64,000 nucleotides of DNA, taken from positions 4,278,001-4,342,000 of the forward strand of contig NZ_CP088156.1 in assembly GCF_021088345.1 (NCBI RefSeq), in the 5' to 3' direction. The DNA is from Bradyrhizobium ontarionense (GTDB taxonomy: Bacteria; Pseudomonadota; Alphaproteobacteria; Rhizobiales; Xanthobacteraceae). Positions 1-64,000 of the stretch are shown in pieces. Each line of letters starts with the position of its first letter. Position 1 is the first letter of the stretch. The translations under genes and the position numbers were made by a program. The notes below the pieces were generated by a model. The model ran no database searches. It worked only from the letters and a program-made list of their open reading frames with translations, and was not told the origin of the DNA.

Positions 1-137
1 CCTGCCTCCTCCAGCTGGGCCTCGGACAGCTGCTCCAGCTCCGGGCCCCACACATCCTCATGCCATGAAATGTCCCCGCCCGGGCCCGTGACCATCCCGT
101 CGAGCGTCATCAGGTTCCACATCACCAGCCGCGCCAT
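1..137 (-). CDS. Dihydrofolate reductase-like family protein (RibD C-terminal type), N-terminal part
   Basis: Only the first 45 codons are inside the window; the gene runs off the left edge. The visible start (WNLMTLDGMVTGPG, then a WHED segment) is the first strand and loop typical of small RibD-C/DHFR-like proteins, which bind NADPH but often have no known substrate. The ATG follows a clear GGAGGTGG Shine-Dalgarno. The gene diverges from the HxlR regulator starting at 243, and this arrangement suggests it is that regulator's target. Family assignment rests on a short N-terminus, so the function is an inference. Confidence 0.6.
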   Translation of the reverse strand, partial: MARLVMWNLMTLDGMVTGPGGDISWHEDVWGPELEQLSEAQLEEA

Positions 138-194
138 CGCGCCACCTCCTTGACTGCTTGTGTTTTGCAACCAGTTGGAAGATGCAGAGACCGG

Positions 195-206
195 TGCAAT
201 ATTGCA
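195..206. promoter_or_regulatory. Perfect palindrome in the divergent promoter region (candidate HxlR operator)
   Basis: TGCAATATTGCA is a perfect 12-base palindrome 36 bases upstream of the HxlR start. A further TTGCAA half-site lies at 165-170, closer to the divergent DHFR-like gene. HxlR proteins bind as dimers to inverted repeats between themselves and a divergent target, so autoregulation plus control of the neighbour is the natural reading. Binding is inferred, not shown. Confidence 0.45.
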
Positions 207-242
207 AGCGGTTTATTCGCCACGACCGACCATGGAATCCCG

Positions 243-761
243 ATGTCCGACGTCCAGCGCTCCGGCTGCCCGATCAACCTCACGCTCGAGGTGGTCGGCG
301 ACAAATGGAGCCTTCTGATCATCCGCGACATGATGTTCGGAAACCGCCGGCACTATCGCGAGCTGCTCGGCAAGTCCGAGGAAGGCATCTCCTCGAACAT
401 TCTGGCCGACCGGCTGAAGACGCTGCTCGAGGCCCGCATCATCAGCCGCGAGGATGATCCGAGCCACAAGCAGAAGGGTATCTACTCCCTGACCGAGCAG
501 GGCATCGAGCTGTTGCCGATTCTCGCGCAGATGGCCGGCTGGGGTTACAAATATCTGCCCGTTTCGGAGGAGCTCGGCATCCGCGCAAGACTGCTGACGG
601 AAGGCGGTCCGAAGATGTGGGCCGAATTCATGGATGAGTTGCGCGAGATCCACCTCGGCGTGCAAAAGCGCAGGAAGGCCGGACCGAGCGTCGGCGAGCG
701 ACTGCGGGCGGCTTATGAGAAGGTGGTCGCCAGCAAGAAAGCCGCGGCGGGCAAAACGTGA
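243..761 (+). CDS. HxlR family winged-helix transcriptional regulator
   Basis: A 172-residue DNA-binding regulator. The hallmark HxlR block lies at about residues 8-35: a Cys-Pro near the N-terminus, then LEVVGDKWSLLIIRDMMFG, followed by FNRRHYRELL-like helix residues and the GISSNILADRLK recognition region (about 45-60). The wing is around 70-90 (SREDDPSHKQKGIYSLTEQG). The length is longer than the usual 110-150 because of a basic C-terminal tail from about residue 130. The ATG at 243 puts the conserved Cys at residue 8; an upstream in-frame start at 150 would overlap the operator region and is less likely. The lone Cys could sense thiol-reactive compounds, as in YodB/HxlR relatives; that is inference. 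Confidence 0.85.
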   Translation: MSDVQRSGCPINLTLEVVGDKWSLLIIRDMMFGNRRHYRELLGKSEEGISSNILADRLKTLLEARIISREDDPSHKQKGIYSLTEQGIELLPILAQMAGWGYKYLPVSEELGIRARLLTEGGPKMWAEFMDELREIHLGVQKRRKAGPSVGERLRAAYEKVVASKKAAAGKT

Positions 762-810
762 TCCTACGCCGGACACACGACGGGGATCGTACGGCCCGCG
801 CCGCTCCGCA

Positions 811-1983
811 TCAGAACCGCGTGTTGTCGGCTCTGTAGCGCGATGATCTGCGCGGAGCCCGTTCAGGGACCTGCTCCAGTTGCGCGATCGGCCGGCGGTA
901 GGTCTCGGCGCGACGCAGCCAACCTGCCTCCCAGACGCGGTTGGAGGGCAGATTGCGAACCCGCTGCTGCAGCACGACCTGCACCGCTTCGGAATATTCC
1001 GCAAGCACGGCCTTGGGCTCGGTGATGGTGCCGTTCATCTTGAGCAGCACTTGCTTGAGACCCCAGCCCTGGCGCTGCCCCGTCTCCTTGTCGACGGCAG
1101 TCTCGGAGGGATTGGTGCCCTCACCCTTGAAGTTGATGTAGTCGATCAGCGGATAGAGATCCTCCGACGCGCGCACGACGCGCGAATATTGCGCGACGAT
1201 GTGCTCGCGCTCAGCGCTGTCGGGCGTGTTGGCGAGGATCTTGTCCATCGCACCTTGCGCACGCGCCACCAGGAACTGCGTCTGCTCCGCCATCGTGTCT
1301 AGCAGGAATTGCCGCAACTGCCGCATCTGCGGCGAATTGAAATTCCGCTTGAAGTCGGCACGGCTGGTCCATGGGCATGCCGGGATCGGCGTCTTGTCGA
1401 GCCACGACGGAAGCGGCGTCTTGCCCTTGCGCAAGAATGTGATCAGCCCAGGAAAGCCTTCCTCGAACGGCGGCTTTGCGGTGGTCGGGTACCAGATGAA
1501 ATGGCCGATGCCGAGCGAGGCGAATTCTTCACCCGCATTCCACGAGGTGATCGCGTCGCGCCGGCCGCCAGCTTCGTTGAGCCAGATCTTGCGGCCGATC
1601 ATCTGCGCCACATCGGCCGGCAGCATCCGTTGCGGCACCGACAGATTCTTCGTGTCCTTGGCATCGCGCCCTGGATTGCGCGCGTCGCCCTTGCGCTCGG
1701 TCGCAACCGGCTTCGACGGCTCGGTTGACGGCACCACCACCTTCAGACCGGGCGTCTGCACCTCTGCCGGGCGTCCGACCGTCTCAGGCTCTGTTTTCGG
1801 TGGCTGGGGCGGCGGGGCGACATCGCGCGCAGCCTGCTCGGCCTCTGCGGGCTTCGCAGCAACCGTGCCGTCCGCCCACGCGCTCCCGTTCGCCGCCAGA
1901 CCGAGGACGACGCAGGACAGAAGCAGTGCCTGACGTGCGCGCGCCAGGCCGGCCGGCCCGCGCGACAGCGCCTGCCGCTCCAT
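811..1983 (-). CDS. Conserved exported protein with lysozyme-like NEAGG...GIGH motif
   Basis: About 390 residues. An N-terminal signal peptide (hydrophobic run LLLSCVVLGLAANG, cleavage near SAWA) is followed by a Pro/Glu/Lys-rich linker to about residue 115. The conserved domain then begins: WLNEAGG, SWNAGEEFASLGIGHFIWYP, and a long helical C-terminal part ending in Arg-rich residues. The Glu followed by a GIGH motif recalls phage-type lysozymes, whose catalytic Glu precedes a TIGYGH-like motif, so a periplasmic muramidase-like role is possible but unproven. I chose the ATG at 1983 because it directly precedes the signal peptide; an in-frame ATG at 2031 adds 16 residues. It ends 49 bases from the HxlR stop, convergent with it. 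Confidence 0.6.
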   Translation of the reverse strand: MERQALSRGPAGLARARQALLLSCVVLGLAANGSAWADGTVAAKPAEAEQAARDVAPPPQPPKTEPETVGRPAEVQTPGLKVVVPSTEPSKPVATERKGDARNPGRDAKDTKNLSVPQRMLPADVAQMIGRKIWLNEAGGRRDAITSWNAGEEFASLGIGHFIWYPTTAKPPFEEGFPGLITFLRKGKTPLPSWLDKTPIPACPWTSRADFKRNFNSPQMRQLRQFLLDTMAEQTQFLVARAQGAMDKILANTPDSAEREHIVAQYSRVVRASEDLYPLIDYINFKGEGTNPSETAVDKETGQRQGWGLKQVLLKMNGTITEPKAVLAEYSEAVQVVLQQRVRNLPSNRVWEAGWLRRAETYRRPIAQLEQVPERAPRRSSRYRADNTRF

Positions 1984-2317
1984 GCTTCGGGAGACGGATG
2001 TGATTCGCTGGCTGATGAATTGACCGCCCATGTCGATTCTACCGAGACTCTGACTTTATGTTACCAGTTCAGGATTCGTCCAAGAGCAGGACCAGACCGC
2101 ACGGCACGACGGGCAAATCAGCTGGCGGCGCGACGATCGCATGACACACGGAATGCGCTCCTGGAGGCGTCGGCGCAGCCACGAATTCGCTGCGGCAAAG
2201 AGGCTTTTTCGTGAAGACTTTCAAGTCGATCACCCTTGTCCAGTCCTTCCCGTAAAAATATTCTTCTTTCGTTTTTACCGAATTTATGCTTTCTTAACCA
2301 CATCCTGTTCCCGACCG
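1984..2317. other. Gene-free stretch with an AT-rich patch
   Basis: No convincing gene on either strand. It contains an AT-rich patch at about 2250-2300 that stands out in this GC-rich sequence, adjoining the dispersed repeat that starts near 2318. The motif ACGACGGGCAAAT at 2107-2119 resembles TTTGCCCG motifs flanking the other repeat copy near 25655, so the repeat unit may extend this far. Confidence 0.4.
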
Positions 2318-2783
2318 AGAGGGACGTTTCGCGGTCGTCACGAACGTGGGGAGCGGGGTGCGGTGGACGCGTCGATGTTGCAGCGTGGAGCATGATTCGG
2401 AACCGGAGGCCGTTGACGCGCATTGCGCCACAGCTTTCCGACAAGATCATGCTCATATGTGGACACGCAGACGAACAACGCGGCGCGTACGGCGAAATCG
2501 TGTGGTCCTGGCATCCCGATGCTGATGCCGTGTCCGATGCATGCGCGCATTGTGACGGAAACGGGGGCAAGACAGCCGGTCCCCGGGGAGAGCGCGTATA
2601 AGCCGTCAGACCATCGTGCAGGGAAGGCCGGGATGTCCCAGCCGAACCTGTGGTTCCTGCCCCGTGCATTTTTTCGCACGGGGGCCATGGGGGCGGCGAG
2701 CTCCCGGTCTTCCCTGCGCCCTCCGGCCAGCGAGGGACACGAAATCAAGCAAAACTCGGGCGCTGCTGCGCCGCGAGAACGCG
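2318..2783 (-). repeat. Large dispersed intergenic repeat, copy 1 (outer 15-bp stem, inner A-rich-loop hairpin)
   Basis: Homologous, in opposite orientation, to 25228-25621. The core is an inverted repeat GCAGGGAAGGCCGGG (2618-2632) / CCCGGTCTTCCCTGC (2703-2717), one G-T wobble in 15 pairs. It encloses a perfect 7-bp hairpin CCCGTGC / GCACGGG (2661-2682) whose loop, on the minus strand, is GAAAAAAT. Conserved flanks include CAGGACCACACGA and GCATCGGGATGCCA on the minus strand. I know similar sequences as very common between genes in Bradyrhizobium. No open frame here is coding-like. Confidence 0.8.
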
Positions 2784-2929
2784 AACCGATGCGTCACTTA
2801 CTACTTTTGGTTGTTTGACAAGGGCCCTGAACTTCGTTGCCCTCCCCCTGTTCGCGGATCTGCCGATTGAACGCACACTGACAATTGTGACGGCCTTCAC
2901 AGCTGTTCCACGCCGTGCGTGTTAGGACG

Positions 2930-2948
2930 ACGATATATTGACGATATA
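2930..2948. promoter_or_regulatory. Direct repeat ACGATATA, 11-bp phase, upstream of the SDR gene
   Basis: ACGATATA occurs at 2930-2937 and again at 2941-2948, one helical turn apart and 39 bases before the GTG start of the dehydrogenase gene. Such phased repeats are often regulator sites. No regulator gene adjoins, so the binding protein is unknown. Confidence 0.35.
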
Positions 2949-2986
2949 CTAAAGAGCCGGGCCGCCGGCCGGAGGAGTCGACTGCC

Positions 2987-3787
2987 GTGACGGAATCATC
3001 GACGACGGTGTTGAACGAAAAGGTCGCGCTGATCACTGGGGCGGCGCGCGGCATCGGGCTTGCGACCGCCAAGAGATTCCTCGACGAGGGCTGGCGCGTG
3101 GCCCTGCTCGACATCGAAAAGAATCTGCTGGACGACGCGACGTCCGCTCTCAACTGTTCCGAGCGGACGCTGGCGCTGCATTGCGACGTCTCCGATGCGG
3201 CGATGGTGGCAGACGCGCTGGAAAGTCTCACAAACCGGTTCGGCCGCCTCGATGCGCTGGTCAACAATGCCGGCGTTGCACGCTTCGCGCCGATCATGGA
3301 AACCAGCGAAACCGACTGGCAGCGCATCCTCGACGTCAATCTGACGGGGCCGTTTCTATGCACGCGGGCCGCGGTGCCCCTGATGCGCGAGCATGGCGGC
3401 GCCATCGTCAACATCACATCGATTTCGGCCGTGCGCGCCTCCACGCTGCGCTCGGCCTACGGCACCAGCAAGGCGGCGCTCGCGCATCTGACCAAGCAGC
3501 TTGCGGTCGAGCTCGCGTCCGCCGGCATCCGCGTCAACGCCGTGGCGCCCGGGCCGGTCGAGACGGCGATGGCCAAGGCGGTGCACACGCCGGAGATCCG
3601 CGCCGACTATCACGACGCCATTCCGCTCAACCGCTACGGCCTTGAAGAGGAGCTGGCGGAAGCCATCTTCTTCCTCAGCTCCGAGCGATCGAGCTACATT
3701 ACAGGCCAGGTCCTGGCCGTGGACGGCGGCTTCGATGCCGCCGGAATCGGACTGCCGACCTTGCGTGGTCAACGCGGGAACGCATGA
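2987..3787 (+). CDS. Short-chain dehydrogenase/reductase (classical SDR)
   Basis: 266 residues, the usual classical SDR length. Cofactor motif TGAARGIG at about residues 18-25; an acidic residue at the end of strand 2 (LLDIE) favours NAD(H). NNAG at about 92, catalytic Ser in the ITSISA segment (about 145), and YGTSK (Tyr/Lys at about 158-162) are all present, as is the C-terminal ITGQVLAVDGG tail. GTG start at 2987 with GGAGGAG 10 bases upstream. The substrate cannot be told from sequence. It is followed after 4 bases by a small exported protein gene, so the two are probably one transcript. Confidence 0.9.
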   Translation: MTESSTTVLNEKVALITGAARGIGLATAKRFLDEGWRVALLDIEKNLLDDATSALNCSERTLALHCDVSDAAMVADALESLTNRFGRLDALVNNAGVARFAPIMETSETDWQRILDVNLTGPFLCTRAAVPLMREHGGAIVNITSISAVRASTLRSAYGTSKAALAHLTKQLAVELASAGIRVNAVAPGPVETAMAKAVHTPEIRADYHDAIPLNRYGLEEELAEAIFFLSSERSSYITGQVLAVDGGFDAAGIGLPTLRGQRGNA

Positions 3788-3791
3788 GACG

Positions 3792-4238
3792 ATGCCGAGC
3801 CGGATGCGCATCATCCTGACCTTGCTGCTCGCGGTCGCGCTGTGGGTGATCGCGACGATGCTGGCGCGCGCCGACGTCCGCATCATCTCCTCGCCCGGCG
3901 GCGAGGTCGGGCCGTTCCTCGAACTGTTCGAGAAGGTGCGCGCCTCCGGCGAGCGCGTGATCATCGACGGCCCATGCCTGTCGGCCTGCACGCTGGTGCT
4001 GAGCGTCGTGCCGGAGGATCGCATCTGCGTGACGCGGCGAGCCACCCTCGGCTTCCACGCCGCACGCTCGGTCGATCGGCGCGGCCGCACGTATGCGGAG
4101 CCGGAGGCTTCGCAGATCGTGCTGCGCACCTACCCGGCGCCGGTGCGCAGCTGGATCGAGCACCGCGGCGGACTGACGTCGCGGCTTCTCGTGCTGCGTG
4201 GACGCGACCTGAAGGCGATGTACGCGTCGTGCCGATAG
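3792..4238 (+). CDS. Small exported ClpP-like protein (COG3904-type periplasmic protein)
   Basis: 148 residues. N-terminal hydrophobic signal segment (residues 5-25, IILTLLLAVALWVIATMLA) ending in ARA. The mature part begins with a strand-turn SSPGGEVGPFLELFEKV and has IIDGPCLSACTLVLSVVP, the pattern (SPGG then CxSAC) of ClpP/crotonase-fold proteins of the COG3904 group, where the Ser in SAC would be the nucleophile. Whether it is proteolytic is unknown. ATG at 3792 is chosen because it is 4 bases past the SDR stop and carries the full signal peptide; ATG 3804 is an alternative. Confidence 0.65.
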   Translation: MPSRMRIILTLLLAVALWVIATMLARADVRIISSPGGEVGPFLELFEKVRASGERVIIDGPCLSACTLVLSVVPEDRICVTRRATLGFHAARSVDRRGRTYAEPEASQIVLRTYPAPVRSWIEHRGGLTSRLLVLRGRDLKAMYASCR

Positions 4239-4242
4239 CCGA

Positions 4243-4656
4243 TCAGTAGCCGTCGGCCGGGCAATTGATCATCCAGGGAATCCCGAAGCGATCGACGCCC
4301 ATGCCGAAGCCCTTGGACCAGAACGTCTTGCCGAACGGCATGGTGACGCTGCCGCATTCGAGCAGCGCGTGGAACTTGCGCTCGGCCTCGACGACGTCCG
4401 TGATCTGAAGCGAGACCGAGATTCCGTGTGGCTTCCCTTGATAATATGCGGGCGGCGAATCGGAGGCCATGACGACATCACCTCCGATCGAGAAACGGAC
4501 GTGCATGATCCTGTCCTTGTGCTCCGGTGCAGAAGGCATCTCCGGCGGAGCCTCGCCGTAGCGCATCATCATGTCGATCTTGGCGCCGAGCGCGTCGCCG
4601 TAGTGCTTGAGAGCCTGCTCGCAGTCGCCGTTGAAGGTGAGATAGGGACAGATCAT
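4243..4656 (-). CDS. VOC superfamily protein, PhnB/glyoxalase-like
   Basis: 137 residues. Starts MICPYLTFNGDCEQALKHY, the signature opening of PhnB-like VOC proteins (also annotated as 3-demethylubiquinone-9 methyltransferase-like), and ends FGMGVDRFGIPWMINC. One betaalphabetabetabeta repeat is seen at each end. ATG at 4656 has GGAGGAAG upstream. It is the last gene of the ECF42 module (YCII, sigma, DoxX, this gene), 30 bases after the DoxX gene stop, so probably co-transcribed with it. Such proteins often accompany ECF42 and DGPF genes. Substrate unknown. Confidence 0.85.
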   Translation of the reverse strand: MICPYLTFNGDCEQALKHYGDALGAKIDMMMRYGEAPPEMPSAPEHKDRIMHVRFSIGGDVVMASDSPPAYYQGKPHGISVSLQITDVVEAERKFHALLECGSVTMPFGKTFWSKGFGMGVDRFGIPWMINCPADGY

Positions 4657-4686
4657 CGCTTCCTCCTTGGTTGAAAAGGTCATGCG

Positions 4687-5100
4687 TCAGCGGAGCTGCG
4701 GCAGCAGCGCGCGCAGGCGGCGGTCGCGCAGCCACAAGCCGCCCCACACCATCAGCCCGAGATAGAGGCCGAACAGCACGTGGCTGAACAACGGACTGCC
4801 GATGCGGACATGCGACGCGATGGCGCCGCCGAGATAGCCGGTGAGCAGGATCGCACCGACGAAGGACGTCGGCGGAAACGCATAGAGCACGGTGCAGAGA
4901 AGCGTGATGAGGCCGAGCGCGCGCGCCGTGGAATCACTCGCGCCGTAGCCTATCTGGTCCAGGGTCTGAGTGACGACGCCGAGTGGAACGAGCTTGATCG
5001 CGCCATCGAACACCAGGAACAGGGTCACCAGCCCGCTCAGGGCGCGACCGCTCCACAATTCGGCGCGCGAGACCGGCGCATCCAACGTGACCATCGACAT
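4687..5100 (-). CDS. DoxX-like four-helix membrane protein
   Basis: 137 residues with four predicted membrane segments: ALSGLVTLFLVFDGAIKLV (about 19-38), LGLITLLCTVLYAF, FVGAILLTGYLGGAIASHV and HVLFGLYLGLMVWGGLWL. The FDGAIKL in helix 1 and GYLGGAIASHVR in helix 3 are typical of the DoxX-like family. The ATG at 5100 has GAGGAG 8 bases upstream. It sits directly after the ECF sigma gene and has its own candidate ECF promoter at 5132-5158, which marks it as a likely regulon member. Biochemical role unknown; DoxX relatives are linked to thiol or oxidative stress. Confidence 0.8.
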   Translation of the reverse strand: MSMVTLDAPVSRAELWSGRALSGLVTLFLVFDGAIKLVPLGVVTQTLDQIGYGASDSTARALGLITLLCTVLYAFPPTSFVGAILLTGYLGGAIASHVRIGSPLFSHVLFGLYLGLMVWGGLWLRDRRLRALLPQLR

Positions 5101-5131
5101 CTCCAACTCCTCTTCGTGATGCTGCTCCAAG

Positions 5132-5158
5132 GACGAACGAAGGATCACGCAGCCGACA
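5132..5158 (-). promoter_or_regulatory. Candidate ECF42-dependent promoter (TGTCGG-N17-CGTC) for DoxX-VOC genes
   Basis: Read on the minus strand: TGTCGG at 5158-5153, 17 bases, then CGTC at 5135-5132, 31 bases before the DoxX ATG. The same hexamer, spacing and CGTC occur upstream of the YCII gene at 6907-6881. ECF42 promoters described in Streptomyces have TGTCGA at -35 and CGA/TC at -10, so one base differs in the -35. Confidence 0.65.
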
Positions 5159-5217
5159 GCAGTGCTAAAAATTCCGGGCCGATCGTCGGCCGTGGCCCGA
5201 GCGCATCGGGCCACGGT

Positions 5218-6489
5218 TCATCGTCCCGCCTGGGCCGTCGCCGTCGCACCGTCCCGCATCAGACGGTCGAGCTGCATACGGATGTGCGCGGCCTCCGCCG
5301 AGCTGTGCGCCAGCGCGATGGCACGGTCAAAGGCTGTGCGCGCCTCGTCATTGCGCCCGAGCTGCATCAGCAGCGCGCCACGCACGCCGAAGAAATAGAA
5401 GTAGTTGGCGAGCCGCGTCTCCAGCGGCGCGATCATGTCGAGCGCCGCCTGCGCACCTCTGACCTTGGAGGTCGCCACGGCGCGGTTGAGCGTCACGACC
5501 GGCGAGGGCTGCACGACTTCGAGCGCGCCATAGAGCAGGTCGATCTGCGTCCAATCGGTGTCCTCAGGCCGAGCGGCACGCGCATGCAGCGCCGCGATCG
5601 CCGCCTGGATCTGGTAGGGCCCGCTGCGGCGATGGCGCATCGCCTTGTCGATCAGCGCAAGCCCCTCCGCGATCATCGGCTCGTTCCAGAGCGAGCGATC
5701 CTGATCTTCCAGGAGGATTAGCGATCCCTCGGCATCGAAGCGCGCCGCGATCCGTGCATGCTGCAGCAGGAGCAGCGCCGTCAGCCCCATGATCTCCGGT
5801 TCGCCCGGGAACAGCCGCAGCAGCAGCCGCGCCAGCCGGATCGCCTCCTCCGACAGCGGCTTGCGCAGCTCGGCGGTCTCGCCGCTGGCCGAATAGCCCT
5901 CGTTGAAGATCAGATAGATCATGGCGGCGACCGCCACCAGGCGCTCGGAGCGCTCGACCGCGCCCGGGGTCTCGAACGGCACGTCGGCCTGCGCGACGCG
6001 TGCCTTGGCGCGCGTGATGCGCTGCTCCATCGCGGCCTCGCTGACCAGGAAGGCGCGCGAGATCTGCTTCACCGTCAGCCCGGAGACCACGCGCAGCGCC
6101 AGTGCGATCTGCTGCGTCGCCGGCAGTTCCTTGTGGCAGCAGATGAACAACAGCCTGAGGATGTCGTCGCGATAATGCGAGCCGTCGAGCCGGTCGGCGA
6201 GTGCGCTCTCGGCATCATCGAGATCGGAGATGGCTTCGTCGTCCGGGAGCGGCTGCTCGCGGCGGCCGCGCCGGACATCGTCGATCGCGGCGTTGCGGCC
6301 GACCATGATCAGCCACGCCGCGGGATCCCGCGGCGGCCCGTTCTGCGGCCAGCTCTTCAGCGCACGCAGGCAGGCGTTCTGGAACGCCTCCTCGGCCGTG
6401 TCGAGATCGCGGAAATAGCGCAGCAGCGCGCCGACGGCCTGGGGACGCGCTGATGTCAGGGCCGCATCGATCCAGGCCGCATCTGTCAT
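5218..6489 (-). CDS. RNA polymerase ECF sigma factor, ECF42 group (C-terminal TPR-like extension)
   Basis: 423 residues, more than twice a minimal ECF sigma. Region 2 is at about 10-85 (DLDTAEEAFQNACLRALKSW, then WLIMVGRNAAIDDVRR), region 4 at about 115-170 (LPATQQIALALRVVSGLTVK, SEAAMEQRITRAKARV). The long C-terminal extension (from about 185) contains YLIFNEGYSASG, the DUF6596 motif, and helical TPR-like repeats ending RNDEARTAFDRAIAL. This is the ECF42 layout, in which the extension is needed for activity and no anti-sigma factor is found; none is seen here. The start overlaps the YCII stop by 4 bases (ATGA), so the two are translationally coupled. An upstream in-frame start at 6603 would lie within the YCII gene and is rejected. 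Confidence 0.92.
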   Translation of the reverse strand: MTDAAWIDAALTSARPQAVGALLRYFRDLDTAEEAFQNACLRALKSWPQNGPPRDPAAWLIMVGRNAAIDDVRRGRREQPLPDDEAISDLDDAESALADRLDGSHYRDDILRLLFICCHKELPATQQIALALRVVSGLTVKQISRAFLVSEAAMEQRITRAKARVAQADVPFETPGAVERSERLVAVAAMIYLIFNEGYSASGETAELRKPLSEEAIRLARLLLRLFPGEPEIMGLTALLLLQHARIAARFDAEGSLILLEDQDRSLWNEPMIAEGLALIDKAMRHRRSGPYQIQAAIAALHARAARPEDTDWTQIDLLYGALEVVQPSPVVTLNRAVATSKVRGAQAALDMIAPLETRLANYFYFFGVRGALLMQLGRNDEARTAFDRAIALAHSSAEAAHIRMQLDRLMRDGATATAQAGR

Positions 6490-6854
6490 GCCAGCGCTCC
6501 GCCGGGCCTGAACGTACCGACGGGACGGATCTCGTAGGAGCCGCCCGGATTGGCCTCGCCGAGTTCGCGCGCGACCTCGACCGCCTCGTCGAGATTGTTG
6601 CAATCGACGAGATAGAAGCCGAGCAACTGCTCCTTGGTCTCGGCATAGGGACCATCGACCACCAACGGCGGATCGTCCTTGCGCAGGGTCGTGGCGGCCG
6701 TGGTCGGCAGCAGCCGGGCCACCGGTCCGAGCCGTCCCTGCTTGGCAAGCTTCTCCTGCACGACGGCAAGCTTGGCCATGACCGCTTCATCCTGGTCCTT
6801 GCTCCAGGAGCAGACGAAATCCTCGTCGTGATAGCAAAGCAGCGCGTACAGCAT
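6486..6854 (-). CDS. YCII-related (DGPF domain) protein
   Basis: 122 residues. MLYALLCYHDED start, then LVVDGPYAETKEQLLGFYLVD (residues about 60-80) with the DGPF/DGPY motif, and ending EIRPVGTFRPGG. The fold is YciI-like, a ferredoxin-like alpha/beta sandwich; enzymatic activity is not established for most members. DGPF proteins are the signature partners and targets of ECF42 sigma factors, and here the gene overlaps the sigma gene by 4 bases. ATG at 6854 is preceded by a candidate ECF promoter at 6881-6907 that leaves an untranslated leader of about 20 bases. Confidence 0.9.
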   Translation of the reverse strand: MLYALLCYHDEDFVCSWSKDQDEAVMAKLAVVQEKLAKQGRLGPVARLLPTTAATTLRKDDPPLVVDGPYAETKEQLLGFYLVDCNNLDEAVEVARELGEANPGGSYEIRPVGTFRPGGALA

Positions 6855-6880
6855 CGGAACACATCTCCATCCATCATCAA

Positions 6881-6907
6881 GACGGCGGAGTATGCCTTCG
6901 GCCGACA
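6881..6907 (-). promoter_or_regulatory. Candidate ECF42-dependent promoter (TGTCGG-N17-CGTC) for the YCII-sigma operon
   Basis: On the minus strand, TGTCGG (6907-6902), a 17-base spacer, and CGTC (6884-6881), 27 bases before the YCII ATG. It matches the site at 5132-5158 in hexamer, spacing and -10. This implies positive autoregulation of the sigma factor, as is usual for ECF42. Confidence 0.65.
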
Positions 6908-6955
6908 GGCCCACGAAGAATTTTTCGCGAGTTCCGCCGGCAGGAATAATCCTGC

Positions 6956-7291
6956 CTACCAGGAGATGCCGTATTTGGCGGCGATTTTCCGCGCCCGCGT
7001 CTCCTGGGCGCTCTCGCGCGGCTGCTTGGCACGCCCCGCCTGCCGCTGCGACTGGCCCTGCCCTTGCCCTGCGGCGCTCTGGTCACCCTGGTTGCCCGCG
7101 CCCTGCGCCATGACGGACGGCGCGTTACCGCCCTGCTGCTGGCCGCCGGCCTGCGGCTGCCCGCCGCCCTTGCCGATGGAAATGCCGTTGGCCGACAGGA
7201 TCGAGCCGACGTCGACGGTCTGGGCCTGGGCCTGGGCCTGGATCGCGGCGGATGCGATGACGAAAGCTGTGGCGAGAAGCAGTTTGCGCAT
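6956..7291 (-). CDS. Small exported Gly/Gln-rich protein of unknown function
   Basis: 111 residues. Signal peptide MRKLLLATAFVIASAAIQAQ with cleavage after AQA-type residues, then a low-complexity mid-section (GGGQPQAGGQQQGG, GQGQGQSQRQ) and a basic C-terminus ending ARKIAAKYGISW. Such alphaproteobacterial proteins are usually annotated hypothetical; I cannot assign a role. ATG at 7291 has AGGAGA upstream. Divergent from the hydroxyacid dehydrogenase gene, 90 bases apart. Confidence 0.7.
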   Translation of the reverse strand: MRKLLLATAFVIASAAIQAQAQAQTVDVGSILSANGISIGKGGGQPQAGGQQQGGNAPSVMAQGAGNQGDQSAAGQGQGQSQRQAGRAKQPRESAQETRARKIAAKYGISW

Positions 7292-7381
7292 GACGATGTC
7301 TCCTGTGTTGATGACCGGAGATTGGCCTGCCCGTACGATCTGGTATGTGGGGCAGGTCACTTAAGCTCCGAGGACCATCCG

Positions 7382-8347
7382 ATGACCAAAGGCGCGCTGG
7401 CGCTCCTGATCCATGGCGGCACCGACAACTGGTCGCCGCAGCGCTGGAAGGCGCGCTTCGACGACGTCTGCGGCGACCGCTCCGTGGTGCTGCTGCCCGA
7501 TGCCGGGCTCGACCCGGCCGATGTCCGCTATGCCGCGGTGTGGAAGCCGGTCCCCGGCGAACTCGCTGGCTTTCCGAACCTGCGCGTGATCTTCAATCTC
7601 GGCGCCGGCGTCGACGCGCTGATGGCCGACAAGACCCTGCCCGGCGTGCCGCTGGTCCGGGTCGCAGTCGACGATCTCACGGCGCGGATGACCGAATATG
7701 TCGTGCTGCACGTGCTGATGCATCATCGTCAGGAGCTGTATCTGCGCGAGTCGCAGCGCCTGAAGCGCTGGGCGCCGAAGTACCAATGGCCAGCGGCCGC
7801 GATCGGCGTCGGCATTCTCGGGCTGGGCACCTTGGGTCTCGACGCCGCCGAGGTGCTCAAGCGCCTGGGCTTCCAGGTTGCCGGCTGGAGCCGCAGCGCC
7901 AAGCAGGCCGAGGGCATCGAATGCTTCCATGGCGCGGCGCAGCTCGACGCATTCCTGGCGCGGACCGACATCCTGGTGTCGCTGCTGCCGCTGACGCCGG
8001 ATACCCGAGGCGTTCTCGACCGCAAGATGTTCGCGAAGCTCCGGCGCAGCTCGCCGCTCGGCGCGCCGGTCATGATCAACGCCGGACGCGGCGGCCTGCA
8101 GAACGAGGCCGACATCCTCGCCTGCCTCGACGACGGTACCCTCGGCTCGGTGTCGCTCGACGTGTTCGGCCAGGAGCCGCTGCCGGCCGACAGCGCCTTC
8201 TGGACCCATCCGAAGGTCGTCCTGACCCCGCACAATGCGGCCGACACCGATGCCGACGCGATCTCGCGCTATGTCGCCGAGCAGATCGCGCAATTCGAAG
8301 CAGGCGGCACGTTGCGCAACCTGGTCGATCGCGTCAGGGGGTACTGA
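7382..8347 (+). CDS. D-2-hydroxyacid dehydrogenase, glyoxylate/hydroxypyruvate reductase A type
   Basis: 321 residues. A Rossmann-type nucleotide domain sits at about 130-285 with GILGLGTLGLDAAEVLKRLG. The catalytic triad of the family is in place: Arg in INAGRGG (about 237), Glu in GQEPLP (about 264) and His in TPHNAA (about 284). Arg in WSRS after strand 2 suggests NADPH preference, as in GhrA, which reduces glyoxylate and hydroxypyruvate. ATG at 7382; ends 4 bases from the stop of the convergent TetR gene. Enzyme family certain, physiological substrate inferred. Confidence 0.88.
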   Translation: MTKGALALLIHGGTDNWSPQRWKARFDDVCGDRSVVLLPDAGLDPADVRYAAVWKPVPGELAGFPNLRVIFNLGAGVDALMADKTLPGVPLVRVAVDDLTARMTEYVVLHVLMHHRQELYLRESQRLKRWAPKYQWPAAAIGVGILGLGTLGLDAAEVLKRLGFQVAGWSRSAKQAEGIECFHGAAQLDAFLARTDILVSLLPLTPDTRGVLDRKMFAKLRRSSPLGAPVMINAGRGGLQNEADILACLDDGTLGSVSLDVFGQEPLPADSAFWTHPKVVLTPHNAADTDADAISRYVAEQIAQFEAGGTLRNLVDRVRGY

Positions 8348-8351
8348 AGCG

Positions 8352-9017
8352 TTATTTGCCGCCCACCATCAGATCGATCGCCCCTGCGACGATCGCCTCC
8401 AGCTCCTTGCGCGACGCCCGCGCGCGGGCGCGGATCGCGATGGAGTGGATCGTCGCCGATGCCAGCTGCGCCAGCATGACGGGATTGGCGTCGCCGGGCA
8501 GCTCGCCCTTCTCCTTGGCGAGGCGGAAGCCATGCGCGAACGCCTTGTCGAGCTCGGTCAGCGCGTTCTGCACCATGGCGCGGATGTCGGGATCCGCGAT
8601 CGCCTCCGAGCCGGCAGTCGTGACCGTGAAGCAGCCGCGCGGTCCGTCCTCGCCGGAGAGATAGATGTCGAGGGCAGCGGCATAGATCCGCTCGAGCCGT
8701 TTGCGGACCGGCCAGTCCTGACGGAAGATCTCGCCGAGCGCGGCACGGGCGTTGTCGCGATAGCGCTGATAGCTCTTGATGTAGAGCTCGCGCTTGTCGC
8801 CGAACGCGCCATAGAGGCTCGGCCGGTTCATGCCGGTGGCTGCACTGAGATCGTCGAGCGAGGTCGCGGCAAAACCGGTCGCTCTGAAAAGATCGAGCGC
8901 CTTGCCGAGCGCCACCTCGGGCTCGTAGGCGCGCGGCCGGCCGCGCCGCTTCGGTTCTGCGGCCTCGGCAGGCGTCTCGGATGGCACGCCGGGCGGGCCC
9001 TTCTTTTTTTGTACCAT
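8352..9017 (-). CDS. TetR family transcriptional regulator
   Basis: 221 residues. A basic leader (KRRGRPRAYEPEVALGKALD) is followed by the TetR helix-turn-helix at about 35-75 (FAATSLDDLSAATGMNRPSL, then YGAFGDKRELY). The C-terminal ligand-binding part has GPRGCFTVTTAGSEA, typical of the subgroup near glutathione or redox enzymes. It diverges from the GST gene at 9110 and is probably its regulator. Between them TATTATG at 9047-9053 and CAGTATA at 9059-9065 form an imperfect inverted repeat (two mismatches), a possible operator. ATG at 9017 chosen since no later start keeps the helix-turn-helix leader. Confidence 0.9.
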   Translation of the reverse strand: MVQKKKGPPGVPSETPAEAAEPKRRGRPRAYEPEVALGKALDLFRATGFAATSLDDLSAATGMNRPSLYGAFGDKRELYIKSYQRYRDNARAALGEIFRQDWPVRKRLERIYAAALDIYLSGEDGPRGCFTVTTAGSEAIADPDIRAMVQNALTELDKAFAHGFRLAKEKGELPGDANPVMLAQLASATIHSIAIRARARASRKELEAIVAGAIDLMVGGK

Positions 9018-9109
9018 TTCGCAATCAATTCCTTGACCAGCCCCATATTATGCAAGACAGTATAAAAATCAATCAAAGCTCCGGACCGGAGCAACAGGAG
9101 GAGACGTTC

Positions 9110-9754
9110 ATGGACCTCTATTTCTCACCGCTCGCCTGCTCGCTCGCCACCCGCATCGCGCTCTATGAAGCCGGCGCGGAGGCGAATTATCTCGAGGTCG
9201 ATCCCAAGACCAAGATCGTCCTCAACGATGGATCAGACTTCCGCGCCGTCAATCCGCTCGGTCTTGTTCCGACGCTACGCACCGACAACGGTGACCTGCT
9301 GACCGAGAATGCCGCGATCCTCCAATATGTCGCCGAGCGGTTCGCGGAGGCGAAGCTCGGCACTGGCCCCGGCATGGACCGCAGCCGGCTGCAGCAATGG
9401 CTCTGCTTCATCGGCACTGAGCTGCACAAGGGACTCTTCATTCCGATCCTCGACAAGACCGCGCCGGACGACATGAAGACGCATGTCTTGAAGAAGAACC
9501 TGTCGCGCCTCGACTATCTCGACAACCATCTCCGCGGCCGTGAGTATCTGCTCGACCATTTCAGCGTTGCCGACGCCTATCTCGTTACGGTGATCAACTG
9601 GACGATGGCAACGCCGCCGATCGAACTCGCGAAATGGCCGGCGCTGAAGGCCTATTACGAGCGGCTGCGCGCGCGTGCATCCATTGCCAAAGCCATTGCC
9701 GAGGAGTTCCAGCTCTACAAGGCCGAGCTCGCGCGACACAAGGCAGCAGCGTAG
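9110..9754 (+). CDS. Glutathione S-transferase
   Basis: 214 residues. The N-terminal thioredoxin-like domain opens MDLYFSPLACSLATRIALYE, with the Ser/Cys of SPLACS at the catalytic position, as in beta-class bacterial GSTs. NPLGLVPTL (cis-Pro loop) and LLTENAAILQY (glutathione gamma-glutamyl binding) follow. The all-helical domain has YLLDHFSVADAYLVTVINW, the conserved N-capping box. ATG at 9110 follows CAGGAGGA. Under likely control of the divergent TetR gene. Role: conjugation or reduction of electrophiles with glutathione in the cytoplasm. Confidence 0.9.
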   Translation: MDLYFSPLACSLATRIALYEAGAEANYLEVDPKTKIVLNDGSDFRAVNPLGLVPTLRTDNGDLLTENAAILQYVAERFAEAKLGTGPGMDRSRLQQWLCFIGTELHKGLFIPILDKTAPDDMKTHVLKKNLSRLDYLDNHLRGREYLLDHFSVADAYLVTVINWTMATPPIELAKWPALKAYYERLRARASIAKAIAEEFQLYKAELARHKAAA

Positions 9755-9775
9755 CCGCGGCCGGCCAGACAAAGA

Positions 9776-9837
9776 GCCGCCCCCTGCTTGACCGAAGCGA
9801 TTGCAGGTTGCAATCCTCGGTCCAACCAGGGGGCTGC
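9776..9837 (+). promoter_or_regulatory. Long hairpin that encloses the Shine-Dalgarno of the large helicase gene
   Basis: A 62-base imperfect inverted repeat. Outer stem GCxGCCCCCTG (9776-9786) pairs with CAGGGGGCxGC (9827-9837), then TTG and ACCGA pair with TCGGT and CAA, and GATTGC (9799-9804) pairs with GCAATC (9810-9815) round an AGGTT loop: about 24 pairs. AGGGGG at 9828-9833, the Shine-Dalgarno for the TTG at 9839, lies wholly in the stem. Only three T follow, so it is a poor terminator. RBS masking is an inference from base pairing. Confidence 0.6.
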
Positions 9838-9838
9838 T

Positions 9839-12800
9839 TTGCAAGGGACATCCGTACGAGACCGATTGCTGGCGGACCGACGCACGCTGCTCGACCTGGG
9901 CACGCGGAACCGGCTCGTGCACCTTCCGCTCAAGACCAAGAACGTCCGCACCGTCGAGATCGTCGGCGACCGCTCTGCCCGAGTCTTCGAGTTGCTGGGC
10001 GAAGGCAAGCGCTTCACGTTTCTAGCGGCGGCGATCGAGGACGAGCCATCGCTCCCGCTGGAACCGAAGGAGGGCCGCCCGCGACGAGCGCGTCCTTCCG
10101 AGCATGACGACGATGCCGCAGCGCCGGCGCGGCAGCCAGACACGCGGCTGCAGACGAAGCTGGTCAATGAGGCGCTGCAAAAGCGGCTCCTGGATATCTG
10201 GTACGATGCCAGAACCCTGGAAGAAGAACAGGGCGTCAATATTCTCTATCTCGCCTTCGGACTGCTCAAATGGTTCGAGGACGATAAATCGGACGTCGAG
10301 CGCATTGCGCCGCTGATCCTCCTGCCCGTTCGTCTCGAACGCAACAGCGCCGCCGACCGCTTCCATCTCGTCTCGCGCGCCGAGCCGCCTTCTCCCAATC
10401 TCTCCCTCCAGGCGAAGCTCGACGCCGAATTCGGATTGAAGGTCGAGGACTTCGGCGACGAGGACGATGTCGATCTTGCCGCCTATATGAGCGGAATTGC
10501 CGACACCGTCGCCGGCAAGACGCGCTGGACGGTGAACCCGGACGCGATGGTGCTCGGGTTCTTCTCGTTCTCCAAGTTCCTGATGTATCGCGATCTGGAT
10601 CCCGAGAACTGGCCCGCGGATGGCGGCCTCGACCAGCATCCGCTGATCGCAGCGCTGCTACAGGACGGTTTCGAGGGATCCGAGCCGATTGTGGCCGACG
10701 ACGGCAAGATCGACGCTGTGATTCAGCCGATCGCGATGAACCACGTCGTCGATGCCGATTCGTCACAGGCCGTGGTGATCGAGGAAGTGGTCCGGGGACG
10801 CGACCTCGTCGTCAAGGGACCACCGGGCACCGGCAAGTCGCAGACCATCACCAACATCATCGCGTCAGCTGCAGCCGAGGGGAAAACCGTGCTCTTCGTC
10901 GCTGAGAAGATGGCGGCGCTGGACGTCGTGCATCGTCGGCTGAAAGACGTCGGTCTCGGTTCGCTCGCACTCGAGCTGCATTCGAACAAGGCGAACAAGC
11001 GCGTTCTGCTCGAGGAGCTGAGGCGCTGCAAATCGGCTGCGATCCCTGCACCTCGCGGCGATGCGACGCTGGTGCAGCGCCTGACCGAGAGCCGCGACAG
11101 CCTCAATCGGCACGCTGAAATGATGCATCAGCCGCATCAACCGAGCCAACTGACGCCGTTCAGGCTGCTCGGCCATCTCGTGCGTTGCTGGGAGGCGTCG
11201 ACGCGACCAGCTCTCCCATTGCTGGGCGCGCCATCATGGTCTCCTTTGGACCTGGAACGGCGCCGAGAGCTGGTTGCAGAGCTGGCCGCGCGGATTGCAT
11301 CAGACGGACCGCCTCACCTCCATCCGTGGCGCGGTGTCGGCCGGGAGGCGCTCGATCCTGCCGAAATGGCCGAGCTGCAGAAATCCATGGACAGCGTCTC
11401 GCAGGCCCTCACCCGTGTCTCAACAGGCGCAGCCAAAGTGAGCGGCCTGTTCGACCTGCCGGCGCCCGCAACCCTTGGCGGCGCAACCGACATCCTGGCC
11501 TTCGCGGAAGCGGCTGCCGCGATGCCGGACTGCGACCGGGCTGCATTTCGCGATCCGATCTGGAGCCGCGGTGCCGAGGTCGCCGACATCATCGACAAGG
11601 GACTCCGCTACTCGAAACTGAAAGCGGCTTTCGAATCCGCGTTCGTGGATTCCGCCTGGGATGCATCGGTCGCCGAATGCCGCAAAGTGATCGCGGAGAA
11701 AGGCCGCTCCTGGTTGCGCATGCTGAGCTCGCGCTATCGCGAGCAGATGGCGCTGCTGAACTCCTACCTGAAAGTGCCGATGCCGAAATCGCTCGAGCAG
11801 CGGCTTTTGCTGATCGACGGGCTCATGGCCGCGCAAGCCGCGCGCCGATCCTTCGATGACGTCCAGGCCGCAGGCAGCACAGCCTTCGGAACCTCATGGC
11901 AAAAGGACCAGTCGGATTGGGAGTTACTTTCGAGGTTCACGGGCTGGTGGGGAGCCTTTCCGAAACAGTTTGCGGACGATGCGACGCGGGAGCGTCTGAC
12001 GCGTTTGACGCTGTCGGCAGACGATCGACAATCGATCGAACGATTGAAAAGCGATCTCGCGAGCACGAAATCCGGTCTGCAGCGGCTCATCGACTTTCTG
12101 CATCTCGAACCTAGCCGCATTCCGCTCGACACCGGCAATCGGATTCGGTTCGGCGAACTGTTGCAGACCCTGTCGGAGTGGCGGAATTCGACCGAGCGCC
12201 TCACCCGCTGGATCGCGTTCATGGAACGGGTCCGCCTCGCACGCGCGGATGGTCTCGCGGCACTGGTCGATGTCGCACTCGACGGCTCGCTGCCGGACAG
12301 CGCGCTGGAAGAGACGTTCGACAGGTCCTATTACGAAGCCATGCGCAGCGTGATCTTCGCTGACCATCCGGAGCTGAAGCGCTTCGATGGAGAGTCGCAT
12401 AGCCGGCTCGTCGAAGGATTCTGTAAACTCGATATCGAGCGCATGCGGCTGGCCCGCGACCAGATCGCCCATGAGCATGCCTCGGCGCTGCCACGCAACG
12501 GCGGCGGCATCGGCCCGCTCGGCGTCCTGAACGGCGAGCTCGCCAAGAAGCGCAATCATCTGCCGATCCGCCAGCTTCTGGAGCGCGCCGGCCCCGTCAT
12601 CCAGCAGATCAAGCCGATCTTCCTGATGAGCCCGTTGTCGGTGGCCCAGTTCCTCAAGCCCGGCGCCATCGCCTTCGATCTGCTCGTCGTCGATGAGGCC
12701 TCGCAGATCGAGCCGGTCGATGCGCTCGGCGCCGTCGCGCGCTGCAGGCAGATGGTGGTGGTCGGCGACGAGCGCCAATTGCCGCCGACGCGCTTCTTTG

Positions 12801-14590
12801 CGAAGTTGACGGGCAACGACGACGACGGCGATGACGAAGACCAGCCGACCTTTCAGGTCAAGGATGCCGAAAGCATTCTCGACCTCTGTCTGGCCAAGGG
12901 CGTCCCGCATCGGATGCTCAACTGGCACTACCGCAGCAAGCACCAGTCGCTGATCGCCGTCTCCAACAAGCAGTTCTACGACAACCGGCTGTTCATCGTG
13001 CCGAGCCCGTATGACGCGGTCGCCGGCATGGGACTGAAATTCAACTACAACCCCGATGCGCATTATGATCGCGGCAACAGCCGCACCAATCCCCGGGAAG
13101 CACGACTCGTGGCCGAGGCGGTCATGCGCCATGCGCGCGAGACGCCGGAGCGGAGCCTCGGGGTCGCAACCTTTTCGGTGGCACAGCGTCAGGCGATCCA
13201 GGACGAGCTCGAACTGCTGCGCAAGGAGCGGCCGGAGACCGAGGACTTCTTCGTGCGCGGCACGAGCGAGCCGTTCTTCGTCAAGAACCTCGAGAACATC
13301 CAGGGCGACGAGCGCGACGTCATCTTCATCTCCATGGGATATGGACGAACCAAGGACGGCTTCGTGTCGATGAGCTTCGGCCCTCTCAACTCCGACGGGG
13401 GAGAACGCCGCCTGAACGTCCTGATCTCGCGCGCGAAGCTCCGATGCGAGGTGTTTTCCTCGATCACCGGCGACGACATCGATCTGTCGCGCGCCAAGGG
13501 CCGAGGCATCGCGGCGCTCAAGACGTTCCTGACCTTCGCGCAGACCGGACAGCTCGGCATCGCGCAGGAAACCGGGCGGGATCCGGATTCCATCTTCGAG
13601 GAGCAGGTCGCAGCACGGCTGCGAGCGCTCGGCCACGACGTCAAGACCCAGATCGGCACAGCCGGTTTCTTCGTCGACCTCGCCGTCGTCGATCCCGACA
13701 AGCCCGGCCGCTTTCTGCTCGGCATCGAATGCGATGGCGCCCCATATCACGCGTCACGCTCCGCGCGAGACCGCGATCGCCTCAGACAGAACGTCCTTGA
13801 GGCGCATGGCTGGGTGCTGCATCGCATCTGGTCGACGGACTGGTTTCTGCGGCCCAAGGAGGAAACCGATAAGGTCGTCCGTGCGATCGAGGAGGCGAAG
13901 ATGCACTGGCGGGAGGTCGACGAAGGCGCGGTCGCAGCGCCTCCTGAACCTCCAGAACGGAGCGATGCGCCCGCACAGGAGGAGACCATAGGCAGCACCG
14001 CAGCGGTAGCCCCGCAGGCGCCGACGGTGGTCGCTTACGAGGAAGCCAAACTGCGCGTGCGCCGGGAGATCGAGCCGCACGAGACCTCGCTTGCCGACAT
14101 GACGCGGCACATCGTCGAGATCGTCACGGTCGAAGGCCCCATCCATGAATCGGAGATCATCGTCCGGATCAGATCGTCGTGGGGCCTCGCCCGCGCCGGC
14201 AACCGCATTCGCGACGCGGTGCGGGCGGCGCTGACATCCGCCGCTGCGAAGGGACAAATCTCGGGAGGCCCGTTCTACGCCGTCCCCGGCCAGACTCTGG
14301 CCGTGCGAAGCCGTGAGAACGTGCAATCGCAGACGCTGCGGAAGCCCGAGATGCTGCCGCCGGAAGAAATCAAGATCGCGATGATTCGGGTGGTGGAGCA
14401 GAACTACGGCGCCGAGGAGGACCAGTTGATCCAGGCGGTCGCCCGCCTGTTCGGCTTCGGAGCGACGAGCGCGCAGTTGCGCGAAGCCGTTCGGGGCTGC
14501 CTCACCGAGCTCCTCGACGATGGCCTGCTGCGCCGGGAGGGAGAACTGGTCACCAAGCCTCAGGAAGCGCCGCTCGCCGACGGCCTGTGA
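9839..14590 (+). CDS. Large DUF4011-SF1 helicase-Vsr-like nuclease-DUF3320 protein (Hhe-type antiphage candidate)
   Basis: About 1583 residues. The N-terminal DUF4011 region opens RTLLDLGTRNRLVHL (about 12-30). The SF1/UPF1-like helicase has Walker A GPPGTGKSQT (about 326), Walker B VVDEASQIEP (about 950), GDERQLPPT (about 974), NIQGDERDVIFIS (about 1151) and RRLNVLISRAK (about 1189). A Vsr/MTES_1575-like nuclease follows at about 1255-1350 with FFVDLAV, IECDGAPYH and HRIWSTDWF. A DUF3320-like winged region lies at about 1415-1475, with a further helical repeat to the end. DUF4011-helicase-Vsr proteins were reported as single-gene phage defence (hhe). Start: TTG at 9839 with AGGGGG 5 bases upstream; TTG 9788 is in frame but has no ribosome site. 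No partner methylase adjoins. Defence role inferred from architecture. Confidence 0.85.
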   Translation: MQGTSVRDRLLADRRTLLDLGTRNRLVHLPLKTKNVRTVEIVGDRSARVFELLGEGKRFTFLAAAIEDEPSLPLEPKEGRPRRARPSEHDDDAAAPARQPDTRLQTKLVNEALQKRLLDIWYDARTLEEEQGVNILYLAFGLLKWFEDDKSDVERIAPLILLPVRLERNSAADRFHLVSRAEPPSPNLSLQAKLDAEFGLKVEDFGDEDDVDLAAYMSGIADTVAGKTRWTVNPDAMVLGFFSFSKFLMYRDLDPENWPADGGLDQHPLIAALLQDGFEGSEPIVADDGKIDAVIQPIAMNHVVDADSSQAVVIEEVVRGRDLVVKGPPGTGKSQTITNIIASAAAEGKTVLFVAEKMAALDVVHRRLKDVGLGSLALELHSNKANKRVLLEELRRCKSAAIPAPRGDATLVQRLTESRDSLNRHAEMMHQPHQPSQLTPFRLLGHLVRCWEASTRPALPLLGAPSWSPLDLERRRELVAELAARIASDGPPHLHPWRGVGREALDPAEMAELQKSMDSVSQALTRVSTGAAKVSGLFDLPAPATLGGATDILAFAEAAAAMPDCDRAAFRDPIWSRGAEVADIIDKGLRYSKLKAAFESAFVDSAWDASVAECRKVIAEKGRSWLRMLSSRYREQMALLNSYLKVPMPKSLEQRLLLIDGLMAAQAARRSFDDVQAAGSTAFGTSWQKDQSDWELLSRFTGWWGAFPKQFADDATRERLTRLTLSADDRQSIERLKSDLASTKSGLQRLIDFLHLEPSRIPLDTGNRIRFGELLQTLSEWRNSTERLTRWIAFMERVRLARADGLAALVDVALDGSLPDSALEETFDRSYYEAMRSVIFADHPELKRFDGESHSRLVEGFCKLDIERMRLARDQIAHEHASALPRNGGGIGPLGVLNGELAKKRNHLPIRQLLERAGPVIQQIKPIFLMSPLSVAQFLKPGAIAFDLLVVDEASQIEPVDALGAVARCRQMVVVGDERQLPPTRFFAKLTGNDDDGDDEDQPTFQVKDAESILDLCLAKGVPHRMLNWHYRSKHQSLIAVSNKQFYDNRLFIVPSPYDAVAGMGLKFNYNPDAHYDRGNSRTNPREARLVAEAVMRHARETPERSLGVATFSVAQRQAIQDELELLRKERPETEDFFVRGTSEPFFVKNLENIQGDERDVIFISMGYGRTKDGFVSMSFGPLNSDGGERRLNVLISRAKLRCEVFSSITGDDIDLSRAKGRGIAALKTFLTFAQTGQLGIAQETGRDPDSIFEEQVAARLRALGHDVKTQIGTAGFFVDLAVVDPDKPGRFLLGIECDGAPYHASRSARDRDRLRQNVLEAHGWVLHRIWSTDWFLRPKEETDKVVRAIEEAKMHWREVDEGAVAAPPEPPERSDAPAQEETIGSTAAVAPQAPTVVAYEEAKLRVRREIEPHETSLADMTRHIVEIVTVEGPIHESEIIVRIRSSWGLARAGNRIRDAVRAALTSAAAKGQISGGPFYAVPGQTLAVRSRENVQSQTLRKPEMLPPEEIKIAMIRVVEQNYGAEEDQLIQAVARLFGFGATSAQLREAVRGCLTELLDDGLLRREGELVTKPQEAPLADGL

Positions 14591-14630
14591 GGGCAGGCAC
14601 TGCTGCCCGGCGCGCGCCGATCGTCCGTCA

Positions 14631-15080
14631 CTAAGCCAGGTCGGCCTTGAACAGATCGCGCAGCGCTTTCGGAATCGGATGCGCCCGGCCGCTGCTGACG
14701 AAGGCGACGCGCACATCGGCCTTCACCAGCACGTCCTCGCCACGGCGGACTTCCTGGGCCAGCGTGATCGATGCGCCCTTGACCGCGATCGGCCACGTGA
14801 CCACGTCCAGCACATCGTCCATGCGCGCCGGACGGAGAAAATCGAGCGTCATCGAGCGCACCACGAAGGCGAAGCCCGGCGCTTCGCTTTCGGCCTGGGC
14901 GAACAGCGCATGCTGCTCGGCGCCCATCAGCCGCAGATGGTTGGTGCGGCCGCGCTCCATGAAGCGGAGATAGTTGGCGTGATAGACGATGCCGGAAAAA
15001 TCCGTGTCCTCGTAATAGACGCGGACCTGCATGTGGTGGTGGCCGTCGCGGATCTCGCCGTCGAGATGTTGATGGGTCAC
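14631..15080 (-). CDS. ybgC: YbgC-type acyl-CoA thioesterase (tol-pal associated)
   Basis: 149 residues with the hot-dog fold. VRVYYEDTDFSGIVYHANYL carries the catalytic Asp of the 4HBT family, and FMERGRTNHLR follows. It hydrolyses short acyl-CoA or acyl-ACP thioesters and in proteobacteria is usually the first gene before tolQRAB-pal. Here the next gene downstream is the convergent helicase, not tolQ. I chose GTG 15080 (GAGGG upstream, about 20 residues before the motif); ATG 15140 is in frame and would give 169 residues. It forms a minus-strand run with the metallophosphoesterase and ruvB. Confidence 0.88.
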   Translation of the reverse strand: MTHQHLDGEIRDGHHHMQVRVYYEDTDFSGIVYHANYLRFMERGRTNHLRLMGAEQHALFAQAESEAPGFAFVVRSMTLDFLRPARMDDVLDVVTWPIAVKGASITLAQEVRRGEDVLVKADVRVAFVSSGRAHPIPKALRDLFKADLA

Positions 15081-15153
15081 CGGATGGCCCTCGGTTGCCG
15101 GGAATGGCGGTCGTTTCGCCCAATTCCGCGGCTCGCGCAAGCGCCAGGGTAAA

Positions 15154-16074
15154 CTACGAAGTGGCCTCCATCGGTTCCCCGCCGACGCTCACCAGCACGA
15201 TCTCCGGCGGCATGCCGATCCGCACCGGCATGATGCTGCATCCGAGCCCGCCGGAGACGATGACGTCACATTGCGTGCGGATGTGACCATAGGCAAGATT
15301 GACGCCGTTGCGGGTCGGAACAGCCGGCGACCAACCCAGCAGCCGGACTTGGCCGCCATGGGTATGGCCGGACAGCTGCAGCGACACCCGCGCCGGCACG
15401 CGCAGCGCGACGTCCGGCTCATGCGCGAGCAGGATGACCGGCGCATGGTCCGTCACTTTCCGCAGCACACCAGCGAGATCGTCGACGCCGATTCGTGGCA
15501 CCGGTCGGAACCGGCGGGCAGGCATGTAGGCCAGCTGATCGCCAAGGCCTGCGAGCCAGAATGCATGGCCATCCCTGGTGAGACGCACGACGTCGTTCTC
15601 GTAGACGGGAATGCCAACCGCTTCGAGCGCCTTCTGAGCCACCGGCGCTCCGTGGCCATCGCGCTGCACGGTTCGATCATCCCAGTAGTCGTGATTGCCG
15701 AGAATGGCGTGAACACCCAGCGGCGCTTTCAATCCAGCCAGCACCGGCGCCCACGCTGCAGCGTCAATGCGCCCGATGTGATGGCGATGACCGACGACGT
15801 AGTCGCCGAGCAGGACGATCAGATCCGGCTGCAGCGCGTTGGTTCGCCCGACGATCGTTTCGATATGCGCGAGCGACATCCAGGGATCGCAGGCGTGGAT
15901 GTCCGCGATCGCGGCGATCTTCAGTGTCAGGCCGGCTGGCCAGTTGCGCGGACGAACATGATAGTCGGTGACGCTGAGCCGGAGCGGCTCAACGCCGACG
16001 CCATAGGTCGCGGTGGAAAAACCGGTCGCGGCAAGACCGCCGGAGAATGAGAGAAAGCGACGGCGTGACAGCAT
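15154..16074 (-). CDS. Metallophosphoesterase with twin-arginine-like signal
   Basis: 306 residues. N-terminus SRRRFLSFSGGLAATG is a Tat-type signal, so it probably acts in the periplasm or membrane. Metal-binding motifs of the calcineurin-like family are complete: ADIHACD, LGDYV, LGNHDYW, a His in LLAHEPDV and GHTHGGQ. This matches the YaeI-like subgroup of phosphodiesterases. Substrate unknown. ATG at 16074 is immediately before the Tat motif; an upstream ATG at 16095 adds 7 residues. It lies between ruvB and ybgC on the same strand. Confidence 0.85.
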   Translation of the reverse strand: MLSRRRFLSFSGGLAATGFSTATYGVGVEPLRLSVTDYHVRPRNWPAGLTLKIAAIADIHACDPWMSLAHIETIVGRTNALQPDLIVLLGDYVVGHRHHIGRIDAAAWAPVLAGLKAPLGVHAILGNHDYWDDRTVQRDGHGAPVAQKALEAVGIPVYENDVVRLTRDGHAFWLAGLGDQLAYMPARRFRPVPRIGVDDLAGVLRKVTDHAPVILLAHEPDVALRVPARVSLQLSGHTHGGQVRLLGWSPAVPTRNGVNLAYGHIRTQCDVIVSGGLGCSIMPVRIGMPPEIVLVSVGGEPMEATS

Positions 16075-16157
16075 GGGCAAACTCCTCGCACGCAATCCGT
16101 TTCGCCGATCATTGCAACCGATTTCGGGTGGGTCCGTGCAGATTGTCAGCAGATTCG

Positions 16158-17204
16158 TTAAGCGTCGTCCTCATTGCCGAACAGGCCGAACTGGCTGGCA
16201 TCGCGGTTCGGCTCGGCCATGCCGAGGTGACGAAAGGCGTGCGAGGTCAGCAGCCGGCCGCGCGGGGTGCGCTGCAGATAGCCGCACTGGATCAGATACG
16301 GCTCGATGATGTCCTCGATCGCGTCGCGCGGCTCCGACAGCGCCGCGGCCATAGTCTCGACGCCGACCGGTCCGCCGCCATAGTTCAGCGCGATGGTCGT
16401 GAGATAACGCCGATCCATCGCATCGAGGCCTGCGGCATCGACCTCCAGCGCGCTTAGCGCATGATCGGCGATGGCGCGGTCGATGGCGGCCGCATCGGCG
16501 GCGGACGCGAAGTCACGCACCCGGCGCAGCAGGCGGCCAGCGATGCGTGGCGTACCGCGGGCGCGGCGCGCGATCTCGTTGGCACCGTCAGCGGTCATGC
16601 CGATCCCGAGCACGCGGGCGCCGCGCGTGACGATGCCCTCCAGCTCCTCGACCGTGTAGAAGTTCAGCCGGATCGGAATGCCGAAACGGTCGCGCAAGGG
16701 ATTGGTCAGCAGGCCCGCGCGCGTGGTGGCGCCGACCAGGGTGAATTTCGACAGATCGATCTTGACCGAGCGCGCCGCCGGGCCCTCGCCGATGATGAGA
16801 TCGAGCTGGAAATCCTCCATCGCCGGATAGAGCACCTCCTCGACGGCTGGGCTCAGACGATGGATCTCGTCGATGAACAGCACGTCGCGCTCTTCGAGGT
16901 TGGTCAGGAGAGCCGCGAGATCGCCGGCCTTGGCGATGACCGGACCCGACGTGGCGCGAAAGCCGACGCCGAGCTCGCGCGCTACGATCTGGGCCAAGGT
17001 GGTCTTACCAAGGCCGGGAGGACCCACGAACAGCACATGGTCGAGCGCCTCGCCGCGCTTGCGCGCCGCCTCGATGAAGATCGAGAGATTGGCGCGCGCC
17101 TGCTGCTGGCCGACGAACTCCGAGAGCTGCTGCGGACGCAGCGCGGTGTCGCCGACATCGTCGGAGCGGCGCTCCGGGCTGACCATGCGCGCGGGCGGCT
17201 TCAT
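16158..17204 (-). CDS. ruvB: Holliday junction branch migration ATPase RuvB
   Basis: 348 residues, standard length. [12 protein letters not shown] start, Walker [10 protein letters not shown] (about 60), Walker [10 protein letters not shown] (about 110), sensor 1 GATTRAGLL with Arg finger region LRDRFG, and C-terminal winged helix ([11 protein letters not shown]). RuvB hexamers pump DNA through Holliday junctions with RuvA. The start overlaps the stop of the deaminase-like gene by 4 bases (ATGA), showing translational coupling within ruvC-ruvA-deaminase-ruvB. Confidence 0.97.
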
Positions 17205-17620
17205 TCGTTGCCGCGCCGGTATTTGTTCGGCAGCAGCTCGCCGATGGTCACCGCCGCAGGCCCCTTGCCGTTCGACGGCACGATGACGCGCGCCTTCGCA
17301 TCGTAGTCGTGGATCAACTCGCGGCAGGTGCCGCAGGGCGAGACCACCGCAACCTCGCCCGGCTCGCCGGGCTTGGGATGGCGCACCGCCACGATGGTCT
17401 CGATGCCGTGATCACCATGCTCAGTGATGGCCCGGCCGATCGCGATCGCCTCGGCGCAGACGGCGTTGCGGCCGAGATAGGCGTCGATGTTGACACCGGT
17501 GATGATGCGCCCGTCGCGGGTGCGCATGGCCGCGCCGACCTCCTGCCAATCGTTGCGATAGCGGCTCTTCACCGCTGATGCCGCCGCCGCGATCAGCTCC
17601 TTGTCCTTCTTGCTCACCAT
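17201..17620 (-). CDS. Cytidine deaminase-like zinc enzyme, inserted between ruvA and ruvB
   Basis: 139 residues. Zinc and catalytic motifs of the cytidine deaminase family: [11 protein letters not shown] (Cys and proton-shuttle Glu, about 50) and [11 protein letters not shown] (two zinc Cys, about 88-91). The [10 protein letters not shown] segment is the substrate loop. It could deaminate cytidine or a modified nucleoside; blasticidin S deaminases share the plan, so specificity is open. ATG at 17620, 46 bases after the ruvA stop, and the ATGA overlap with ruvB puts it in the ruv operon. Confidence 0.85.
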
Positions 17621-17666
17621 GGGGGAAACGGATGTCCTTCTGCTCGCCCGGCCGGACGACGATAAC

Positions 17667-18284
17667 CTATTTGGCCAGCTCTTTGAGGCCGAGGCGGATG
17701 AGTTGCGCAGTTTCGGCCTTGTCGCCGGCGGCGCGCGACGCGGCGGCGATCGCCGCCGCCGCCTGCGGCTGGCCATAGCCGAGATTGATGAGAGCGGAGA
17801 TCGCGTCCGCCACCGGCTGCGGCGCGCGGGACTCCTCGATGGCTCCAGACAGCCGCACCGCGCCGGGATCGACGTTGGCGAAGGCCGGCGCCTTGTCCTT
17901 CAGCTCGGTCACGATGCGCTCGGCGACCTTGGGACCAACGCCCGGCGTGCGTGCCACCGCGGCCTTGTCGCGCAACGCGATCGCATTGGCGAGATCTGCC
18001 GGCGGCAAGGTGCCGAGCACGGCGAGGGCGACCTTGGCGCCGACGCCCTGCACGGTCTGCAAAAGGCGAAACCATTCCCGTTCGACATCCGAGCGAAAAC
18101 CGAACAGCTTGATCTGGTCCTCGCGCACATAAGTCTCGATCGACAATGTGGCGGCTTCACCCGGCGACGGCAAGGCCTGCAGCGTGCGCGCCGAGCAATG
18201 CACCTGGTAGCCGACGCCACCGACGTCGAGGATCACGAAATCCTCGCTGGTGGAGTCGATCAGCCCCTTGAGCTTGCCGATCAT
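17667..18284 (-). CDS. ruvA: Holliday junction branch migration protein RuvA
   Basis: 205 residues. N-terminal OB-fold [33 protein letters not shown]; helix-hairpin-helix domain [14 protein letters not shown] and [18 protein letters not shown]; flexible linker; and C-terminal RuvB-binding domain ([19 protein letters not shown]). RuvA tetramers hold the four-way junction. Its ATG overlaps the ruvC stop by 4 bases. Confidence 0.97.
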
Positions 18285-18808
18285 AGCCCGGCCACCTTCA
18301 TGCGCAGCGCGGTGCCCTGGCGGTGATGCGCATGGGTGATGGCGATGGCGAGCGCATCGGCCGCATCGGCCGACGGCGGATCGGCCTTGGGCAGCAGGAT
18401 CTTCAGCATCACCGCGATCTGGCCCTTGTCGGCGTGGCCGGCGCCGACCACGGTCTTCTTGACCTGGTTGGGGGCGTACTCGGCCACCGAAATCCCGAAC
18501 ATCGCCGGCGCCAGCATCGCGATGCCGCGGGCCTGGCCGAGCTTCAGCGTGGCGACGCCATCCTTGTTGACGAAGGTCTGCTCGACGGCCGCCTCCATCG
18601 GCGAAAAGCGGCCGAGCACGGCCGAAAGCCCCTCATGGATCGCCAGCAGGCGGCTCGCCAGCGGAAGATCATCGGGCGGCTCGACCGAGCCGCAGCCGAC
18701 ATAGATCAGCCGGTTGCCCTCGCTCTCGATCACGCCCCAGCCGGTGCGGCGGAGGCCGGGATCGATCCCTATGATGCGGACGGCTGCGCGAATCGGCTGG
18801 GCTTTCAT
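18281..18808 (-). CDS. ruvC: Holliday junction resolvase RuvC
   Basis: 175 residues. RNase H-like resolvase: first catalytic Asp in [15 protein letters not shown] (about 16), Glu in VEQTFVNKD (about 70), and final acidic pair in [16 protein letters not shown]. Cuts Holliday junctions in complex with RuvAB. First gene of the minus-strand ruvC-ruvA-deaminase-ruvB run, 84 bases downstream of yebC, with which it may be co-transcribed. Confidence 0.97.
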
Positions 18809-18892
18809 GGGATAGAGATAGCCTCGCGCCGCCCTCGGGGAAACATAAACGGAACAGCCGTCCCCCGGCGCGGCGACGTGGTTAAGCGTCCG

Positions 18893-19639
18893 TCAACCGC
18901 CCATCTTCGCCATCAACGCGTCGGAAATCTCGAAATTGGCGTAGACGTTCTGGACGTCGTCGTGCTCGTTGAGCAGGTCCATCAGCTTCAACAGCTTCTC
19001 GCCGGTCTCGTCGTCGACCGCGACCGTGTTCTGCGGCTTCCAGGTCAGCGCCGCCTTGCGCGGCTCGCCGAACTTGGCCTCCAGGTTCTTGGCGACCTCG
19101 CGAAAATTCTCCTGCGAGGCGTAGACCTCGTGGCCGCTCTCGCTCGAGAGCACATCGTCGGCACCGGCCTCGATGGCCGCGTCGAGCATGCCGTCATCGG
19201 AGGCGACGGCGTGGTCGTATTCGATGATGCCGAGGCGGTCGAACATGAACGATACCGAGCCGGTCTCGCCGAGATTGCCGCCGGACTTGGTGAAGTAGGA
19301 GCGGATGTCGGAGGCGGCGCGGTTGCGGTTGTCGGTCAGCGCCTCGACGATGACGGCGACGCCGCCCGGGCCGTAGCCCTCGTAGCGGATCTCGTCATAG
19401 TTGTCGCCCTCGCCGCCCAACGCCTTCTTGATGGCGCGCTCGATATTGTCCTTCGGCATGTTCTCGGCGCGGGCCGCGACCACGGCGGCACGCAGGCGCG
19501 GATTCATCGCCGGATCGGGCGTGCCCAGCTTGGCCGACACCGTAATTTCGCGGGCCAGCTTGCCGAACAGCTTGGACTTCATCGCGTCCTGCCGGCCCTT
19601 GCGATGCATGATGTTCTTGAATTGGGAATGGCCGGCCAT
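18893..19639 (-). CDS. yebC: YebC/PmpR family transcriptional regulator or translation factor
   Basis: 248 residues. [19 protein letters not shown] opening, [39 protein letters not shown] and FDRLGIIEY are hallmarks of the YebC family. Members are described as DNA-binding regulators, and more recently as relieving ribosome stalling on proline-rich stretches. It stands upstream of ruvC, the common arrangement in bacteria. The minus frame continues open far upstream over the chemoreceptor genes, but the family start is unambiguous at 19639. Confidence 0.95.
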
Positions 19640-19867
19640 GCGAAGTCTCTTGCAATCGTCTGAGGTCAGTGGGGGAAGCGCGGCCTTATAGGCTGCGGGA
19701 GCGTCAAAATCAAAGATTTGGGGTGGTTTCAAGGGGAGCGCGCATCCTTGGAGTTCCCTCGGGCTGCCCTGCACCATAAGGCAAAAGTTAACCATGGCTT
19801 CACTGTCAGGTGCAAGGATGCCGGGCGATTTGCACCTTTTCAACTCACTCGGACCTGGGTCGCCCCC

Positions 19868-21619
19868 ATGGCGCTTGGCTTCTTTGCAAGACGACATGCA
19901 GCTGCGCCCGCCCCCGCGGTCGAGGCCAAGCCGGTCGCTGCGCCCGAGCCGCCGGCGGCCTCGGACGCCGATTCGGCGAAGGCCATTCTCGACCTGCTGG
20001 AGCTGGAGCTCGGCGGCATGATCCGCCAGCTCGAACGCGCAGCGAACGCAGTGTCCAGCGGCGCCGAGGCAACCGCCGGAACGTTGACGGACATCCGCCA
20101 GCGCGCCGAGGCGCTGAGCGGCCGCAGCAGCGCTGCCCAGAGCGCAGCCGCGACCTTTGCGCACGCGGCGGAGAAGGTGACCCAGTCGGCGCACGGCATT
20201 CGCACCCAGGTTCAGGACGCCGGGCAGCTCGCCGATGCGGCCAGCACCGCCGCCCGGGAGGCCCGTGCCAATGTCGACCGCTTGCGCGAATCGTCGGCGG
20301 CGATTGGCAACGTCGTCAACCTGATCTCCCAGATCGCCCGCCAGACCACCTTGCTCGCGCTCAATTCGACCATCGAGGCGGCGCGGGCCGGTGAGGCAGG
20401 ACGCGGCTTTGCCGTGGTCGCGACCGAGGTCAAGGCGCTGGCCGTGCAGACCCAGAACGCGACCGAGGAGATCACCCGCAAGATCGAGGCGTTGCAGAAG
20501 GATGCCGCAGGTTCGGCCGACGCCGTGCACCGGATCGCCCAGGCGATCGAGGCGATCCGCCCGGTGTTCACCAACGTCAACGGGGCGGTTGCCGAACAGG
20601 ACCAGACCACCGGCGAGATGTCCGGCAATGCGGCCCAGGCGTCGCACTTCATCGCCTCGGTGGTCGACAGCGCAGCCGACATCAGCAGCGCCACCCAGCA
20701 GGCCGAAAGCTATGGCGAGCGGGTCACCAACGCCGGCCGCGCCGTGACGATGCACGCCCAGAAGCTGAAGGCGCGCTGCGCGGTGCTGCTGCGCCAGGGC
20801 GATCGGGCCGCGCGCAGCGGCAACGAGCGCCTGCCCTGCCATCTCAAGCTGGAGATCAAGGCCGGCGGACGCACCACCACGGCGCCGGTCTACGAGATTT
20901 CCGCCGACGGCGTGCTGATCACCGGTGCGGACGCGAGCCGCCTGCCGGTGAACGAGCGCTTCGAGGCCGTGCTGGAGGATGTCGGGCCGTGCCGGCTGCG
21001 CGTCACAGAACAAGTGAAGGCCGGTGCCCTGGCGCGATTCGACGCTCCCAGCGCCGAGCTGCGCGAGAAGATCGAGGACAAGCTCTGGGCGCTCCACGAG
21101 GAGAACAACGAGTTCGTCACCCGCGCGATGGAGGCGGGGACCGAGTTGAACGGGATCTTCGAGAGCGCGGTCGCCCGCGGCCAAATTGCGCTGGAGGACA
21201 TGTTCGACACCGACTACGTCGAGATCCCCGGCACCAACCCGCAGCAGCACCGCAGCCGGATTCTCGACTGGGCCGAGCGCACCCTGCCGCCGTTCCAGGA
21301 GGCCTTCCTGGTCAAGGACGCGCGGATGGCGTTCTGTGTCGCGATCGATCGCAACGGCTACCTGCCGGTGCACAACAAGATCTATTCGCATCCGCAGCGG
21401 CCCGGCGACACAACCTTCAATACCGCCAATAGCCGCAACCGCCGGATCTTCAACGATCCGGCCGGGCTTGCCGCCGGCCGCAACCAGCGCCCCTATCTGA
21501 TCCAGAGCTACGCGCGCGACATGGGCAACGGCAACACCGTCATGATGCGCGAAATCGACGTGCCGATCCGCGTGCGCGGGCGACATTGGGGCGGCTTCCG
21601 CACCGCCTACAAGCTGTGA
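19868..21619 (+). CDS. Soluble methyl-accepting chemotaxis-type receptor with PilZ-like and C-terminal sensor domains
   Basis: 583 residues, no membrane segment. The N-terminus is Ala/Pro-rich; helical coiled coil at about 35-310 carries the MCP signalling tip ([20 protein letters not shown], then [15 protein letters not shown], about 150-190). A PilZ-like segment at about 317-395 follows ([25 protein letters not shown]), partly matching the RxxxR...SxxG pattern. A C-terminal domain at about 445-583 ([50 protein letters not shown]) is shared with the next gene. It probably signals to CheA in the cytoplasm. ATG at 19868 has no strong Shine-Dalgarno. TTAACC motifs upstream (about 19789) recall motility promoters; inference. 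Confidence 0.85.
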
Positions 21620-21676
21620 GCCGAGCAGAGACCTGCCAATAATCCTGTCGAACTTATCAAGTCGGGGAGCCTGGAA

Positions 21677-23107
21677 ATGTCCGTCGCGCAACGCGCCATC
21701 CTGGAAAGTCACGATGCGCGCACCGGTGCCGAACGCCTGATCGACGAGATCGCGGACCGCATCGGCGGGCTCGGCGTCGAGCTCGCCGACGTCGCCGGCA
21801 ACGTCCAGGAGGTTGCCAACCGCGTCAGCTACCAGTCGCAGCGGTTCGGCCATCTGCAGACGACGGCCAAGACGATGGTGGCGGCCAACCGCGACATCGC
21901 CACCGCGTCGCAAGCGGTTCAATCGGCCACATCGGCGGCCGTGGGCGACATCGCCCAGTCGCGCAGCGTGGTGGAAGCGGCGATGCAGCACATCACCGAG
22001 CTGGTCGACTCGGTCGAGCGCATCGAGCAGCGGCTCGGCTCGGTCGGCGATGCGCTGTCGCAGGTCGCCAAGGTCTCGGTCGCGATCGAAGCCATCGCCA
22101 AGCAGACCAATCTGCTCGCGCTGAATGCCACGATCGAGGCCGCGCGCGCCGGCAGCGCCGGGCGCGGCTTCGCTGTGGTGGCGAGCGAGGTGAAGTCGCT
22201 CGCCGAGGCGACACGGCAGGCGACGCAGCAGATCGGCGACACGCTGCGCGGGCTGGATTCGCAGGTGAAGAGCCTGCTCGGCGAGAGCGGCCAGGCGTCG
22301 TCCCGCGCCAAGACCGCGGGCGAAGGTGCCCAGCAGATCGGTGGCATCATCGTCCGCGTCCAGGACGGCTTCACCAGCGTCGGCCAGGAGATCGACGGCG
22401 TGGCGCGGGCCGCCACCTCCAACCTCGCCCATTGCGACACCGTGATCACCGAGCTGGCTGAGCTCGCCAAGGGCGTCGACCAGTCCTCGATCGAGCTGAA
22501 ACAGGCCGACAGCCGCATCGCCAAGCTGCTCGACCATTCCGAGGCGCTGATCGGGCTGATCGCCGAGAGCGGCGTGCAGACGACAGATGCGCCGCTGATC
22601 CGCGCCGTCATCGAAACAGCCCGGCAGATCTCCTCGACCTTCGAGGCCGCCGTCGATCGCGGCGAGATCACGCTCGCCGACCTGATGGACGAGAGCTATC
22701 GCGAGATCCCCGGCACCAATCCCAAGCAGTACATGACGCGCTACGTCGCGTTCACCGACCGCGTCCTGCCTGACATCCAGGACCCGATCCAGGGCAGCGA
22801 TCCGCGCATCGCGTTCTGCGTCGCCTGGGCGCGCGGAGGCTATTTGCCGACGCACAACCCGAACTACCGCAAGCCGCAGGGTCCCGACCCCGTCTGGAAC
22901 AACGCCAATTGCCGCAACCGCCGCCTGTTCGAGGATCGCGCGGTGAAGAAGGTCGCCGCCGCAAGCGACCGGCCGTTCCTGCTGCAGACCTACCGCCGCG
23001 ACATGGGCGGCGGCCAGTTCGTGTTGATGAAGGACCTCTCCGCGCCGATCTTCGTCAAGGGCCGCCATTGGGGCGCGTTCCGGATGGGTTTTCGGCTCAA
23101 CACCTGA
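21677..23107 (+). CDS. Soluble methyl-accepting chemotaxis-type receptor, paralogue of the preceding gene
   Basis: 476 residues, no membrane segment. Coiled-coil signalling domain at about 20-310 with the tip [20 protein letters not shown] and [20 protein letters not shown] (about 135-180). The C-terminal domain at about 335-476 matches that of the upstream gene ([62 protein letters not shown]). It lacks the PilZ-like middle segment. It starts 57 bases after the upstream stop, so one transcript is likely. The repeated ligand-like domain suggests two sensors for related cues. Confidence 0.87.
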
Positions 23108-23116
23108 CGCCGGTTC

Positions 23117-23941
23117 TCACACGCCCCAGAACGACGGCCGGGTCTGCGACAGCCGGCCGCCGATGCGCACCGGCGCGACCTTGGCCGCCAGTCCCGTCCC
23201 ATCATCCGTCTCGACCGCCACCCCGCTCAGCGTGGCCTCGCCCGACGCCGGCTCGAACCGCGCCGACGGGATCCCCGACTGGAAGCGGCGCAGCGGCTCG
23301 TCCTTCTGCATGCCGATGATCGAGTCGTAGTCGCCGGTCATGCCGGCGTCGGTCATGTAGGCGGTGCCGCCGGGCAGGATCTGATGGTCGGCGGTCGGCA
23401 CGTGGGTGTGGGTGCCGACGACGAGGCTGGCGCGACCGTCGCAGAAAAAGCCGAGCCCCTGCTTCTCGCTGGAGGCCTCGCAATGCACGTCGACCACGAT
23501 CGCATCCGCCGCCTCGCGCAAGGGACAGGCGCTGAGCTCGCGCCCCACCGCCGCAAACGGATCGTCGAACGGGGTCATGAACACGCGTCCCAGCACGTTG
23601 ACGACCAGCACGTGGGCGCCATTCTTGGCTTCGACCAGTGCTGCGCCCCGACCGGGCGTGCCCAGGGGATAATTGGCCGGCCGCACCAGCCGCGGCGCGC
23701 GCTCGATGAACACCAAGGCTTCGCGCTGGTCCCAGGAATGGTTGCCGAGCGTGATCGCGTCGGCGCCGGCGTCGATCAGCTCCTGATAGATCGCCTCGGT
23801 GATGCCGAAGCCGCCGGCCGCGTTCTCGCCGTTGACGACGACGAGATCGAGCGCCCAGTCGCGGATCAGGCCTGGAAGGTGGTCTGAGACGGCGCTGCGG
23901 CCGGCGCGGCCAACCACGTCGCCGACGAAGAGAATTCGCAA
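23117..23941 (-). CDS. YmdB-type metallophosphoesterase (TIGR00282 family)
   Basis: 274 residues. MRILFVGDVVGRAGR opening, NGENAAGGFGIT, TLGNHSWDQ, VVDVHCEASSEK and VGTHTHVPTADHQILPGGTA are the metal-binding blocks of this family. Bacillus YmdB hydrolyses 2',3'-cyclic nucleotides and affects biofilm and sporulation switches; the alphaproteobacterial role is not established. ATG at 23941, one base from the stop of the cyclo-ligase gene at 23943, so the two are tightly linked. Convergent with the chemoreceptor gene. Confidence 0.92.
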   Translation of the reverse strand: MRILFVGDVVGRAGRSAVSDHLPGLIRDWALDLVVVNGENAAGGFGITEAIYQELIDAGADAITLGNHSWDQREALVFIERAPRLVRPANYPLGTPGRGAALVEAKNGAHVLVVNVLGRVFMTPFDDPFAAVGRELSACPLREAADAIVVDVHCEASSEKQGLGFFCDGRASLVVGTHTHVPTADHQILPGGTAYMTDAGMTGDYDSIIGMQKDEPLRRFQSGIPSARFEPASGEATLSGVAVETDDGTGLAAKVAPVRIGGRLSQTRPSFWGV

Positions 23942-23942
23942 C

Positions 23943-24530
23943 TTAACTGCTCCGGAAATCCAAGGTCTCGCGTTCGGTTAGCACATAATCGAGCACCGCG
24001 TCGTGCGACAAGGCCGGAACAGCCTTGATCTCCTGGATGGCAAAGCCGAGGCCGACCCCGATGACGTGATGCACCTTCCGCAGGTGCGAAAAGGTGTAGT
24101 CGTAGTAGCCGCCGCCATAGCCGATGCGATGCCCGGCGCGATCGAAGGCAGCGAGCGGGACCAGCATGATGTCGGGCACCAGCTCGGCGGCGGCCGGCGA
24201 CGGCTCGGGGATGCCGAGCGAGCCGAGCGTCAGCCGATCGCCCGGCGACCAGGCCCGGAACGACAGCGAATGGCCGCGCGCCAGGACGACCGGCAGCGCC
24301 AGCCGCGCGCCCCGCCCTGCCAGCTCGCGCATCAATGGCGTCGGATCGAGCTCGCTGCGGATCGGCGCATAGCCCGAGACCACCGCACCGGGCTGCAGAG
24401 TTAACGGCAGGCCGCGCGCCGCGATCGTCTCAGCAGCCGCCTTGCGCTCGTCCTCGCTCAGGAGGTCACGCGCGGCGAGCGCTGCGGTGCGCAGTTGCTG
24501 CTTGGTGTGCTGAGCGGCCTTCATCGGCAT
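23943..24530 (-). CDS. 5-formyltetrahydrofolate cyclo-ligase
   Basis: 195 residues. KQQLRTAALAARDLLSEDER start; VSGYAPIRSELD; ILVPLAAFDRAGHRIGYGGG with the signature GYGGGYYD ATP/Mg loop (about 142). Converts 5-formyl-THF to methenyl-THF with ATP, salvaging folate in the cytoplasm. ATG at 24530 or the second ATG at 24524. In many proteobacteria this gene lies just downstream of the 6S RNA gene, and a 6S-like sequence is found 135 bases upstream here. Confidence 0.95.
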   Translation of the reverse strand: MPMKAAQHTKQQLRTAALAARDLLSEDERKAAAETIAARGLPLTLQPGAVVSGYAPIRSELDPTPLMRELAGRGARLALPVVLARGHSLSFRAWSPGDRLTLGSLGIPEPSPAAAELVPDIMLVPLAAFDRAGHRIGYGGGYYDYTFSHLRKVHHVIGVGLGFAIQEIKAVPALSHDAVLDYVLTERETLDFRSS

Positions 24531-24665
24531 GCGACGTGTCTCCGCTGGAAGCCCGCGGATGGCGGGCGATCGCACGTTCTCAGAAACGCAGCAGATCGGC
24601 AACCGGAGGAGACTTGACGAGACCGGACCGGGGAGACCCGACCAGGGGAGACCCGAGAGAAAAGC

Positions 24666-24826
24666 GCGAAGCCGCAATCGCCGTTGAAACGCTCGATCCC
24701 GGAGTTCCCTACGAAAGTAGGTGGGCACCATATGTCCGGATCCACGGACCCGGCCAGGGACAGTTCCCTTAAGGATCGATAAGGCCCCGGGGATATGTTG
24801 GTTCCGGACGCGCGTCGCAGCCTCGC
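24666..24826 (-). ncRNA. ssrS: Candidate 6S RNA
   Basis: About 161 bases. Closing stem GCGAGGCTGCGA (24826-24815) pairs with TTGCGGCTTCGC (24677-24666), 12 pairs including three G-U. Then comes a large central bubble with a small CTAC-TTTC-GTAG hairpin on the 3' side, and an apical hairpin GTCCG / CGGAC. This is the 6S layout of closing stem, open bubble mimicking a melted promoter, and terminal stem. Position immediately upstream of 5-formyl-THF cyclo-ligase is the conserved location (ssrS-ygfA in E. coli). 6S RNA binds sigma70-RNA polymerase. Ends are set by the stem, not by data. Confidence 0.72.
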
Positions 24827-24833
24827 AACCGCA

Positions 24834-24862
24834 ATGTAACCACGACGGGGTGATTTTGCCAG
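24834..24862 (-). promoter_or_regulatory. Sigma70-type promoter for the 6S RNA candidate
   Basis: On the minus strand CTGGCA (24862-24857), a 17-base spacer and TTACAT (24839-24834). The first base of the 6S closing stem (24826) is 8 bases past the -10, where transcription would start. Both hexamers are imperfect but the spacing is ideal. Confidence 0.5.
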
Positions 24863-25027
24863 CGGGCGCGACGAGATCGAGACGAATTGCAGCTGTCCCG
24901 TGCGATCCGTGAGGCATCGGGCGCCAATGCGGCCCGTCAAGGACGCGTTCGAGCCACGGCTGCCGGTCCATTGTCTCGCGCCGCGTCGTGTGGAGGAAAG
25001 GGCGAGGACGAGGCCTGAGTTCTGGGC

Positions 25028-25115
25028 GAGCACCCAAACCCACATGGTGAGGAGCGCCGCCCCCGGCGCGTTCAGGCGATGCGCTCGCATCGCGTTGAGA
25101 ACCATGAGGCCCGGC
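25028..25115. repeat. Short dispersed palindromic repeat (CATGGTGAGGAG...ACCATGAGG type), copy 1
   Basis: CCCACATGGTGAGGAGCGCC and GAGAACCATGAGGCCCGG frame an inner hairpin GCGATGCG-CTC-GCATCGCG-like. The same frame occurs at 39149-39272 with a different inner hairpin. This kind of repeat is frequent between genes in Bradyrhizobium. The bases from 24863 to 25027 and 25116 to 25227 hold nothing I recognise. Confidence 0.6.
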
Positions 25116-25227
25116 CGGCACGACGCCCGTCTCCGGGACGATATCGAGGGTTGTCGCAATCATCTCTCACATCCCCATGACGGACGCCCATTGGGCCGGA
25201 TGCGGCGACAACACATGCCATCGCCTC

Positions 25228-25621
25228 CTCGCGGCGCCGATCGCGTCCGAGCTGTTCATCTGGATCACCCTCCGCGAGCAGAGGGCACAGGGAAGGCCGG
25301 GCGTCGGCTGACGCCCGTGGCCCGCCTGCGAAAAAAATGCAGGCGGCAGGTACCACAGGTGCAGCCGGATCGCCCGGCCTTCCCTGCGCGACGGCTTTAC
25401 GGCGTACTTCGCGATCTCCCTGGTGCGCCGGGCTTGTTGGCCACCATGCGCGACAACGCGCTTACGCGCGTTGCGCGGGACACCAGCATCGGGGTGTCAG
25501 GACCACGCGACTTGACCGTGCGTGCATCGCCGTTCGTCCGCGCAAGATTTCTCACGCTGCGTCGACACGCGCCCATCGCATCCCACTGCCAACGGTCCGT
25601 GACGGTCGCGAAACGCCCCTC
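25228..25621 (+). repeat. Large dispersed intergenic repeat, copy 2
   Basis: Inverted copy of 2318-2783. The outer stem CAGGGAAGGCCGGGC (25288-25302) / GCCCGGCCTTCCCTG (25372-25386) is perfect over 15 pairs. The inner hairpin CGCCTGC / GCAGGCG (25323-25345) has a GAAAAAAAT loop. Compared on the same strand with copy 1 (CCCGTGC/GCACGGG) two pairs have changed on both sides of the stem. Flanks share GGCAGG-ACCACAGGT and ATCGGG-TG-CAGGACCAC. From 25622 to 25926 no gene is evident; TTTGCCCG-like motifs recur there. Confidence 0.8.
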
Positions 25622-25926
25622 ATGCGGCAGCAGGACGAGCGGAAAGATCGGCCTGATTTGCCCGACGCGGCAAGCCCTGCAGCCTGCGACATCTCAACGC
25701 GACGGGCAGTTTGCGCATGATGGACATGCGCGGATTGCCCGTCGTGCAGTGGGAGGTCGTACAGCGGACGTGATGCGGGACGCCATCATCCGCGTCTAGG
25801 CCGGCCGAAGTTTGCGCCGTGGCACCGCCTTCGTCAGCGAACATCGTGCGCGCCAGAACGCGCACTGCAGGTCGTCGGTCCGCCTCCGCAACGTCACCGG
25901 CGTTGGGTCCGCAACTATCACCACGC

Positions 25927-26006
25927 CGTCATTGCGAGCGCCGCGAAGCAATCCAGAATTTTGCTCAGGAGAGACTCTGGATCGCTTCGCGGCGCTCGCA
26001 ATGACG
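25927..26006. repeat. Palindromic repeat of the CGTCATTGCGAG family, copy 1
   Basis: An almost perfect inverted repeat: CGTCATTGCGAGCGCCGCGA at the left and TCGCGGCGCTCGCAATGACG at the right, with AATCCAGA/TCTGGATC inside. Related copies are at 27855-27941 and 35984-36057. All lie between genes. Confidence 0.85.
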
Positions 26007-26096
26007 GAGGAGACAGGGTGCGCTCGCCTCAACTCTCAGTTCGCAGCACGACGCACCATTCGTCGGTTGGGTCTCATGCCTCGCTCCGCCCTCCGC

Positions 26097-26176
26097 TGTC
26101 GTCCCGGGCAAGCCGCAACGGCGCGGAAGCGCCGTCGCGGCGCCGACCTGGGACCCATACTCCAGGGAGTTGTGAT
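26097..26176. repeat. Palindromic repeat of the GTCGTCCCGG family, copy 1
   Basis: TGTCGTCCCGGGCAAGCC, a GGCGCGGAAGCGCC hairpin, and CCTGGGACCCATACTCCAGG. Shares GTCGTCCCGG and GGGACCCATA with 49593-49734 and GTCGTCCCGGCCTTGA with 27791-27824. Confidence 0.65.
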
Positions 26177-26225
26177 GGCTCACGATGTCAGACGATCCTC
26201 GCTGCAACAACCGCCTTCGTCATGG

Positions 26226-27173
26226 TCAAGGTCGGGACGACAGAGCGGCGTCGCTGGCCGCGTGACCGATGACACAGAGTCCTGTCGGCGTCTCCTCCAA
26301 TGGAAAACGCTTGCCGGTCGCGTCGAGCGTGGCGCGGATTGCTACCACGTCTTGCCGGTGCGGCTGCGGCGGAAGGTCCTTGCCAATCTCCAACAACGCC
26401 ATGTGTGGAAATTCCAACCATTCGATACCGACGAAGGGAAACGGACCCAACTCCAGGCTGTCGGCATAGGCTTGCCCATGCGGCATTGGCAGCCAGATAC
26501 GCCTCGCATCGGCCACGTCCACGAACTTGACGACGACCTGCCTGACATCCAGCCCTGCGCTACGCACGGCAACCAATAGGCTGCACCACTTGGCGTCCGA
26601 CATCAGGGAGGAGCCGAAGCTGCGTCTTGCGGCGCGCCGATCGTGATCCAATCGATTGACCAGGGCAGTCGTATCCTGATCCACGGCAGGATCTTCGCGC
26701 CGGAATGCCGAACCGAGACGCTCGACGGCACGCGCATCCGCACCAGCAACAACCATGATGTCGTGATGGTTGACGAAGACGATCACGTCCAATGGACGGC
26801 GTGCAATCATGAACTCGGACGAAAAGCTCTCGCCCATGACGAACACAACCTCTTCACGTACGCCCTCGAAGAGCAGCCAGGGCGGGTAGTTCGAATTGGT
26901 CGGAAACAGGAGCAGCACCTCGTCCGGGTCGGGAAACAGCAGCCGCATCTTGTCGCACAGGTCGCCGAACGACGCAGTCCGCCCCCACACGTAAGGGACC
27001 TTCAGCCCCTCCCACCAGAACAGACGGCGCGTCCCGGCCACGAAGCGAAGCGCCAGCTCGTTGGCAATGGTTCGCGCCAGATCGGGGACGTGCAGCGCCA
27101 GCGACGGACGCGCCTGCAATACGGCCTCCATGTCCTGGAACGGTGGATATATCTCTCCGTATCGCTTGGTCAC
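26226..27173 (-). CDS. DUF6756-DUF6678 fusion protein of unknown function
   Basis: 315 residues, no signal or membrane segment. The N-terminal half (about 1-160) resembles DUF6756: FWWEGLK, a Trp-rich strand YPPWLLFEG, SSEFMIARRPLDVIVF and the VNHHD motif near 138. The second half (from about 195) resembles DUF6678: MSDAKWCSLLVAV, VVKFVDVADARRIWLP, FVGIEWLEFP. These small domains are typically found as separate proteins of unknown role, some near toxin-immunity loci. GTG start at 27173 with AAGGA upstream. The last residues run into sequence resembling the GTCGTCCCGG repeat, so the C-terminus may be altered. The gene lies in a repeat-dense stretch. Confidence 0.7.
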   Translation of the reverse strand: MTKRYGEIYPPFQDMEAVLQARPSLALHVPDLARTIANELALRFVAGTRRLFWWEGLKVPYVWGRTASFGDLCDKMRLLFPDPDEVLLLFPTNSNYPPWLLFEGVREEVVFVMGESFSSEFMIARRPLDVIVFVNHHDIMVVAGADARAVERLGSAFRREDPAVDQDTTALVNRLDHDRRAARRSFGSSLMSDAKWCSLLVAVRSAGLDVRQVVVKFVDVADARRIWLPMPHGQAYADSLELGPFPFVGIEWLEFPHMALLEIGKDLPPQPHRQDVVAIRATLDATGKRFPLEETPTGLCVIGHAASDAALSSRP

Positions 27174-27273
27174 TTCGTCATTCCTTCTTGCGACGGACCA
27201 GTGCCTTCAGAAAGAGGCGGCACTGAGCAGGCGTCTCATGCGGTGGCCAACGTAGGCATAAGTCGCCAGCCCC

Positions 27274-27738
27274 TCAATCCGGTCGAACGGGATGCCTCCT
27301 GATCTGGAAGCCGGTCTTGCTCTGCGCGAATCCCGCGCGCTCATAGAACGCCAGCGTCTGCGGCTTCGTCGATCCGGTCATCAGCATCACCTTGTAGCAG
27401 CCGGCCGCCCAGGCCCGCTCGGTTGCGGCGCTCAGGACTTGCCGCCCAAAACCGAAGCCGCGCCAGTCGGCATTCGTGACCACGTTCTCGATCAGACCAT
27501 AGGACTTGCCGCCGCGGGTCAGATTGGGAATCACAACCAGCGTGCAGGTCGTGACGATCCGGCTGTCGACCTCTCCGACCACGATGGTGCTGCCCGGATA
27601 GAGCAGCAGGCGCGCGAAGATCCTCTCCGCTTCGTCCGGCGAGCAGACGGCGTCGCCCGTGGACAGATGCTGATACAGCGATTGCAACGCCTGCAAATCG
27701 GCGGTGACCGCATCACGTATGATCAATTCGCCTAGCAT
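27274..27738 (-). CDS. GNAT family N-acetyltransferase
   Basis: 154 residues. Starts ELIIRDAVTADLQALQSLYQ; the acetyl-CoA binding motif A is VTNADWRGFGFGRQVLSAAT (about 92-110), preceded by IENVV; the C-terminal motif is YKVMLMTGSTKPQTLAFYER, AGFAQSKTGF. Transfers an acetyl group to an amine; substrate unknown. ATG at 27738 begins the fold with a short leader. It stands alone between repeats. Confidence 0.88.
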   Translation of the reverse strand: MLGELIIRDAVTADLQALQSLYQHLSTGDAVCSPDEAERIFARLLLYPGSTIVVGEVDSRIVTTCTLVVIPNLTRGGKSYGLIENVVTNADWRGFGFGRQVLSAATERAWAAGCYKVMLMTGSTKPQTLAFYERAGFAQSKTGFQIRRHPVRPD

Positions 27739-27790
27739 GACGGCAATGAAGCGGAATGCGGCGGCGGAGGCAACCGCCAGATCAGCGCGA

Positions 27791-27824
27791 CGCTGTCGTC
27801 CCGGCCTTGAGGCGGGACGACAGA
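27791..27824. repeat. Short GTCGTCCCGG-family hairpin, copy 2
   Basis: CTGTCGTCCCGGCCTTGAGG followed by CGGGACGACAG: a compact inverted repeat with a CCTTGAGG loop. Same family as 26097-26176 and 49593-49734, 30 bases from a CGTCATTGCGAG repeat, as in the 25.9-26.2 kb pair. Confidence 0.65.
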
Positions 27825-27854
27825 GGTGAATTTCAATCTCGGCTCTTTCCACGT

Positions 27855-27941
27855 CGTCATTGCGAGGCGCCCTTGCACCGAAGCAATCCAGGATATCTCG
27901 GGAGAGGCAGACGGGATTGCTTCGCTCCGCTCGCAATGACG
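27855..27941. repeat. Palindromic repeat of the CGTCATTGCGAG family, copy 2
   Basis: CGTCATTGCGAGG at the left and CCGCTCGCAATGACG at the right, with AAGCAATCC / GGATTGCTT arms inside. The arms are interrupted by a few non-paired bases. Upstream of the DsrE-like gene by 160 bases. Confidence 0.8.
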
Positions 27942-28101
27942 GAGGATGCTCAGGGGATGGATCATCACGGCGTCCGCGAGGCGAGGCGGCGTCCGCGCGC
28001 GCATAGTGTTGCCACGATTCGGGCTCATCGATTTCGAGGCTGAGGTTGTGGCAGGCCATGATCACATCCCAATGCCCACTTTCGTACATTGGAGTCCTGG
28101 T

Positions 28102-28557
28102 ATGCGTTTCGACCTCAGACGATTGATGGCCGCCTGCGCGCTGCTGTTGGCGACGGCTGGTGCGAGCCTCGCCACCGACGTCAAGATCCACCGCGTGTCG
28201 ATCCAGGTCGATCAGAACGATCCTGCGATCATGAATCTGGCGCTGAACAATGCCAGCAACATCATGGAGACCTACAAGGAAAAGGGCGAGGAGGTCGAGA
28301 TCGAGGTCGTCACCTACGGGCCGGGCCTGAACATGCTGCGCGACGACACCTCGCCGGTGAAGGACCGGCTCAAGCAGATCGCCGATCTCAGCTTTCCCTC
28401 GAAGATCAGATTCTCCGCCTGCAACGTCACCAAGCGCGGCATGGAGAAGCGCGAGGGACATCCGATCCCCATCGTCGCCGAGGCGAGCCTGGTGCCATCA
28501 GGCGCGGTGCGATTGATGGAACTGCAGGAGAGCGGTTGGAGCTACCTGAAACCCTAG
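28102..28557 (+). CDS. Exported DsrE/DsrF-like protein
   Basis: 151 residues. Signal peptide LMAACALLLATAGASLA (cleavage before TDVK). The mature domain has VSIQVDQNDPAIMNLALNNA, YKEKGEEVEIEVVTYGPGLN and IRFSACNVTKRGMEK, the plan of DsrE-like sulfur-handling proteins with a Cys in the FSACN position where sulfurtransferases carry the active Cys. Periplasmic sulfur relay or a binding role is possible, not shown. ATG at 28102 with GGAG 10 bases upstream. Confidence 0.75.
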   Translation: MRFDLRRLMAACALLLATAGASLATDVKIHRVSIQVDQNDPAIMNLALNNASNIMETYKEKGEEVEIEVVTYGPGLNMLRDDTSPVKDRLKQIADLSFPSKIRFSACNVTKRGMEKREGHPIPIVAEASLVPSGAVRLMELQESGWSYLKP

Positions 28558-28677
28558 GTAGGCATCGCCCCAAATCCGCCCGGTTTTGCGCTCAGAAAAT
28601 CACGACCTTTGATTGAAGCGTGATCATCGGCGAAGTCGACGAGTCCGCCGAACAGAGACGATCGGGGATCAAATCTC

Positions 28678-29943
28678 ATGCGCAGAATTCTTGCTGTTCC
28701 AGCGCCGCTGGCGCTGGCGATGCTTTCGGCTGCCTTGTTCACTCCCGGCAGCGCTGCGCTCGCGCAGGAGCGGACCGCGGCCCCTCTCTCCCTCAAGCCG
28801 GCGCGCGCGCCCGAACCGCGTGTGCCCGAGCCGCGTGTTTCCGAACGACGGACGCCCGAACCACGCACGCCCGAGCCCCGCGGCGCTTCGGACGAAGCGG
28901 CCATCAAGACCCGCATGAACCAATGGACCGTCGGCCTTGCCGCGGGCCTGCCCGACGGCGGCTTCGTGCGCTTTGCCAGCGAGATGGCGCGGACGATGGA
29001 TGACGGCGACAACATGCGCCTGATTCCGATGGTCACGCGCGGCACGACGTCGAACATCGCCGACCTCTTGTATCTGCGCGGCGTCGACGTCGCGATCACC
29101 TATGCGGACGCCTTCGACTTCTACGCCAAGCAGGCCGGGCTCTCCAACATCAACGACCGCATCCGCTACGTGCTGCGCTTCTTCATCTCCGACGTGCACA
29201 TCTATGCCCGCGACGAGTTCAAGACGCTACAGGATCTGAAGGGACAGAAGATCGCGGTCGGCACTGCAGGCGTCGCGGCGGCCCATACGGGCCCGCTGAT
29301 CTTCCGCCGGCTCGGCATCGACATCGAGCCCGTCCCCATCGGCGGCCCGGTCGCACTGGAAAAACTGCACAAGCGCGAGATCGCCGCGATGGTCTACGTC
29401 GCATCAAAGCCCGGCGAAGTATTCAGCGGCATGAAGGCCGACCCCGGCTTTCACTTCGTGCCCGTGCCGTACACGCAGCAGTTCTCGGATTTCTACTATC
29501 CCACCAGCATCAAGGCCGAGAACTACCCGGCGCTGCTGGCGCCGGACACGGCGGTCGAGACGATCGCGGTCCCCTCCGTGCTGGCCGTGTACAATTGGAA
29601 GCCGGGCAGCGACCGCGCCGACCGCGTCAACCGCTTCGTCGACACGCTGTTCACCAACCTCGCGCGGCTGCAGCAGCCGCCGTTTCATCCGGGCTGGAAG
29701 GATCTCAACTTGGAGGCCCAGGTCCCGGGCTGGCAGCGCTACCCTTACGTCGACGCCGTGCTGGAGCGGATGAAGAAGGAGGCCGATGTCGGCCTGCCGC
29801 CGGCCACCACCGGCAGCCTCTCGCCGCAGGAGCGCTTCGAGGCGTTCCTGGCATCGCAGGCGAAGGCACCGACCTCGAAGGCCGAGAAGGAGGAGCTGTA
29901 CCGCTCGTTCCTGGAATGGAGCCGGAAGCGACAGGGAAAATGA
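28678..29943 (+). CDS. TAXI family TRAP transporter solute-binding protein (orphan)
   Basis: 421 residues. Signal peptide ending SAALAQ, then a proline-rich spacer with tandem PEPR(T/V) units (about 43-68), then the TAXI periplasmic binding fold: VGLAAGLPDGGFVRFASEMA, GTTSNIADLLYLRGVDVAIT, LQDLKGQKIAVGTAGVAAA, VALEKLHKREIAAMVYVASK. No TRAP membrane subunit (DctQM) gene lies near, so its transporter partner, if any, is elsewhere. ATG at 28678, 120 bases after the DsrE-like gene on the same strand. Confidence 0.85.
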   Translation: MRRILAVPAPLALAMLSAALFTPGSAALAQERTAAPLSLKPARAPEPRVPEPRVSERRTPEPRTPEPRGASDEAAIKTRMNQWTVGLAAGLPDGGFVRFASEMARTMDDGDNMRLIPMVTRGTTSNIADLLYLRGVDVAITYADAFDFYAKQAGLSNINDRIRYVLRFFISDVHIYARDEFKTLQDLKGQKIAVGTAGVAAAHTGPLIFRRLGIDIEPVPIGGPVALEKLHKREIAAMVYVASKPGEVFSGMKADPGFHFVPVPYTQQFSDFYYPTSIKAENYPALLAPDTAVETIAVPSVLAVYNWKPGSDRADRVNRFVDTLFTNLARLQQPPFHPGWKDLNLEAQVPGWQRYPYVDAVLERMKKEADVGLPPATTGSLSPQERFEAFLASQAKAPTSKAEKEELYRSFLEWSRKRQGK

Positions 29944-29958
29944 TCACCGCATCCGCGC

Positions 29959-30687
29959 TCAGCGCACGCCCTGCACTGGCGCGGGCCATGCGGCCCGCCC
30001 CCACTCCGCGGATGCGCGCCGGATCACGACCAGGGCGCCCTGCAGACCGAGGCCCGCCATGATGGTCGACACGATCAAATCGGGCCAACCGGTGCTGGTG
30101 CCGAACACGCCGGCCGCCGCCAGCAGCACGGCGCAATTGCCAAGCACATCGTTACGGGTGCAGATCCAGGCCGAATGCATGTTGGCATCGCCGCCGCGGT
30201 GCCGCCACAGCACCGCGAACGATGCCGCATTCGCGAGCAGCGCGGCGATCCCGACCGAGCCCATCGTGACCGCCTCCGGCAATGTCTGGTGCCAGGCGTG
30301 CCAGGCCGTGACGGCCAGCACCCAGGTCCCAAGCATCCCCATCGAAACTCCCTTCACGAGCGCTGCACCGGCCCGCGCACGCAGCGACATGCCGATCACC
30401 AGCAGGCTGATGGCATAGTTCGCGGCGTCGCCGAGGAAGTCCAGCGCGTCGGCCTGCAGCGCGGCCGAGCCGGCCTTCAGTCCGGCGCCGATCTCGATCG
30501 CGAACATCAGCGCATTGATGGCGAAGACGATCCATAGCGCGCGCCGATAGGTGGAGACGGATTGATCGAGCGCGCCGGCACAGCAGCCGTCGCCGCCGGC
30601 CGTGGCCTTCGGCGGCAATGTCAGCGGCGGTGGTGCGCAGCAGTCGCCGTTGCTGCAGCCATCATCGGCGGTCTTGATATCCGGCAT
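29959..30687 (-). CDS. Cation diffusion facilitator-type metal transporter with Cys-rich N-terminus
   Basis: 242 residues. The N-terminus before helix 1 has CSNGDCCAPP and GGDGCCAG, likely metal-binding. Six membrane helices follow; the CDF metal-site motifs are LQADALDFLGDAANY (helix 2) and CTRNDVLGNCAV (helix 5). The usual C-terminal cytosolic metallochaperone-like domain is absent, since the protein ends shortly after helix 6. Exports divalent metal (Zn, Co, Cd, Ni or Fe undetermined) with proton exchange. ATG at 30687 with GGAGGAAG. Convergent with the TAXI gene, 15 bases apart. Confidence 0.85.
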   Translation of the reverse strand: MPDIKTADDGCSNGDCCAPPPLTLPPKATAGGDGCCAGALDQSVSTYRRALWIVFAINALMFAIEIGAGLKAGSAALQADALDFLGDAANYAISLLVIGMSLRARAGAALVKGVSMGMLGTWVLAVTAWHAWHQTLPEAVTMGSVGIAALLANAASFAVLWRHRGGDANMHSAWICTRNDVLGNCAVLLAAAGVFGTSTGWPDLIVSTIMAGLGLQGALVVIRRASAEWGRAAWPAPVQGVR

Positions 30688-30818
30688 GGCGAACTTCCTC
30701 CGCGGAGCGGACGGTCGCGACAAGGCGGCAGCTTGCCGCCATTCTTGGACGCCTTCAAGCGCCCGCCATCGACCAACGCCGCCGGAGCCAGGCGTTTCCT
30801 GCAATCCGCCGGCGCGCC

Positions 30819-31460
30819 TCAGTCCAACAGCAGCGCCATGCCCGGGTCGCCCTTGGCCATGGCGCGCCGGTAGGCCGGCCGCGCACCGACGCGCGCCAGA
30901 TAGGCGCGGATGTTGGGGAACGGCGCTAGATCATAGGGCAGGAAATAGCGCATCGTGGTCAGCGAGAACACCGTCATGATGTCGGCCGTGGTGAGCGTGC
31001 TTCCGGCCAGGTAGTCGGCCTCGCCGCAGCGCGCCTCGACGGATGCGAACGCGCGGTCGAGCCGCGCCCGCATCATGCCGAGCACCGCATTGTCGTCCGG
31101 GAGATGCAGCCGGTTCAGCATCATCACCCGGCCCATGCCGGGCTGCAAGGTGCCGTTGGCGAAGTAAAACCAATACAGGAACGGCGCGAAGGCCGGATCA
31201 TCGGGGCCGTGCCGCAGCCGGCCCTGGCCGTACTTCGCGATGATGTAGTCGACGATCGCGCCGGATTCCGCCAGCACCAGATCGCCGTCGGTGATGACCG
31301 GCGCCGAGCCGATCGGATGCAGCGCCTTGTACTCCGCCGGCGCCAGCATAGTGCGGGCGTCACGCGCGTAGCACTTCAACTCATAGGGAATCTCCAGCTC
31401 CTCGCAGAGCCAGACGATGCGTTCGGATTGGGACTTGCCGAGGTGATGGACGGTGAGCAT
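30819..31460 (-). CDS. Glutathione S-transferase family protein
   Basis: 213 residues. MLTVHHLGKSQSERIVWLCE with Ser/Gln-Ser catalytic region, HPIGSAPVITDGDLVLAESG (cis-Pro and glutathione binding, about 50-68), and the helical domain with YLAGSTLTTADIMTVFSLTT. Ends YRRAMAKGDPG. Detoxification or maintenance role unknown. ATG at 31460 is the first that gives the canonical N-terminal strand; the longer in-frame extension upstream has no homologous character. Confidence 0.88.
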   Translation of the reverse strand: MLTVHHLGKSQSERIVWLCEELEIPYELKCYARDARTMLAPAEYKALHPIGSAPVITDGDLVLAESGAIVDYIIAKYGQGRLRHGPDDPAFAPFLYWFYFANGTLQPGMGRVMMLNRLHLPDDNAVLGMMRARLDRAFASVEARCGEADYLAGSTLTTADIMTVFSLTTMRYFLPYDLAPFPNIRAYLARVGARPAYRRAMAKGDPGMALLLD

Positions 31461-31656
31461 GGAGATGTCCGCTGCCGTGAGGAGGATATATCGAGGAACT
31501 GCCTTCCGGGGTGACCTCCTAGGCAGCGCCCGCCATGTGGTCAAGCCGGTACGACGCGGCGCCCTGACCTGCACCGTCAACGTGGCGGCCGCGCGTGGCC
31601 GGACGTTCGGACCAAGACCTCAAGCCCGACGCCCGCGGGGCGCGGAACGACCGGCA

Positions 31657-32514
31657 TCAGCCACCACTCGCCAGGCTGAGCGCGAAACGACTGCCGACGA
31701 GAAAGAGATAGCAGCCGAAGGCCACTTCGAGCCTGCGCGGAGACATGGCATGCGCGGCCCTGACCCCGAGCGGTGCCGTCATCAGGCTTGTCGGCATCAC
31801 CAGCATGGCGCCGATCAGGGACACATAACCCAACGCAAAGGGCGGCTGTAGTGCCGCAACGCCGGGATAGTGCGCGGCCACCGGCCACCCGGCATAGACG
31901 TAGCCGGCCGCGCCAAGGATCGAGATCAGCACAGCGAGCGCCGATGATGTCGCGACGGCCTGGTGAATCGGCCGCCCGTAGAAGGTCATCAGCAAATTGG
32001 AAAACAGGCCGCCGCCGATGCCCATCAACGTCGAGAGGATGCCGACGCCGAAACCATAGACCCGCATCCACAGACCGGTCGGCAGATCGTCTCCGAATTT
32101 CCAGGTCGCGCGCACCAGCAGCAGCCGCGCGGCGGCAGCATAGGCGACGCCGACGAACACGATCTTGAACAACCGCTCCGGCGCGAAGCGCGCAACCACG
32201 CTGCCGGCGGCGACCCCGATCACGATGGGGATCCACCAGGCTCTGATGATCGCCATATCCACCGCACCGCGCTGGAAGTGCGCCCGGTAGGAGCGGATCG
32301 AGGTCGGGATGATGATCGCCAGCGACGTGCCGACACACAACGGCATGCGGACTTGCAGCGGAACGTCGGCAATCCGGAAACACTCGTAGAGCACCGGAAC
32401 CAGGATGGCCCCGCCACCGATGCCGAAGACGCCGGCAAGGAAGCCGGCGACCGCGCCGACCGCGACCAGGAGCAGCGCCAGTTCAACCAACTCGGAGACG
32501 TCGAGGAGGAACAT
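31657..32514 (-). CDS. TauE/SafE family anion exporter
   Basis: 285 residues, eight predicted membrane segments in two repeats. Each half has the family motif: GFLAGVFGIGGGAILVPVL (about 22-40) and GILSTLMGIGGGLFSNLL (about 155-172). TauE/SafE proteins export sulfite, sulfonates or other organic anions. ATG at 32514 has AGGG 7 bases upstream; in-frame ATGs at 32532 and 32541 are possible. Divergent from a LysR gene 166 bases away, which may regulate it. Confidence 0.88.
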   Translation of the reverse strand: MFLLDVSELVELALLLVAVGAVAGFLAGVFGIGGGAILVPVLYECFRIADVPLQVRMPLCVGTSLAIIIPTSIRSYRAHFQRGAVDMAIIRAWWIPIVIGVAAGSVVARFAPERLFKIVFVGVAYAAAARLLLVRATWKFGDDLPTGLWMRVYGFGVGILSTLMGIGGGLFSNLLMTFYGRPIHQAVATSSALAVLISILGAAGYVYAGWPVAAHYPGVAALQPPFALGYVSLIGAMLVMPTSLMTAPLGVRAAHAMSPRRLEVAFGCYLFLVGSRFALSLASGG

Positions 32515-32680
32515 CACAATCCCTGTCTGCATCAACGCCATCGCCGAACACGGCCGACGCCGGCGGCCATCGCAGCTGGCGCTGGCTGCGCCCGCAACGA
32601 GCACCGAGGCCAACGTAGTGCCTTTCGCATTCCGGCGGTATCGGTAGATTGAGGGGAGCTATCTTGCGAAATTCGGAAGA

Positions 32681-33598
32681 ATGCCGATGAACCAGCTGGC
32701 TGCGATGGAAGCCTTTGTCAAAGTCGTGGAGACGGGCAGCCTGTCCGCTGCAGCAAGGTCGCTGCCGAGTTCGCTGACGGCGGTGAGCCGGCAGATTGCC
32801 GCCCTGGAGCAGCAATTCGGCACCCGCCTGCTGCTGCGAACCACCCGACAGCTTGCGCTCACGGACGATGGTCGCATCCTCTATGTGCGCGCCAAGTCCA
32901 TTCTCAGCGACGTCAAGGACATTGAAGCGGCGCTGTCGCGAGGTCGCGGCGAACCATCCGGTCGTGTCCGCATCAGTTCGCCAAGCCTGATCGGACGGCA
33001 GCTGATCGCACCTTTGCTCGGGGCATTCCTGCGCAGCCACCCGGCAATGTCGGTCGATCTGCTGCTGGTCGACCGCCCCGTCGACATGGTCGAAGAGGAC
33101 GTCCACCTGTCATTGCGGATCGGCGCCCTCGCCGATTCTCAGCTGGTCGCACGCAAGCTCGCCGACCTGCAGATGATCGTCTGCGCGTCGCCAGCCTATC
33201 TCCACGCGCGCGGTGTGCCGGAATCGCCCGATGACCTGGCGCATCATGACTGCCTGGTGTTCTCGGATAGTCCAGGCGCCGCCGTCTGGCGCTTCGCTCG
33301 GCATCCGGAAACGGAGTGCACCGTCCGGGTCACCGGTCGGCTCTGGGTCAACAGCCTGGACGCGCTGGTCGCGGCGGCCGTCGACGGTGCGGGTATCGCA
33401 CGGGTGCCCCTATGGCAGGTGGAGCGGGAGCTTGCCGTGGGACGGCTGCACCGCATCTTGCGCGAGCGGGAGCGGGCCCCCGTCCCGCTCCATGCTCTCT
33501 TTCAACCATCTCGCATCGCCTCGCCGAAGACGCAGCTGTTCGTCGACTTCCTGGTCGAGCAGTGGCGCTCGAGCCGCCCGTTCCACACCAATGCCTGA
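32681..33598 (+). CDS. LysR family transcriptional regulator
   Basis: 305 residues. Helix-turn-helix at about 4-63: MEAFVKVVETGSLSAAARSL, TAVSRQIAALEQQFGTRLLL, RTTRQLALTDDGRILY. The effector domain from about 90 has GRVRISSPSLIGRQLIAPLL and LSLRIGALADSQLVARKL, as in the AaeR/DmlR-like subgroup. Diverges from the TauE/SafE gene, a common regulator-target arrangement. ATG at 32681 with a second ATG two codons on. Confidence 0.93.
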   Translation: MPMNQLAAMEAFVKVVETGSLSAAARSLPSSLTAVSRQIAALEQQFGTRLLLRTTRQLALTDDGRILYVRAKSILSDVKDIEAALSRGRGEPSGRVRISSPSLIGRQLIAPLLGAFLRSHPAMSVDLLLVDRPVDMVEEDVHLSLRIGALADSQLVARKLADLQMIVCASPAYLHARGVPESPDDLAHHDCLVFSDSPGAAVWRFARHPETECTVRVTGRLWVNSLDALVAAAVDGAGIARVPLWQVERELAVGRLHRILRERERAPVPLHALFQPSRIASPKTQLFVDFLVEQWRSSRPFHTNA

Positions 33599-33648
33599 TT
33601 GGACCGAAAGCGGCCGCGCCGCGCGCTGACGTCCAACGATGGCTGCAC

Positions 33649-34917
33649 TCACCGCACCATCGCGCCATAGACGATGTTCTGCACCTGCTCGCGATAATAT
33701 TTGCGCAGGTCCCCGGGCGCAGCCGTGCCGACCACCACCACGAGGCGCTCCTTCGGGTCGCAGAAGAACTGGGTGCCGAAGGCGCCGTTCCAGCTGAATT
33801 CCCCGGGATTGCCAGGCACGGCCGACAGGCCCTCGCCGGTGCGCACGGCGACGCTGAGCCCGAAGCCGAAGCCAGCGCGATGCGGCTCGATCGTGGCGAC
33901 GGTGTTCTTGATCTCCGGCCCGAGATGGTTCGAGGTCATGTGATGAACGGTCTTCGGGCTCAGGATGCGCTGCCCGTCGAGCTCGCCGCCGTTGAGCAGC
34001 ATCTGGCCGAAGCGGATATAATCGCCCACGGTCGCGAACGAGCAGGCGCCGCCGCAGTCCGACTTGGTCGGGGTGTCCAGTAGCCTGATCGCCTGCGGCT
34101 TGCCGGTGAGCGGATCATTCGGGAACGGCCGCGCCAGCCGCGGCCGCTGCGCGTCCGTGGGCGCGAATGTCGCGTCGGCCATGCCGAGCGGCTTCCACAG
34201 ATTGTTCGAGAGATACTCGCCGAGGCGCTGCTCGCTGACCTTCTCGACGACAGCGCCGAGCACGTCGATCGAGAAGCCGTATTCGAACTGCGTGCCCGGC
34301 TGGTGCGCCAGCGGCAGCTTGGTGATGCGCTCGATGAAGGCCTGCGTGTCGCCCTCGACTGCCGGCGCCGTGCCGTCCGGATAGAGCCTTGCCACCGGGC
34401 TCGAACTGTCGGGCCGGCCGCCATACATCAGGCCGGAGGTGTGGCGATAGAGATCGTGGATCAGGATCGGCCGCGCCTGCGGCACCAGCAGCAGCGATCC
34501 GTCCTCCTGCGCCACGCCGACCTTCATGTCGGCGAAGGCGGGATAATAGTCTGACAGCTTCGCCTGCAGCGGCAGCCGTCCCTGCTCCATCAAGGTGAGC
34601 GCGCCGACCGCGGCCATCGGCTTGGTCATCGAGGCCAAAGCGAAGATCGCGTCGAGCGGCATCGGCGTGCCCTTGACCGGATCGAGCTCGCCATAGGCCT
34701 TGTAGTGCACGAGCTTGCCGTCGCGCGCGATCGCAACGACCGCGCCAGGCACGCGCTTGGCCGCGATCTCGCGGGCGAAGAAGTCGTCCATGCGCGCGAG
34801 GCCACCTTGCGAGAAGCCGACATCGTCGGGCTTCGCCTCCGGCAAGGGCGCGGCAGCGAGCGGCGTGACGATCGTGGTGAACGCGACGGCCGCGGCCGCG
34901 AGGATCAGCTTATTCAA
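33649..34917 (-). CDS. Exported serine hydrolase, class C beta-lactamase-like
   Basis: 422 residues. Signal peptide LILAAAAVAFTTIVTPLAAA. Active-site Ser-x-x-Lys in LASMTKPMAAVG (about 97-100), the second motif is Tyr-based in FEYGFSIDVLG (about 218), and HRAGFGFGLS lies near the third. The fold is that of EstB/LACTB-like esterases and D-peptidases rather than a proven beta-lactamase. TTG at 34917 is chosen: GGGAGG is 5 bases upstream, whereas an in-frame GTG at 34923 would overlap that site. Convergent with the LysR gene. Confidence 0.85.
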   Translation of the reverse strand: MNKLILAAAAVAFTTIVTPLAAAPLPEAKPDDVGFSQGGLARMDDFFAREIAAKRVPGAVVAIARDGKLVHYKAYGELDPVKGTPMPLDAIFALASMTKPMAAVGALTLMEQGRLPLQAKLSDYYPAFADMKVGVAQEDGSLLLVPQARPILIHDLYRHTSGLMYGGRPDSSSPVARLYPDGTAPAVEGDTQAFIERITKLPLAHQPGTQFEYGFSIDVLGAVVEKVSEQRLGEYLSNNLWKPLGMADATFAPTDAQRPRLARPFPNDPLTGKPQAIRLLDTPTKSDCGGACSFATVGDYIRFGQMLLNGGELDGQRILSPKTVHHMTSNHLGPEIKNTVATIEPHRAGFGFGLSVAVRTGEGLSAVPGNPGEFSWNGAFGTQFFCDPKERLVVVVGTAAPGDLRKYYREQVQNIVYGAMVR

Positions 34918-35126
34918 GTGCACCTCCCTGATGCGCGGACGATCCCGCTTATGGCTTGCGAGATTCGACAGGTCCGCTGCCTCAAGGCTAGGTCAGGCGG
35001 CGGAGAACGACAAGCGGTTGCAACACAATCGCATCGCGATGATTTGATCGGCTTCGCGGCCGCACAATGGGACGCCGGCGCGACGAATCAGAGGGAACGG
35101 GTGAGACCGCTGCGGCGAGGTCACGC

Positions 35127-35330
35127 ATGCTGAGGACGATCGGACACATCCTTCAAACGCTCTGGGCCATCTGCACGCTTGCGATTGGTACATCGCTGGG
35201 TGCAGCGCTCGGCTTTCACTGGATTGGTTGGATCGGCGCCGTCGTTTTCGGCCTCATCGGCCTCGGCGTCGGTGCCTTGGCAGCAGCTTTCCCGCTGGAA
35301 ACCATCGCGCTGATCGTGGACGGGCTCTGA
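35127..35330 (+). CDS. Small two-helix membrane protein
   Basis: 67 residues, hydrophobic throughout with Gly-rich helices (TLAIGTSLGAALGFHWIGWI and VVFGLIGLGVGALAAAFPL). GAGG lies 7 bases before the ATG. No family recognised. Codon use is like the neighbouring genes, with GC at third positions. It lies alone between the serine hydrolase and a SnoaL-like gene. Confidence 0.5.
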   Translation: MLRTIGHILQTLWAICTLAIGTSLGAALGFHWIGWIGAVVFGLIGLGVGALAAAFPLETIALIVDGL

Positions 35331-35406
35331 GCCGACGGCACATCGTGGGAACAGTCGGCGTCGGGAGCGGCTTAGTGTCGCTCAGCTTCGAACGGATCGC
35401 CGCGCC

Positions 35407-35793
35407 ATGACCGGACCCGAACTCGCCGATCTCTATCGCGCCTACATCGCCTGCCTGAACGCACAGGCCTGGCCGCAGCTCGGTAACTTCGTGCACGATC
35501 ACGTCGTGCACAATGGCCGACGGTTTGGGCTCTCCGGCTATCGCGACATGCTGGTGGGCAACTTCGCCGACATTCCCGACCTTCGCTTCGACATCCGCCT
35601 GCTGCTGTCCGACCCGCCTTATGTCGCGAGCATTCTGATTTTCGACTGCCGGCCTCGAGGCGCATTTCTCGGCCTCGCCGTCAACGGCAGGCGCGTCGCC
35701 TTCACCGAGAACGTGTTCTACGAATTCCGCGAGGGAAGGATCGCCGAGGTGTGGTCGGTCATCGACAAGGCCGCGATCGAGTCGCAGCTGTGA
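35407..35793 (+). CDS. SnoaL-like / NTF2-fold ester cyclase family protein
   Basis: 128 residues. LADLYRAYIACLNAQAWPQL start, VVHNGRRFGLSGYRDMLVGN, FADIPDLRFDI, FLGLAVNGRRVAFTENVFYE, REGRIAEVWSVIDKAAIESQ: the pattern of SnoaL-like cone-shaped barrels. Members include polyketide cyclases and many proteins of unknown role; no polyketide genes are near. ATG at 35407, 76 bases after the small membrane protein. Confidence 0.85.
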   Translation: MTGPELADLYRAYIACLNAQAWPQLGNFVHDHVVHNGRRFGLSGYRDMLVGNFADIPDLRFDIRLLLSDPPYVASILIFDCRPRGAFLGLAVNGRRVAFTENVFYEFREGRIAEVWSVIDKAAIESQL

Positions 35794-35803
35794 GTACGAA
35801 CGC

Positions 35804-35963
35804 GTAGGGTGGGCAAAGGCGCGCCGGGGCTCTCGCGGCTTGCACCATTGCCCGGCGCGCCGTGCCCACCATTGCCTCCACGCGTGAGAGCGGTGGGCAC
35901 GTCGCGCGAGACATCTGCGTATGACGCAGCAGCATCGCGGGCGCGCCTTTGCCCACCCTGCGG
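35804..35963. repeat. Palindromic repeat with GGGTGGGCAAAGGCGCG ends
   Basis: GTAGGGTGGGCAAAGGCGCG at the left and CGCGCCTTTGCCCACCCTGC at the right, with an inner GGCGCGCCGTGCCCACC / GGTGGGCACGTCGCGC pair. Together with 35984-36057 it fills the gap between the SnoaL-like gene and zapA. Confidence 0.8.
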
Positions 35964-35983
35964 CTATTAGTTCGATCTCGTGG

Positions 35984-36057
35984 CGTCATTGCGAGTGCAG
36001 CGAAGCCATCCAGAATTTTTGCGCCGCCTGGATTGCTTCGCTGCGCTCGCAATGACG
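35984..36057. repeat. Palindromic repeat of the CGTCATTGCGAG family, copy 3
   Basis: CGTCATTGCGAGTGCAGCGA and TCGCTGCGCTCGCAATGACG arms with CATCCAGAATTTTTGCG between. Shares CCAGAATTTT with copy 1. Located downstream of zapA. Confidence 0.85.
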
Positions 36058-36107
36058 GAGAAGTTGGCAGAACCAGTGCGCCGAGAACCTATTAGTACGT
36101 AACAGCC

Positions 36108-36491
36108 TCACCCGATCGCCACCCCACCACCGATGGTGCGGTTGAGCACCTGCGTCGTTTTCTCGATGCGCTCGGCGGCGGCGTTCAGGGCCTTGGCGAC
36201 GGCGACCTGGGTAGCGCGGGCGCGGTCGCTCGCCTGGTTGCGCACGTTGCGCAGGCCTTCGAGCTCCTGCTCCAGCACCTGGACGCGCTGGTTGGCATCG
36301 ATCAGCTCGTCGCACACGGTGAGCGCGGCCATCACGGTGAGCCTGGCGTCACCGATCTCGCCGAACTTGCCGCGCAGGTTGGTGATGCGCGTCTCGAGGC
36401 TCTCGGCGAGCTTCAGCAGCCGGAGCTCCTGGCCTTCCTCGCAGGCCATGCGATATTGGCGACCGTTGATGGTGACGTTGATGTGGCTCAT
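36108..36491 (-). CDS. zapA: Cell division protein ZapA
   Basis: 127 residues. INVTINGRQYRMACEEGQEL beta-strand head, LAESLETRITNLRGKFGEIG, LTVMAALTVCDELIDANQRV and a coiled-coil tail to about 115. ZapA bundles FtsZ filaments at the division site. The ATG overlaps the stop of the DUF4164 gene by 4 bases. In alphaproteobacteria zapA is commonly followed by ssrS and the cyclo-ligase gene; here about 11 kb of accessory sequence separates them. Confidence 0.93.
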   Translation of the reverse strand: MSHINVTINGRQYRMACEEGQELRLLKLAESLETRITNLRGKFGEIGDARLTVMAALTVCDELIDANQRVQVLEQELEGLRNVRNQASDRARATQVAVAKALNAAAERIEKTTQVLNRTIGGGVAIG

Positions 36492-36850
36492 TCGTCATCC
36501 TCGTCGTCTTGCTCATCATCGTGCGCGTTGTCTTGCGCCTCGCCGCCATTGAGCACCGCGCGGATGGTGCCGATCGCTGTGTCCAGGCGTTCGGCGATCT
36601 CGCGATTGGTGCGCTCCAGCCGGCGCGATTTCATCAGGGAGCCATCGAGCTCATCGGCGAGCCGCGAGCGGTCGGCGCCGAGCGCCTGGATGCGCGTGGC
36701 GAGCTCGTCCTCGTCGCGATCGGCCTCGCGCCGCCGCTCGACCGCGCTCTCCAGCGCGTCGAGGGCCGTCATGAGTCGCCGCGTCGCCGCCTCGAGATCG
36801 GCGGCGCCGGGTTCCACCTGGCCGGCTAGATTGGCAGGGTGATCGTTCAT
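36488..36850 (-). CDS. DUF4164 family coiled-coil protein
   Basis: 120 residues. Almost entirely heptad-like: DLEAATRRLMTALDALESAV, RRREADRDEDELATRIQALG, LADELDGSLMKSRRLERTNR, then an acidic tail (DDEQDDEDDE). Conserved partner upstream of zapA in Rhizobiales, suggesting a division-related, possibly ZapB-like structural role; that is inference. Translationally coupled to zapA (ATGA overlap). Divergent from transketolase, with 272 bases between in which I see no clear promoter. Confidence 0.85.
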   Translation of the reverse strand: MNDHPANLAGQVEPGAADLEAATRRLMTALDALESAVERRREADRDEDELATRIQALGADRSRLADELDGSLMKSRRLERTNREIAERLDTAIGTIRAVLNGGEAQDNAHDDEQDDEDDE

Positions 36851-37122
36851 GGCACGGATGCGAGGCCCTTACAGCGCGCTGGGGATTGCGACAAAAGCCG
36901 CTGTCCGGCAAGCGCTTACAGGCAAAATCTTACGTGCTGGGCGAGCCAAGCGCAACGCTCGGCCGAAACTATGCACTACTAAGCAACTTTTGGGAGGTTC
37001 CCGACGTTGCATAACCTTTGATTCCCGGAACCGAGGTGCTAATCAGCCCGCAAAATCCCGGCCCGCCAGCAATACCGGCGACGCTCCTGTCATCAGCATT
37101 TCACGTTTGGACGGATTCCAGC

Positions 37123-39108
37123 ATGACGCAGGTCGAACATTCCCGCATGGCCAACGCCATCCGCGGGCTCGCAATGGACGCCGTCGAGAAGGCGAAATCG
37201 GGCCATCCCGGCCTGCCGATGGGCGCGGCCGACGTCGCCACCGTGCTGTTCACCCGCTTCCTGAAATATGATGCCGCAGCGCCCGCCTGGCCGGACCGCG
37301 ACCGCTTCGTGCTGTCGGCCGGCCACGGCTCGATGCTGCTCTACGCGCTGCTGTATCTGACCGGCAACGAGGACATGACGCTCGACCAGATCAAGCGTTT
37401 CCGCCAGGTCGATTCGCTGACCCCTGGGCATCCGGAGAATTTCCGCACCAAGGGCATCGAGACCACCACCGGCCCGCTCGGCCAGGGCATCTCGACCGCG
37501 GTCGGCATGGCGCTGGCGGAGAAGATGCTGCAGGCCGAATACGGCAAGAAGACCGTCGATCACCACACCTATGTGCTGGCGTCGGACGGCGACCTGATGG
37601 AGGGCATCTCCCAGGAAGCGATCGCGATGGCCGGGCACTGGAAGCTCAACAAGCTGATCGTGCTATGGGACGACAACGGCATCTCGATCGACGGACCGCT
37701 CTCGATCGCCGACTCGGTCGACCAGGTGAAGCGCTTCAAGGCCTGCGGCTGGGCCGCCGAGCTGATCGACGGCCATGATCCCCAGGCCATCGAGGCCGCC
37801 ATCACCCGGGCGCAGAAGTCCTCCAGGCCATCGCTGATCGCCTGCAAGACGACGATCGGCTATGGCGCGCCGACCAAGGCCGGCACCTCGAAGGTGCACG
37901 GCGAGGCGCTCGGCGCTGAGGAGCTGAAGGGCGCCAAGGAGAAGCTCGGCATCTCGCTCGAGCCGTTCTCGGTGCCCGACGACGTGCTCGCCGCCTGGCG
38001 CGAGGCCGGCCGGCGCGGCGCAGCTGTCAGGACCGAGTGGGAGACGCGGCTCGCCGAGATGGGCCCGCGCAAGCGCGCCGAATTCGAGCGGCGGCTGCGC
38101 CACGAGCGCCCGGCCTCACTGGCCAAGGCGCTGAAGGACCACAAGAAGGCGCTGCTCGAAACGCCGCTCAACGCCGCCACCCGCAAATCCTCCGAGGCCG
38201 CGATCGAGGTCATCGCGGCTGCGATGCCGACCGAATTCCTGGCGGGCTCCGCCGACCTGACCGGCTCCAACAACAACAAGGCCAAGTCGGTGACCGCGTT
38301 CTCGGCCAAGACGCCGAAGGGCCGCTTCATCCATTACGGCATCCGCGAGCACGGCATGGCCGCGGCCATGAACGGCATCTTCCTGCATGGCGGCTTCGCG
38401 CCGAACGGCGCCACCTTCCTGGTGTTCTCCGACTATGCCCGCGGCGCGATGCGCCTGGCGGCGCTGATGGGCGCGGGCGTCGTCTACGTGCTGACCCACG
38501 ACTCCATCGGCCTCGGCGAGGACGGTCCGACGCATCAGCCGGTCGAGCATCTGGCGGCGCTGCGCGCGATCCCCAACATGCGCGTGTTCCGCCCGTGCGA
38601 TGCGGTCGAGACCGCGGAGTGCTGGGAGATCGCGCTGAACCGCACCAACGGCCCGACCGTGCTGGCGCTGACGCGGCAGAACCTACCGCAGCTGCGCACC
38701 TCGGCGCCGGCGGACAATCCATGCAGCCGCGGCGGCTATGAGCTGGTCGCAGCCCAGGGCGAGGCCAAGGTGTCGCTGTTCGCGACCGGCTCCGAGGTCG
38801 AGATCGCGGTCGCCGCACAGAAGCAGCTCGCCGAGCGCGGCATCCCTGCGCGCGTCGTCTCGGTGCCGTCGCTGGAGCTGCTGCTGGAGCAGCCCGCCGA
38901 GACCAAGGCGGCGATCATCGGCAAGGCGCCGGTCAAGATCGCGATCGAGGCCGCGGTGCGCTGGGGCTGGGATGCGGTCATCGGCCAGGACGGCCTCTTC
39001 GTCGGCATGCATTCATTCGGCGAGAGCGGCCCGGCCAAGGAGCTGTACAAGCATTTCGGCATCACCGCCGAGGCGGCGGTGGAAGCGGCCGTCAAGCGGC
39101 TGGGCTGA
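37123..39108 (+). CDS. tkt: Transketolase
   Basis: 661 residues, full length. [20 protein letters not shown] (about 23-42), [22 protein letters not shown] with TTGPLGQG, thiamine-diphosphate motif [14 protein letters not shown]...N (about 150-180), active-site Glu/His region [14 protein letters not shown] (about 405), and C-terminal VSVPSLELL. Transfers two-carbon ketol units in the pentose phosphate and Calvin pathways. ATG at 37123; upstream in-frame extension is not homologous. Heads the run recQ-gap-pgk-fba. Confidence 0.96.
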
Positions 39109-39148
39109 TCGCCCTGGCGCAAGCAGCTACATGGTCAGTCTCGGAGCC

Positions 39149-39272
39149 CAACCCTCATGGTGAGGAGGCGCAAAGCGCCGTCTCGAACCATGAGGCCCGA
39201 ACCATGAGGCCAGAGTGCCGGCCTCGTCCTTCGAGACGCTTGGCTTCGCCAAGCTCCTCAGGATGAGGAGCG
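39149..39272. repeat. Palindromic repeat (CATGGTGAGGAG...ACCATGAGG type), copy 2
   Basis: CCCAACCCTCATGGTGAGGA, a GGCGCAAAGCGCC hairpin, GAACCATGAGGCC twice, then CTCGTCCTTCGAGACGCTTG with its mate CTCCTCAGGATGAGG. Same frame as 25028-25115. Lies between transketolase and recQ. Confidence 0.75.
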
Positions 39273-39365
39273 GCATTGACTATGACGCGCAAAGACGGGG
39301 ACAATACGAGAACGGGCGCGGCTTGACGCGCCTGTTCGTTTGACCTGCGGACGCTTTCTCCCACC

Positions 39366-41243
39366 ATGCCCCCAGCCCCCAACGCCACCACCGACACGGC
39401 CGATCGCGCGCTGTCCGTGCTGCATTCGGTGTTCGGGCTCCCCGGCTTCCGGGGCGCGCAGGAGAAGGTGGTCCGGCATGTCGCGGACGGCGGCAACTGC
39501 CTGGTGCTGATGCCGACCGGCGGCGGCAAGTCGCTGTGCTATCAACTGCCGGCTTTGCTGCGCAAAGGCTGCGGCATCGTGGTGTCGCCGCTGATCGCGC
39601 TGATGCGCGACCAGGTCGCCGGCCTGCTCGAGGCCGGCGTCAACGCCGCGGTGCTGAACTCCACGCTGTCACGCGAGGAAGCCCACGAGGTCGAGCGACG
39701 GCTCATATCAGGCGATCTCGATCTGCTCTACGTCGCGCCCGAGCGGCTGGTGACGCCGCGCTGCCTGTCGCTGCTGGAGCGCGCGGAGATTGCGCTGTTC
39801 GCCATCGACGAGGCGCATTGCGTGTCGCAATGGGGGCATGATTTCCGCCCCGAATATATCGGCCTCTCGGTCATCGCCGAGCGCTTTCCCGACGTGCCGC
39901 GCATCGCGCTGACCGCGACCGCCGACGAGCTGACCCGCAAGGAGATCGCCGAGCGGCTTAGCCTCACTGACGCGCCGCAGTTCGTGGCGAGCTTCGATCG
40001 TCCCAACATCCGCTACGAGATCGTCGACAAGAATAACGGACCGGCCCAGCTCAAGGCCTTCATCAAGGACCGTCACGCCGGAGATGCCGGCGTCGTCTAC
40101 TGCCTGTCGCGCGCCAAGGTCGAGGACACCGCGGCCGCACTGACCGAGGCCGGCATCACGGCGCTGCCCTATCACGCCGGACTCGACGCTGGCGTTCGTG
40201 CGCGCAACCAGGACCGCTTTATCAACGAGGACGGCATCGTGGTCGTCGCCACCGTCGCGTTCGGCATGGGCATCGACAAGCCGGACGTACGCTTCGTTGC
40301 GCATCTCGATCTGCCGAAGAGCATCGAGGCCTACTACCAGGAGACGGGGCGTGCGGGGCGCGACGGCAAGCCCTCGACCGCCTGGATGGCCTACGGCCTG
40401 TCCGACATCGTGCAGCAGCGCCGGATGATCGACGAGTCCAATGGCGCCGAGGCGTTCAAGCGGGTATCGATCCGCAAGCTCGACGCGCTGGTGGCGCTCG
40501 CCGAGACCGCCGGCTGCCGGCGCAGGCTGCTCTTGAGCTATTTCGGCGAGAGCCCAGCGGCAGAGACATGCGGCAATTGCGACAACTGCCTGTCGCCGCC
40601 GAAGGTCCGCGACGGCAAGGTGATCGCGCAGAAGCTGTTGTCCTGCGCCTATCGCACCGGGCAGCGGTTCGGCGCCATGCACCTGATCGACGTGCTGGTC
40701 GGACGCGCGACCGAGCGCGTCAAGCAGTTCGGACACGATCAATTGTCGGTGTTCGGCATCGGCCGCGAGCTCAACGAGAAGCAATGGCGCGCCGCGCTGC
40801 GCCAGGTGGTGGCGATGGGCCATCTTGCGCCGGACAGCGAAGCCTATGGCGCGCTGAAGCTGACGGAGACGTCGCGCGGCGTCCTCAAGGGCGAGACCGC
40901 GGTGATGCTGCGCGAGGAGACGGCGAGCACAGCGCGCGCGATCCGCAGCAAATCGCGGCGCGGCGATCTGGTGCCGCGGCCGGGCCAGGCAGCCGATGCA
41001 CCCCTGCTCGCGAGTCTGCGGGCGTGGCGCTCGGACATCGCCCGCAAGCGCGGCGTGCCGGCCTATGTGGTGCTGCACGATGCCACGATCGACGGCATCG
41101 CAGCCGCGCGTCCAACGACATCAGGCCAGCTCCGCGACATCCCCGGCATCGGCGACAAGAAGCTCGAGCATTACGGCGACGAGCTGTTGGCGCTGATCGC
41201 GGCGGCAAGGCCGTCAGGATCAGGATCGCCACCAGACGGTTGA
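39366..41243 (+). CDS. recQ: ATP-dependent DNA helicase RecQ
   Basis: 625 residues. Helicase motifs: motif 0 FRGAQEKVV, Walker [13 protein letters not shown] (about 50), [17 protein letters not shown] (about 147), [18 protein letters not shown] (motif VI). Zinc-binding RQC region with CGNCDNC (about 400) and the [12 protein letters not shown] motif before it. C-terminal HRDC domain (about 540-610, [20 protein letters not shown]). Unwinds branched DNA in recombination and repair. ATG at 39366 precedes the conserved domain by about 15 residues. Confidence 0.96.
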
Positions 41244-41385
41244 GATTGGCACGAAAAAGGGCTACCAAAGGTCCATATCGTCCGCTCCCGCCCGGCAGAA
41301 CCGGGTGGCATAGTTCCAAAACCCTCGTGGCGCCCTTCAGGAAGGCCGCCGACGGGGACGAGAAACGTCATTGAAGGAGACGAAA

Positions 41386-42393
41386 ATGGCAATCCGGGTC
41401 GGGATCAACGGGTTTGGCCGCATCGGCCGCAACGTTCTGCGCGCCATCGCGGAATCGGGCCGCAAGGACATCGAGGTGGTCGGCATCAACGATCTCGGTC
41501 CGGTCGAGACCAATGCGCATTTGCTGCGCTTCGACAGCGTGCATGGCCGCTTCCCCCACACGGTGACCGTCGACGGTGACAGCATCGACATCGGCAACGG
41601 CAAGATCAAGGTGACGGCCGAGCGCGACCCGTCGAAGCTGCCCTGGAAGGATCTCGGCGTCGACATCGCGCTGGAATGCACCGGCATCTTCACCTCCAAG
41701 GACAAGGCCTCCGCGCATCTGACCGCCGGAGCCAAACGCGTGCTGGTCTCGGCTCCGGCCGACGGCGCCGATGCCACCATCGTCTACGGCGTCAACCACG
41801 CGACGCTGACCAGGGAGCACCTCGTCATCTCCAACGGCTCCTGCACCACCAACTGCCTGGCGCCGATCGCCAAGGTGCTGAACGACACGGTCGGCATCGA
41901 GACCGGCTTCATGACCACGATCCACGCCTACACCGGCGACCAGCCGACGCTCGACACCATGCACAAGGATCTCTATCGCGGCCGTGCGGCGGCGATGTCG
42001 ATGATCCCGACCTCGACCGGCGCGGCCAAGGCGATCGGCCTGGTGCTGCCGGAGCTGAAGGGCAAGCTCGACGGCGTCGCGATCCGCGTGCCGACGCCGA
42101 ACGTCTCGGTGATCGACCTCAAGATCGTCGCCAAGCGCAACACCGATCCGAAGGAGATCAACGAGGCGATGAAGCGCGCCAGCGAGCAGGAGCTCAAGGG
42201 TATCCTCGGCTACACCACCGCGCCGAACGTCTCGATCGACTTCAACCACGATCCGCATTCGTCGACGTTCCACCAGGACCAGACCAAGGTCATGAACGGC
42301 AACCTCGTGCGCGTGATGTCCTGGTACGACAATGAGTGGGGCTTCTCGAACCGCATGGCCGACACGGCCGTCGCGATCGGCAAGCTGCTGTAA
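41386..42393 (+). CDS. gap: Glyceraldehyde-3-phosphate dehydrogenase, type I
   Basis: 335 residues. [20 protein letters not shown] with an NAD(P) Rossmann motif, catalytic Cys in [13 protein letters not shown] (about 153), THAYTGDQ-like IHAYTGDQ (His near 180), [20 protein letters not shown], and the terminal [12 protein letters not shown]. The residue after strand 2 is Asn-Asp (GINDL), fitting NAD use. ATG at 41386 with AAGGAGA 8 bases upstream. Followed by pgk, the classic glycolytic pair. Confidence 0.97.
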
Positions 42394-42403
42394 CTATCTC
42401 CCA

Positions 42404-42484
42404 GTCATTCCGGGGCGATGCAAAGCATCGAACCCGGGATCTCGAGATTCCGGGTTCGGTCCTGCGGACCGCCCCGGAATGACG
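42404..42484. repeat. Nested palindromic repeat (GTCATTCCGGGGC family)
   Basis: Outer arms GTCATTCCGGGGCG and GCCCCGGAATGAC; inner arms GAACCCGGGATCTCGAGA and CCGGGTTC. The only copy of this family in the window, though I know it as common in Bradyrhizobium. It sits in the gap between gap and the 46-codon gene and could act on mRNA folding or ends. Confidence 0.8.
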
Positions 42485-42498
42485 ACTGAGGAAGCATC

Positions 42499-42639
42499 AT
42501 GGCCCTTCCGCACTGGCTCGGAATTCCCGGCGTGATCCTGCTGATCGGCTTGATCGTGTATGGGGTCCGTCAGGGCGGCAAGGTTTCGTCTCAGCAAGAG
42601 GGCAACCCGCCAGAGCATCAGCCGCCGGGCCCCTCATGA
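42499..42639 (+). CDS. 46-residue single-helix membrane protein between gap and pgk
   Basis: MALPHWLGIPGVILLIGLIV starts it: one membrane helix at about 8-24, then a basic YGVRQGGK and a hydrophilic Gln/Pro-rich tail ending PPGPS. GAGGAAG lies 5 bases before the ATG, a strong ribosome site. It ends 24 bases before pgk on the same strand. Codon use resembles the neighbours. No known family comes to mind. Confidence 0.5.
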   Translation: MALPHWLGIPGVILLIGLIVYGVRQGGKVSSQQEGNPPEHQPPGPS

Positions 42640-42663
42640 TGTCGGCCAACAAGCGAGCATGAC

Positions 42664-43854
42664 ATGACAAAATTCCGCACCCTCGACGACGTCGACGTCA
42701 AAGGCAAACGCGTGCTGCTGCGCGTCGACCTCAACGTCCCCATGGAAAATGGTCACGTGACGGACGCCACCCGCCTGGAGCGCGTCGCGCCGACCATCAA
42801 TGAAATCGCGACCAAGGGCGGCAAGGTCATCCTGCTCGCCCATTTCGGCCGGCCCAAGGGCCGTGATCTGAAGGAGTCGCTGAAGCCGGTCGCCGCCGCG
42901 CTGTCCGCGGTGATCAAGCGCCCGGTCGCCTTTGCCGATGACTGCATCGGCGCGCCAGCCGCGACCGCGATCGCCGCCATGAAGGACGGCGACGTGCTGT
43001 GCCTGGAGAACACGCGCTTCCACAAAGAGGAAGAGAAGAACGATCCGGCGTTCGTGGCCGAGCTCGCCAAGCTTGGCGACATCTGGGTCAACGACGCGTT
43101 CTCGGCTGCGCATCGCGCCCATGCCTCGACCGAGGGCCTCGGCCACAAGCTGCCGGCCTATGCCGGCCGCACCATGCAGGCCGAGCTCGTCGCGTTGGAG
43201 AAGGCGCTGGGGTCGCCGGCCAAGCCCGTGATCGCGATCGTCGGTGGCGCCAAGGTCTCGACCAAGATCGACCTGTTGGAAAACCTCGTCACCAAGGTCG
43301 ATGCGCTGGTGATCGGCGGCGGCATGGCCAACACCTTCCTGCATGCGCAGGGCGTGCAGATCGGCAAGTCCCTGGCTGAAAAGGATCTGGCAGCCACCGC
43401 TCTCCGGATCATGGACAAGGCGGAAGCCTCGAACTGCGCGATCATCCTGCCCGTGGACGCCACCGTCTCCTTCCACTTCGCGGCCAACTCGCCGTCCTTC
43501 GCCTATGGCCTCGACGCGATCCCGCCGGACAGCATGATCCTTGACGTCGGCCCGCAATCGACCGCGCGCATCCATTCGGCGATCGACGATGCCGCGACCC
43601 TGGTCTGGAACGGCCCGCTCGGCGCCTTCGAGCTTAACCCGTTCGACCGCGGCACGATGGTGGCGGCCAAGCATGCAGCCGAGCGCACCAAGGCCAAGAA
43701 GCTGGTCTCGGTCGCCGGCGGCGGCGACACCGTCGCGGCACTCAACCAGGCCGGCGTCGCCTCAGACTTCACCTACGTCTCCACCGCCGGCGGCGCCTTC
43801 CTGGAGTGGATGGAAGGCAAGCCGCTGCCGGGCGTCGAGGTGCTGAAGATCTGA
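42664..43854 (+). CDS. pgk: Phosphoglycerate kinase
   Basis: 396 residues. [74 protein letters not shown], and nucleotide-binding [16 protein letters not shown] with [17 protein letters not shown] near the C-terminus. Interconverts 1,3-bisphosphoglycerate and 3-phosphoglycerate. ATG at 42664; its ribosome site is weak, so it may depend on coupling with upstream translation. Confidence 0.97.
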
Positions 43855-43900
43855 TTTCTCGGACCTTGTCGGCCATGGATGTTTCTGTTATGTTCCATTT

Positions 43901-44161
43901 GTGGCCGATACATCGACAACAGACGCCGTTCCTCTCATCCTGATGAAGATTCAGGAGAGCATCGCTGTGCTCCGATCCGAGATGGGGCAGTTCAGGGACT
44001 CGGTCGAGACACGCTTTGAGCGGGTCGAGACGCTCATCCGCAAGCAGCGCCGCGACAGCGCTGGCATGCTCGTCATGATGCGTGCAACTGCCGGCGACTT
44101 CGACGAGCGCGTCCGGGAGGTCGAAGAACGTGTCGCGGCTCTCGAAGGAAAGACGAGTTAA
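43901..44161 (+). CDS. Small coiled-coil protein of unknown function
   Basis: 86 residues with a GTG start. From about residue 15 the sequence is heptad-rich (KIQESIAVLRSEMGQFRDSV, TRFERVETLIRKQRRDSAGM, DERVREVEERVAALEGK), so a parallel coiled coil is likely. No Shine-Dalgarno is visible before the GTG, and an internal ATG at 43943 is a possible start. Located 46 bases after pgk on the same strand. Coding bias is convincing; function unknown. Confidence 0.55.
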   Translation: MADTSTTDAVPLILMKIQESIAVLRSEMGQFRDSVETRFERVETLIRKQRRDSAGMLVMMRATAGDFDERVREVEERVAALEGKTS

Positions 44162-44354
44162 CGAGCTACCAGCTCGCTGAGGGCCAGCTGGTCGGCCAGG
44201 CCGGATAGCCTAAACGTCGCCCGAACCGCCGCTCCGGCCGCCTGCGTCGCCGCCAGCCTTGGAATCTGCCGACCGGCGCGTTATGCACGGTGCAGCAGTT
44301 TCGACGCGTGCGTCATCAGCCGCACGGTCCTCAGCCCTTTAAGGAGTTCCAGCC

Positions 44355-45422
44355 ATGGCTCGTATCACGTTGCGGCAATTGCTCGATCACGCGGCGGAGC
44401 ATGACTACGGCGTTCCGGCCTTCAACATCAACAACATGGAGCAGGCGCTGGCGATCATGGAGGCGGCCAATACCGTCGACGCTCCGGTGATCATCCAAGC
44501 CTCGCGCGGCGCGCGCTCCTACGCCAATGACATCATGCTCAAGCACATGATGGACGCGGTCACCGAGATCTATCCGCACATCCCGGTCTGCGTGCATCTC
44601 GACCACGGCAACGGACCCGACACCTGCATGACCGCGATCCAGTCCGGCTTCACCTCGGTGATGATGGACGGCTCGCTCAAGGCCGACGGCAAGACGCCGG
44701 CTGACTGGGACTACAATGTCGGCGTCACCAAGACCGTCACCACCATGGCACATCTCGGCGGCATCTCGGTCGAGGGCGAACTCGGCGTGCTCGGCTCGCT
44801 CGAGACCGGCATGGGCGACAAGGAGGACGGCCACGGCGCCGAAGGCAAGCTGTCACACGACCAGTTGCTGACCAATCCCGACGAGGCCGTGAAGTTCGTC
44901 AAGGAGACCCAGGTCGACGCGCTCGCGATCGCGATGGGGACTTCTCACGGCGCCTATAAATTTACCCGCAAGCCGGACGGCGACATCCTCGCCATGAAGG
45001 TGATCGAGGAGATCCACCGCAAGCTACCGAGCACGCATCTCGTGATGCACGGCTCGTCGTCGGTGCCGCAGGACCTGCAGGAGATCATCAACGCCCACGG
45101 CGGCAAGATGAAGCCGACCTGGGGCGTGCCGGTCAGCGAGATCCAGCGCGGCATCAAGAACGGCGTGCGCAAGATCAACATCGACACCGACAACCGCATG
45201 GCGATGACCGGCCAGATCCGCAAGGTTCTGTCGGAACATCCGGAGGAGTTCGATCCGCGCAAGTACCTGAAGCCGGCGATGGAGGCGATGGCCAAGCTGT
45301 GCAAGCAGCGCCTGCAGGAGTTCAACACCGCGGGCCAGGCCTCCAAGATCAAGCGCGTGCTAACGACAGCCGAAATGGCCAAGCGCTACGCCAAGGGTGA
45401 GCTCGCCCCCAAGGTGGCGTGA
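44355..45422 (+). CDS. Fructose-bisphosphate aldolase, class II (Calvin-cycle subtype)
   Basis: 355 residues. [36 protein letters not shown], zinc-binding HLDHGN (about 80-85), [56 protein letters not shown] and [19 protein letters not shown]. The insertion [14 protein letters not shown] is typical of the longer CbbA/FbaA Calvin-cycle subtype. Zinc-dependent cleavage of fructose-1,6-bisphosphate. ATG at 44355 with AAGGAG 10 bases upstream. The following gene encodes the unrelated class I enzyme. Confidence 0.95.
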
Positions 45423-45470
45423 GCGGTTCATCCGTGCGGAGGTTTGCAACTCTCCTCCCACACCGAGGAG

Positions 45471-45608
45471 CGCTCCCTCGCCCGCTTGCGGGGAGAGGGT
45501 TGGGGTGAGGGGGACTCTCCGCAGAGCGAGCTCGTGGAGAGTCCGCCTCACCCGGATTGCATCTTCGATGCAATCCGACCTCTCCCCGCAAGCGGGGCGA
45601 GGTGAGCA
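45471..45608. repeat. Composite palindromic repeat (CCCGCTTGCGGGGAGAGG type), copy 1
   Basis: CGCCCGCTTGCGGGGAGAGG and CCTCTCCCCGCAAGCGGGGC form the outer arms. Inside are GGGGTGAGG / CCTCACCC, a CTCTCC...GGAGAG hairpin, and GGATTGCATC-TTC-GATGCAATCC, a 10-bp perfect hairpin shared with 50521-50749 and 59448-59614. It separates the two aldolase genes. Confidence 0.85.
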
Positions 45609-45818
45609 CCGAGCTCGCAGCACGCAGCTCCCGCTCAATCCTGACGAGCGCTGTGAAGTGGTAGCGAGGGTGCCGGTGCACCGCATGAACGCTCAACTCC
45701 GAGCAACTCGTCGTTCACCTCTCTGAGAGCCTGCCTCAGCTGCGGCCAATGTTTGCTCGGCAACCGCCCGAGAACCGTCTATTTTGACGCGCAGGGCAGG
45801 TGCAGTCTGGAGCAGATG

Positions 45819-46838
45819 ATGGACATCTCCGCACTCAACGCAGTTGCCGTTGCGATGGTGACGCCCGGCAAAGGCATTCTCGCCGCCGACGAATCGACAG
45901 GGACGATCAAGAAGCGCTTCGATGCGATCAAGGTCGAATCGACCGACCAGACTCGCCGCGACTACCGCGAGATGCTGTTCCGCAGCGACGGCATGAATTG
46001 CATCTCCGGCGTCATCCTCTACGACGAGACCATCCGGCAGAACGCTGCGGACGGCACGCCGCTGGTGAAGCTGATCGAACGGGCCGGCAGCATCCCCGGC
46101 ATCAAGGTCGACGAGGGCACGCAGCCCCTGCCCGGCTGCGCCGGCGAGACCGTCACGGTCGGCCTCGACAGGCTTGCGGATCGGCTGGCGGCGTACTACG
46201 CGCAGGGCGCGCGCTTCGCCAAATGGCGGGCGGTGATCGATATCGACAAGGACAAGATCCCTTCGATGACCGCTGTTCATGTCAATGCGCATGCGCTCGG
46301 CCGCTACGCGGCGCTGTGCCAAGCCGCGAACATTGTGCCGATTGTCGAACCAGAGGTGCTGATGGATGGCGATCACGACATCGGACGCTGTTTCGACGTC
46401 ACGCGGCCCGTGCTCAACGAGGTGTTCCGCGAATTGCGCCTCCAGCGAGTGGCGCTCGAGGGCATGATCCTGAAACCCAACATGGTGGTCTCGGGCAAGA
46501 CATGCCCTGTCCAGGCCGGCGTCGCCGAGGTCGCCGAAAGGACCGTGCAGCTCTTGAAGGAGTGCGTGCCGGCGGCGGTGCCGGGCATCGCCTTCCTGTC
46601 CGGCGGCCAGTCGGATGAGGATGCGACGGCACATCTCGATGCCATCAACAGGCTCGGTCCCTTGCCATGGAAGCTCACCTTCTCCTACGGTCGCGCGCTG
46701 CAGGCGGCGCCGCAGCGGGCCTGGTCCGGCAAGGCCGCGAACGTCCCCGCCGGCCAGCGCGCCTTCACCCACCGCGCCCGCATGAACGCGCTTGCGAGCC
46801 GCGGCCAGTGGACGCATGAACTCGAGAAGGCGGCATAA
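45819..46838 (+). CDS. Fructose-bisphosphate aldolase, class I
   Basis: 339 residues. VTPGKGILAADESTGTIKKR near the N-terminus, LFRSDGMNCISGVILYDETI, GIKVDEGTQPLPG, FAKWRAVIDIDKDKIPS, EPEVLMDGDHDI, Schiff-base Lys in GMILKPNMVVSGK, FLSGGQSDEDATAHL and LTFSYGRALQA: the eukaryote-like class I plan. ATG at 45819 has GGAG 6 bases upstream (ATG 45816 directly before it). Metal-independent aldolase alongside the zinc enzyme, so the cell can run the reaction in both modes. Confidence 0.95.
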   Translation: MDISALNAVAVAMVTPGKGILAADESTGTIKKRFDAIKVESTDQTRRDYREMLFRSDGMNCISGVILYDETIRQNAADGTPLVKLIERAGSIPGIKVDEGTQPLPGCAGETVTVGLDRLADRLAAYYAQGARFAKWRAVIDIDKDKIPSMTAVHVNAHALGRYAALCQAANIVPIVEPEVLMDGDHDIGRCFDVTRPVLNEVFRELRLQRVALEGMILKPNMVVSGKTCPVQAGVAEVAERTVQLLKECVPAAVPGIAFLSGGQSDEDATAHLDAINRLGPLPWKLTFSYGRALQAAPQRAWSGKAANVPAGQRAFTHRARMNALASRGQWTHELEKAA

Positions 46839-46839
46839 A

Positions 46840-47517
46840 TTGTCCGGTAAGACCACCTCCGCGCGGCCCACACCGCGGCTCTATCTGGCGACGCCGGTCG
46901 TGACCGATCCGGCGCCGCTTGCCGCCAGCCTGCCTGCGCTCCTCGCCGGCGCCGACGTCGCTGCGGTGCTGGTGCGGCTGACGGAGAGCGATCCGCGCAG
47001 CATGATCACGATCGTCAAGGCGCTGGCGCCGGCCATCCAGAGCACGGGCGCGGCGCTGCTGATCGACGGGCATCCCGACATCGTGGCCCGCGCCGGCGCC
47101 GACGGCGCGCATCTGACCGGCATTGCCGCGCTCGAGGACGCCCTGCCCAGCCTGAAGCCGGACCGCATTGCCGGCAGCGGCGGCCTCTCGACCCGCCATG
47201 ATTCGATGCGCGCGGGCGAGCTCGGCGCCGACTACGTGCTGTTCGGCGAGCGCGACGCGCAGGGCCGGCGGCCGTCGCCCGACGCCGTCAACGAGCGCCT
47301 GGCCTGGTGGGCCGAACTGTTCGAGCCGCCTTGCGTCGGCTACGCCGTCTCGCTCAAGGAGGCGACCGACTTCGTCGCCGCCGGAGCCGATTTCGTGCTG
47401 GTCGACGACCTCGTCTGGAGCGACGCCCGCGGTCCGGCAGCGGCGCTGGGCGAGATCGCCACGGCGATCCGCAACGTCCATGCGGCAGCGCCGGTCGACG
47501 CCGCTGGACAGAGCTGA
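46840..47517 (+). CDS. ThiE/TenI-like thiamine phosphate synthase family protein (divergent)
   Basis: 225 residues with a TIM-barrel ThiE-like pattern: PRLYLATPVV strand, AAVLVRLTESD, GAALLIDGHPDIVARAGADG followed by AHLTG, GADYVLFGERDAQGRRP and ADFVLVDDLVW. The usual ThiE motifs (HVGQEDL, VG.S.H) are replaced by AHLTG and GSGGLSTRHD, so activity in thiamine synthesis is doubtful. The gene starts at TTG 46840, 1 base after the aldolase stop, or ATG 46816 overlapping it; either implies coupled translation. Confidence 0.7.
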   Translation: MSGKTTSARPTPRLYLATPVVTDPAPLAASLPALLAGADVAAVLVRLTESDPRSMITIVKALAPAIQSTGAALLIDGHPDIVARAGADGAHLTGIAALEDALPSLKPDRIAGSGGLSTRHDSMRAGELGADYVLFGERDAQGRRPSPDAVNERLAWWAELFEPPCVGYAVSLKEATDFVAAGADFVLVDDLVWSDARGPAAALGEIATAIRNVHAAAPVDAAGQS

Positions 47518-47527
47518 ACGGCGACCG

Positions 47528-48604
47528 ATGACGATCCTGCGCCTGACATGCCTGTTTGCAGCGCTCCTGGTCCTGGGGGCGGGGGCGCGCGCGCAGATCT
47601 CGCTGACACCCCCCGCCCTGCAGCCGCCGCCGGCCGACAAGCCCAAGCCTGCCGAAAAGCAGGCGGAGAAGCCGAAGCCACCCGCGGCCGCGAAGAAGCC
47701 GGCGCCCGCCGCAGCGGCCAAGCCGGCCGCCCCGGCGCCAGCGCCGCCGCCGCCCGCTCCCCCGGATCCCAATGCGGACCTGGTCTACGGCGCCTATCAG
47801 CGCGGCCAGTACAAGACCGCCTTCGACCTGGCCTCGCCGCGTGCGCAGGCCGGCGATCCCAAGGCGATGGCGATGCTGGGGCAGCTCTATGAAAATGCCA
47901 TGGGCATCCGCCGCGACTACGACAAGGCCGCGATCTGGTACAAGCGCGCCTCCGAGGCCGGCGACCGCGAGGCGATGTTCGCGCTGGCGATGATGCGGCT
48001 CGCCGGACGCGGCGGCACGGTCGACAAGCCGGAGGCCGTGAGGCTGCTCGCCTCCTCCGCCAAGCTCGGCGAGCCCAAGGCCGCCTACAATCTCGCGCTG
48101 CTCTATCTCGACGGCCAGACCCTGCCGCAGGACCTCAAGCGCTCGGCCGAGCTGCTGCGCATCGCCGCGGATGCCGGCAACCCGGAAGCGCAATATGCGC
48201 TGGCGACCTTCTACAAGGAAGGAACCGGCGTCCCAAAGGACCCGGAAAAGGCCGCCCGGCTGCTGCAGGCGGCGGCCGTCGCCGACAACGTCGATGCCGA
48301 AGTGGAATACGCGATCGCGCTCTACAACGGCATCGGCACACCCGAGAACAAGCCAGCCGCGGTGTCGCTGTTGCGCCGGGCGGCCCGGCAGAACAGCCCG
48401 ATCGCACAGAACCGGCTGGCGTGGGTGCTCTATTACGGCGCCGGCACCCCGATGGACAAGATCGAGGGCTACAAATGGCACCTGGTCGCCAAGACCGCGG
48501 GCAAGGGCGACCCCAAGCTGGACGAGAAGTTCGCCGACATGCCGCCGGAGGACCGCGCCAAGGGCGAGCAGGCCGCCAAGCGCTGGCTCGGCACCATCAA
48601 ATGA
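47528..48604 (+). CDS. Exported Sel1-like repeat protein
   Basis: 358 residues. Signal peptide LTCLFAALLVLGAGARAQ; a Pro/Ala/Lys-rich linker (about 28-85) suited to spanning cell wall; then six or so Sel1 repeats of about 36 residues (AMAMLGQLYENAMGIRRDYD, KAAIWYKRASEAGDREAMFA, AAYNLALLYLDGQTLPQDLK, AQYALATFYKEGTGVPKDPE). Sel1 proteins act as protein-interaction scaffolds, often in the envelope. ATG at 47528, 10 bases after the ThiE-like stop, so same operon. Confidence 0.9.
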   Translation: MTILRLTCLFAALLVLGAGARAQISLTPPALQPPPADKPKPAEKQAEKPKPPAAAKKPAPAAAAKPAAPAPAPPPPAPPDPNADLVYGAYQRGQYKTAFDLASPRAQAGDPKAMAMLGQLYENAMGIRRDYDKAAIWYKRASEAGDREAMFALAMMRLAGRGGTVDKPEAVRLLASSAKLGEPKAAYNLALLYLDGQTLPQDLKRSAELLRIAADAGNPEAQYALATFYKEGTGVPKDPEKAARLLQAAAVADNVDAEVEYAIALYNGIGTPENKPAAVSLLRRAARQNSPIAQNRLAWVLYYGAGTPMDKIEGYKWHLVAKTAGKGDPKLDEKFADMPPEDRAKGEQAAKRWLGTIK

Positions 48605-48734
48605 TCGGCAGCTGATCCGCCCTTGACGCGGCGGCGCCGGCAGGGCACCCACAGCCAGCCATTTTCAACCGCCTCCGCCCGTGCATGGGCGAGGCGCGCA
48701 CCGCAAGGTGCGGTCAGCCCAGCGCATCGAGCTC

Positions 48735-49526
48735 ATGATCCATTCCGCCCTCATCAATGTCATGGTCAAGGCCGCGCGCCGTGCCGGCCGCAACCTCAAG
48801 CGCGACCTCGGCGAAATCGAGCACCTGCAGGTGTCGCTGAAGGGGCCCGCGAATTTCGTCTCGCGTGCCGACAAGAAGGCCGAGGAGATGCTCTACGAGG
48901 ATCTCTCCAAGGCCCGCCCCGGCTACGGCTTCATCGGCGAGGAAGGCGGCAAGCGGGAAGGCAGCGACAAGTCGCACACCTGGATCGTCGATCCGCTCGA
49001 CGGCACCACCAATTTCCTGCACGGCATTCCGCAATTCGCGATCTCGATCGCGCTCCAGCGCGACGACACCGTGATCGCCGGCGTCATCTACAATCCGGCC
49101 AATGACGAGCTCTATATCGCCGAGCGCGGCAAGGGCGCGTTCCTCAACGACCAGCGGCTGCGCGTCGCCGCGCGCCGCCAGCTCAATGAATCCGTGATCG
49201 CCTGCGGCCTGCCGCATATCGGCCGCGGCGACCATCAGCTGTTCCTGCGCGAGATCGCCGCACTGCAGACCAAGGTCGCAGGGCTGCGCCGCTTCGGCGC
49301 GGCCTCGCTCGACCTCGCCTTCGTCGCCGCCGGCCGCTTCGACGCCTATTGGGAGCGCGACCTGCAGGCCTGGGACATCGCAGCCGGGCTGATCATGGTG
49401 CGCGAGGCCGGCGGCACGATCTCCGGTATCGACGGCAAGGACGACGCGCTGACCACGGGCCATGTCATCTGCGGCAACGAGGTCATCCATCGCGAGCTGT
49501 TGAAGGTGCTGAAGGCGGCTGGGTAG
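48735..49526 (+). CDS. suhB: Inositol monophosphatase family protein SuhB
   Basis: 263 residues. VSRADKKAEEMLYEDLSKA, metal-binding Glu in GFIGEEGG (about 69), WIVDPLDGTTNFLHG (about 84-98), and WDIAAGLIMVREAGG (about 216). Li+-sensitive Mg2+ phosphatase of inositol phosphates; in E. coli SuhB also takes part in rRNA antitermination. ATG at 48735 chosen to match family starts; an in-frame ATG at 48681 adds 18 residues. The 130-base gap upstream carries a GCGCACCGCAAGGTGCG hairpin. Confidence 0.93.
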   Translation: MIHSALINVMVKAARRAGRNLKRDLGEIEHLQVSLKGPANFVSRADKKAEEMLYEDLSKARPGYGFIGEEGGKREGSDKSHTWIVDPLDGTTNFLHGIPQFAISIALQRDDTVIAGVIYNPANDELYIAERGKGAFLNDQRLRVAARRQLNESVIACGLPHIGRGDHQLFLREIAALQTKVAGLRRFGAASLDLAFVAAGRFDAYWERDLQAWDIAAGLIMVREAGGTISGIDGKDDALTTGHVICGNEVIHRELLKVLKAAG

Positions 49527-49592
49527 TTTGATTCAGCGCGACGCCGCAATTCGCCTTCGTATGGTGACGTCGCCACTCGCCTCACACTCGAG

Positions 49593-49734
49593 GTCGTCCC
49601 GGCCTTGAGCCGGGACCCATAGCCACCGTCGGTCATGGCCTGACGAGAACGATCGAACAGCGTGCCTCAAAGATCTCCCTGGGGTTATGGATCCCGGATC
49701 TGCGCGCGCGTGCCGCCCGCTTGTCCGGGACGAC
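49593..49734. repeat. Palindromic repeat of the GTCGTCCCGG family, copy 3
   Basis: GTCGTCCCGGCCTTGAGCCG, GGGACCCATAGCC at the left, and GGTTATGGATCCCGG, TTGTCCGGGACGAC at the right. Lies between convergent suhB and the outer-membrane protein gene, where it may double as a termination or mRNA-end structure. Confidence 0.75.
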
Positions 49735-49779
49735 ACCGAGGATTGGGTTGGCCTCGCCTGTTCTTCGACCGAGCGGACG

Positions 49780-50385
49780 CTACCGCCGGCCGCTGGTGAA
49801 CGCCTGTGGCGTCGCGCCCGGCAGCGCCGGCGAGGTGATGTCGCTGTCGATGCGGTCCGACGACTGGCCGGCGTAGCTGAAGCCGAGCGACAGGCTGACA
49901 TTGGGTGTCGGCTTGAACTCGACGCCGCCGTTGATCGCGTAAGCGGGTGTCGAGGTCGATCGCGAATCGAAGGTGGCGAACGGTCCGCCGAGGCCGGGAT
50001 TGTATTTCAGCGTATCGAAACCGCCATAGAAGCTGACGCCGCTCTTGAACGTATAGCCGTACTGCGCGCCTTCGGTCGTGTACGAGCCGAGCGAACCGTA
50101 GCGATTGACGATGTTGGAGCTGAGGCCAACGCCTGACAGCGCCGACCAGTTGTTCGCGACACTGTAGCGCCGCGAAAAGAAGCCGCTGTCGCTGGCGTTG
50201 CCGGTGAAGCTCGGGAAGTTGCCGTAGGAGTCCAGGCCCTGGCTGCCGCCGGAATCGCTGAAGCCGATCGGCCAGCCCGGCAGCCAATACTTCAAGGGAG
50301 CCGTCTGGGCGTGAGCTGCGTGAGCGCCAAAGCAAAGTCCGGCGAGCACGAACGCGAGAGCAGTGTTGCGAAAGACCATCGACAT
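49780..50385 (-). CDS. Small outer-membrane beta-barrel-like protein, possibly truncated
   Basis: 201 residues. Signal peptide LAFVLAGLCFGAHAAHAQ, then Gly/Ser/Tyr-rich strands (YGYTFKSGVSFYGGFDTLKY, YAINGGVEFKPTPNVSLSLG, FSYAGQSS) like Omp25/OmpW-type barrels of Rhizobiales. The C-terminus (TSGRR) lacks the terminal aromatic residue recognised by the Bam machinery, so the barrel may be incomplete or not a classical porin. ATG at 50385; another in-frame ATG lies upstream at 50418. Function unknown. Confidence 0.65.
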   Translation of the reverse strand: MSMVFRNTALAFVLAGLCFGAHAAHAQTAPLKYWLPGWPIGFSDSGGSQGLDSYGNFPSFTGNASDSGFFSRRYSVANNWSALSGVGLSSNIVNRYGSLGSYTTEGAQYGYTFKSGVSFYGGFDTLKYNPGLGGPFATFDSRSTSTPAYAINGGVEFKPTPNVSLSLGFSYAGQSSDRIDSDITSPALPGATPQAFTSGRR

Positions 50386-50520
50386 GCCGTTACCGTTACA
50401 TGTCGACAGATCATACACTCAGACAGCCGGGAACTCCAGAGGCCGTGCCGGCGGGCCGCAGAGCGAACGAAAGTGGCAGCGTAGATTTTGATGAGACACG
50501 CGGTGTGGCGGCACGGACAG

Positions 50521-50749
50521 TAGGCTCCCTCTCCCCGTTCTTACGGCGCCGCGACGAGCTTCGCTCGCAATGAGAGGGTTGGGGTGAGGGGCAGACGCTC
50601 GGGAAACGTGAGTGGAGAGACCTGTACCCCCTCACCCGGATTGCATCTGACGATGCAATCCGACCTCTCAGCGCGAGCGAAGCTCGTCGCGCCCCCGCAT
50701 CCGCCTTCGCTCTTCGAGCTACGGCGGACAAGAGCGGGGAGAGGTGAGC
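50521..50749. repeat. Composite palindromic repeat, copy 2
   Basis: GCTCCCTCTCCCCGTTCTTA at the left and AGAGCGGGGAGAGGTGAGC at the right, with inner GGTTGGGGTGAGGGGCAGAC, CCTGTACCCCCTCACCCGGA and the perfect hairpin GGATTGCATC-TGAC-GATGCAATCC. A GACGAGCTTCGCTCG-type hairpin occurs twice. Closely related to 59448-59614. No gene in 50386-50790. Confidence 0.85.
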
Positions 50750-50790
50750 ACCGTGTCCGCGACTACACGATCGCGAACAACGCCAGACAA

Positions 50791-53700
50791 TCACGATTTC
50801 ACCGGCGCAGGAGGCCCGTAAGCATCGCTCTGCGATGTCGGCACCGTTTTCTCCCGATCGCCAGCCAGCACGCGCTGCACCGAGACGAAGAACACCGGCA
50901 CCATCAGCAGCGCCAGGATCACCACCGCGATCATGCCGCCCATCACGTTGGTGCCGAGCGCTTGCTGGCTGGCGCCGCCGGCGCCGGTGGCGATCGACAT
51001 CGGCAGCACGCCGCAGACGAAGGCGAGGCCGGTCATGATGATCGGCCGGAAGCGCAGCGAGCAGGCCTCGATCGTCGCCTCGACCAGCGGCTTGCCGTGG
51101 GCGCGCAGGTCCTTGGCGAACTCGATGATCAGGATAGCGTCCTTGGCGGCGAGGCCGATGATGGTGATCAGCGCGACCGTGAAGTAGACGTCGTTCGAGA
51201 GCCCGCGCAGGTTGGCCGCGACCACCGCACCGAGGATGCCGAGCGGCACCGTCAGCAGCACCGCGAGCGGAATGGTCCAGCTCTCATAGAGCGCGGCCAG
51301 GCACAGGAACACGACCAGCGCCGACAGCCCGAGCAGCAGCGGCGCCTGCGAGCCCGACAGCTTCTCCTGCAGCGACTGGCCGGTCCACTCATAGCCGAAG
51401 CCGCGCGGCAGCTTGCCGGCAAGGCGCTCCATCTCCTTGAGCGCGTCGCCCGACGTAAAGCCCGGCCTGGCCTCGCCGGAGATGCGGATCGCCGGATAGT
51501 AGTTGAAGCCGGCGATCTGGCTCGGCCCCTTGGCCCACTGGATCGTCGCGAACGACGAGAACGGCACCAGCTGGCCCCTGGTGTTCTTGACGCTGTAGTT
51601 CAGGATATCGTCCGCGTTCATGCGGCTGAGGCGGTCGGCCTGCACGACGACGCGCTGCATGCGGCCGCGGTTCGGGAAGTCGTTGACGTAGGTGGAGCCG
51701 AGATTGGTCGAGATGGTGTTGTTGATGTCCTCGAAGGTGACGCCGAAGGCGCCCGCCTTTTCGCGATCGATCATCAGGTTGACCTGCGGTCCGGGCGGCA
51801 GGCCTTCGACATAGACCTTCTGCAGCACCGGGCTCGCATTGGCCTCCGCGATCAGCTGGTCGGCGGCCGCGGTGAGCGCGGCATAGCCCTTCTGGCCGCG
51901 GTCCTGCAGCCGGAAGCTGAAGCCGGAGGAATTGCCGAGATTGTCGATCGGCGGCGGCTGCAGCGCGGTGATCTTGGCATCGCGCAAGCCGGCGAGATCG
52001 CGGTTGACATCGGCGACGAGCGCCGCCGCGCTGTCCTTCTTGCCGCGCTCCGACCAGTCCTTGAGCGAGATGAACGCCTGCGCCGTGTTCACGCCCTGCC
52101 CGGCATAGCTGAAGCCGGTGAGGAAGGTGACGTTGTCGATGCCCTCGCGCCTGGCGAGATACTTTTCGACCGCCTCGACGGCCGCCTGCGTCCGCGCATA
52201 GGACGAATCGGCCGGCGTCTGTACGTCGGTGGTGATGAAGCCCTGGTCGTCGACCGGCAGGAAGCCGCCGGGCAGACGGATGAAGGCGAAGCTGAGCCCG
52301 ACCAGGAAGATCGCGTAGATCAGCATCAGACGCCCGGTGCGCTTCAGCGCGCCGCCGACCACGCCGGTGTAGCGGTTGCGACTGCCATCCATGAAGCGGT
52401 TGAACCAGCCGAACACGCCTGTCTTCGCATGGCCGTGACCGGCCTCGACCGGCTTCAGCAAGGTCGCGCACAAGGCCGGAGTCAGCGACAGCGCCAGCAG
52501 CGCCGAGAAGCCGATGGCCGCCACCATCGTCACCGAGAACTGGCGGTAGATGATGCCGACCGAGCCGGGGAAGAACGCCATCGGCACGAACACCGCCATC
52601 AGCACCAGGGTGATGCCGATGATGGCGCCGGTGATCTGGCTCATCGCCTTGCGCGTCGCCTGCTTGGGCGACAGTCCCTCCTCCGCCATGATGCGCTCGA
52701 CGTTCTCGACCACGACGATGGCGTCGTCGACGAGGATGCCGACCGCGAGCACCATGCCGAACATCGTCAGCATGTTGATGGAGTAGCCGACCAGCATCAG
52801 GGTCGCGCAGGTGCCGAGCAGCGCCACCGGAACGACAATGGTGGGAATGATCGTGTAGCGGATGTTCTGCAGGAACAGGAACATCACCACGAACACCAGC
52901 ACGACGGCCTCGACCAGGGTCATCAGCACCCGCTTGATCGACGCCTTCACCACCGGCGTGATGTCGTAGGGAATGTCATAGGTGATGTTGGCAGGGAAGA
53001 ACCGTGACAGCTCCTTCATCTTGGCGTCGACCGCGCCAGCCGTCGCCAGCGCGTTGCCGGTCGGCGACAGCAGCACCGACAGGCCGGCGGTCGGCTTGCC
53101 GTTGAGACGGGTATTGAACTGATAGCTCAGGCCGCCGATCTCGATGCGGGCGACGTCGTGCAGCCGCACCGTCGAGCCGTCGGCATTGGCGCGCAGGATG
53201 ATCGAGCCGAACTCGTCGGGCGAATCGAGCTGGCCCTTGACGAGCACCAGCGCCGAGGTGCGCTGCGCAGTCGTCGCGGGCTCGGCGCCGATGCTGCCCG
53301 AGGCGACCTGCGCGTTCTGCGCACCGATCGCCTTGGTGACGTCGTCGGCGGTCAGCCCGTAGCCGATCAGCTTGGCGGGATCGAGCCAGACGCGCAGCGA
53401 GCGCTCGGTCGAATACAGCGTGGCCCGGCCGACGCCGGGAATGCGCCGGATCTCGCCCAGGATGTTGCGGATCATGAAATCGCCGAGGCCGATCTCGTCG
53501 AGCCGGCCGTCGGTGGATTGCAGCGTGATGATCTGCAGCACCGCGGCGGAGGCTTCCTCGACCAGGATGCCCTGCTGCATCACCGCGCGCGGCAGCCGCG
53601 CCTCGACGCGCTTGAGGCGGTTCTGCACCTCGACCGAGGCGTCGTTGGTCGACGTGCCCGGCACGAAGTTCGCCGTGATCTCGACCTGTCCCAGCGAGTC

Positions 53701-53946
53701 GCTGGTCGATTCGAAATTGAGAATGCCGGAGGCGCCGTTGAGCTCCTCCTCGATCAGCCGCGTGACGCTGTTGTAGAGATTTTCCGGAGACGCGCCGGGA
53801 TAGCTGGTCGAGATCGAGATCGAGGGCGGCGCGATGATCGGATATTGCGCCACCGCCAGCAGCGGAATCGAGATCGCGCCCAGGAGACAAATGAACAGCG
53901 CGACGACCCAGGCGAAGATCGGCCTGTCGATGAAGAAGCTCGGCAT
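50791..53946 (-). CDS. RND multidrug efflux transporter, HAE1/AcrB family permease
   Basis: 1051 residues, the standard length. MPSFFIDRPIFAWVVALFIC start, 12 membrane helices, proton-relay Asp pair in VGILVDDAIVVVENVERIM (about 405) and Lys in GLAAKDAILIIEFA (about 938). Two large periplasmic loops carry the porter and docking domains. Inner-membrane trimer that exports drugs with an adaptor and an outer-membrane channel. The adaptor gene precedes it with 11 bases between; no TolC-like gene follows in the window. Downstream is repeat sequence. Confidence 0.96.
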   Translation of the reverse strand: MPSFFIDRPIFAWVVALFICLLGAISIPLLAVAQYPIIAPPSISISTSYPGASPENLYNSVTRLIEEELNGASGILNFESTSDSLGQVEITANFVPGTSTNDASVEVQNRLKRVEARLPRAVMQQGILVEEASAAVLQIITLQSTDGRLDEIGLGDFMIRNILGEIRRIPGVGRATLYSTERSLRVWLDPAKLIGYGLTADDVTKAIGAQNAQVASGSIGAEPATTAQRTSALVLVKGQLDSPDEFGSIILRANADGSTVRLHDVARIEIGGLSYQFNTRLNGKPTAGLSVLLSPTGNALATAGAVDAKMKELSRFFPANITYDIPYDITPVVKASIKRVLMTLVEAVVLVFVVMFLFLQNIRYTIIPTIVVPVALLGTCATLMLVGYSINMLTMFGMVLAVGILVDDAIVVVENVERIMAEEGLSPKQATRKAMSQITGAIIGITLVLMAVFVPMAFFPGSVGIIYRQFSVTMVAAIGFSALLALSLTPALCATLLKPVEAGHGHAKTGVFGWFNRFMDGSRNRYTGVVGGALKRTGRLMLIYAIFLVGLSFAFIRLPGGFLPVDDQGFITTDVQTPADSSYARTQAAVEAVEKYLARREGIDNVTFLTGFSYAGQGVNTAQAFISLKDWSERGKKDSAAALVADVNRDLAGLRDAKITALQPPPIDNLGNSSGFSFRLQDRGQKGYAALTAAADQLIAEANASPVLQKVYVEGLPPGPQVNLMIDREKAGAFGVTFEDINNTISTNLGSTYVNDFPNRGRMQRVVVQADRLSRMNADDILNYSVKNTRGQLVPFSSFATIQWAKGPSQIAGFNYYPAIRISGEARPGFTSGDALKEMERLAGKLPRGFGYEWTGQSLQEKLSGSQAPLLLGLSALVVFLCLAALYESWTIPLAVLLTVPLGILGAVVAANLRGLSNDVYFTVALITIIGLAAKDAILIIEFAKDLRAHGKPLVEATIEACSLRFRPIIMTGLAFVCGVLPMSIATGAGGASQQALGTNVMGGMIAVVILALLMVPVFFVSVQRVLAGDREKTVPTSQSDAYGPPAPVKS

Positions 53947-53957
53947 CGGGCTGACCG

Positions 53958-55148
53958 TTATTTCGAAGGCACTGGAAGCTGGCTCGCCGCGCTGACCTCG
54001 GTCCAGGCCTGCGGCACGACCTTGTCGCCGGCGGCGAATTTCTGGAAGCCATCGACGACGACCTTGTCGCCGGCCCGCAGGCCGTCGGTGATCAGCACGA
54101 CGCCGTCCTGGATCGGGCCGGTGCGGATCGGCTGCGCAATCGCGCGATTGTCATCGCGGATGATGAAGACCTCGGCGCCGCCGGCGGCGTTGCGCTGCAC
54201 GGCCTGCTGCGGCACCGCGACCGAATCGCTGTCGATGCCCTGCTCGATGCGGACCCGCACATACATGCCCGGCAACAGCTCGCGCTTCGGGTTGGCGAAC
54301 TCGCCGCGCAAGGTAACCTGGCCGGTGGCGGCATCCACCTTGGCGTCGGAGAACAGCAGCTTGCCGGGCAGGGAATAAGGCGTGCCGTCGTCGAGCACGA
54401 GCCGGACCTTGATCGCGTCGGACGCGATCTGGTCGAGGTCGCCGGATTCGAACGCCCGGCGCAATCGGTTGAGCTCGCTGACCGACTGGGTGAAATCCGC
54501 ATAGATCGGATCGAGCTGCTGGATCGTCACCAGGCTGGTCTCGTTCTGGACCGCGATGGCGCCCTCGCTGACCTGGGCGGCGCCGACGATGCCGTCGATC
54601 GGCGCCCGCACGGTGGCGTAGTCGAGGTTGAGCTGGGCGCGCGCGATCTCGGCCTTGCGGGCCTCGATATCGGCTGCGGCCTCGCGCTCGGTCGCGATCG
54701 CCTTCTCGTGCTCGACCTCGGGCGCGGCGCGCTCCTTGAACAGCGTGGCGATGCGGCGGGCCTGCTGCACGGCGCGCTCATGCACCGCCTCGGCCTTGGC
54801 CAGCGCCGCCCTGCTCGACAGGATCTCCACCTCGAACGGCTTCGGATCGATGCGGTAGAGCGGATCGCCCGCCTTCACCTCGCTGCCCTGGCGGAATGTG
54901 CGCTCGACCACGATGCCCGAGACGCGTGGCCGCACGTCGGAGACGCGGGTCGGCGCGATGCGGCCCGGAAGCTCGCGAATGATGGCCCGCGCCTTCTGCT
55001 CGACAGTGACGATCCCGACGTCGGGAATGACGACCTGCTCATTGGCGGAGGCCTGAGCCTGGGTCGCCTCATTGCAGCCGGCCAGCAGCGGCGCGGCGGC
55101 TGCGAGCATCAATGCACTGCCGACCAGCGACGCGCGAAAACGAGTCAT
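53958..55148 (-). CDS. RND efflux periplasmic adaptor (membrane fusion lipoprotein), AcrA/MexA family
   Basis: 396 residues. Lipobox LLAGC with the lipidated Cys at 25. Lipoyl-like halves VSDVRPRVSGIVVERTFRQG and DYATVRAPIDGIVGAAQVSE flank a helical hairpin (about 100-165), then a beta-barrel domain (ASDAIKVRLVLDDGTPYSLP, GKLLFSDAKVDAATGQVTLR) and membrane-proximal domain (LRAGDKVVVDGFQKFAAGDK). Bridges the AcrB-type pump to an outer-membrane channel. ATG at 55148, chosen so the signal peptide and lipobox are complete. First gene of the operon. Confidence 0.94.
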   Translation of the reverse strand: MTRFRASLVGSALMLAAAAPLLAGCNEATQAQASANEQVVIPDVGIVTVEQKARAIIRELPGRIAPTRVSDVRPRVSGIVVERTFRQGSEVKAGDPLYRIDPKPFEVEILSSRAALAKAEAVHERAVQQARRIATLFKERAAPEVEHEKAIATEREAAADIEARKAEIARAQLNLDYATVRAPIDGIVGAAQVSEGAIAVQNETSLVTIQQLDPIYADFTQSVSELNRLRRAFESGDLDQIASDAIKVRLVLDDGTPYSLPGKLLFSDAKVDAATGQVTLRGEFANPKRELLPGMYVRVRIEQGIDSDSVAVPQQAVQRNAAGGAEVFIIRDDNRAIAQPIRTGPIQDGVVLITDGLRAGDKVVVDGFQKFAAGDKVVPQAWTEVSAASQLPVPSK

Positions 55149-55280
55149 GGGTGGTGGAGCCCCCTCAATTGCGATGAAAAACGGCCGACCAGATGTCCTG
55201 GTCATGGCGCCATTCTGGCGCCGAACGTTGCCTGCAACATAGAAAGGTGGTGCTGCGACGCAACGCGGAGGCCGGGCGGC

Positions 55281-55295
55281 TTGATGTCACATCAA
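55281..55295. promoter_or_regulatory. Perfect palindrome upstream of the RND operon (candidate repressor site)
   Basis: TTGATGT-C-ACATCAA, 7-bp perfect arms, 133 bases before the adaptor ATG. The surrounding 363-base gap (55149-55511) contains no gene, and no TetR/MarR repressor gene adjoins the pump, so the binding protein would be encoded elsewhere. A partial TTGATC lies 12 bases further on. Confidence 0.45.
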
Positions 55296-55511
55296 CTACT
55301 TGCTTGATCGAACGCGCCTTTTGACGACTCACTCAATTGTGAGCGCTTTGTGGCAAGCAGGTTCCGAGCGGTTCCAGGCAGCGAAGTCCGAATCCCGCAA
55401 CGGCTCCCGCGGCATCCTGCCGCGTCCGGCCATGAGTTAACCGGGCGCGGGCGGCCGCGACGGACGCCCCTATTCGCGGCCTTCATCATGACGAAACCAA
55501 CACGGCGGCGT

Positions 55512-56327
55512 TCACGCAGCCGTTCCGTTGTGAGGCGGCAGTGGAAAGAACGCGCTGGTGCGCGCCTGATAGGCCCGATAGCGCTCGCCGCGCGAGCGCA
55601 GCATCTGCTGCTCCAGTGGAGGGATGCCGGTGACGTGCACCAGGAACCAGTACATCAGCACCGGCGCAAGCAGGCTCGCGAGGCCCCATGGGTTGTCGAA
55701 CGACAGCGCGATGACAGGGTAGGACAGCCAGCACACCCACTCGAAGAAGTAGTTGGGATGGCGCGACCAGCGCCACAGGCCGACGTCACAGACCTTGCCC
55801 TTGTTGGCGGGATCAGCGCGGAAGGCCTTCAGCTGGGCGTCGGCGAGCGCCTCGCCCGCGATGCCGGCGAGCAGAACCAGGATGCCGAGATAGTCCTGCA
55901 GACGCAAGCCGATGGCCGGCGCATGGGCCGCGACGAACATCGCAAACAACAGCGGGCTCGAGCCCCAGGCCTGCTGCTGTAGAAACAAGAACATGCGCCG
56001 TGGCGCGGCGGCGCCCCATTGCCGTGCGTATTCGGCGTAGCGGGGATCGTCGGCGACGCCGCGGCTCCGCACTGCCACATGGCTGCCCAACCGCAGCGAC
56101 CAGGTCGCCACCAGCACCGCAACCAGCCATTGCCGCGCGTTGGGCGCCGCGCCGCCTGCCGGCCAGATCGCGCCGAGGGTGCCGACCAGGCCGATGGAAA
56201 ATGTCCAGATCGTGTCGACCCAGCCGGAATTTCCGGTGCGCTGCTGCACGACCCAGGCGGCCGCCATGAGCAGGGAGAGCGCCAGCGCCATTGCGAGCAG
56301 GGCTTGCAGATATTCAACGATGGTCAT
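55512..56327 (-). CDS. DUF1295 membrane protein (steroid 5-alpha-reductase-like fold)
   Basis: 271 residues with about six membrane segments. The conserved C-terminal block is VCDVGLWRWSRHPNYFFEWV (about 175-195) and ERYRAYQARTSAFFPLPP, as in DUF1295/isoprenylcysteine methyltransferase-like proteins. YAEYARQWG and DPRYAEYA in the middle are also typical. NAD(P)H-dependent reduction of a lipid is possible; no substrate is known. ATG at 56327. Divergent from the MotA-like gene. Confidence 0.85.
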   Translation of the reverse strand: MTIVEYLQALLAMALALSLLMAAAWVVQQRTGNSGWVDTIWTFSIGLVGTLGAIWPAGGAAPNARQWLVAVLVATWSLRLGSHVAVRSRGVADDPRYAEYARQWGAAAPRRMFLFLQQQAWGSSPLLFAMFVAAHAPAIGLRLQDYLGILVLLAGIAGEALADAQLKAFRADPANKGKVCDVGLWRWSRHPNYFFEWVCWLSYPVIALSFDNPWGLASLLAPVLMYWFLVHVTGIPPLEQQMLRSRGERYRAYQARTSAFFPLPPHNGTAA

Positions 56328-56496
56328 GACAAAGCCCGGGCGTTCCCGCTAGATATGAGCCACGGAACTAACTACGCCGCGGATATCCGCCGGTTTCAGC
56401 CATGTTCCGCGCAGAGGACGGGGATTGCGCCGATCGCGGCTTTTCTCCTGCCGCTGCTGTGCCATAGTGGATTTTCGAGACCGGTCCCCGCAACGG

Positions 56497-57501
56497 ATGT
56501 CATCGACAATGGCTCAAGGCTCCCCTACCCGCTCCGCGATGGACGTCGAGATGACCAAGCTGTCCTCGCCCCGGATATTCCTGGTGCGGATGCTGGTCTT
56601 CCTGGTGCTGTGCGCCCTGGTCGGCGTCGTGCTCTACAAACAGATCATCCTGGCCTTCTTCGCCAACCCCGGCCTCAACGCCCTGATCGGGGCGGTGCTG
56701 CTGATCGGTGTCGTTCTGGCGTTCCGCCAGGTCATTCGGCTCTATCCGGAAGTCTCGTGGGTCAACAATTTCCGTATCGCCGATCCCGGCCTGGCGGTGC
56801 CCCGCCATCCGATCCTGCTCGCCCCCATGGCCGCGATCCTCGGCCGCGAGCGCACCGGGCGGATGTCGATCTCGCAGCAGACCATGCGTCATTTGCTCGA
56901 TTCGATCGCCACCCGGCTCGACGAGGCCCGCGACATTTCCCGCTACATGACGGGCCTGCTCGTGTTCCTCGGCCTGCTCGGCACCTTCTGGGGCCTGATC
57001 GAGACCGTCGGCTCGGTCGGCAAGGTCATCGATGGGCTGAAGGTCGGCGGCGATGCCGGTGCGCTGTTCGACACGCTGAAGGGAGGCCTCGCCGCCCCGC
57101 TCAGCGGCATGGGCATCTCGTTCTCGTCGTCGCTGTTCGGCCTTGCGGGCTCGCTGATCCTGGGTTTCCTCGACCTGCAGTCGAGCCAGGCCCAGAATCG
57201 ATTCTACACCGATCTCGAGGATTGGCTCGCTGGCACGGTGCGTGAATTTGGCGGCAGCGGCGACGGCGCGGGCGGAGACATCGCGATCGCCGTCGAACGG
57301 CTGCGGACGGCCATGGAGGAAGGGTCGGGCCGGGGCGCGACCGCGGCGATGGCGAACCTTGCCGAGGCCATCCAGGGGCTGGTTGCACACATGCGCACCG
57401 AGCAGCAGATGATCCGCGAATGGGCCGACGGCCAGGGCGAGCAGAACCGCGAGATCAAACGTCTCCTGGAGCGGCTCGCGCGGCAGACGGAGAAGAGTTG
57501 A
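56497..57501 (+). CDS. MotA/TolQ/ExbB-like proton channel protein
   Basis: 334 residues. Two N-terminal membrane helices (about 30-75), a cytoplasmic loop with GRERTGRMSISQQTMRHLLD, then two more helices: GLLVFLGLLGTFWGLIETVG (about 152-171) and GMGISFSSSLFGLAGSLILG (about 206-226), the motif pair of this superfamily. Helical cytoplasmic C-terminus. With the MotB-like protein encoded 361 bases on, it should form a proton-driven stator in the inner membrane. Flagellar genes are absent here. ATG 56497 or 56509. Confidence 0.82.
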   Translation: MSSTMAQGSPTRSAMDVEMTKLSSPRIFLVRMLVFLVLCALVGVVLYKQIILAFFANPGLNALIGAVLLIGVVLAFRQVIRLYPEVSWVNNFRIADPGLAVPRHPILLAPMAAILGRERTGRMSISQQTMRHLLDSIATRLDEARDISRYMTGLLVFLGLLGTFWGLIETVGSVGKVIDGLKVGGDAGALFDTLKGGLAAPLSGMGISFSSSLFGLAGSLILGFLDLQSSQAQNRFYTDLEDWLAGTVREFGGSGDGAGGDIAIAVERLRTAMEEGSGRGATAAMANLAEAIQGLVAHMRTEQQMIREWADGQGEQNREIKRLLERLARQTEKS

Positions 57502-57595
57502 GCAGCGTGATCGCGGCTTGACCAGATGGATTGGCTTGGGCACCGGAGGTCGTCGCCGTTGACGGCTACCGTGCTGAATGCTCTCGCCACAGTGG

Positions 57596-57781
57596 CGGTG
57601 CACCCTCTCCCACAAGGGGAGAGGGTGGCGGGCATGAGCGCAGCGATATGCACGCCGGGTGAGGGGTCTGCATCCGCGGAGACAGACCCCTCACCCGGCA
57701 TGATCGAGCTTCGCTCGACCATGCCACCCTCTCCCACATCGCGACGATCGCTTCGCGATCGCGCTGGGGGAGAGGGTGCAC
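57596..57781. repeat. Composite palindromic repeat with a different inner hairpin, copy 3
   Basis: GCACCCTCTCCCACAAGGGG, GAGAGGGTGG at the left and ACCCTCTCCC, GGGGGAGAGGGTGC at the right. Paired GTGAGGGGTCTG and CAGACCCCTCACCC arms lie inside. In place of GGATTGCATC it carries GGCATGATCGAGC-TTC-GCTCGACCATGCC. It lies between the MotA- and MotB-like genes. Confidence 0.8.
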
Positions 57782-57862
57782 CGAGTTCGCAGATCCGCCA
57801 TCGGTTCTATCGGGAATCGTTAGACGATGTCTCAGGCCGATAGCTACTTGAGGAGAAGCTGA

Positions 57863-58891
57863 ATGGCGCTTGCCCGTACCCGCCGCGGAGATTCAGGCCT
57901 CAACTACTGGCCCGGCTTTGTCGACGCGCTGTCGACGCTGGTGCTGTCGATCGTGTTCCTGCTGACCGTATTCCTGGTGGTGCAGTTCTTCCTGTCGCAG
58001 GAGGTCACCGGCAAGGACAAGGCGCTGGAGCAATTGAACGCCAAGATCGCGCAGCTCAACGAGATGCTGTCGCTGGAGAAGCTCAGCAAGCTCACGCTGG
58101 ATGACCAGATCGGACAATTGCGCGCGGGACTGGCCTCGGCCGAGTCCGAGCGCGACCGCGTCAAGGGCCTCTATGACGGGCTGGCCAATGCCGGCAGCAA
58201 CGCGGCGGGCCGCGCCAACGAGCTCAACCGGGCGCTCGACTCGGAGAAGCAGGTCACGTCGCGGGCGCTGGCCCAGATCGAGGTGCTGAACCAGCAGATC
58301 AGCGCGCTGCGCCGCCAGCTCGCCGCGCTCGAGGACGCGCTCGACGCCTCGGAGAAGCGCGACAAGGAATCACAGAGCCGGATCGCCGATCTCGGCTCGC
58401 GCCTCAACGTCGCGCTGGCGCAGCGGGTGCAGGAGCTGACGCGCTACCGCTCCGAATTCTTCGGCCGGCTGCGTGCGATCCTCGGCAATCGTCCCGACAT
58501 CCGCGTCGTCGGCGACCGCTTCGTGTTCCAGTCGGAGGTGTTCTTCGACACCGGACAGGCGACCCTGCTCCCCGAAGGCCAGCAGGAGCTGAACTCGGTG
58601 GCGACGGCCCTGGTCGATCTCGACAAGCAGATTCCAGCCGAGATCTCCTGGGTGCTCCGGGTCGACGGCCACACCGATGTCCGTCCGATCAACAGCCCGG
58701 TGTTCAAGTCGAACTGGGAATTGTCGTCGGCGCGCGCGATCTCGGTGGTGCAATATCTGATCTCGCTCGGCGTGCCGGCGCAACGCCTGGTCGCAGCCGG
58801 CTTCGCCGAATTCCAGCCGCTCGATGCCGCCAACACCGACGAGGCCTTCCGCCGCAACCGCCGCATCGAGCTCAAGCTGACCGAGCGGTGA
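57863..58891 (+). CDS. MotB/OmpA-like peptidoglycan-binding stator protein
   Basis: 342 residues. A single membrane helix (about 20-43) with a proton-path Asp at its start (GFVDALSTLVLSIVFLL), a long coiled coil (about 50-190) and a C-terminal OmpA domain (about 220-342: VFFDTGQATLLPEGQQELNS, RVDGHTDVRPIN, SSARAISVVQYLISLG, FRRNRRIELKL). Anchors the proton channel to cell wall. AGGAG lies 7 bases before the ATG. Its stop overlaps the next gene by 4 bases (GTGA). Confidence 0.9.
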   Translation: MALARTRRGDSGLNYWPGFVDALSTLVLSIVFLLTVFLVVQFFLSQEVTGKDKALEQLNAKIAQLNEMLSLEKLSKLTLDDQIGQLRAGLASAESERDRVKGLYDGLANAGSNAAGRANELNRALDSEKQVTSRALAQIEVLNQQISALRRQLAALEDALDASEKRDKESQSRIADLGSRLNVALAQRVQELTRYRSEFFGRLRAILGNRPDIRVVGDRFVFQSEVFFDTGQATLLPEGQQELNSVATALVDLDKQIPAEISWVLRVDGHTDVRPINSPVFKSNWELSSARAISVVQYLISLGVPAQRLVAAGFAEFQPLDAANTDEAFRRNRRIELKLTER

Positions 58892-59358
58892 CCTCAACGT
58901 TCACCCTGCGTCCCTATCGGGAAGCGGACGAGGACGCCGCGATCGCGCAGTGGCAGCAGACGTGGCAGCTGGCCTATCCGACCATCGATTTCGCCGCCCG
59001 CGTGCCGTGGTGGCGCGAGCGCTGGCGGAGCGAACTGGTGCCGCACGCGGAGGTGATCGTGGCCGAGGCGGACGGTGCGCTCGCGGGCTTCGTCACCATC
59101 GATGCCACGGGCTATCTCGATCAGCTCGTGGTCGCGCCCGCGCGTTGGGGCTCGCCGCTCGCGACGCTGCTGGTCGACGCCGCCAAGCAGCGATCGCCCC
59201 GCGGCATCACGCTGCTGGTGAATAAGGACAATGCCCGCGCGATAAGTTTCTACCGTCGCAGCGGCTTCGTCGACGCCGGCGAGGACGTCAACCCGACCTC
59301 CGGCCGGCCGGTGCTGCGCATGGTATGGACGCCGGCTGCACACCGTGAGCCAGACTGA
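58888..59358 (+). CDS. GNAT family N-acetyltransferase
   Basis: 156 residues. TLRPYREADEDAAIAQWQQT start, VAEADGALAGFVTID and DQLVVAPARWGSPLATLLVD (acetyl-CoA site, slightly degenerate), then LLVNKDNARAISFYRRSGFV, the family's C-terminal motif. GTG start overlapping the MotB-like stop (GTGA) shows coupled translation. A protein-modifying role toward the stator is possible but only suggested by linkage. Confidence 0.88.
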   Translation: MTSTFTLRPYREADEDAAIAQWQQTWQLAYPTIDFAARVPWWRERWRSELVPHAEVIVAEADGALAGFVTIDATGYLDQLVVAPARWGSPLATLLVDAAKQRSPRGITLLVNKDNARAISFYRRSGFVDAGEDVNPTSGRPVLRMVWTPAAHREPD

Positions 59359-59447
59359 AACGACAGTTGCTCCGGCTTGCGTCCGAACGGCCGTACTGAT
59401 TGAAGCATTTGTTTGTTAGATGCGAGCTGCTACCGCTACGGCGGCTT

Positions 59448-59614
59448 GCTCCCTCGCCCCGTTCTTACGGGGTCGCGACGAGCTTCGCTCGCGCTGACAG
59501 GGTTGGGGTGAGGGGCAGACACACGGGAAGTGTCAGTCGAGAGACCTGTACCCCCTCACCCGGATTGCATCTGGCGATGCAATCCGACCTCTCCCCGCAA
59601 GCGGGGAGAGGTGA
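59448..59614. repeat. Composite palindromic repeat, copy 4
   Basis: GCTCCCTCGCCCCGTTCTTA, GTTGGGGTGAGGGGCAGAC, CCTGTACCCCCTCACCCGGA, the perfect hairpin GGATTGCATC-TGGC-GATGCAATCC and CCTCTCCCCGC, GCGGGGAGAGG. Nearly the same as 50521-50749 along its whole length. Fills the gap between the acetyltransferase and a small membrane protein. Confidence 0.85.
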
Positions 59615-59648
59615 AGACCGAGCCAGCCGTACCTTCTATCATCATTGT

Positions 59649-59849
59649 CTACACGCCGCGAAACAGCACGCCGATCGTCAGCACCACGAAAGCAATCGCA
59701 AGCGCGTCGAACGCGTGCGCGGTCGACAGGAGCGGTATCGAAGCATGCGCGTAATGCGCGAGCATCGCGACCAGGGCGAGCACAAGCGCAATGGCGAAGA
59801 TGACAAACGAGGGAGGCGTGAGGGCAAAACTGCCGCGACGATAGGGCAT
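59649..59849 (-). CDS. Small two-helix membrane protein
   Basis: 66 residues with two membrane helices (FVIFAIALVLALVAMLAHYA and ALAIAFVVLTIGVLFRGV). ATG at 59849 is preceded by AGGAG 8-9 bases upstream. Located downstream of the ABC exporter gene on the same strand. Small hydrophobic proteins of this kind are common in Bradyrhizobium; no function recognised. Confidence 0.6.
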   Translation of the reverse strand: MPYRRGSFALTPPSFVIFAIALVLALVAMLAHYAHASIPLLSTAHAFDALAIAFVVLTIGVLFRGV

Positions 59850-59994
59850 GTCCGTTGCTCCTGTGAGGATCAGGCGCGCGCCCGCAGGCGGCGCGCCATC
59901 TGTTCCGGCAGGGAAACGTACAAGGCCCGAGAAAGGTTGCAGCGTCGGGAACAAGAAATCGAGGTGTTGCCGATCGCCCACTCTGTTGCAGGAA

Positions 59995-61854
59995 CTACAC
60001 GCCCTCGAACTGCAGCCGCGCCAGGCGCGCATAGAGCCCGTTGGCTGCAACCAGAGACGAGTGGGTGCCCTGCTCGACGATGCTGCCGCGGTCCATGACC
60101 AGGATGCGGTCGCACGACAGCACGGTCGCCAGTCGGTGTGCGATCACCAGCGTCGTGCGGTTCTTCATCAAACCTTCGAGCGCGGTCTGCACCAGCGTCT
60201 CGCTCTCGGCATCAAGGGCAGAGGTTGCCTCGTCGAGCAGCAGCAACGGCGCGTCACGCAGGATGGCGCGCGCGATCGCGATGCGCTGACGTTGGCCGCC
60301 CGACAGCGTGACGCCGCGTTCGCCGAGCGGCGCATCGAAGCCTTCCGGCAGACGACGGATGAATTCGCTGGCATGGGCGAGATCAGCCGCGCGCTCGACC
60401 TCGGCGTCGGTTGCCGCGGGCCGTCCGAATCGGATGTTCTCGCGCGCACTCGCCGCGAACACGACCGATTCCTGCGGCACCAGCGCCATGCGCTCCCGTA
60501 CCTTGCGCGGGTCGGCGGCACGCACGGCGACGCCATCCAGCGTGATCGTGCCCGATGCCGGATCGTAGAACCGGAGCAGCAGGTGGAACAGCGTGCTCTT
60601 GCCGGCGCCGGAGGGACCGACGATTGCGACCTTCTCGCCCGCCCGGATCGTGAACGACACGTCGTTGAGGACGCGGACATCAGGACGGCCCGGATAGGCA
60701 AAGCTGACATGGTCGAAGCCGATGTCGCCGCATGCCGGCTCCGGCAGCGCCCGCGGCAGGGCAGGCGCCGTGATCTGCGGCTCCACATGCAGCAGTTCGA
60801 ACAGCCGTTCCGCCGCGCCCGACGCCGCCGACACCTCGCCCCACACCTCCGACAGCTGGCCGAGACCCGCGGCCGCGAAAGCCGCATAGAGCACGAACTG
60901 GCCGAGCCGGCCGGCGCTGATGCTGCCGGTCAGCACGTCATGCGAACCGACCCAGAGGATCGCGACCACGCTCGAGAACACGATGAAGATGATGATCGCC
61001 GTGAGCACGCCGCGGGCCTGGGTCGACACCCGCGCCGCCTGATAGGCCTGCTCGACCTCGCCGCCGAAACGCGCGGCCGCGAGCTGCTCGCTGGTATAGG
61101 CCTGCACGGTCCTGATCGCGCCGACCAGCTCGGATGCATAGGCGGAAGCGTCGGCCAACGTATCCTGGGCGTTGCGCGACAGACGGCGGACCCAGCGCCC
61201 GAACGCGACCAGCGGCAGCACGATCAGCGGGATCGCCAGCAGCACGAAGCCGGACAGCTTCGGGCTCGTGAACACCATCATGGCGGTGGCGCCGAGAAAC
61301 AGCAGCAGGTTGCGCAGTGCGATCGACACCGAGGCGCCCGCCGCAGCCTTGATCTGGGTGGTGTCGGCGGTCAGCCGCGACACCAGCTCGCCCGAGCGCG
61401 CGGAATCGAAGAAGGACGGCGACAGCGACATCAGATGCGCGAACACGTCGTGGCGTAGGTCGGCGACGATGCGCTCGCCGATCGTCATGACCAGGTAGTA
61501 GCGGGCGGCGCTCGCCAGCGCGAGCACGGCCACCACCGCGATCATGACACTGAAATAGCTGTTGATCAGCTCGATGCCCTTCGGCGTGAAGCCGAAATCG
61601 ATCATGCGCCGGACCGCGATCGGCACCAGCAGCGTCGTCAGGGCGGCAACCGTGAGCGAGATGAGGGCCAGGAAGGCGCGACCGCGATAGCGGGCGACGT
61701 AGGGCGCAAGTGCGAGCAGCGGACGCAGCCGCGCGCGCCGGACCGGGGCCGCCGGTTCGGTCAGGGCTTCGACCGCAGCAGCGGCATCCTCGACCGGATC
61801 CTGCCCGAGAGGGGGAGCGCTCTGCCGCTCGTCAAGCCGTTCCACTGCACTCAT
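59995..61854 (-). CDS. ABC exporter, fused permease-ATPase (MsbA-related family)
   Basis: 619 residues. Cytoplasmic leader to about 60, six membrane helices (about 65-355), EIVSRLTADTTQIK-like coupling region (GELVSRLTADTTQIKAAAGA), then the ATPase: Walker A VGPSGAGKSTLFHLLLRFYD (about 410), signature LSGGQRQRIAIARAIL (about 518), Walker B LLLLDEATSALD (about 536), H-loop LVIAHRLATVL. Homodimeric exporter, of the group annotated as MsbA-related lipid or drug exporters. ATG at 61854; the upstream in-frame extension is not family-like. Divergent from rpmE, 216 bases between. Confidence 0.93.
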   Translation of the reverse strand: MSAVERLDERQSAPPLGQDPVEDAAAAVEALTEPAAPVRRARLRPLLALAPYVARYRGRAFLALISLTVAALTTLLVPIAVRRMIDFGFTPKGIELINSYFSVMIAVVAVLALASAARYYLVMTIGERIVADLRHDVFAHLMSLSPSFFDSARSGELVSRLTADTTQIKAAAGASVSIALRNLLLFLGATAMMVFTSPKLSGFVLLAIPLIVLPLVAFGRWVRRLSRNAQDTLADASAYASELVGAIRTVQAYTSEQLAAARFGGEVEQAYQAARVSTQARGVLTAIIIFIVFSSVVAILWVGSHDVLTGSISAGRLGQFVLYAAFAAAGLGQLSEVWGEVSAASGAAERLFELLHVEPQITAPALPRALPEPACGDIGFDHVSFAYPGRPDVRVLNDVSFTIRAGEKVAIVGPSGAGKSTLFHLLLRFYDPASGTITLDGVAVRAADPRKVRERMALVPQESVVFAASARENIRFGRPAATDAEVERAADLAHASEFIRRLPEGFDAPLGERGVTLSGGQRQRIAIARAILRDAPLLLLDEATSALDAESETLVQTALEGLMKNRTTLVIAHRLATVLSCDRILVMDRGSIVEQGTHSSLVAANGLYARLARLQFEGV

Positions 61855-62070
61855 GGGCCACCTGAGAATTCTTTTAATGTACCGCCCTGATAGGCCTGCC
61901 CGACGGGACTTGGCAAATCCGGAAACATACCAAGGTGCTCGCGCGCGACCTTGGCTTGTTTTGGGCGGGACCTTGGGATATAGAGCCCGCCAATTGTCCC
62001 CCTTCAATGACGACAGGATCAGGCGCGACGGCGCCGCGTCATGTCTTCGCATCGTGCCTTAGGATCCGCC

Positions 62071-62298
62071 ATGAAAGCCGACATTCACCCGAATTATCAT
62101 ACGATTACGGTCGTGATGACCGACGGCACCGAGTACCAGACCCGCTCGACCTGGGGCAAAGAGGGCGACAAGCTCAACCTCGACATCGATCCCAAGTCGC
62201 ACCCGGCCTGGACCGGCGGCAGCCAGCAGCTGCTCGATCGCGGCGGCCGCGTGTCGCGCTTCCAGAAGAAATTCCAGGGCTTCCTCAAGAAGGATTGA
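62071..62298 (+). CDS. rpmE: 50S ribosomal protein L31
   Basis: 75 residues. [42 protein letters not shown] and [17 protein letters not shown] are L31 hallmarks. The Cys positions of zinc-binding L31 are absent, so this is the Cys-minus form. ATG at 62071. Ends 59 bases before a strong terminator. Confidence 0.96.
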
Positions 62299-62355
62299 TG
62301 CCCTTTGGACCTTCGGCGCGGGCCTTGGCGCCCGCCGCCGTGGTTGCTCACAGCA

Positions 62356-62383
62356 AAACGCCCCCGGAAACGGGGGCGTTTTT
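62356..62383 (+). terminator. Rho-independent terminator of rpmE
   Basis: ACGCCCCCG-GAAA-CGGGGGCGT (62358-62379): nine perfect pairs, GNRA-type tetraloop, then TTTT. Placed 59 bases after the L31 stop. Confidence 0.92.
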
Positions 62384-62498
62384 GTCTATCGGCTCGTCTG
62401 TCTATCCGCTGGTGTCTATCCGCTGGGCGGCAGAGCCGGGCGTAGCGGCCCGGCCGGCGCAGCCCGGCCGACAGCCGAGCCGCCGGGACGCGAAGGCT

Positions 62499-63011
62499 TT
62501 ACCGCTCGAAGGCGGCCTTCAGCCGGTTGAGGTGCGGAACCAGGGGATTGCCGATGGCGCTCTGGTCCGGCGGCGGGGAATGGATGGTGGAGTCAAGCCG
62601 GCGGACCCGTGCCTGCAGGCTCATCGAGCGCGTGATCAGGTCCTGCAGCTGCTGCGGCAGCTGCTCCAGGAGGTCGTCCGCTCCCGGGTCGGCGGCGGTG
62701 AGCTTGACCTTGGTCTTCTCGCGATTGGCCTGGCTCAGGGTCATCTCGCCTTCCTTCACGGCCCGGTGCAGCAGCAGCCAGGAGGCGAGCTGCATCAGGC
62801 GCGTCGTCAGCCGCATGCTCTCCGTCGCGTAGGTCAGGCTGACGGCGCGATCGAGCGCCTTGGCCTCGTTGCGGCCGTCGCCGTCGAGATAGGCGGCGGT
62901 CTCCTCGACCAGGTCCATGCCTTCCCGGAACAGCGCGCCGAACGCGGCGGAATTGGTGAGCCGCTCATTGAATTGAACAAGAGCCCCATCGCCCAGCAAA
63001 CGGTCCGACAT
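62499..63011 (-). CDS. rcdA: RcdA, regulator of CtrA degradation (DUF1465)
   Basis: 170 residues. FNERLTNSAAFGALFREGMD, LVEETAAYLDGDGRNEAKAL, TTRLMQLASWLLLHRAVKEG and SMSLQARVRRLDSTI match DUF1465 proteins. In Caulobacter RcdA is an adaptor, with CpdR and PopA, that directs CtrA and other clients to ClpXP. The C-terminal tail (about 145-170) is where the flexible localisation segment lies. ATG at 63011, with GGCG and TATAAG motifs upstream; a GTTAACC motif, common at CtrA sites, abuts the start. Confidence 0.88.
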   Translation of the reverse strand: MSDRLLGDGALVQFNERLTNSAAFGALFREGMDLVEETAAYLDGDGRNEAKALDRAVSLTYATESMRLTTRLMQLASWLLLHRAVKEGEMTLSQANREKTKVKLTAADPGADDLLEQLPQQLQDLITRSMSLQARVRRLDSTIHSPPPDQSAIGNPLVPHLNRLKAAFER

Positions 63012-63193
63012 GGTTAACGCCTCTTATACGCGACTGTTTACGCCAACCCGGCAACCTCGCCGGTATGATGAACAAATCATTGCGCGGGAGCTTTCGAGAG
63101 TCCAGCGGCAACGCCTTTTATGGTTTCCACGGCGTGGGGCGCGCGGGCGCCGGTCGTACCGCTCGCACTGCGGGAGCGGTCGTTGGACAACGC

Positions 63194-63222
63194 AAAAAAG
63201 AGCCGCCGTTTCCGGCGGCTTT
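63194..63222 (-). terminator. Rho-independent terminator downstream of the DUF1192 gene
   Basis: Read on the minus strand: GCCGCCG-GAAA-CGGCGGC then TCTTTTTT. Seven perfect pairs with a tetraloop. The 190 bases between it and the DUF1192 stop hold no gene, but have TTAA-N7-TAAA at 63311-63325, one base from a CtrA box. Confidence 0.8.
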
Positions 63223-63414
63223 GAAGTTGATAACAGGGAGGCGTCAAACAGAGTGGACAGGAGCCACTCGGTGTCCAAACGAGGACGGGTCCGGTTGTAA
63301 ACGCGAAAGCTTAATCAACCGTAAATGGCGAAAATTTTTCAAACTTCGTTAGCCATGTCGGCCACTGGCCGACCGTGTTTCTACGTGCCGCACTGGGTTA
63401 CGTGCAGCATTTGG

Positions 63415-63606
63415 TCAGGACTTGAAAATGCTGGCCGCGGCGTCGCGCGAGGCGCGCTTCTTCGCCACCGCCTGCTCGATCCGCTCGATCTCGGCGCGCA
63501 GCAGCGCCACCCGGCCGGTCAGCTCCTCGACCGACAGCATCGAGAGATCCTGCCCAATCTCATGCGAAACGGCCCTGCGCGGCCGGTCTTCGTCCATATT
63601 TGCCAT
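63415..63606 (-). CDS. DUF1192 family small protein
   Basis: 63 residues. HEIGQDLSMLSVEELTGRVA, LLRAEIERIEQAVAKKRASR, DAAASIFKS: the short helical-hairpin plan of DUF1192, ending in the conserved AxxFFK-like motif. Function unknown; often encoded beside a quinone oxidoreductase in Rhizobiales, as here (divergent). ATG at 63606 with GGAGAGGG upstream. Confidence 0.85.
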   Translation of the reverse strand: MANMDEDRPRRAVSHEIGQDLSMLSVEELTGRVALLRAEIERIEQAVAKKRASRDAAASIFKS

Positions 63607-63691
63607 CGCACCCTCTCCCGGTTGCCAGCCATGCCCCGGCTGGCTTAAGCACGCCCCAGCACCCGCTTCATCTCCCGCTGGAGGATTTCTC

Positions 63692-64000
63692 ATGGAACAG
63701 CTGCCCGCGCAAATGACGGTGGTCGCCATCAGCAAGCCCGGCGGACCCGAGGTGCTCAAGCCCGAGACCCGCCCGGTGCCGCAGCCCGGCCCCGGCGAGA
63801 TCCTGATCCGGGTGAAGGCCGCCGGCGTTAACCGTCCCGACGTCGCCCAGCGCTCCGGCAGCTACCCGCCGCCGCCCGGCGCCAGCGACCTGCCAGGGCT
63901 CGAGGTCGCCGGCGAGGTCGTGGCACTCGGCGAGGGCGCCGTCAGGCACAAGCTCGGCGACACCGTGATGTCGCTGGTGGCCGGCGGCGGCTACGCGCAA
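63692..64000 (+). CDS. NAD(P)H quinone oxidoreductase, PIG3/zinc-type alcohol dehydrogenase superfamily, N-terminal part
   Basis: First 103 codons; continues past the right edge. MTVVAISKPGGPEVLKPETR, VKAAGVNRPDVAQRSGSYPP, PGLEVAGEVVALGEG are the GroES-like N-terminal domain of the QOR/PIG3 family (MDR superfamily without zinc). NADPH-dependent reduction of quinones. GAGGA precedes the ATG at 63692; divergent from DUF1192 with 85 bases between. Confidence 0.92.
   Translation, partial: MEQLPAQMTVVAISKPGGPEVLKPETRPVPQPGPGEILIRVKAAGVNRPDVAQRSGSYPPPPGASDLPGLEVAGEVVALGEGAVRHKLGDTVMSLVAGGGYAQ

Follow-up and report, generated by a model that had tools for sequence, protein, structure and literature searches.

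A clade-A ECF42 sigma factor of Bradyrhizobium, its YCII partner and a candidate promoter code among ECF42 paralogues

The ECF42 sigma factors form a widespread group whose role is poorly known. Those of Streptomyces venezuelae reportedly act on DGPF targets and are said to use the -35 element TGTCGA, which differs from the TGTCGG of the locus studied here. In S. meliloti, the orthologue RpoE10 (SMc01150), which is 73% identical to our sigma factor, is described as using TGTCGG-N17-CGTC promoters; in the same account its transcription from this sequence is supported for two operons and its induced targets are published (PMC6180224). ECF-10 of Pseudomonas putida is tied to antibiotic and oxidative stress (PMC8999054, PMC6180224), and for other ECF42s the C-terminal extension is reported to set the activity of the protein (PMC8999054, PMC9023288). 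The type of system is itself already known; what is new is a candidate promoter code that separates paralogues. We consider it highly probable that the sigma factor described below is a clade-A ECF42 with a YCII partner and a promoter type of its own, told apart from its sister sigma factors mainly through the last -35 base, as read by Glu155.

An ECF42 locus with two conserved promoter-like sites

The window, i.e. the whole 64,000-nucleotide stretch of Bradyrhizobium ontarionense DNA that was analysed, carries on its minus strand a YCII gene and an ECF42 sigma gene that overlap, followed by a DoxX_2 and a VOC gene. The YCII-domain (DGPF/YCII) gene (6486..6854, ATG at 6854; Pfam PF03795, E 2e-20) ends in a four-base ATGA overlap, its stop codon (6488-6486) sharing bases with the sigma ATG (6489-6487), and a YCII-like frame is found directly 5' of the sigma gene in 81 of 81 clade-A loci. 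The sigma gene (5218..6489) specifies a 423 aa protein with sigma2 and sigma4 domains (PF04542, 15–77 aa; PF08281, 114–164 aa) and no sigma3 family among its Pfam hits. Its C-terminal extension contains DUF6596 (PF20239, 183–284 aa) above the Pfam cut-off and TPR_1/TPR_2 matches (370–395 aa) below it, and thus has the TPR-type extension of about 200 residues that typifies ECF42. Together with the YCII neighbour and the promoter motif, these features confirm the ECF42 identity given in the first-pass annotation. No recognisable anti-sigma gene was seen on reading the genes called around the sigma gene; a divergent one may have been missed, because three of the five flanking genes scanned against Pfam contain no family. 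Downstream lie the genes for a DoxX_2 family membrane protein (4687..5100, ATG at 5100; PF13564, E 5e-16) and, second in the DoxX unit, for a VOC-fold (PhnB/YjdN-like) protein (4243..4656; PF06983, 3-dmu-9_3-mt, and PF00903, Glyoxalase), whose NCBIfam match to YjdN is below the cut-off. Gene starts here are the output of our own simple gene finder rather than of a standard annotator.

Both candidate start regions of the locus carry TGTCGG-N17-CGTC on the minus strand, and a third match lies inside the same 8.3 kb. At the site of the YCII-sigma operon (6881..6907; TGTCGG 6907-6902, CGTC 6884-6881) a gap of 26 bases separates CGTC from the YCII ATG; at that of the DoxX-VOC unit (5132..5158; TGTCGG 5158-5153, CGTC 5135-5132) the gap to the DoxX ATG is 31 bases. 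Both sites, already noted in the first-pass annotation, were verified by direct reading and agree with the pattern TGTCG[A/G]-N17-CG[A/T]C expected before ECF42 targets. The view that the -35 element is one base off consensus did not hold, TGTCGG being the usual -35 of clade A and of S. meliloti RpoE10; likewise, a transcription start about 9 bases after CGTC, rather than the 7 proposed earlier, is expected from the mapped SMc01149 start.

In a comparison of 80 related loci we found 203 exact matches to the motif, of which 184 are located 10–150 bp before a same-strand called start; this comparison settles the matter against chance. Ten other spacings (12–16 and 18–22) gave only 0–2 start-proximal sites each, and a scrambled-letter control placed 6 of its 29 matches near starts. 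Among these loci, which hold 34 DoxX2-type genes, 25 exact sites lie upstream of DoxX2, supporting the earlier proposal of DoxX and VOC as likely targets. The spacers diverge, with 23 distinct sequences among the 25 DoxX sites; conservation, spacer and distance figures rest on exact-match sites, which by definition show no variation within the motif itself.

Parallel ECF42 groups and residue 155

The window genome encodes two ECF42 sigma factors, the clade-A protein and a paralogue B, while a third group of the genus, C, is present in related species. Their loci retain three distinct promoter types, a distinction new to this analysis: TGTCGG/CGTC for A, TGTCGT-N17-CGAC for B (30 of 30 loci) and TGTCGA-N17-CGTC for C (20 of 20, a group defined by identity from which 20 loci were taken and the remainder left, with one member in the tree). 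Within its own genome the B pattern has 13 matches against 14 for the control; therefore, no broader regulon is claimed for paralogue B.

Residue 155 of the sigma factor (Glu; codon GAG at 6025..6027, minus strand, in the -35 recognition helix), which we propose reads base six of the -35 element, tracks that base across ECF42 loci. When one rule was applied to 300 loci, 225 had an exact site: all 104 with Glu155 show G at base six, while the 121 without Glu155 show A (86), T (33), C (1) or G (1), the sole G belonging to a Gln155 protein of separate origin. Loci fetched after residue 155 had been chosen obey the same rule. Plasmid records with a match numbered 138; the analysis covered a listing of 60 and fetched six. 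The remaining 75 loci lack an exact site by the rule, and 16 of these are E155: ten are from Bradyrhizobium and are one or two bases off, four have TGTCGG only 3' of the sigma gene, and in L393 and L427 no site was found. As to exceptions, L388 (E155) has an additional TGTCGA site after the sigma gene, L208 (S155) has TGTCGG after the sigma gene in a genome that also encodes an E155 sigma factor (L197), and L446 (Q155) has TGTCGA. Residue 155 does not separate TGTCGT from TGTCGA sigma factors, since Ala, Gly or Ser occurs in both, and a covariation search for residues tracking the T/A of the -10 element ranked columns 396, 15 and 134 highest, none of them an obvious -10 reader.

It is conceivable, if doubtful, that the motifs are real and sigma-dependent and that residue 155 merely marks a clade whose other residues set the -35 preference. 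E155 is nearly one clade, which columns 18, 25, 190 and 403, for example, also separate, and the raw mutual information of columns 25 and 234 slightly exceeds that of 155 (0.71 vs 0.68). The tree shows just two changes for E155 and two for G, which leaves few independent events, and the second E155 origin (L427) is without a site. Against this, column 155 ranks first of 423 after shuffle correction, and it aligns to R171 of sigmaE, which like K170 of SigW is described as contacting template base -31 (PMC6713349). Moreover, in a tree built without column 155, the separately arisen TGTCGG of L343 pairs with Gln155, while its sister L334 combines Ala155 with TGTCGA. We favour a reading in which Glu155 would directly contact the template cytosine, so that the last -35 base would be the main feature distinguishing A from B in the same cell and from C in related species.

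Whether the Bradyrhizobium ECF42s go further and form insulated parallel circuits, differing at the last -35 and the third -10 base and free of cross-talk, with residue 155 (Glu, once Gln, against Ala, Gly or Ser) as a one-residue, one-base switch of at least two origins, is in our judgement evenly balanced. The paralogue code is best taken as a testable prediction with about two independent origins behind it. If it is true, one ECF42 promoter feature could be predicted from the protein, and ECF42 would offer a simple natural case of paralogous regulators kept apart; if the circuits are insulated as well, one sigma family could multiply without cross-talk.

Predicted targets of the window sigma factor

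According to the mechanism that we propose, RNA polymerase bound to the sigma factor would recognise promoters of the form TGTCGG-N17-(T)CGTC(n)T and transcribe from them the YCII-sigma operon itself, the DoxX-VOC unit and scattered small-molecule-type genes; activity may be switched through the C-terminal extension. The self-amplification suggested by the first-pass annotation is unproven. Somewhat unlikely, but to be taken seriously, is an operon driven by another promoter, with the DoxX gene, the YCII trio and the scattered genes as the only targets. In S. meliloti the YCII gene SMc01151 is described as unresponsive to its sigma factor, its expression not being raised by RpoE10 overexpression despite the motif, which its mapped start overlaps (PMC6180224); these data speak against self-amplification in that organism. 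In the 81 clade-A loci the motif before YCII is exact in 71, one base off in nine and two off in one: the ten inexact cases are in line with another promoter, while the 71 retained sites, together with a median distance in the related loci of 28 bases before YCII begins, argue for control by the sigma factor itself.

The regulon also appears wider than the local one proposed at first, of which the DoxX-VOC unit stands as a likely target. The third site, 1.34 kb to the left of the window, precedes three YCII-like genes, and further candidate target genes, AHSA1, VOC and DUF899, are found far from the locus. The motif precedes AHSA1 in 18 of 23 loci (at least 73% identity, own copy counted; 23 of the 30 loci found, seven weak matches, L264-L270, being left out) and VOC2 in 13 of 30, own copy counted. 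The DUF899 site occurs in one of 30 loci, that of the genome itself, and the other copies, at most 53% identical, are probably paralogues. Judged from upstream motifs, candidate targets here include YCII, VOC, AHSA1/SRPBCC and perhaps DUF899, and in relatives SRPBCC, SnoaL, GST and RibD_C. The regulon that can be read in this way (YCII, VOC, SRPBCC, SnoaL, DoxX, GST, RibD_C) points to a role in dealing with small molecules, reactive or foreign.

In the genome-wide search suggested earlier, the exact pattern has 36 matches in 8.44 Mb (roughly 2 per Mb of strand), compared with 23 for the reversed control, a count too weak alone, so that conservation was used to establish the motif; seven of the 36 are start-proximal, and the other 29 have no same-strand called start within about 130 bp downstream. 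Such counts might suggest that the matches arose by chance in a GC-rich genome, but this is contradicted by the spacing-specific enrichment in the 80 loci and by the promoters published for S. meliloti (PMC6180224), and we find this explanation extremely improbable. Two matches were set aside: the seventh start-proximal one (L033, after ssb), which sits inside a 9-bp inverted repeat, CTTCCGTCC...GGACGGAAG, and is probably a terminator, and that at G000:4273794-4273820, inside a TetR-type gene.

Comparison with described systems

Like S. meliloti RpoE10 (SMc01150), as described in PMC6180224, the window sigma factor has an upstream YCII partner, a long TPR-type C-terminus and TGTCGG-N17-CGTC promoters, and the RpoE10 targets, hydrophobic-ligand-binding (SRPBCC) and glyoxalase-like, resemble the candidates listed here. 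The two loci differ after the sigma gene, where the S. meliloti annotation shows SRPBCC and NTF2/SnoaL-type genes in place of DoxX and VOC. The same ECF42 architecture is described for Sven_0747, Sven_4377 and Sven_7131 of Streptomyces venezuelae (PMC8999054), and Pseudomonas putida ECF-10, of the ECF42 group, has a similar gene neighbourhood (PMC8999054, PMC6180224). Finally, the counterpart of E155 in sigmaE of E. coli and in SigW of B. subtilis touches the template base at -31, where Arg or Lys is described as reading G (PMC6713349), whereas the Glu of the window sigma factor would read C.

The ECF42 locus and its promoter-like sites

The window (G000:C1:4278001-4342000) lies within a one-contig genome of 8.44 Mb and carries, on the minus strand, a YCII gene (6854–6486) joined by an ATGA overlap to an ECF sigma gene (6489–5218), followed by a DoxX_2 gene (5100–4687) and a VOC-fold gene (4656–4243). 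The sigma protein displays sigma2, sigma4 and DUF6596 domains, with TPR matches below the cut-off, a make-up that by sequence is that of ECF42; it is 95% identical to its Bradyrhizobium sp. BTAi1 counterpart. Direct reading of the sequence confirmed the two TGTCGG-N17-CGTC sites reported in the first-pass annotation, on the minus strand before YCII-sigma (6907–6881) and before DoxX-VOC (5158–5132). Elsewhere in the window, 9812–14590 (plus strand) encodes a 1592 aa protein with DUF4011, helicase, MTES_1575 nuclease and DUF3320 domains, which matches the PADLOC candidate defence family PDC-S37 over nearly its full length and Hhe partially.

The exact motif occurs 36 times in the genome versus 23 times for a reversed control, so that the whole-genome count alone is weak evidence. 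Seven of the 36 matches are located ~27–130 bp before a same-strand start called by our own gene finder. The comparison across relatives (80 related loci, the best 80 of 323; 1.21 Mb) is in our view decisive in placing the motif beyond chance. With a spacer of 17, 184 of 203 matches lie 10–150 bp before a called same-strand start, while spacers of 12, 13, 14, 15 and 16 give 0, 1, 2, 0 and 0 such matches and spacers of 18, 19, 20, 21 and 22 give 2, 0, 0, 1 and 0. In the same loci, TGTCGA, TGTCGC and TGTCGT followed by CGTC at N17 yield 4, 2 and 0, eleven further altered hexamers 0–4 each, and a scrambled pattern has 6 of its 29 matches close to a start. Mere recent copying does not account for this conservation, since the spacers diverge (23 distinct spacers among 25 DoxX sites, mean identity 0.52).

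Candidate targets of the sigma factor

The seven start-proximal sites of this genome include those of the YCII-ECF42 and DoxX-VOC units. Another, at G000:4276659-4276633 and thus 1.34 kb outside the left end of the window, precedes three tandem YCII-like genes (with their site, L064:11321-12659 = G000:4275321-4276659), of which the Pfam scan recognises YCII in the first two and not in the third; others precede genes for VOC (PF06983), AHSA1/SRPBCC and DUF899 proteins. The seventh, before a gene following ssb, falls within an inverted repeat and was set aside. With own copies included, the motif is found before the AHSA1 gene in 18/23 Bradyrhizobium loci (at least 73% identity) and before the VOC2 gene in 13/30, which makes AHSA1 a well-supported and VOC2 a moderately supported putative target; the DUF899 candidate stands in this genome alone (1/30, the remaining ones being at most 53% identical). 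The predicted local regulon is supported at YCII-sigma and DoxX-VOC and is too narrow, candidate targets (trio, AHSA1, VOC2) lying outside the window as well.

Among the 203 sites of the best 80 of 323 related loci, 186 precede a gene within a 200-bp limit and 17 are away from any start. Target classes were called from BLAST matches to the proteins of this genome or from how the sequences begin, with Pfam scans of five representatives covering four of the classes and of this genome's GST. The sites precede YCII (68), YCII-trio genes (36), membrane SRPBCC (Polyketide_cyc2; 30), DoxX2 (25), SnoaL (7), VOC (5) and one other gene; DoxX is a likely target, as proposed. GST and RibD_C genes also bear the motif in some relatives (7 sites each), while those adjoining this genome's trio lack it. 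Directly after sigma the promoter is kept while the gene varies, being DoxX, SRPBCC or, in two loci, SnoaL.

Residue 155 and the sixth base of the -35 element

Parallel ECF42 groups display different promoters. The second ECF42 of this genome (G000:7481131-7482375) has its own YCII (joint locus L065:8682-10376 = G000:7480681-7482375), and with its orthologues (group B) shows TGTCGT-N17-CGAC before YCII in 30/30 loci examined, a subset of the 59 that 60 Bradyrhizobium genomes yielded; the stretch around TGGATGTC directly after the -10 is also well conserved. A third group (C) was not found in this genome, where the search showed only two DUF6596 sigmas; all 20 loci taken have TGTCGA-N17-CGTC within 1 kb upstream, together with a YCII-like frame in that stretch. 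In clade A, that of the window's sigma, 71/81 loci (80 plus the window) have the exact TGTCGG-N17-CGTC, the ten others having CGTT at -10 (seven), TGTAGG at -35 (two) or deviating at both (L086). The eight clade-A loci with CGTT at the YCII-sigma -10 (L086, L089, L099, L102, L103, L118, L125 and L132), in which autoregulation is perhaps weakened, each still have one or more exact sites ahead of other genes.

Residue 155, Glu in the window's sigma, was chosen on 152 labelled loci of 159 (seven class loci had no clear label), three E155 loci being labelled from a site downstream of sigma. A fixed rule then served to label 202 loci; in 45 representatives of these, residue 155 covaried more strongly with the sixth -35 base than any other of the 423 columns once shuffle correction was applied, columns 25 and 234 being slightly above it in raw mutual information. 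We then applied a single rule, an exact TGTCGN-N17-CG[A/T]C ending 300–1000 bp upstream of sigma, to 300 ECF42 loci, many of them close kin (81 of clade A, 30 of group B and 20 of group C; a class search added 28, a phylum search together with plasmids 113 and a family search another 28; repeats L447 and L472 removed). An exact site was found in 225: the sixth base is G in 104/104 E155 loci, versus A in 86, T in 33, C in one and G in one of the 121 others. Loci fetched after the choice of residue 155 obey the same pairing. The sole non-E155 G belongs to L343 (Gln155), whose sister L334 combines Ala155 with TGTCGA. Sixteen of the 120 E155 loci lack an exact upstream site: ten are the inexact clade-A loci, in four (L183, L188, L205, L415) TGTCGG-N17-CGTC is confined to the region after sigma, and L393 and L427 have none.

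Exceptions were also observed. L388 (E155) has an additional TGTCGA site downstream of sigma, L446 pairs Gln155 with TGTCGA, and in L208 (S155) a TGTCGG site follows sigma; the genome of L208 encodes an E155 sigma as well, and cross-regulation between its two ECF42s is possible. In a 55-row quick tree built without column 155, E155 and G each change twice; L427, the second E155 case, lacks a site, which leaves clade A (Glu) and L343 (Gln) as the independent co-occurrences. On a Pseudomonas putida plasmid (L443, NZ_CP142111.1), an ECF42 gene near sul1 is flanked by two IS6100 copies with no YCII among the genes listed beside it, and is thus separate from its partner.

Residue 155 sits in the recognition helix (SEAAM-E-QRITRAK) and, with the position read off by eye from sigmaE-type alignments, matches E. 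coli sigmaE R171 and SigW K170, which according to PMC6713349 touch the template base at -31; the equivalent R170 of C. glutamicum sigmaD is likewise modelled at -31 in PMC11588781. Base six would fall at -31 in the register of SigW, whose TGAAAC has its C at that position.

Proposed working and comparison with known systems

In the proposed working, a signal would activate sigma A at its C-terminal extension, and the TGTCGG-N17-CGTC promoters of this organism would depend on it to recruit RNA polymerase. Judging from the alignment, Arg160 would read G-35, as sigmaE R176 does, and Glu155 the template cytosine opposite G6. The two ECF42s would be insulated from each other. The outputs would be YCII, VOC, SRPBCC, SnoaL, GST and RibD_C-type proteins plus a DoxX membrane protein, types that suggest a defence against small toxic molecules. 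P. putida ECF-10 is tied to antibiotic and oxidative stress (PMC8999054).

The system belongs to the ECF42 kind, and that ECF -35 specificity resides at the position equivalent to residue 155 is already known in general. Liu 2018 is reportedly the main ECF42 paper, and Wu 2019 and Todor 2020 are said to concern ECF specificity. Our literature search found neither the paralogue promoters nor the residue-155 rule in titles and abstract openings; parts may already be in print.

For RpoE10, the ECF42 of Sinorhizobium meliloti, printed sequences in PMC6180224 place TGTCGG-N17-CGTC before SMb20475, SMc01151 (YCII) and SMc01149. These promoters and a S. meliloti plasmid record indicate that TGTCGG is the norm for the window's clade, rather than a -35 one base off consensus as first annotated. 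In that study, RpoE10 overexpression raised SMc01149-48 and SMb20475-74 and did not raise SMc01151; self-amplification is therefore not general. The mapped SMc01149 start lies 9 bases after CGTC, which corrects the expected distance of about 7 and predicts starts near 6872 and 5123 in the window. As in the window, the S. meliloti plasmid record has YCII upstream of sigma and carries TGTCGG sites both ahead of YCII and following sigma, while the slot after sigma is occupied by SRPBCC and an NTF2/SnoaL-type gene.
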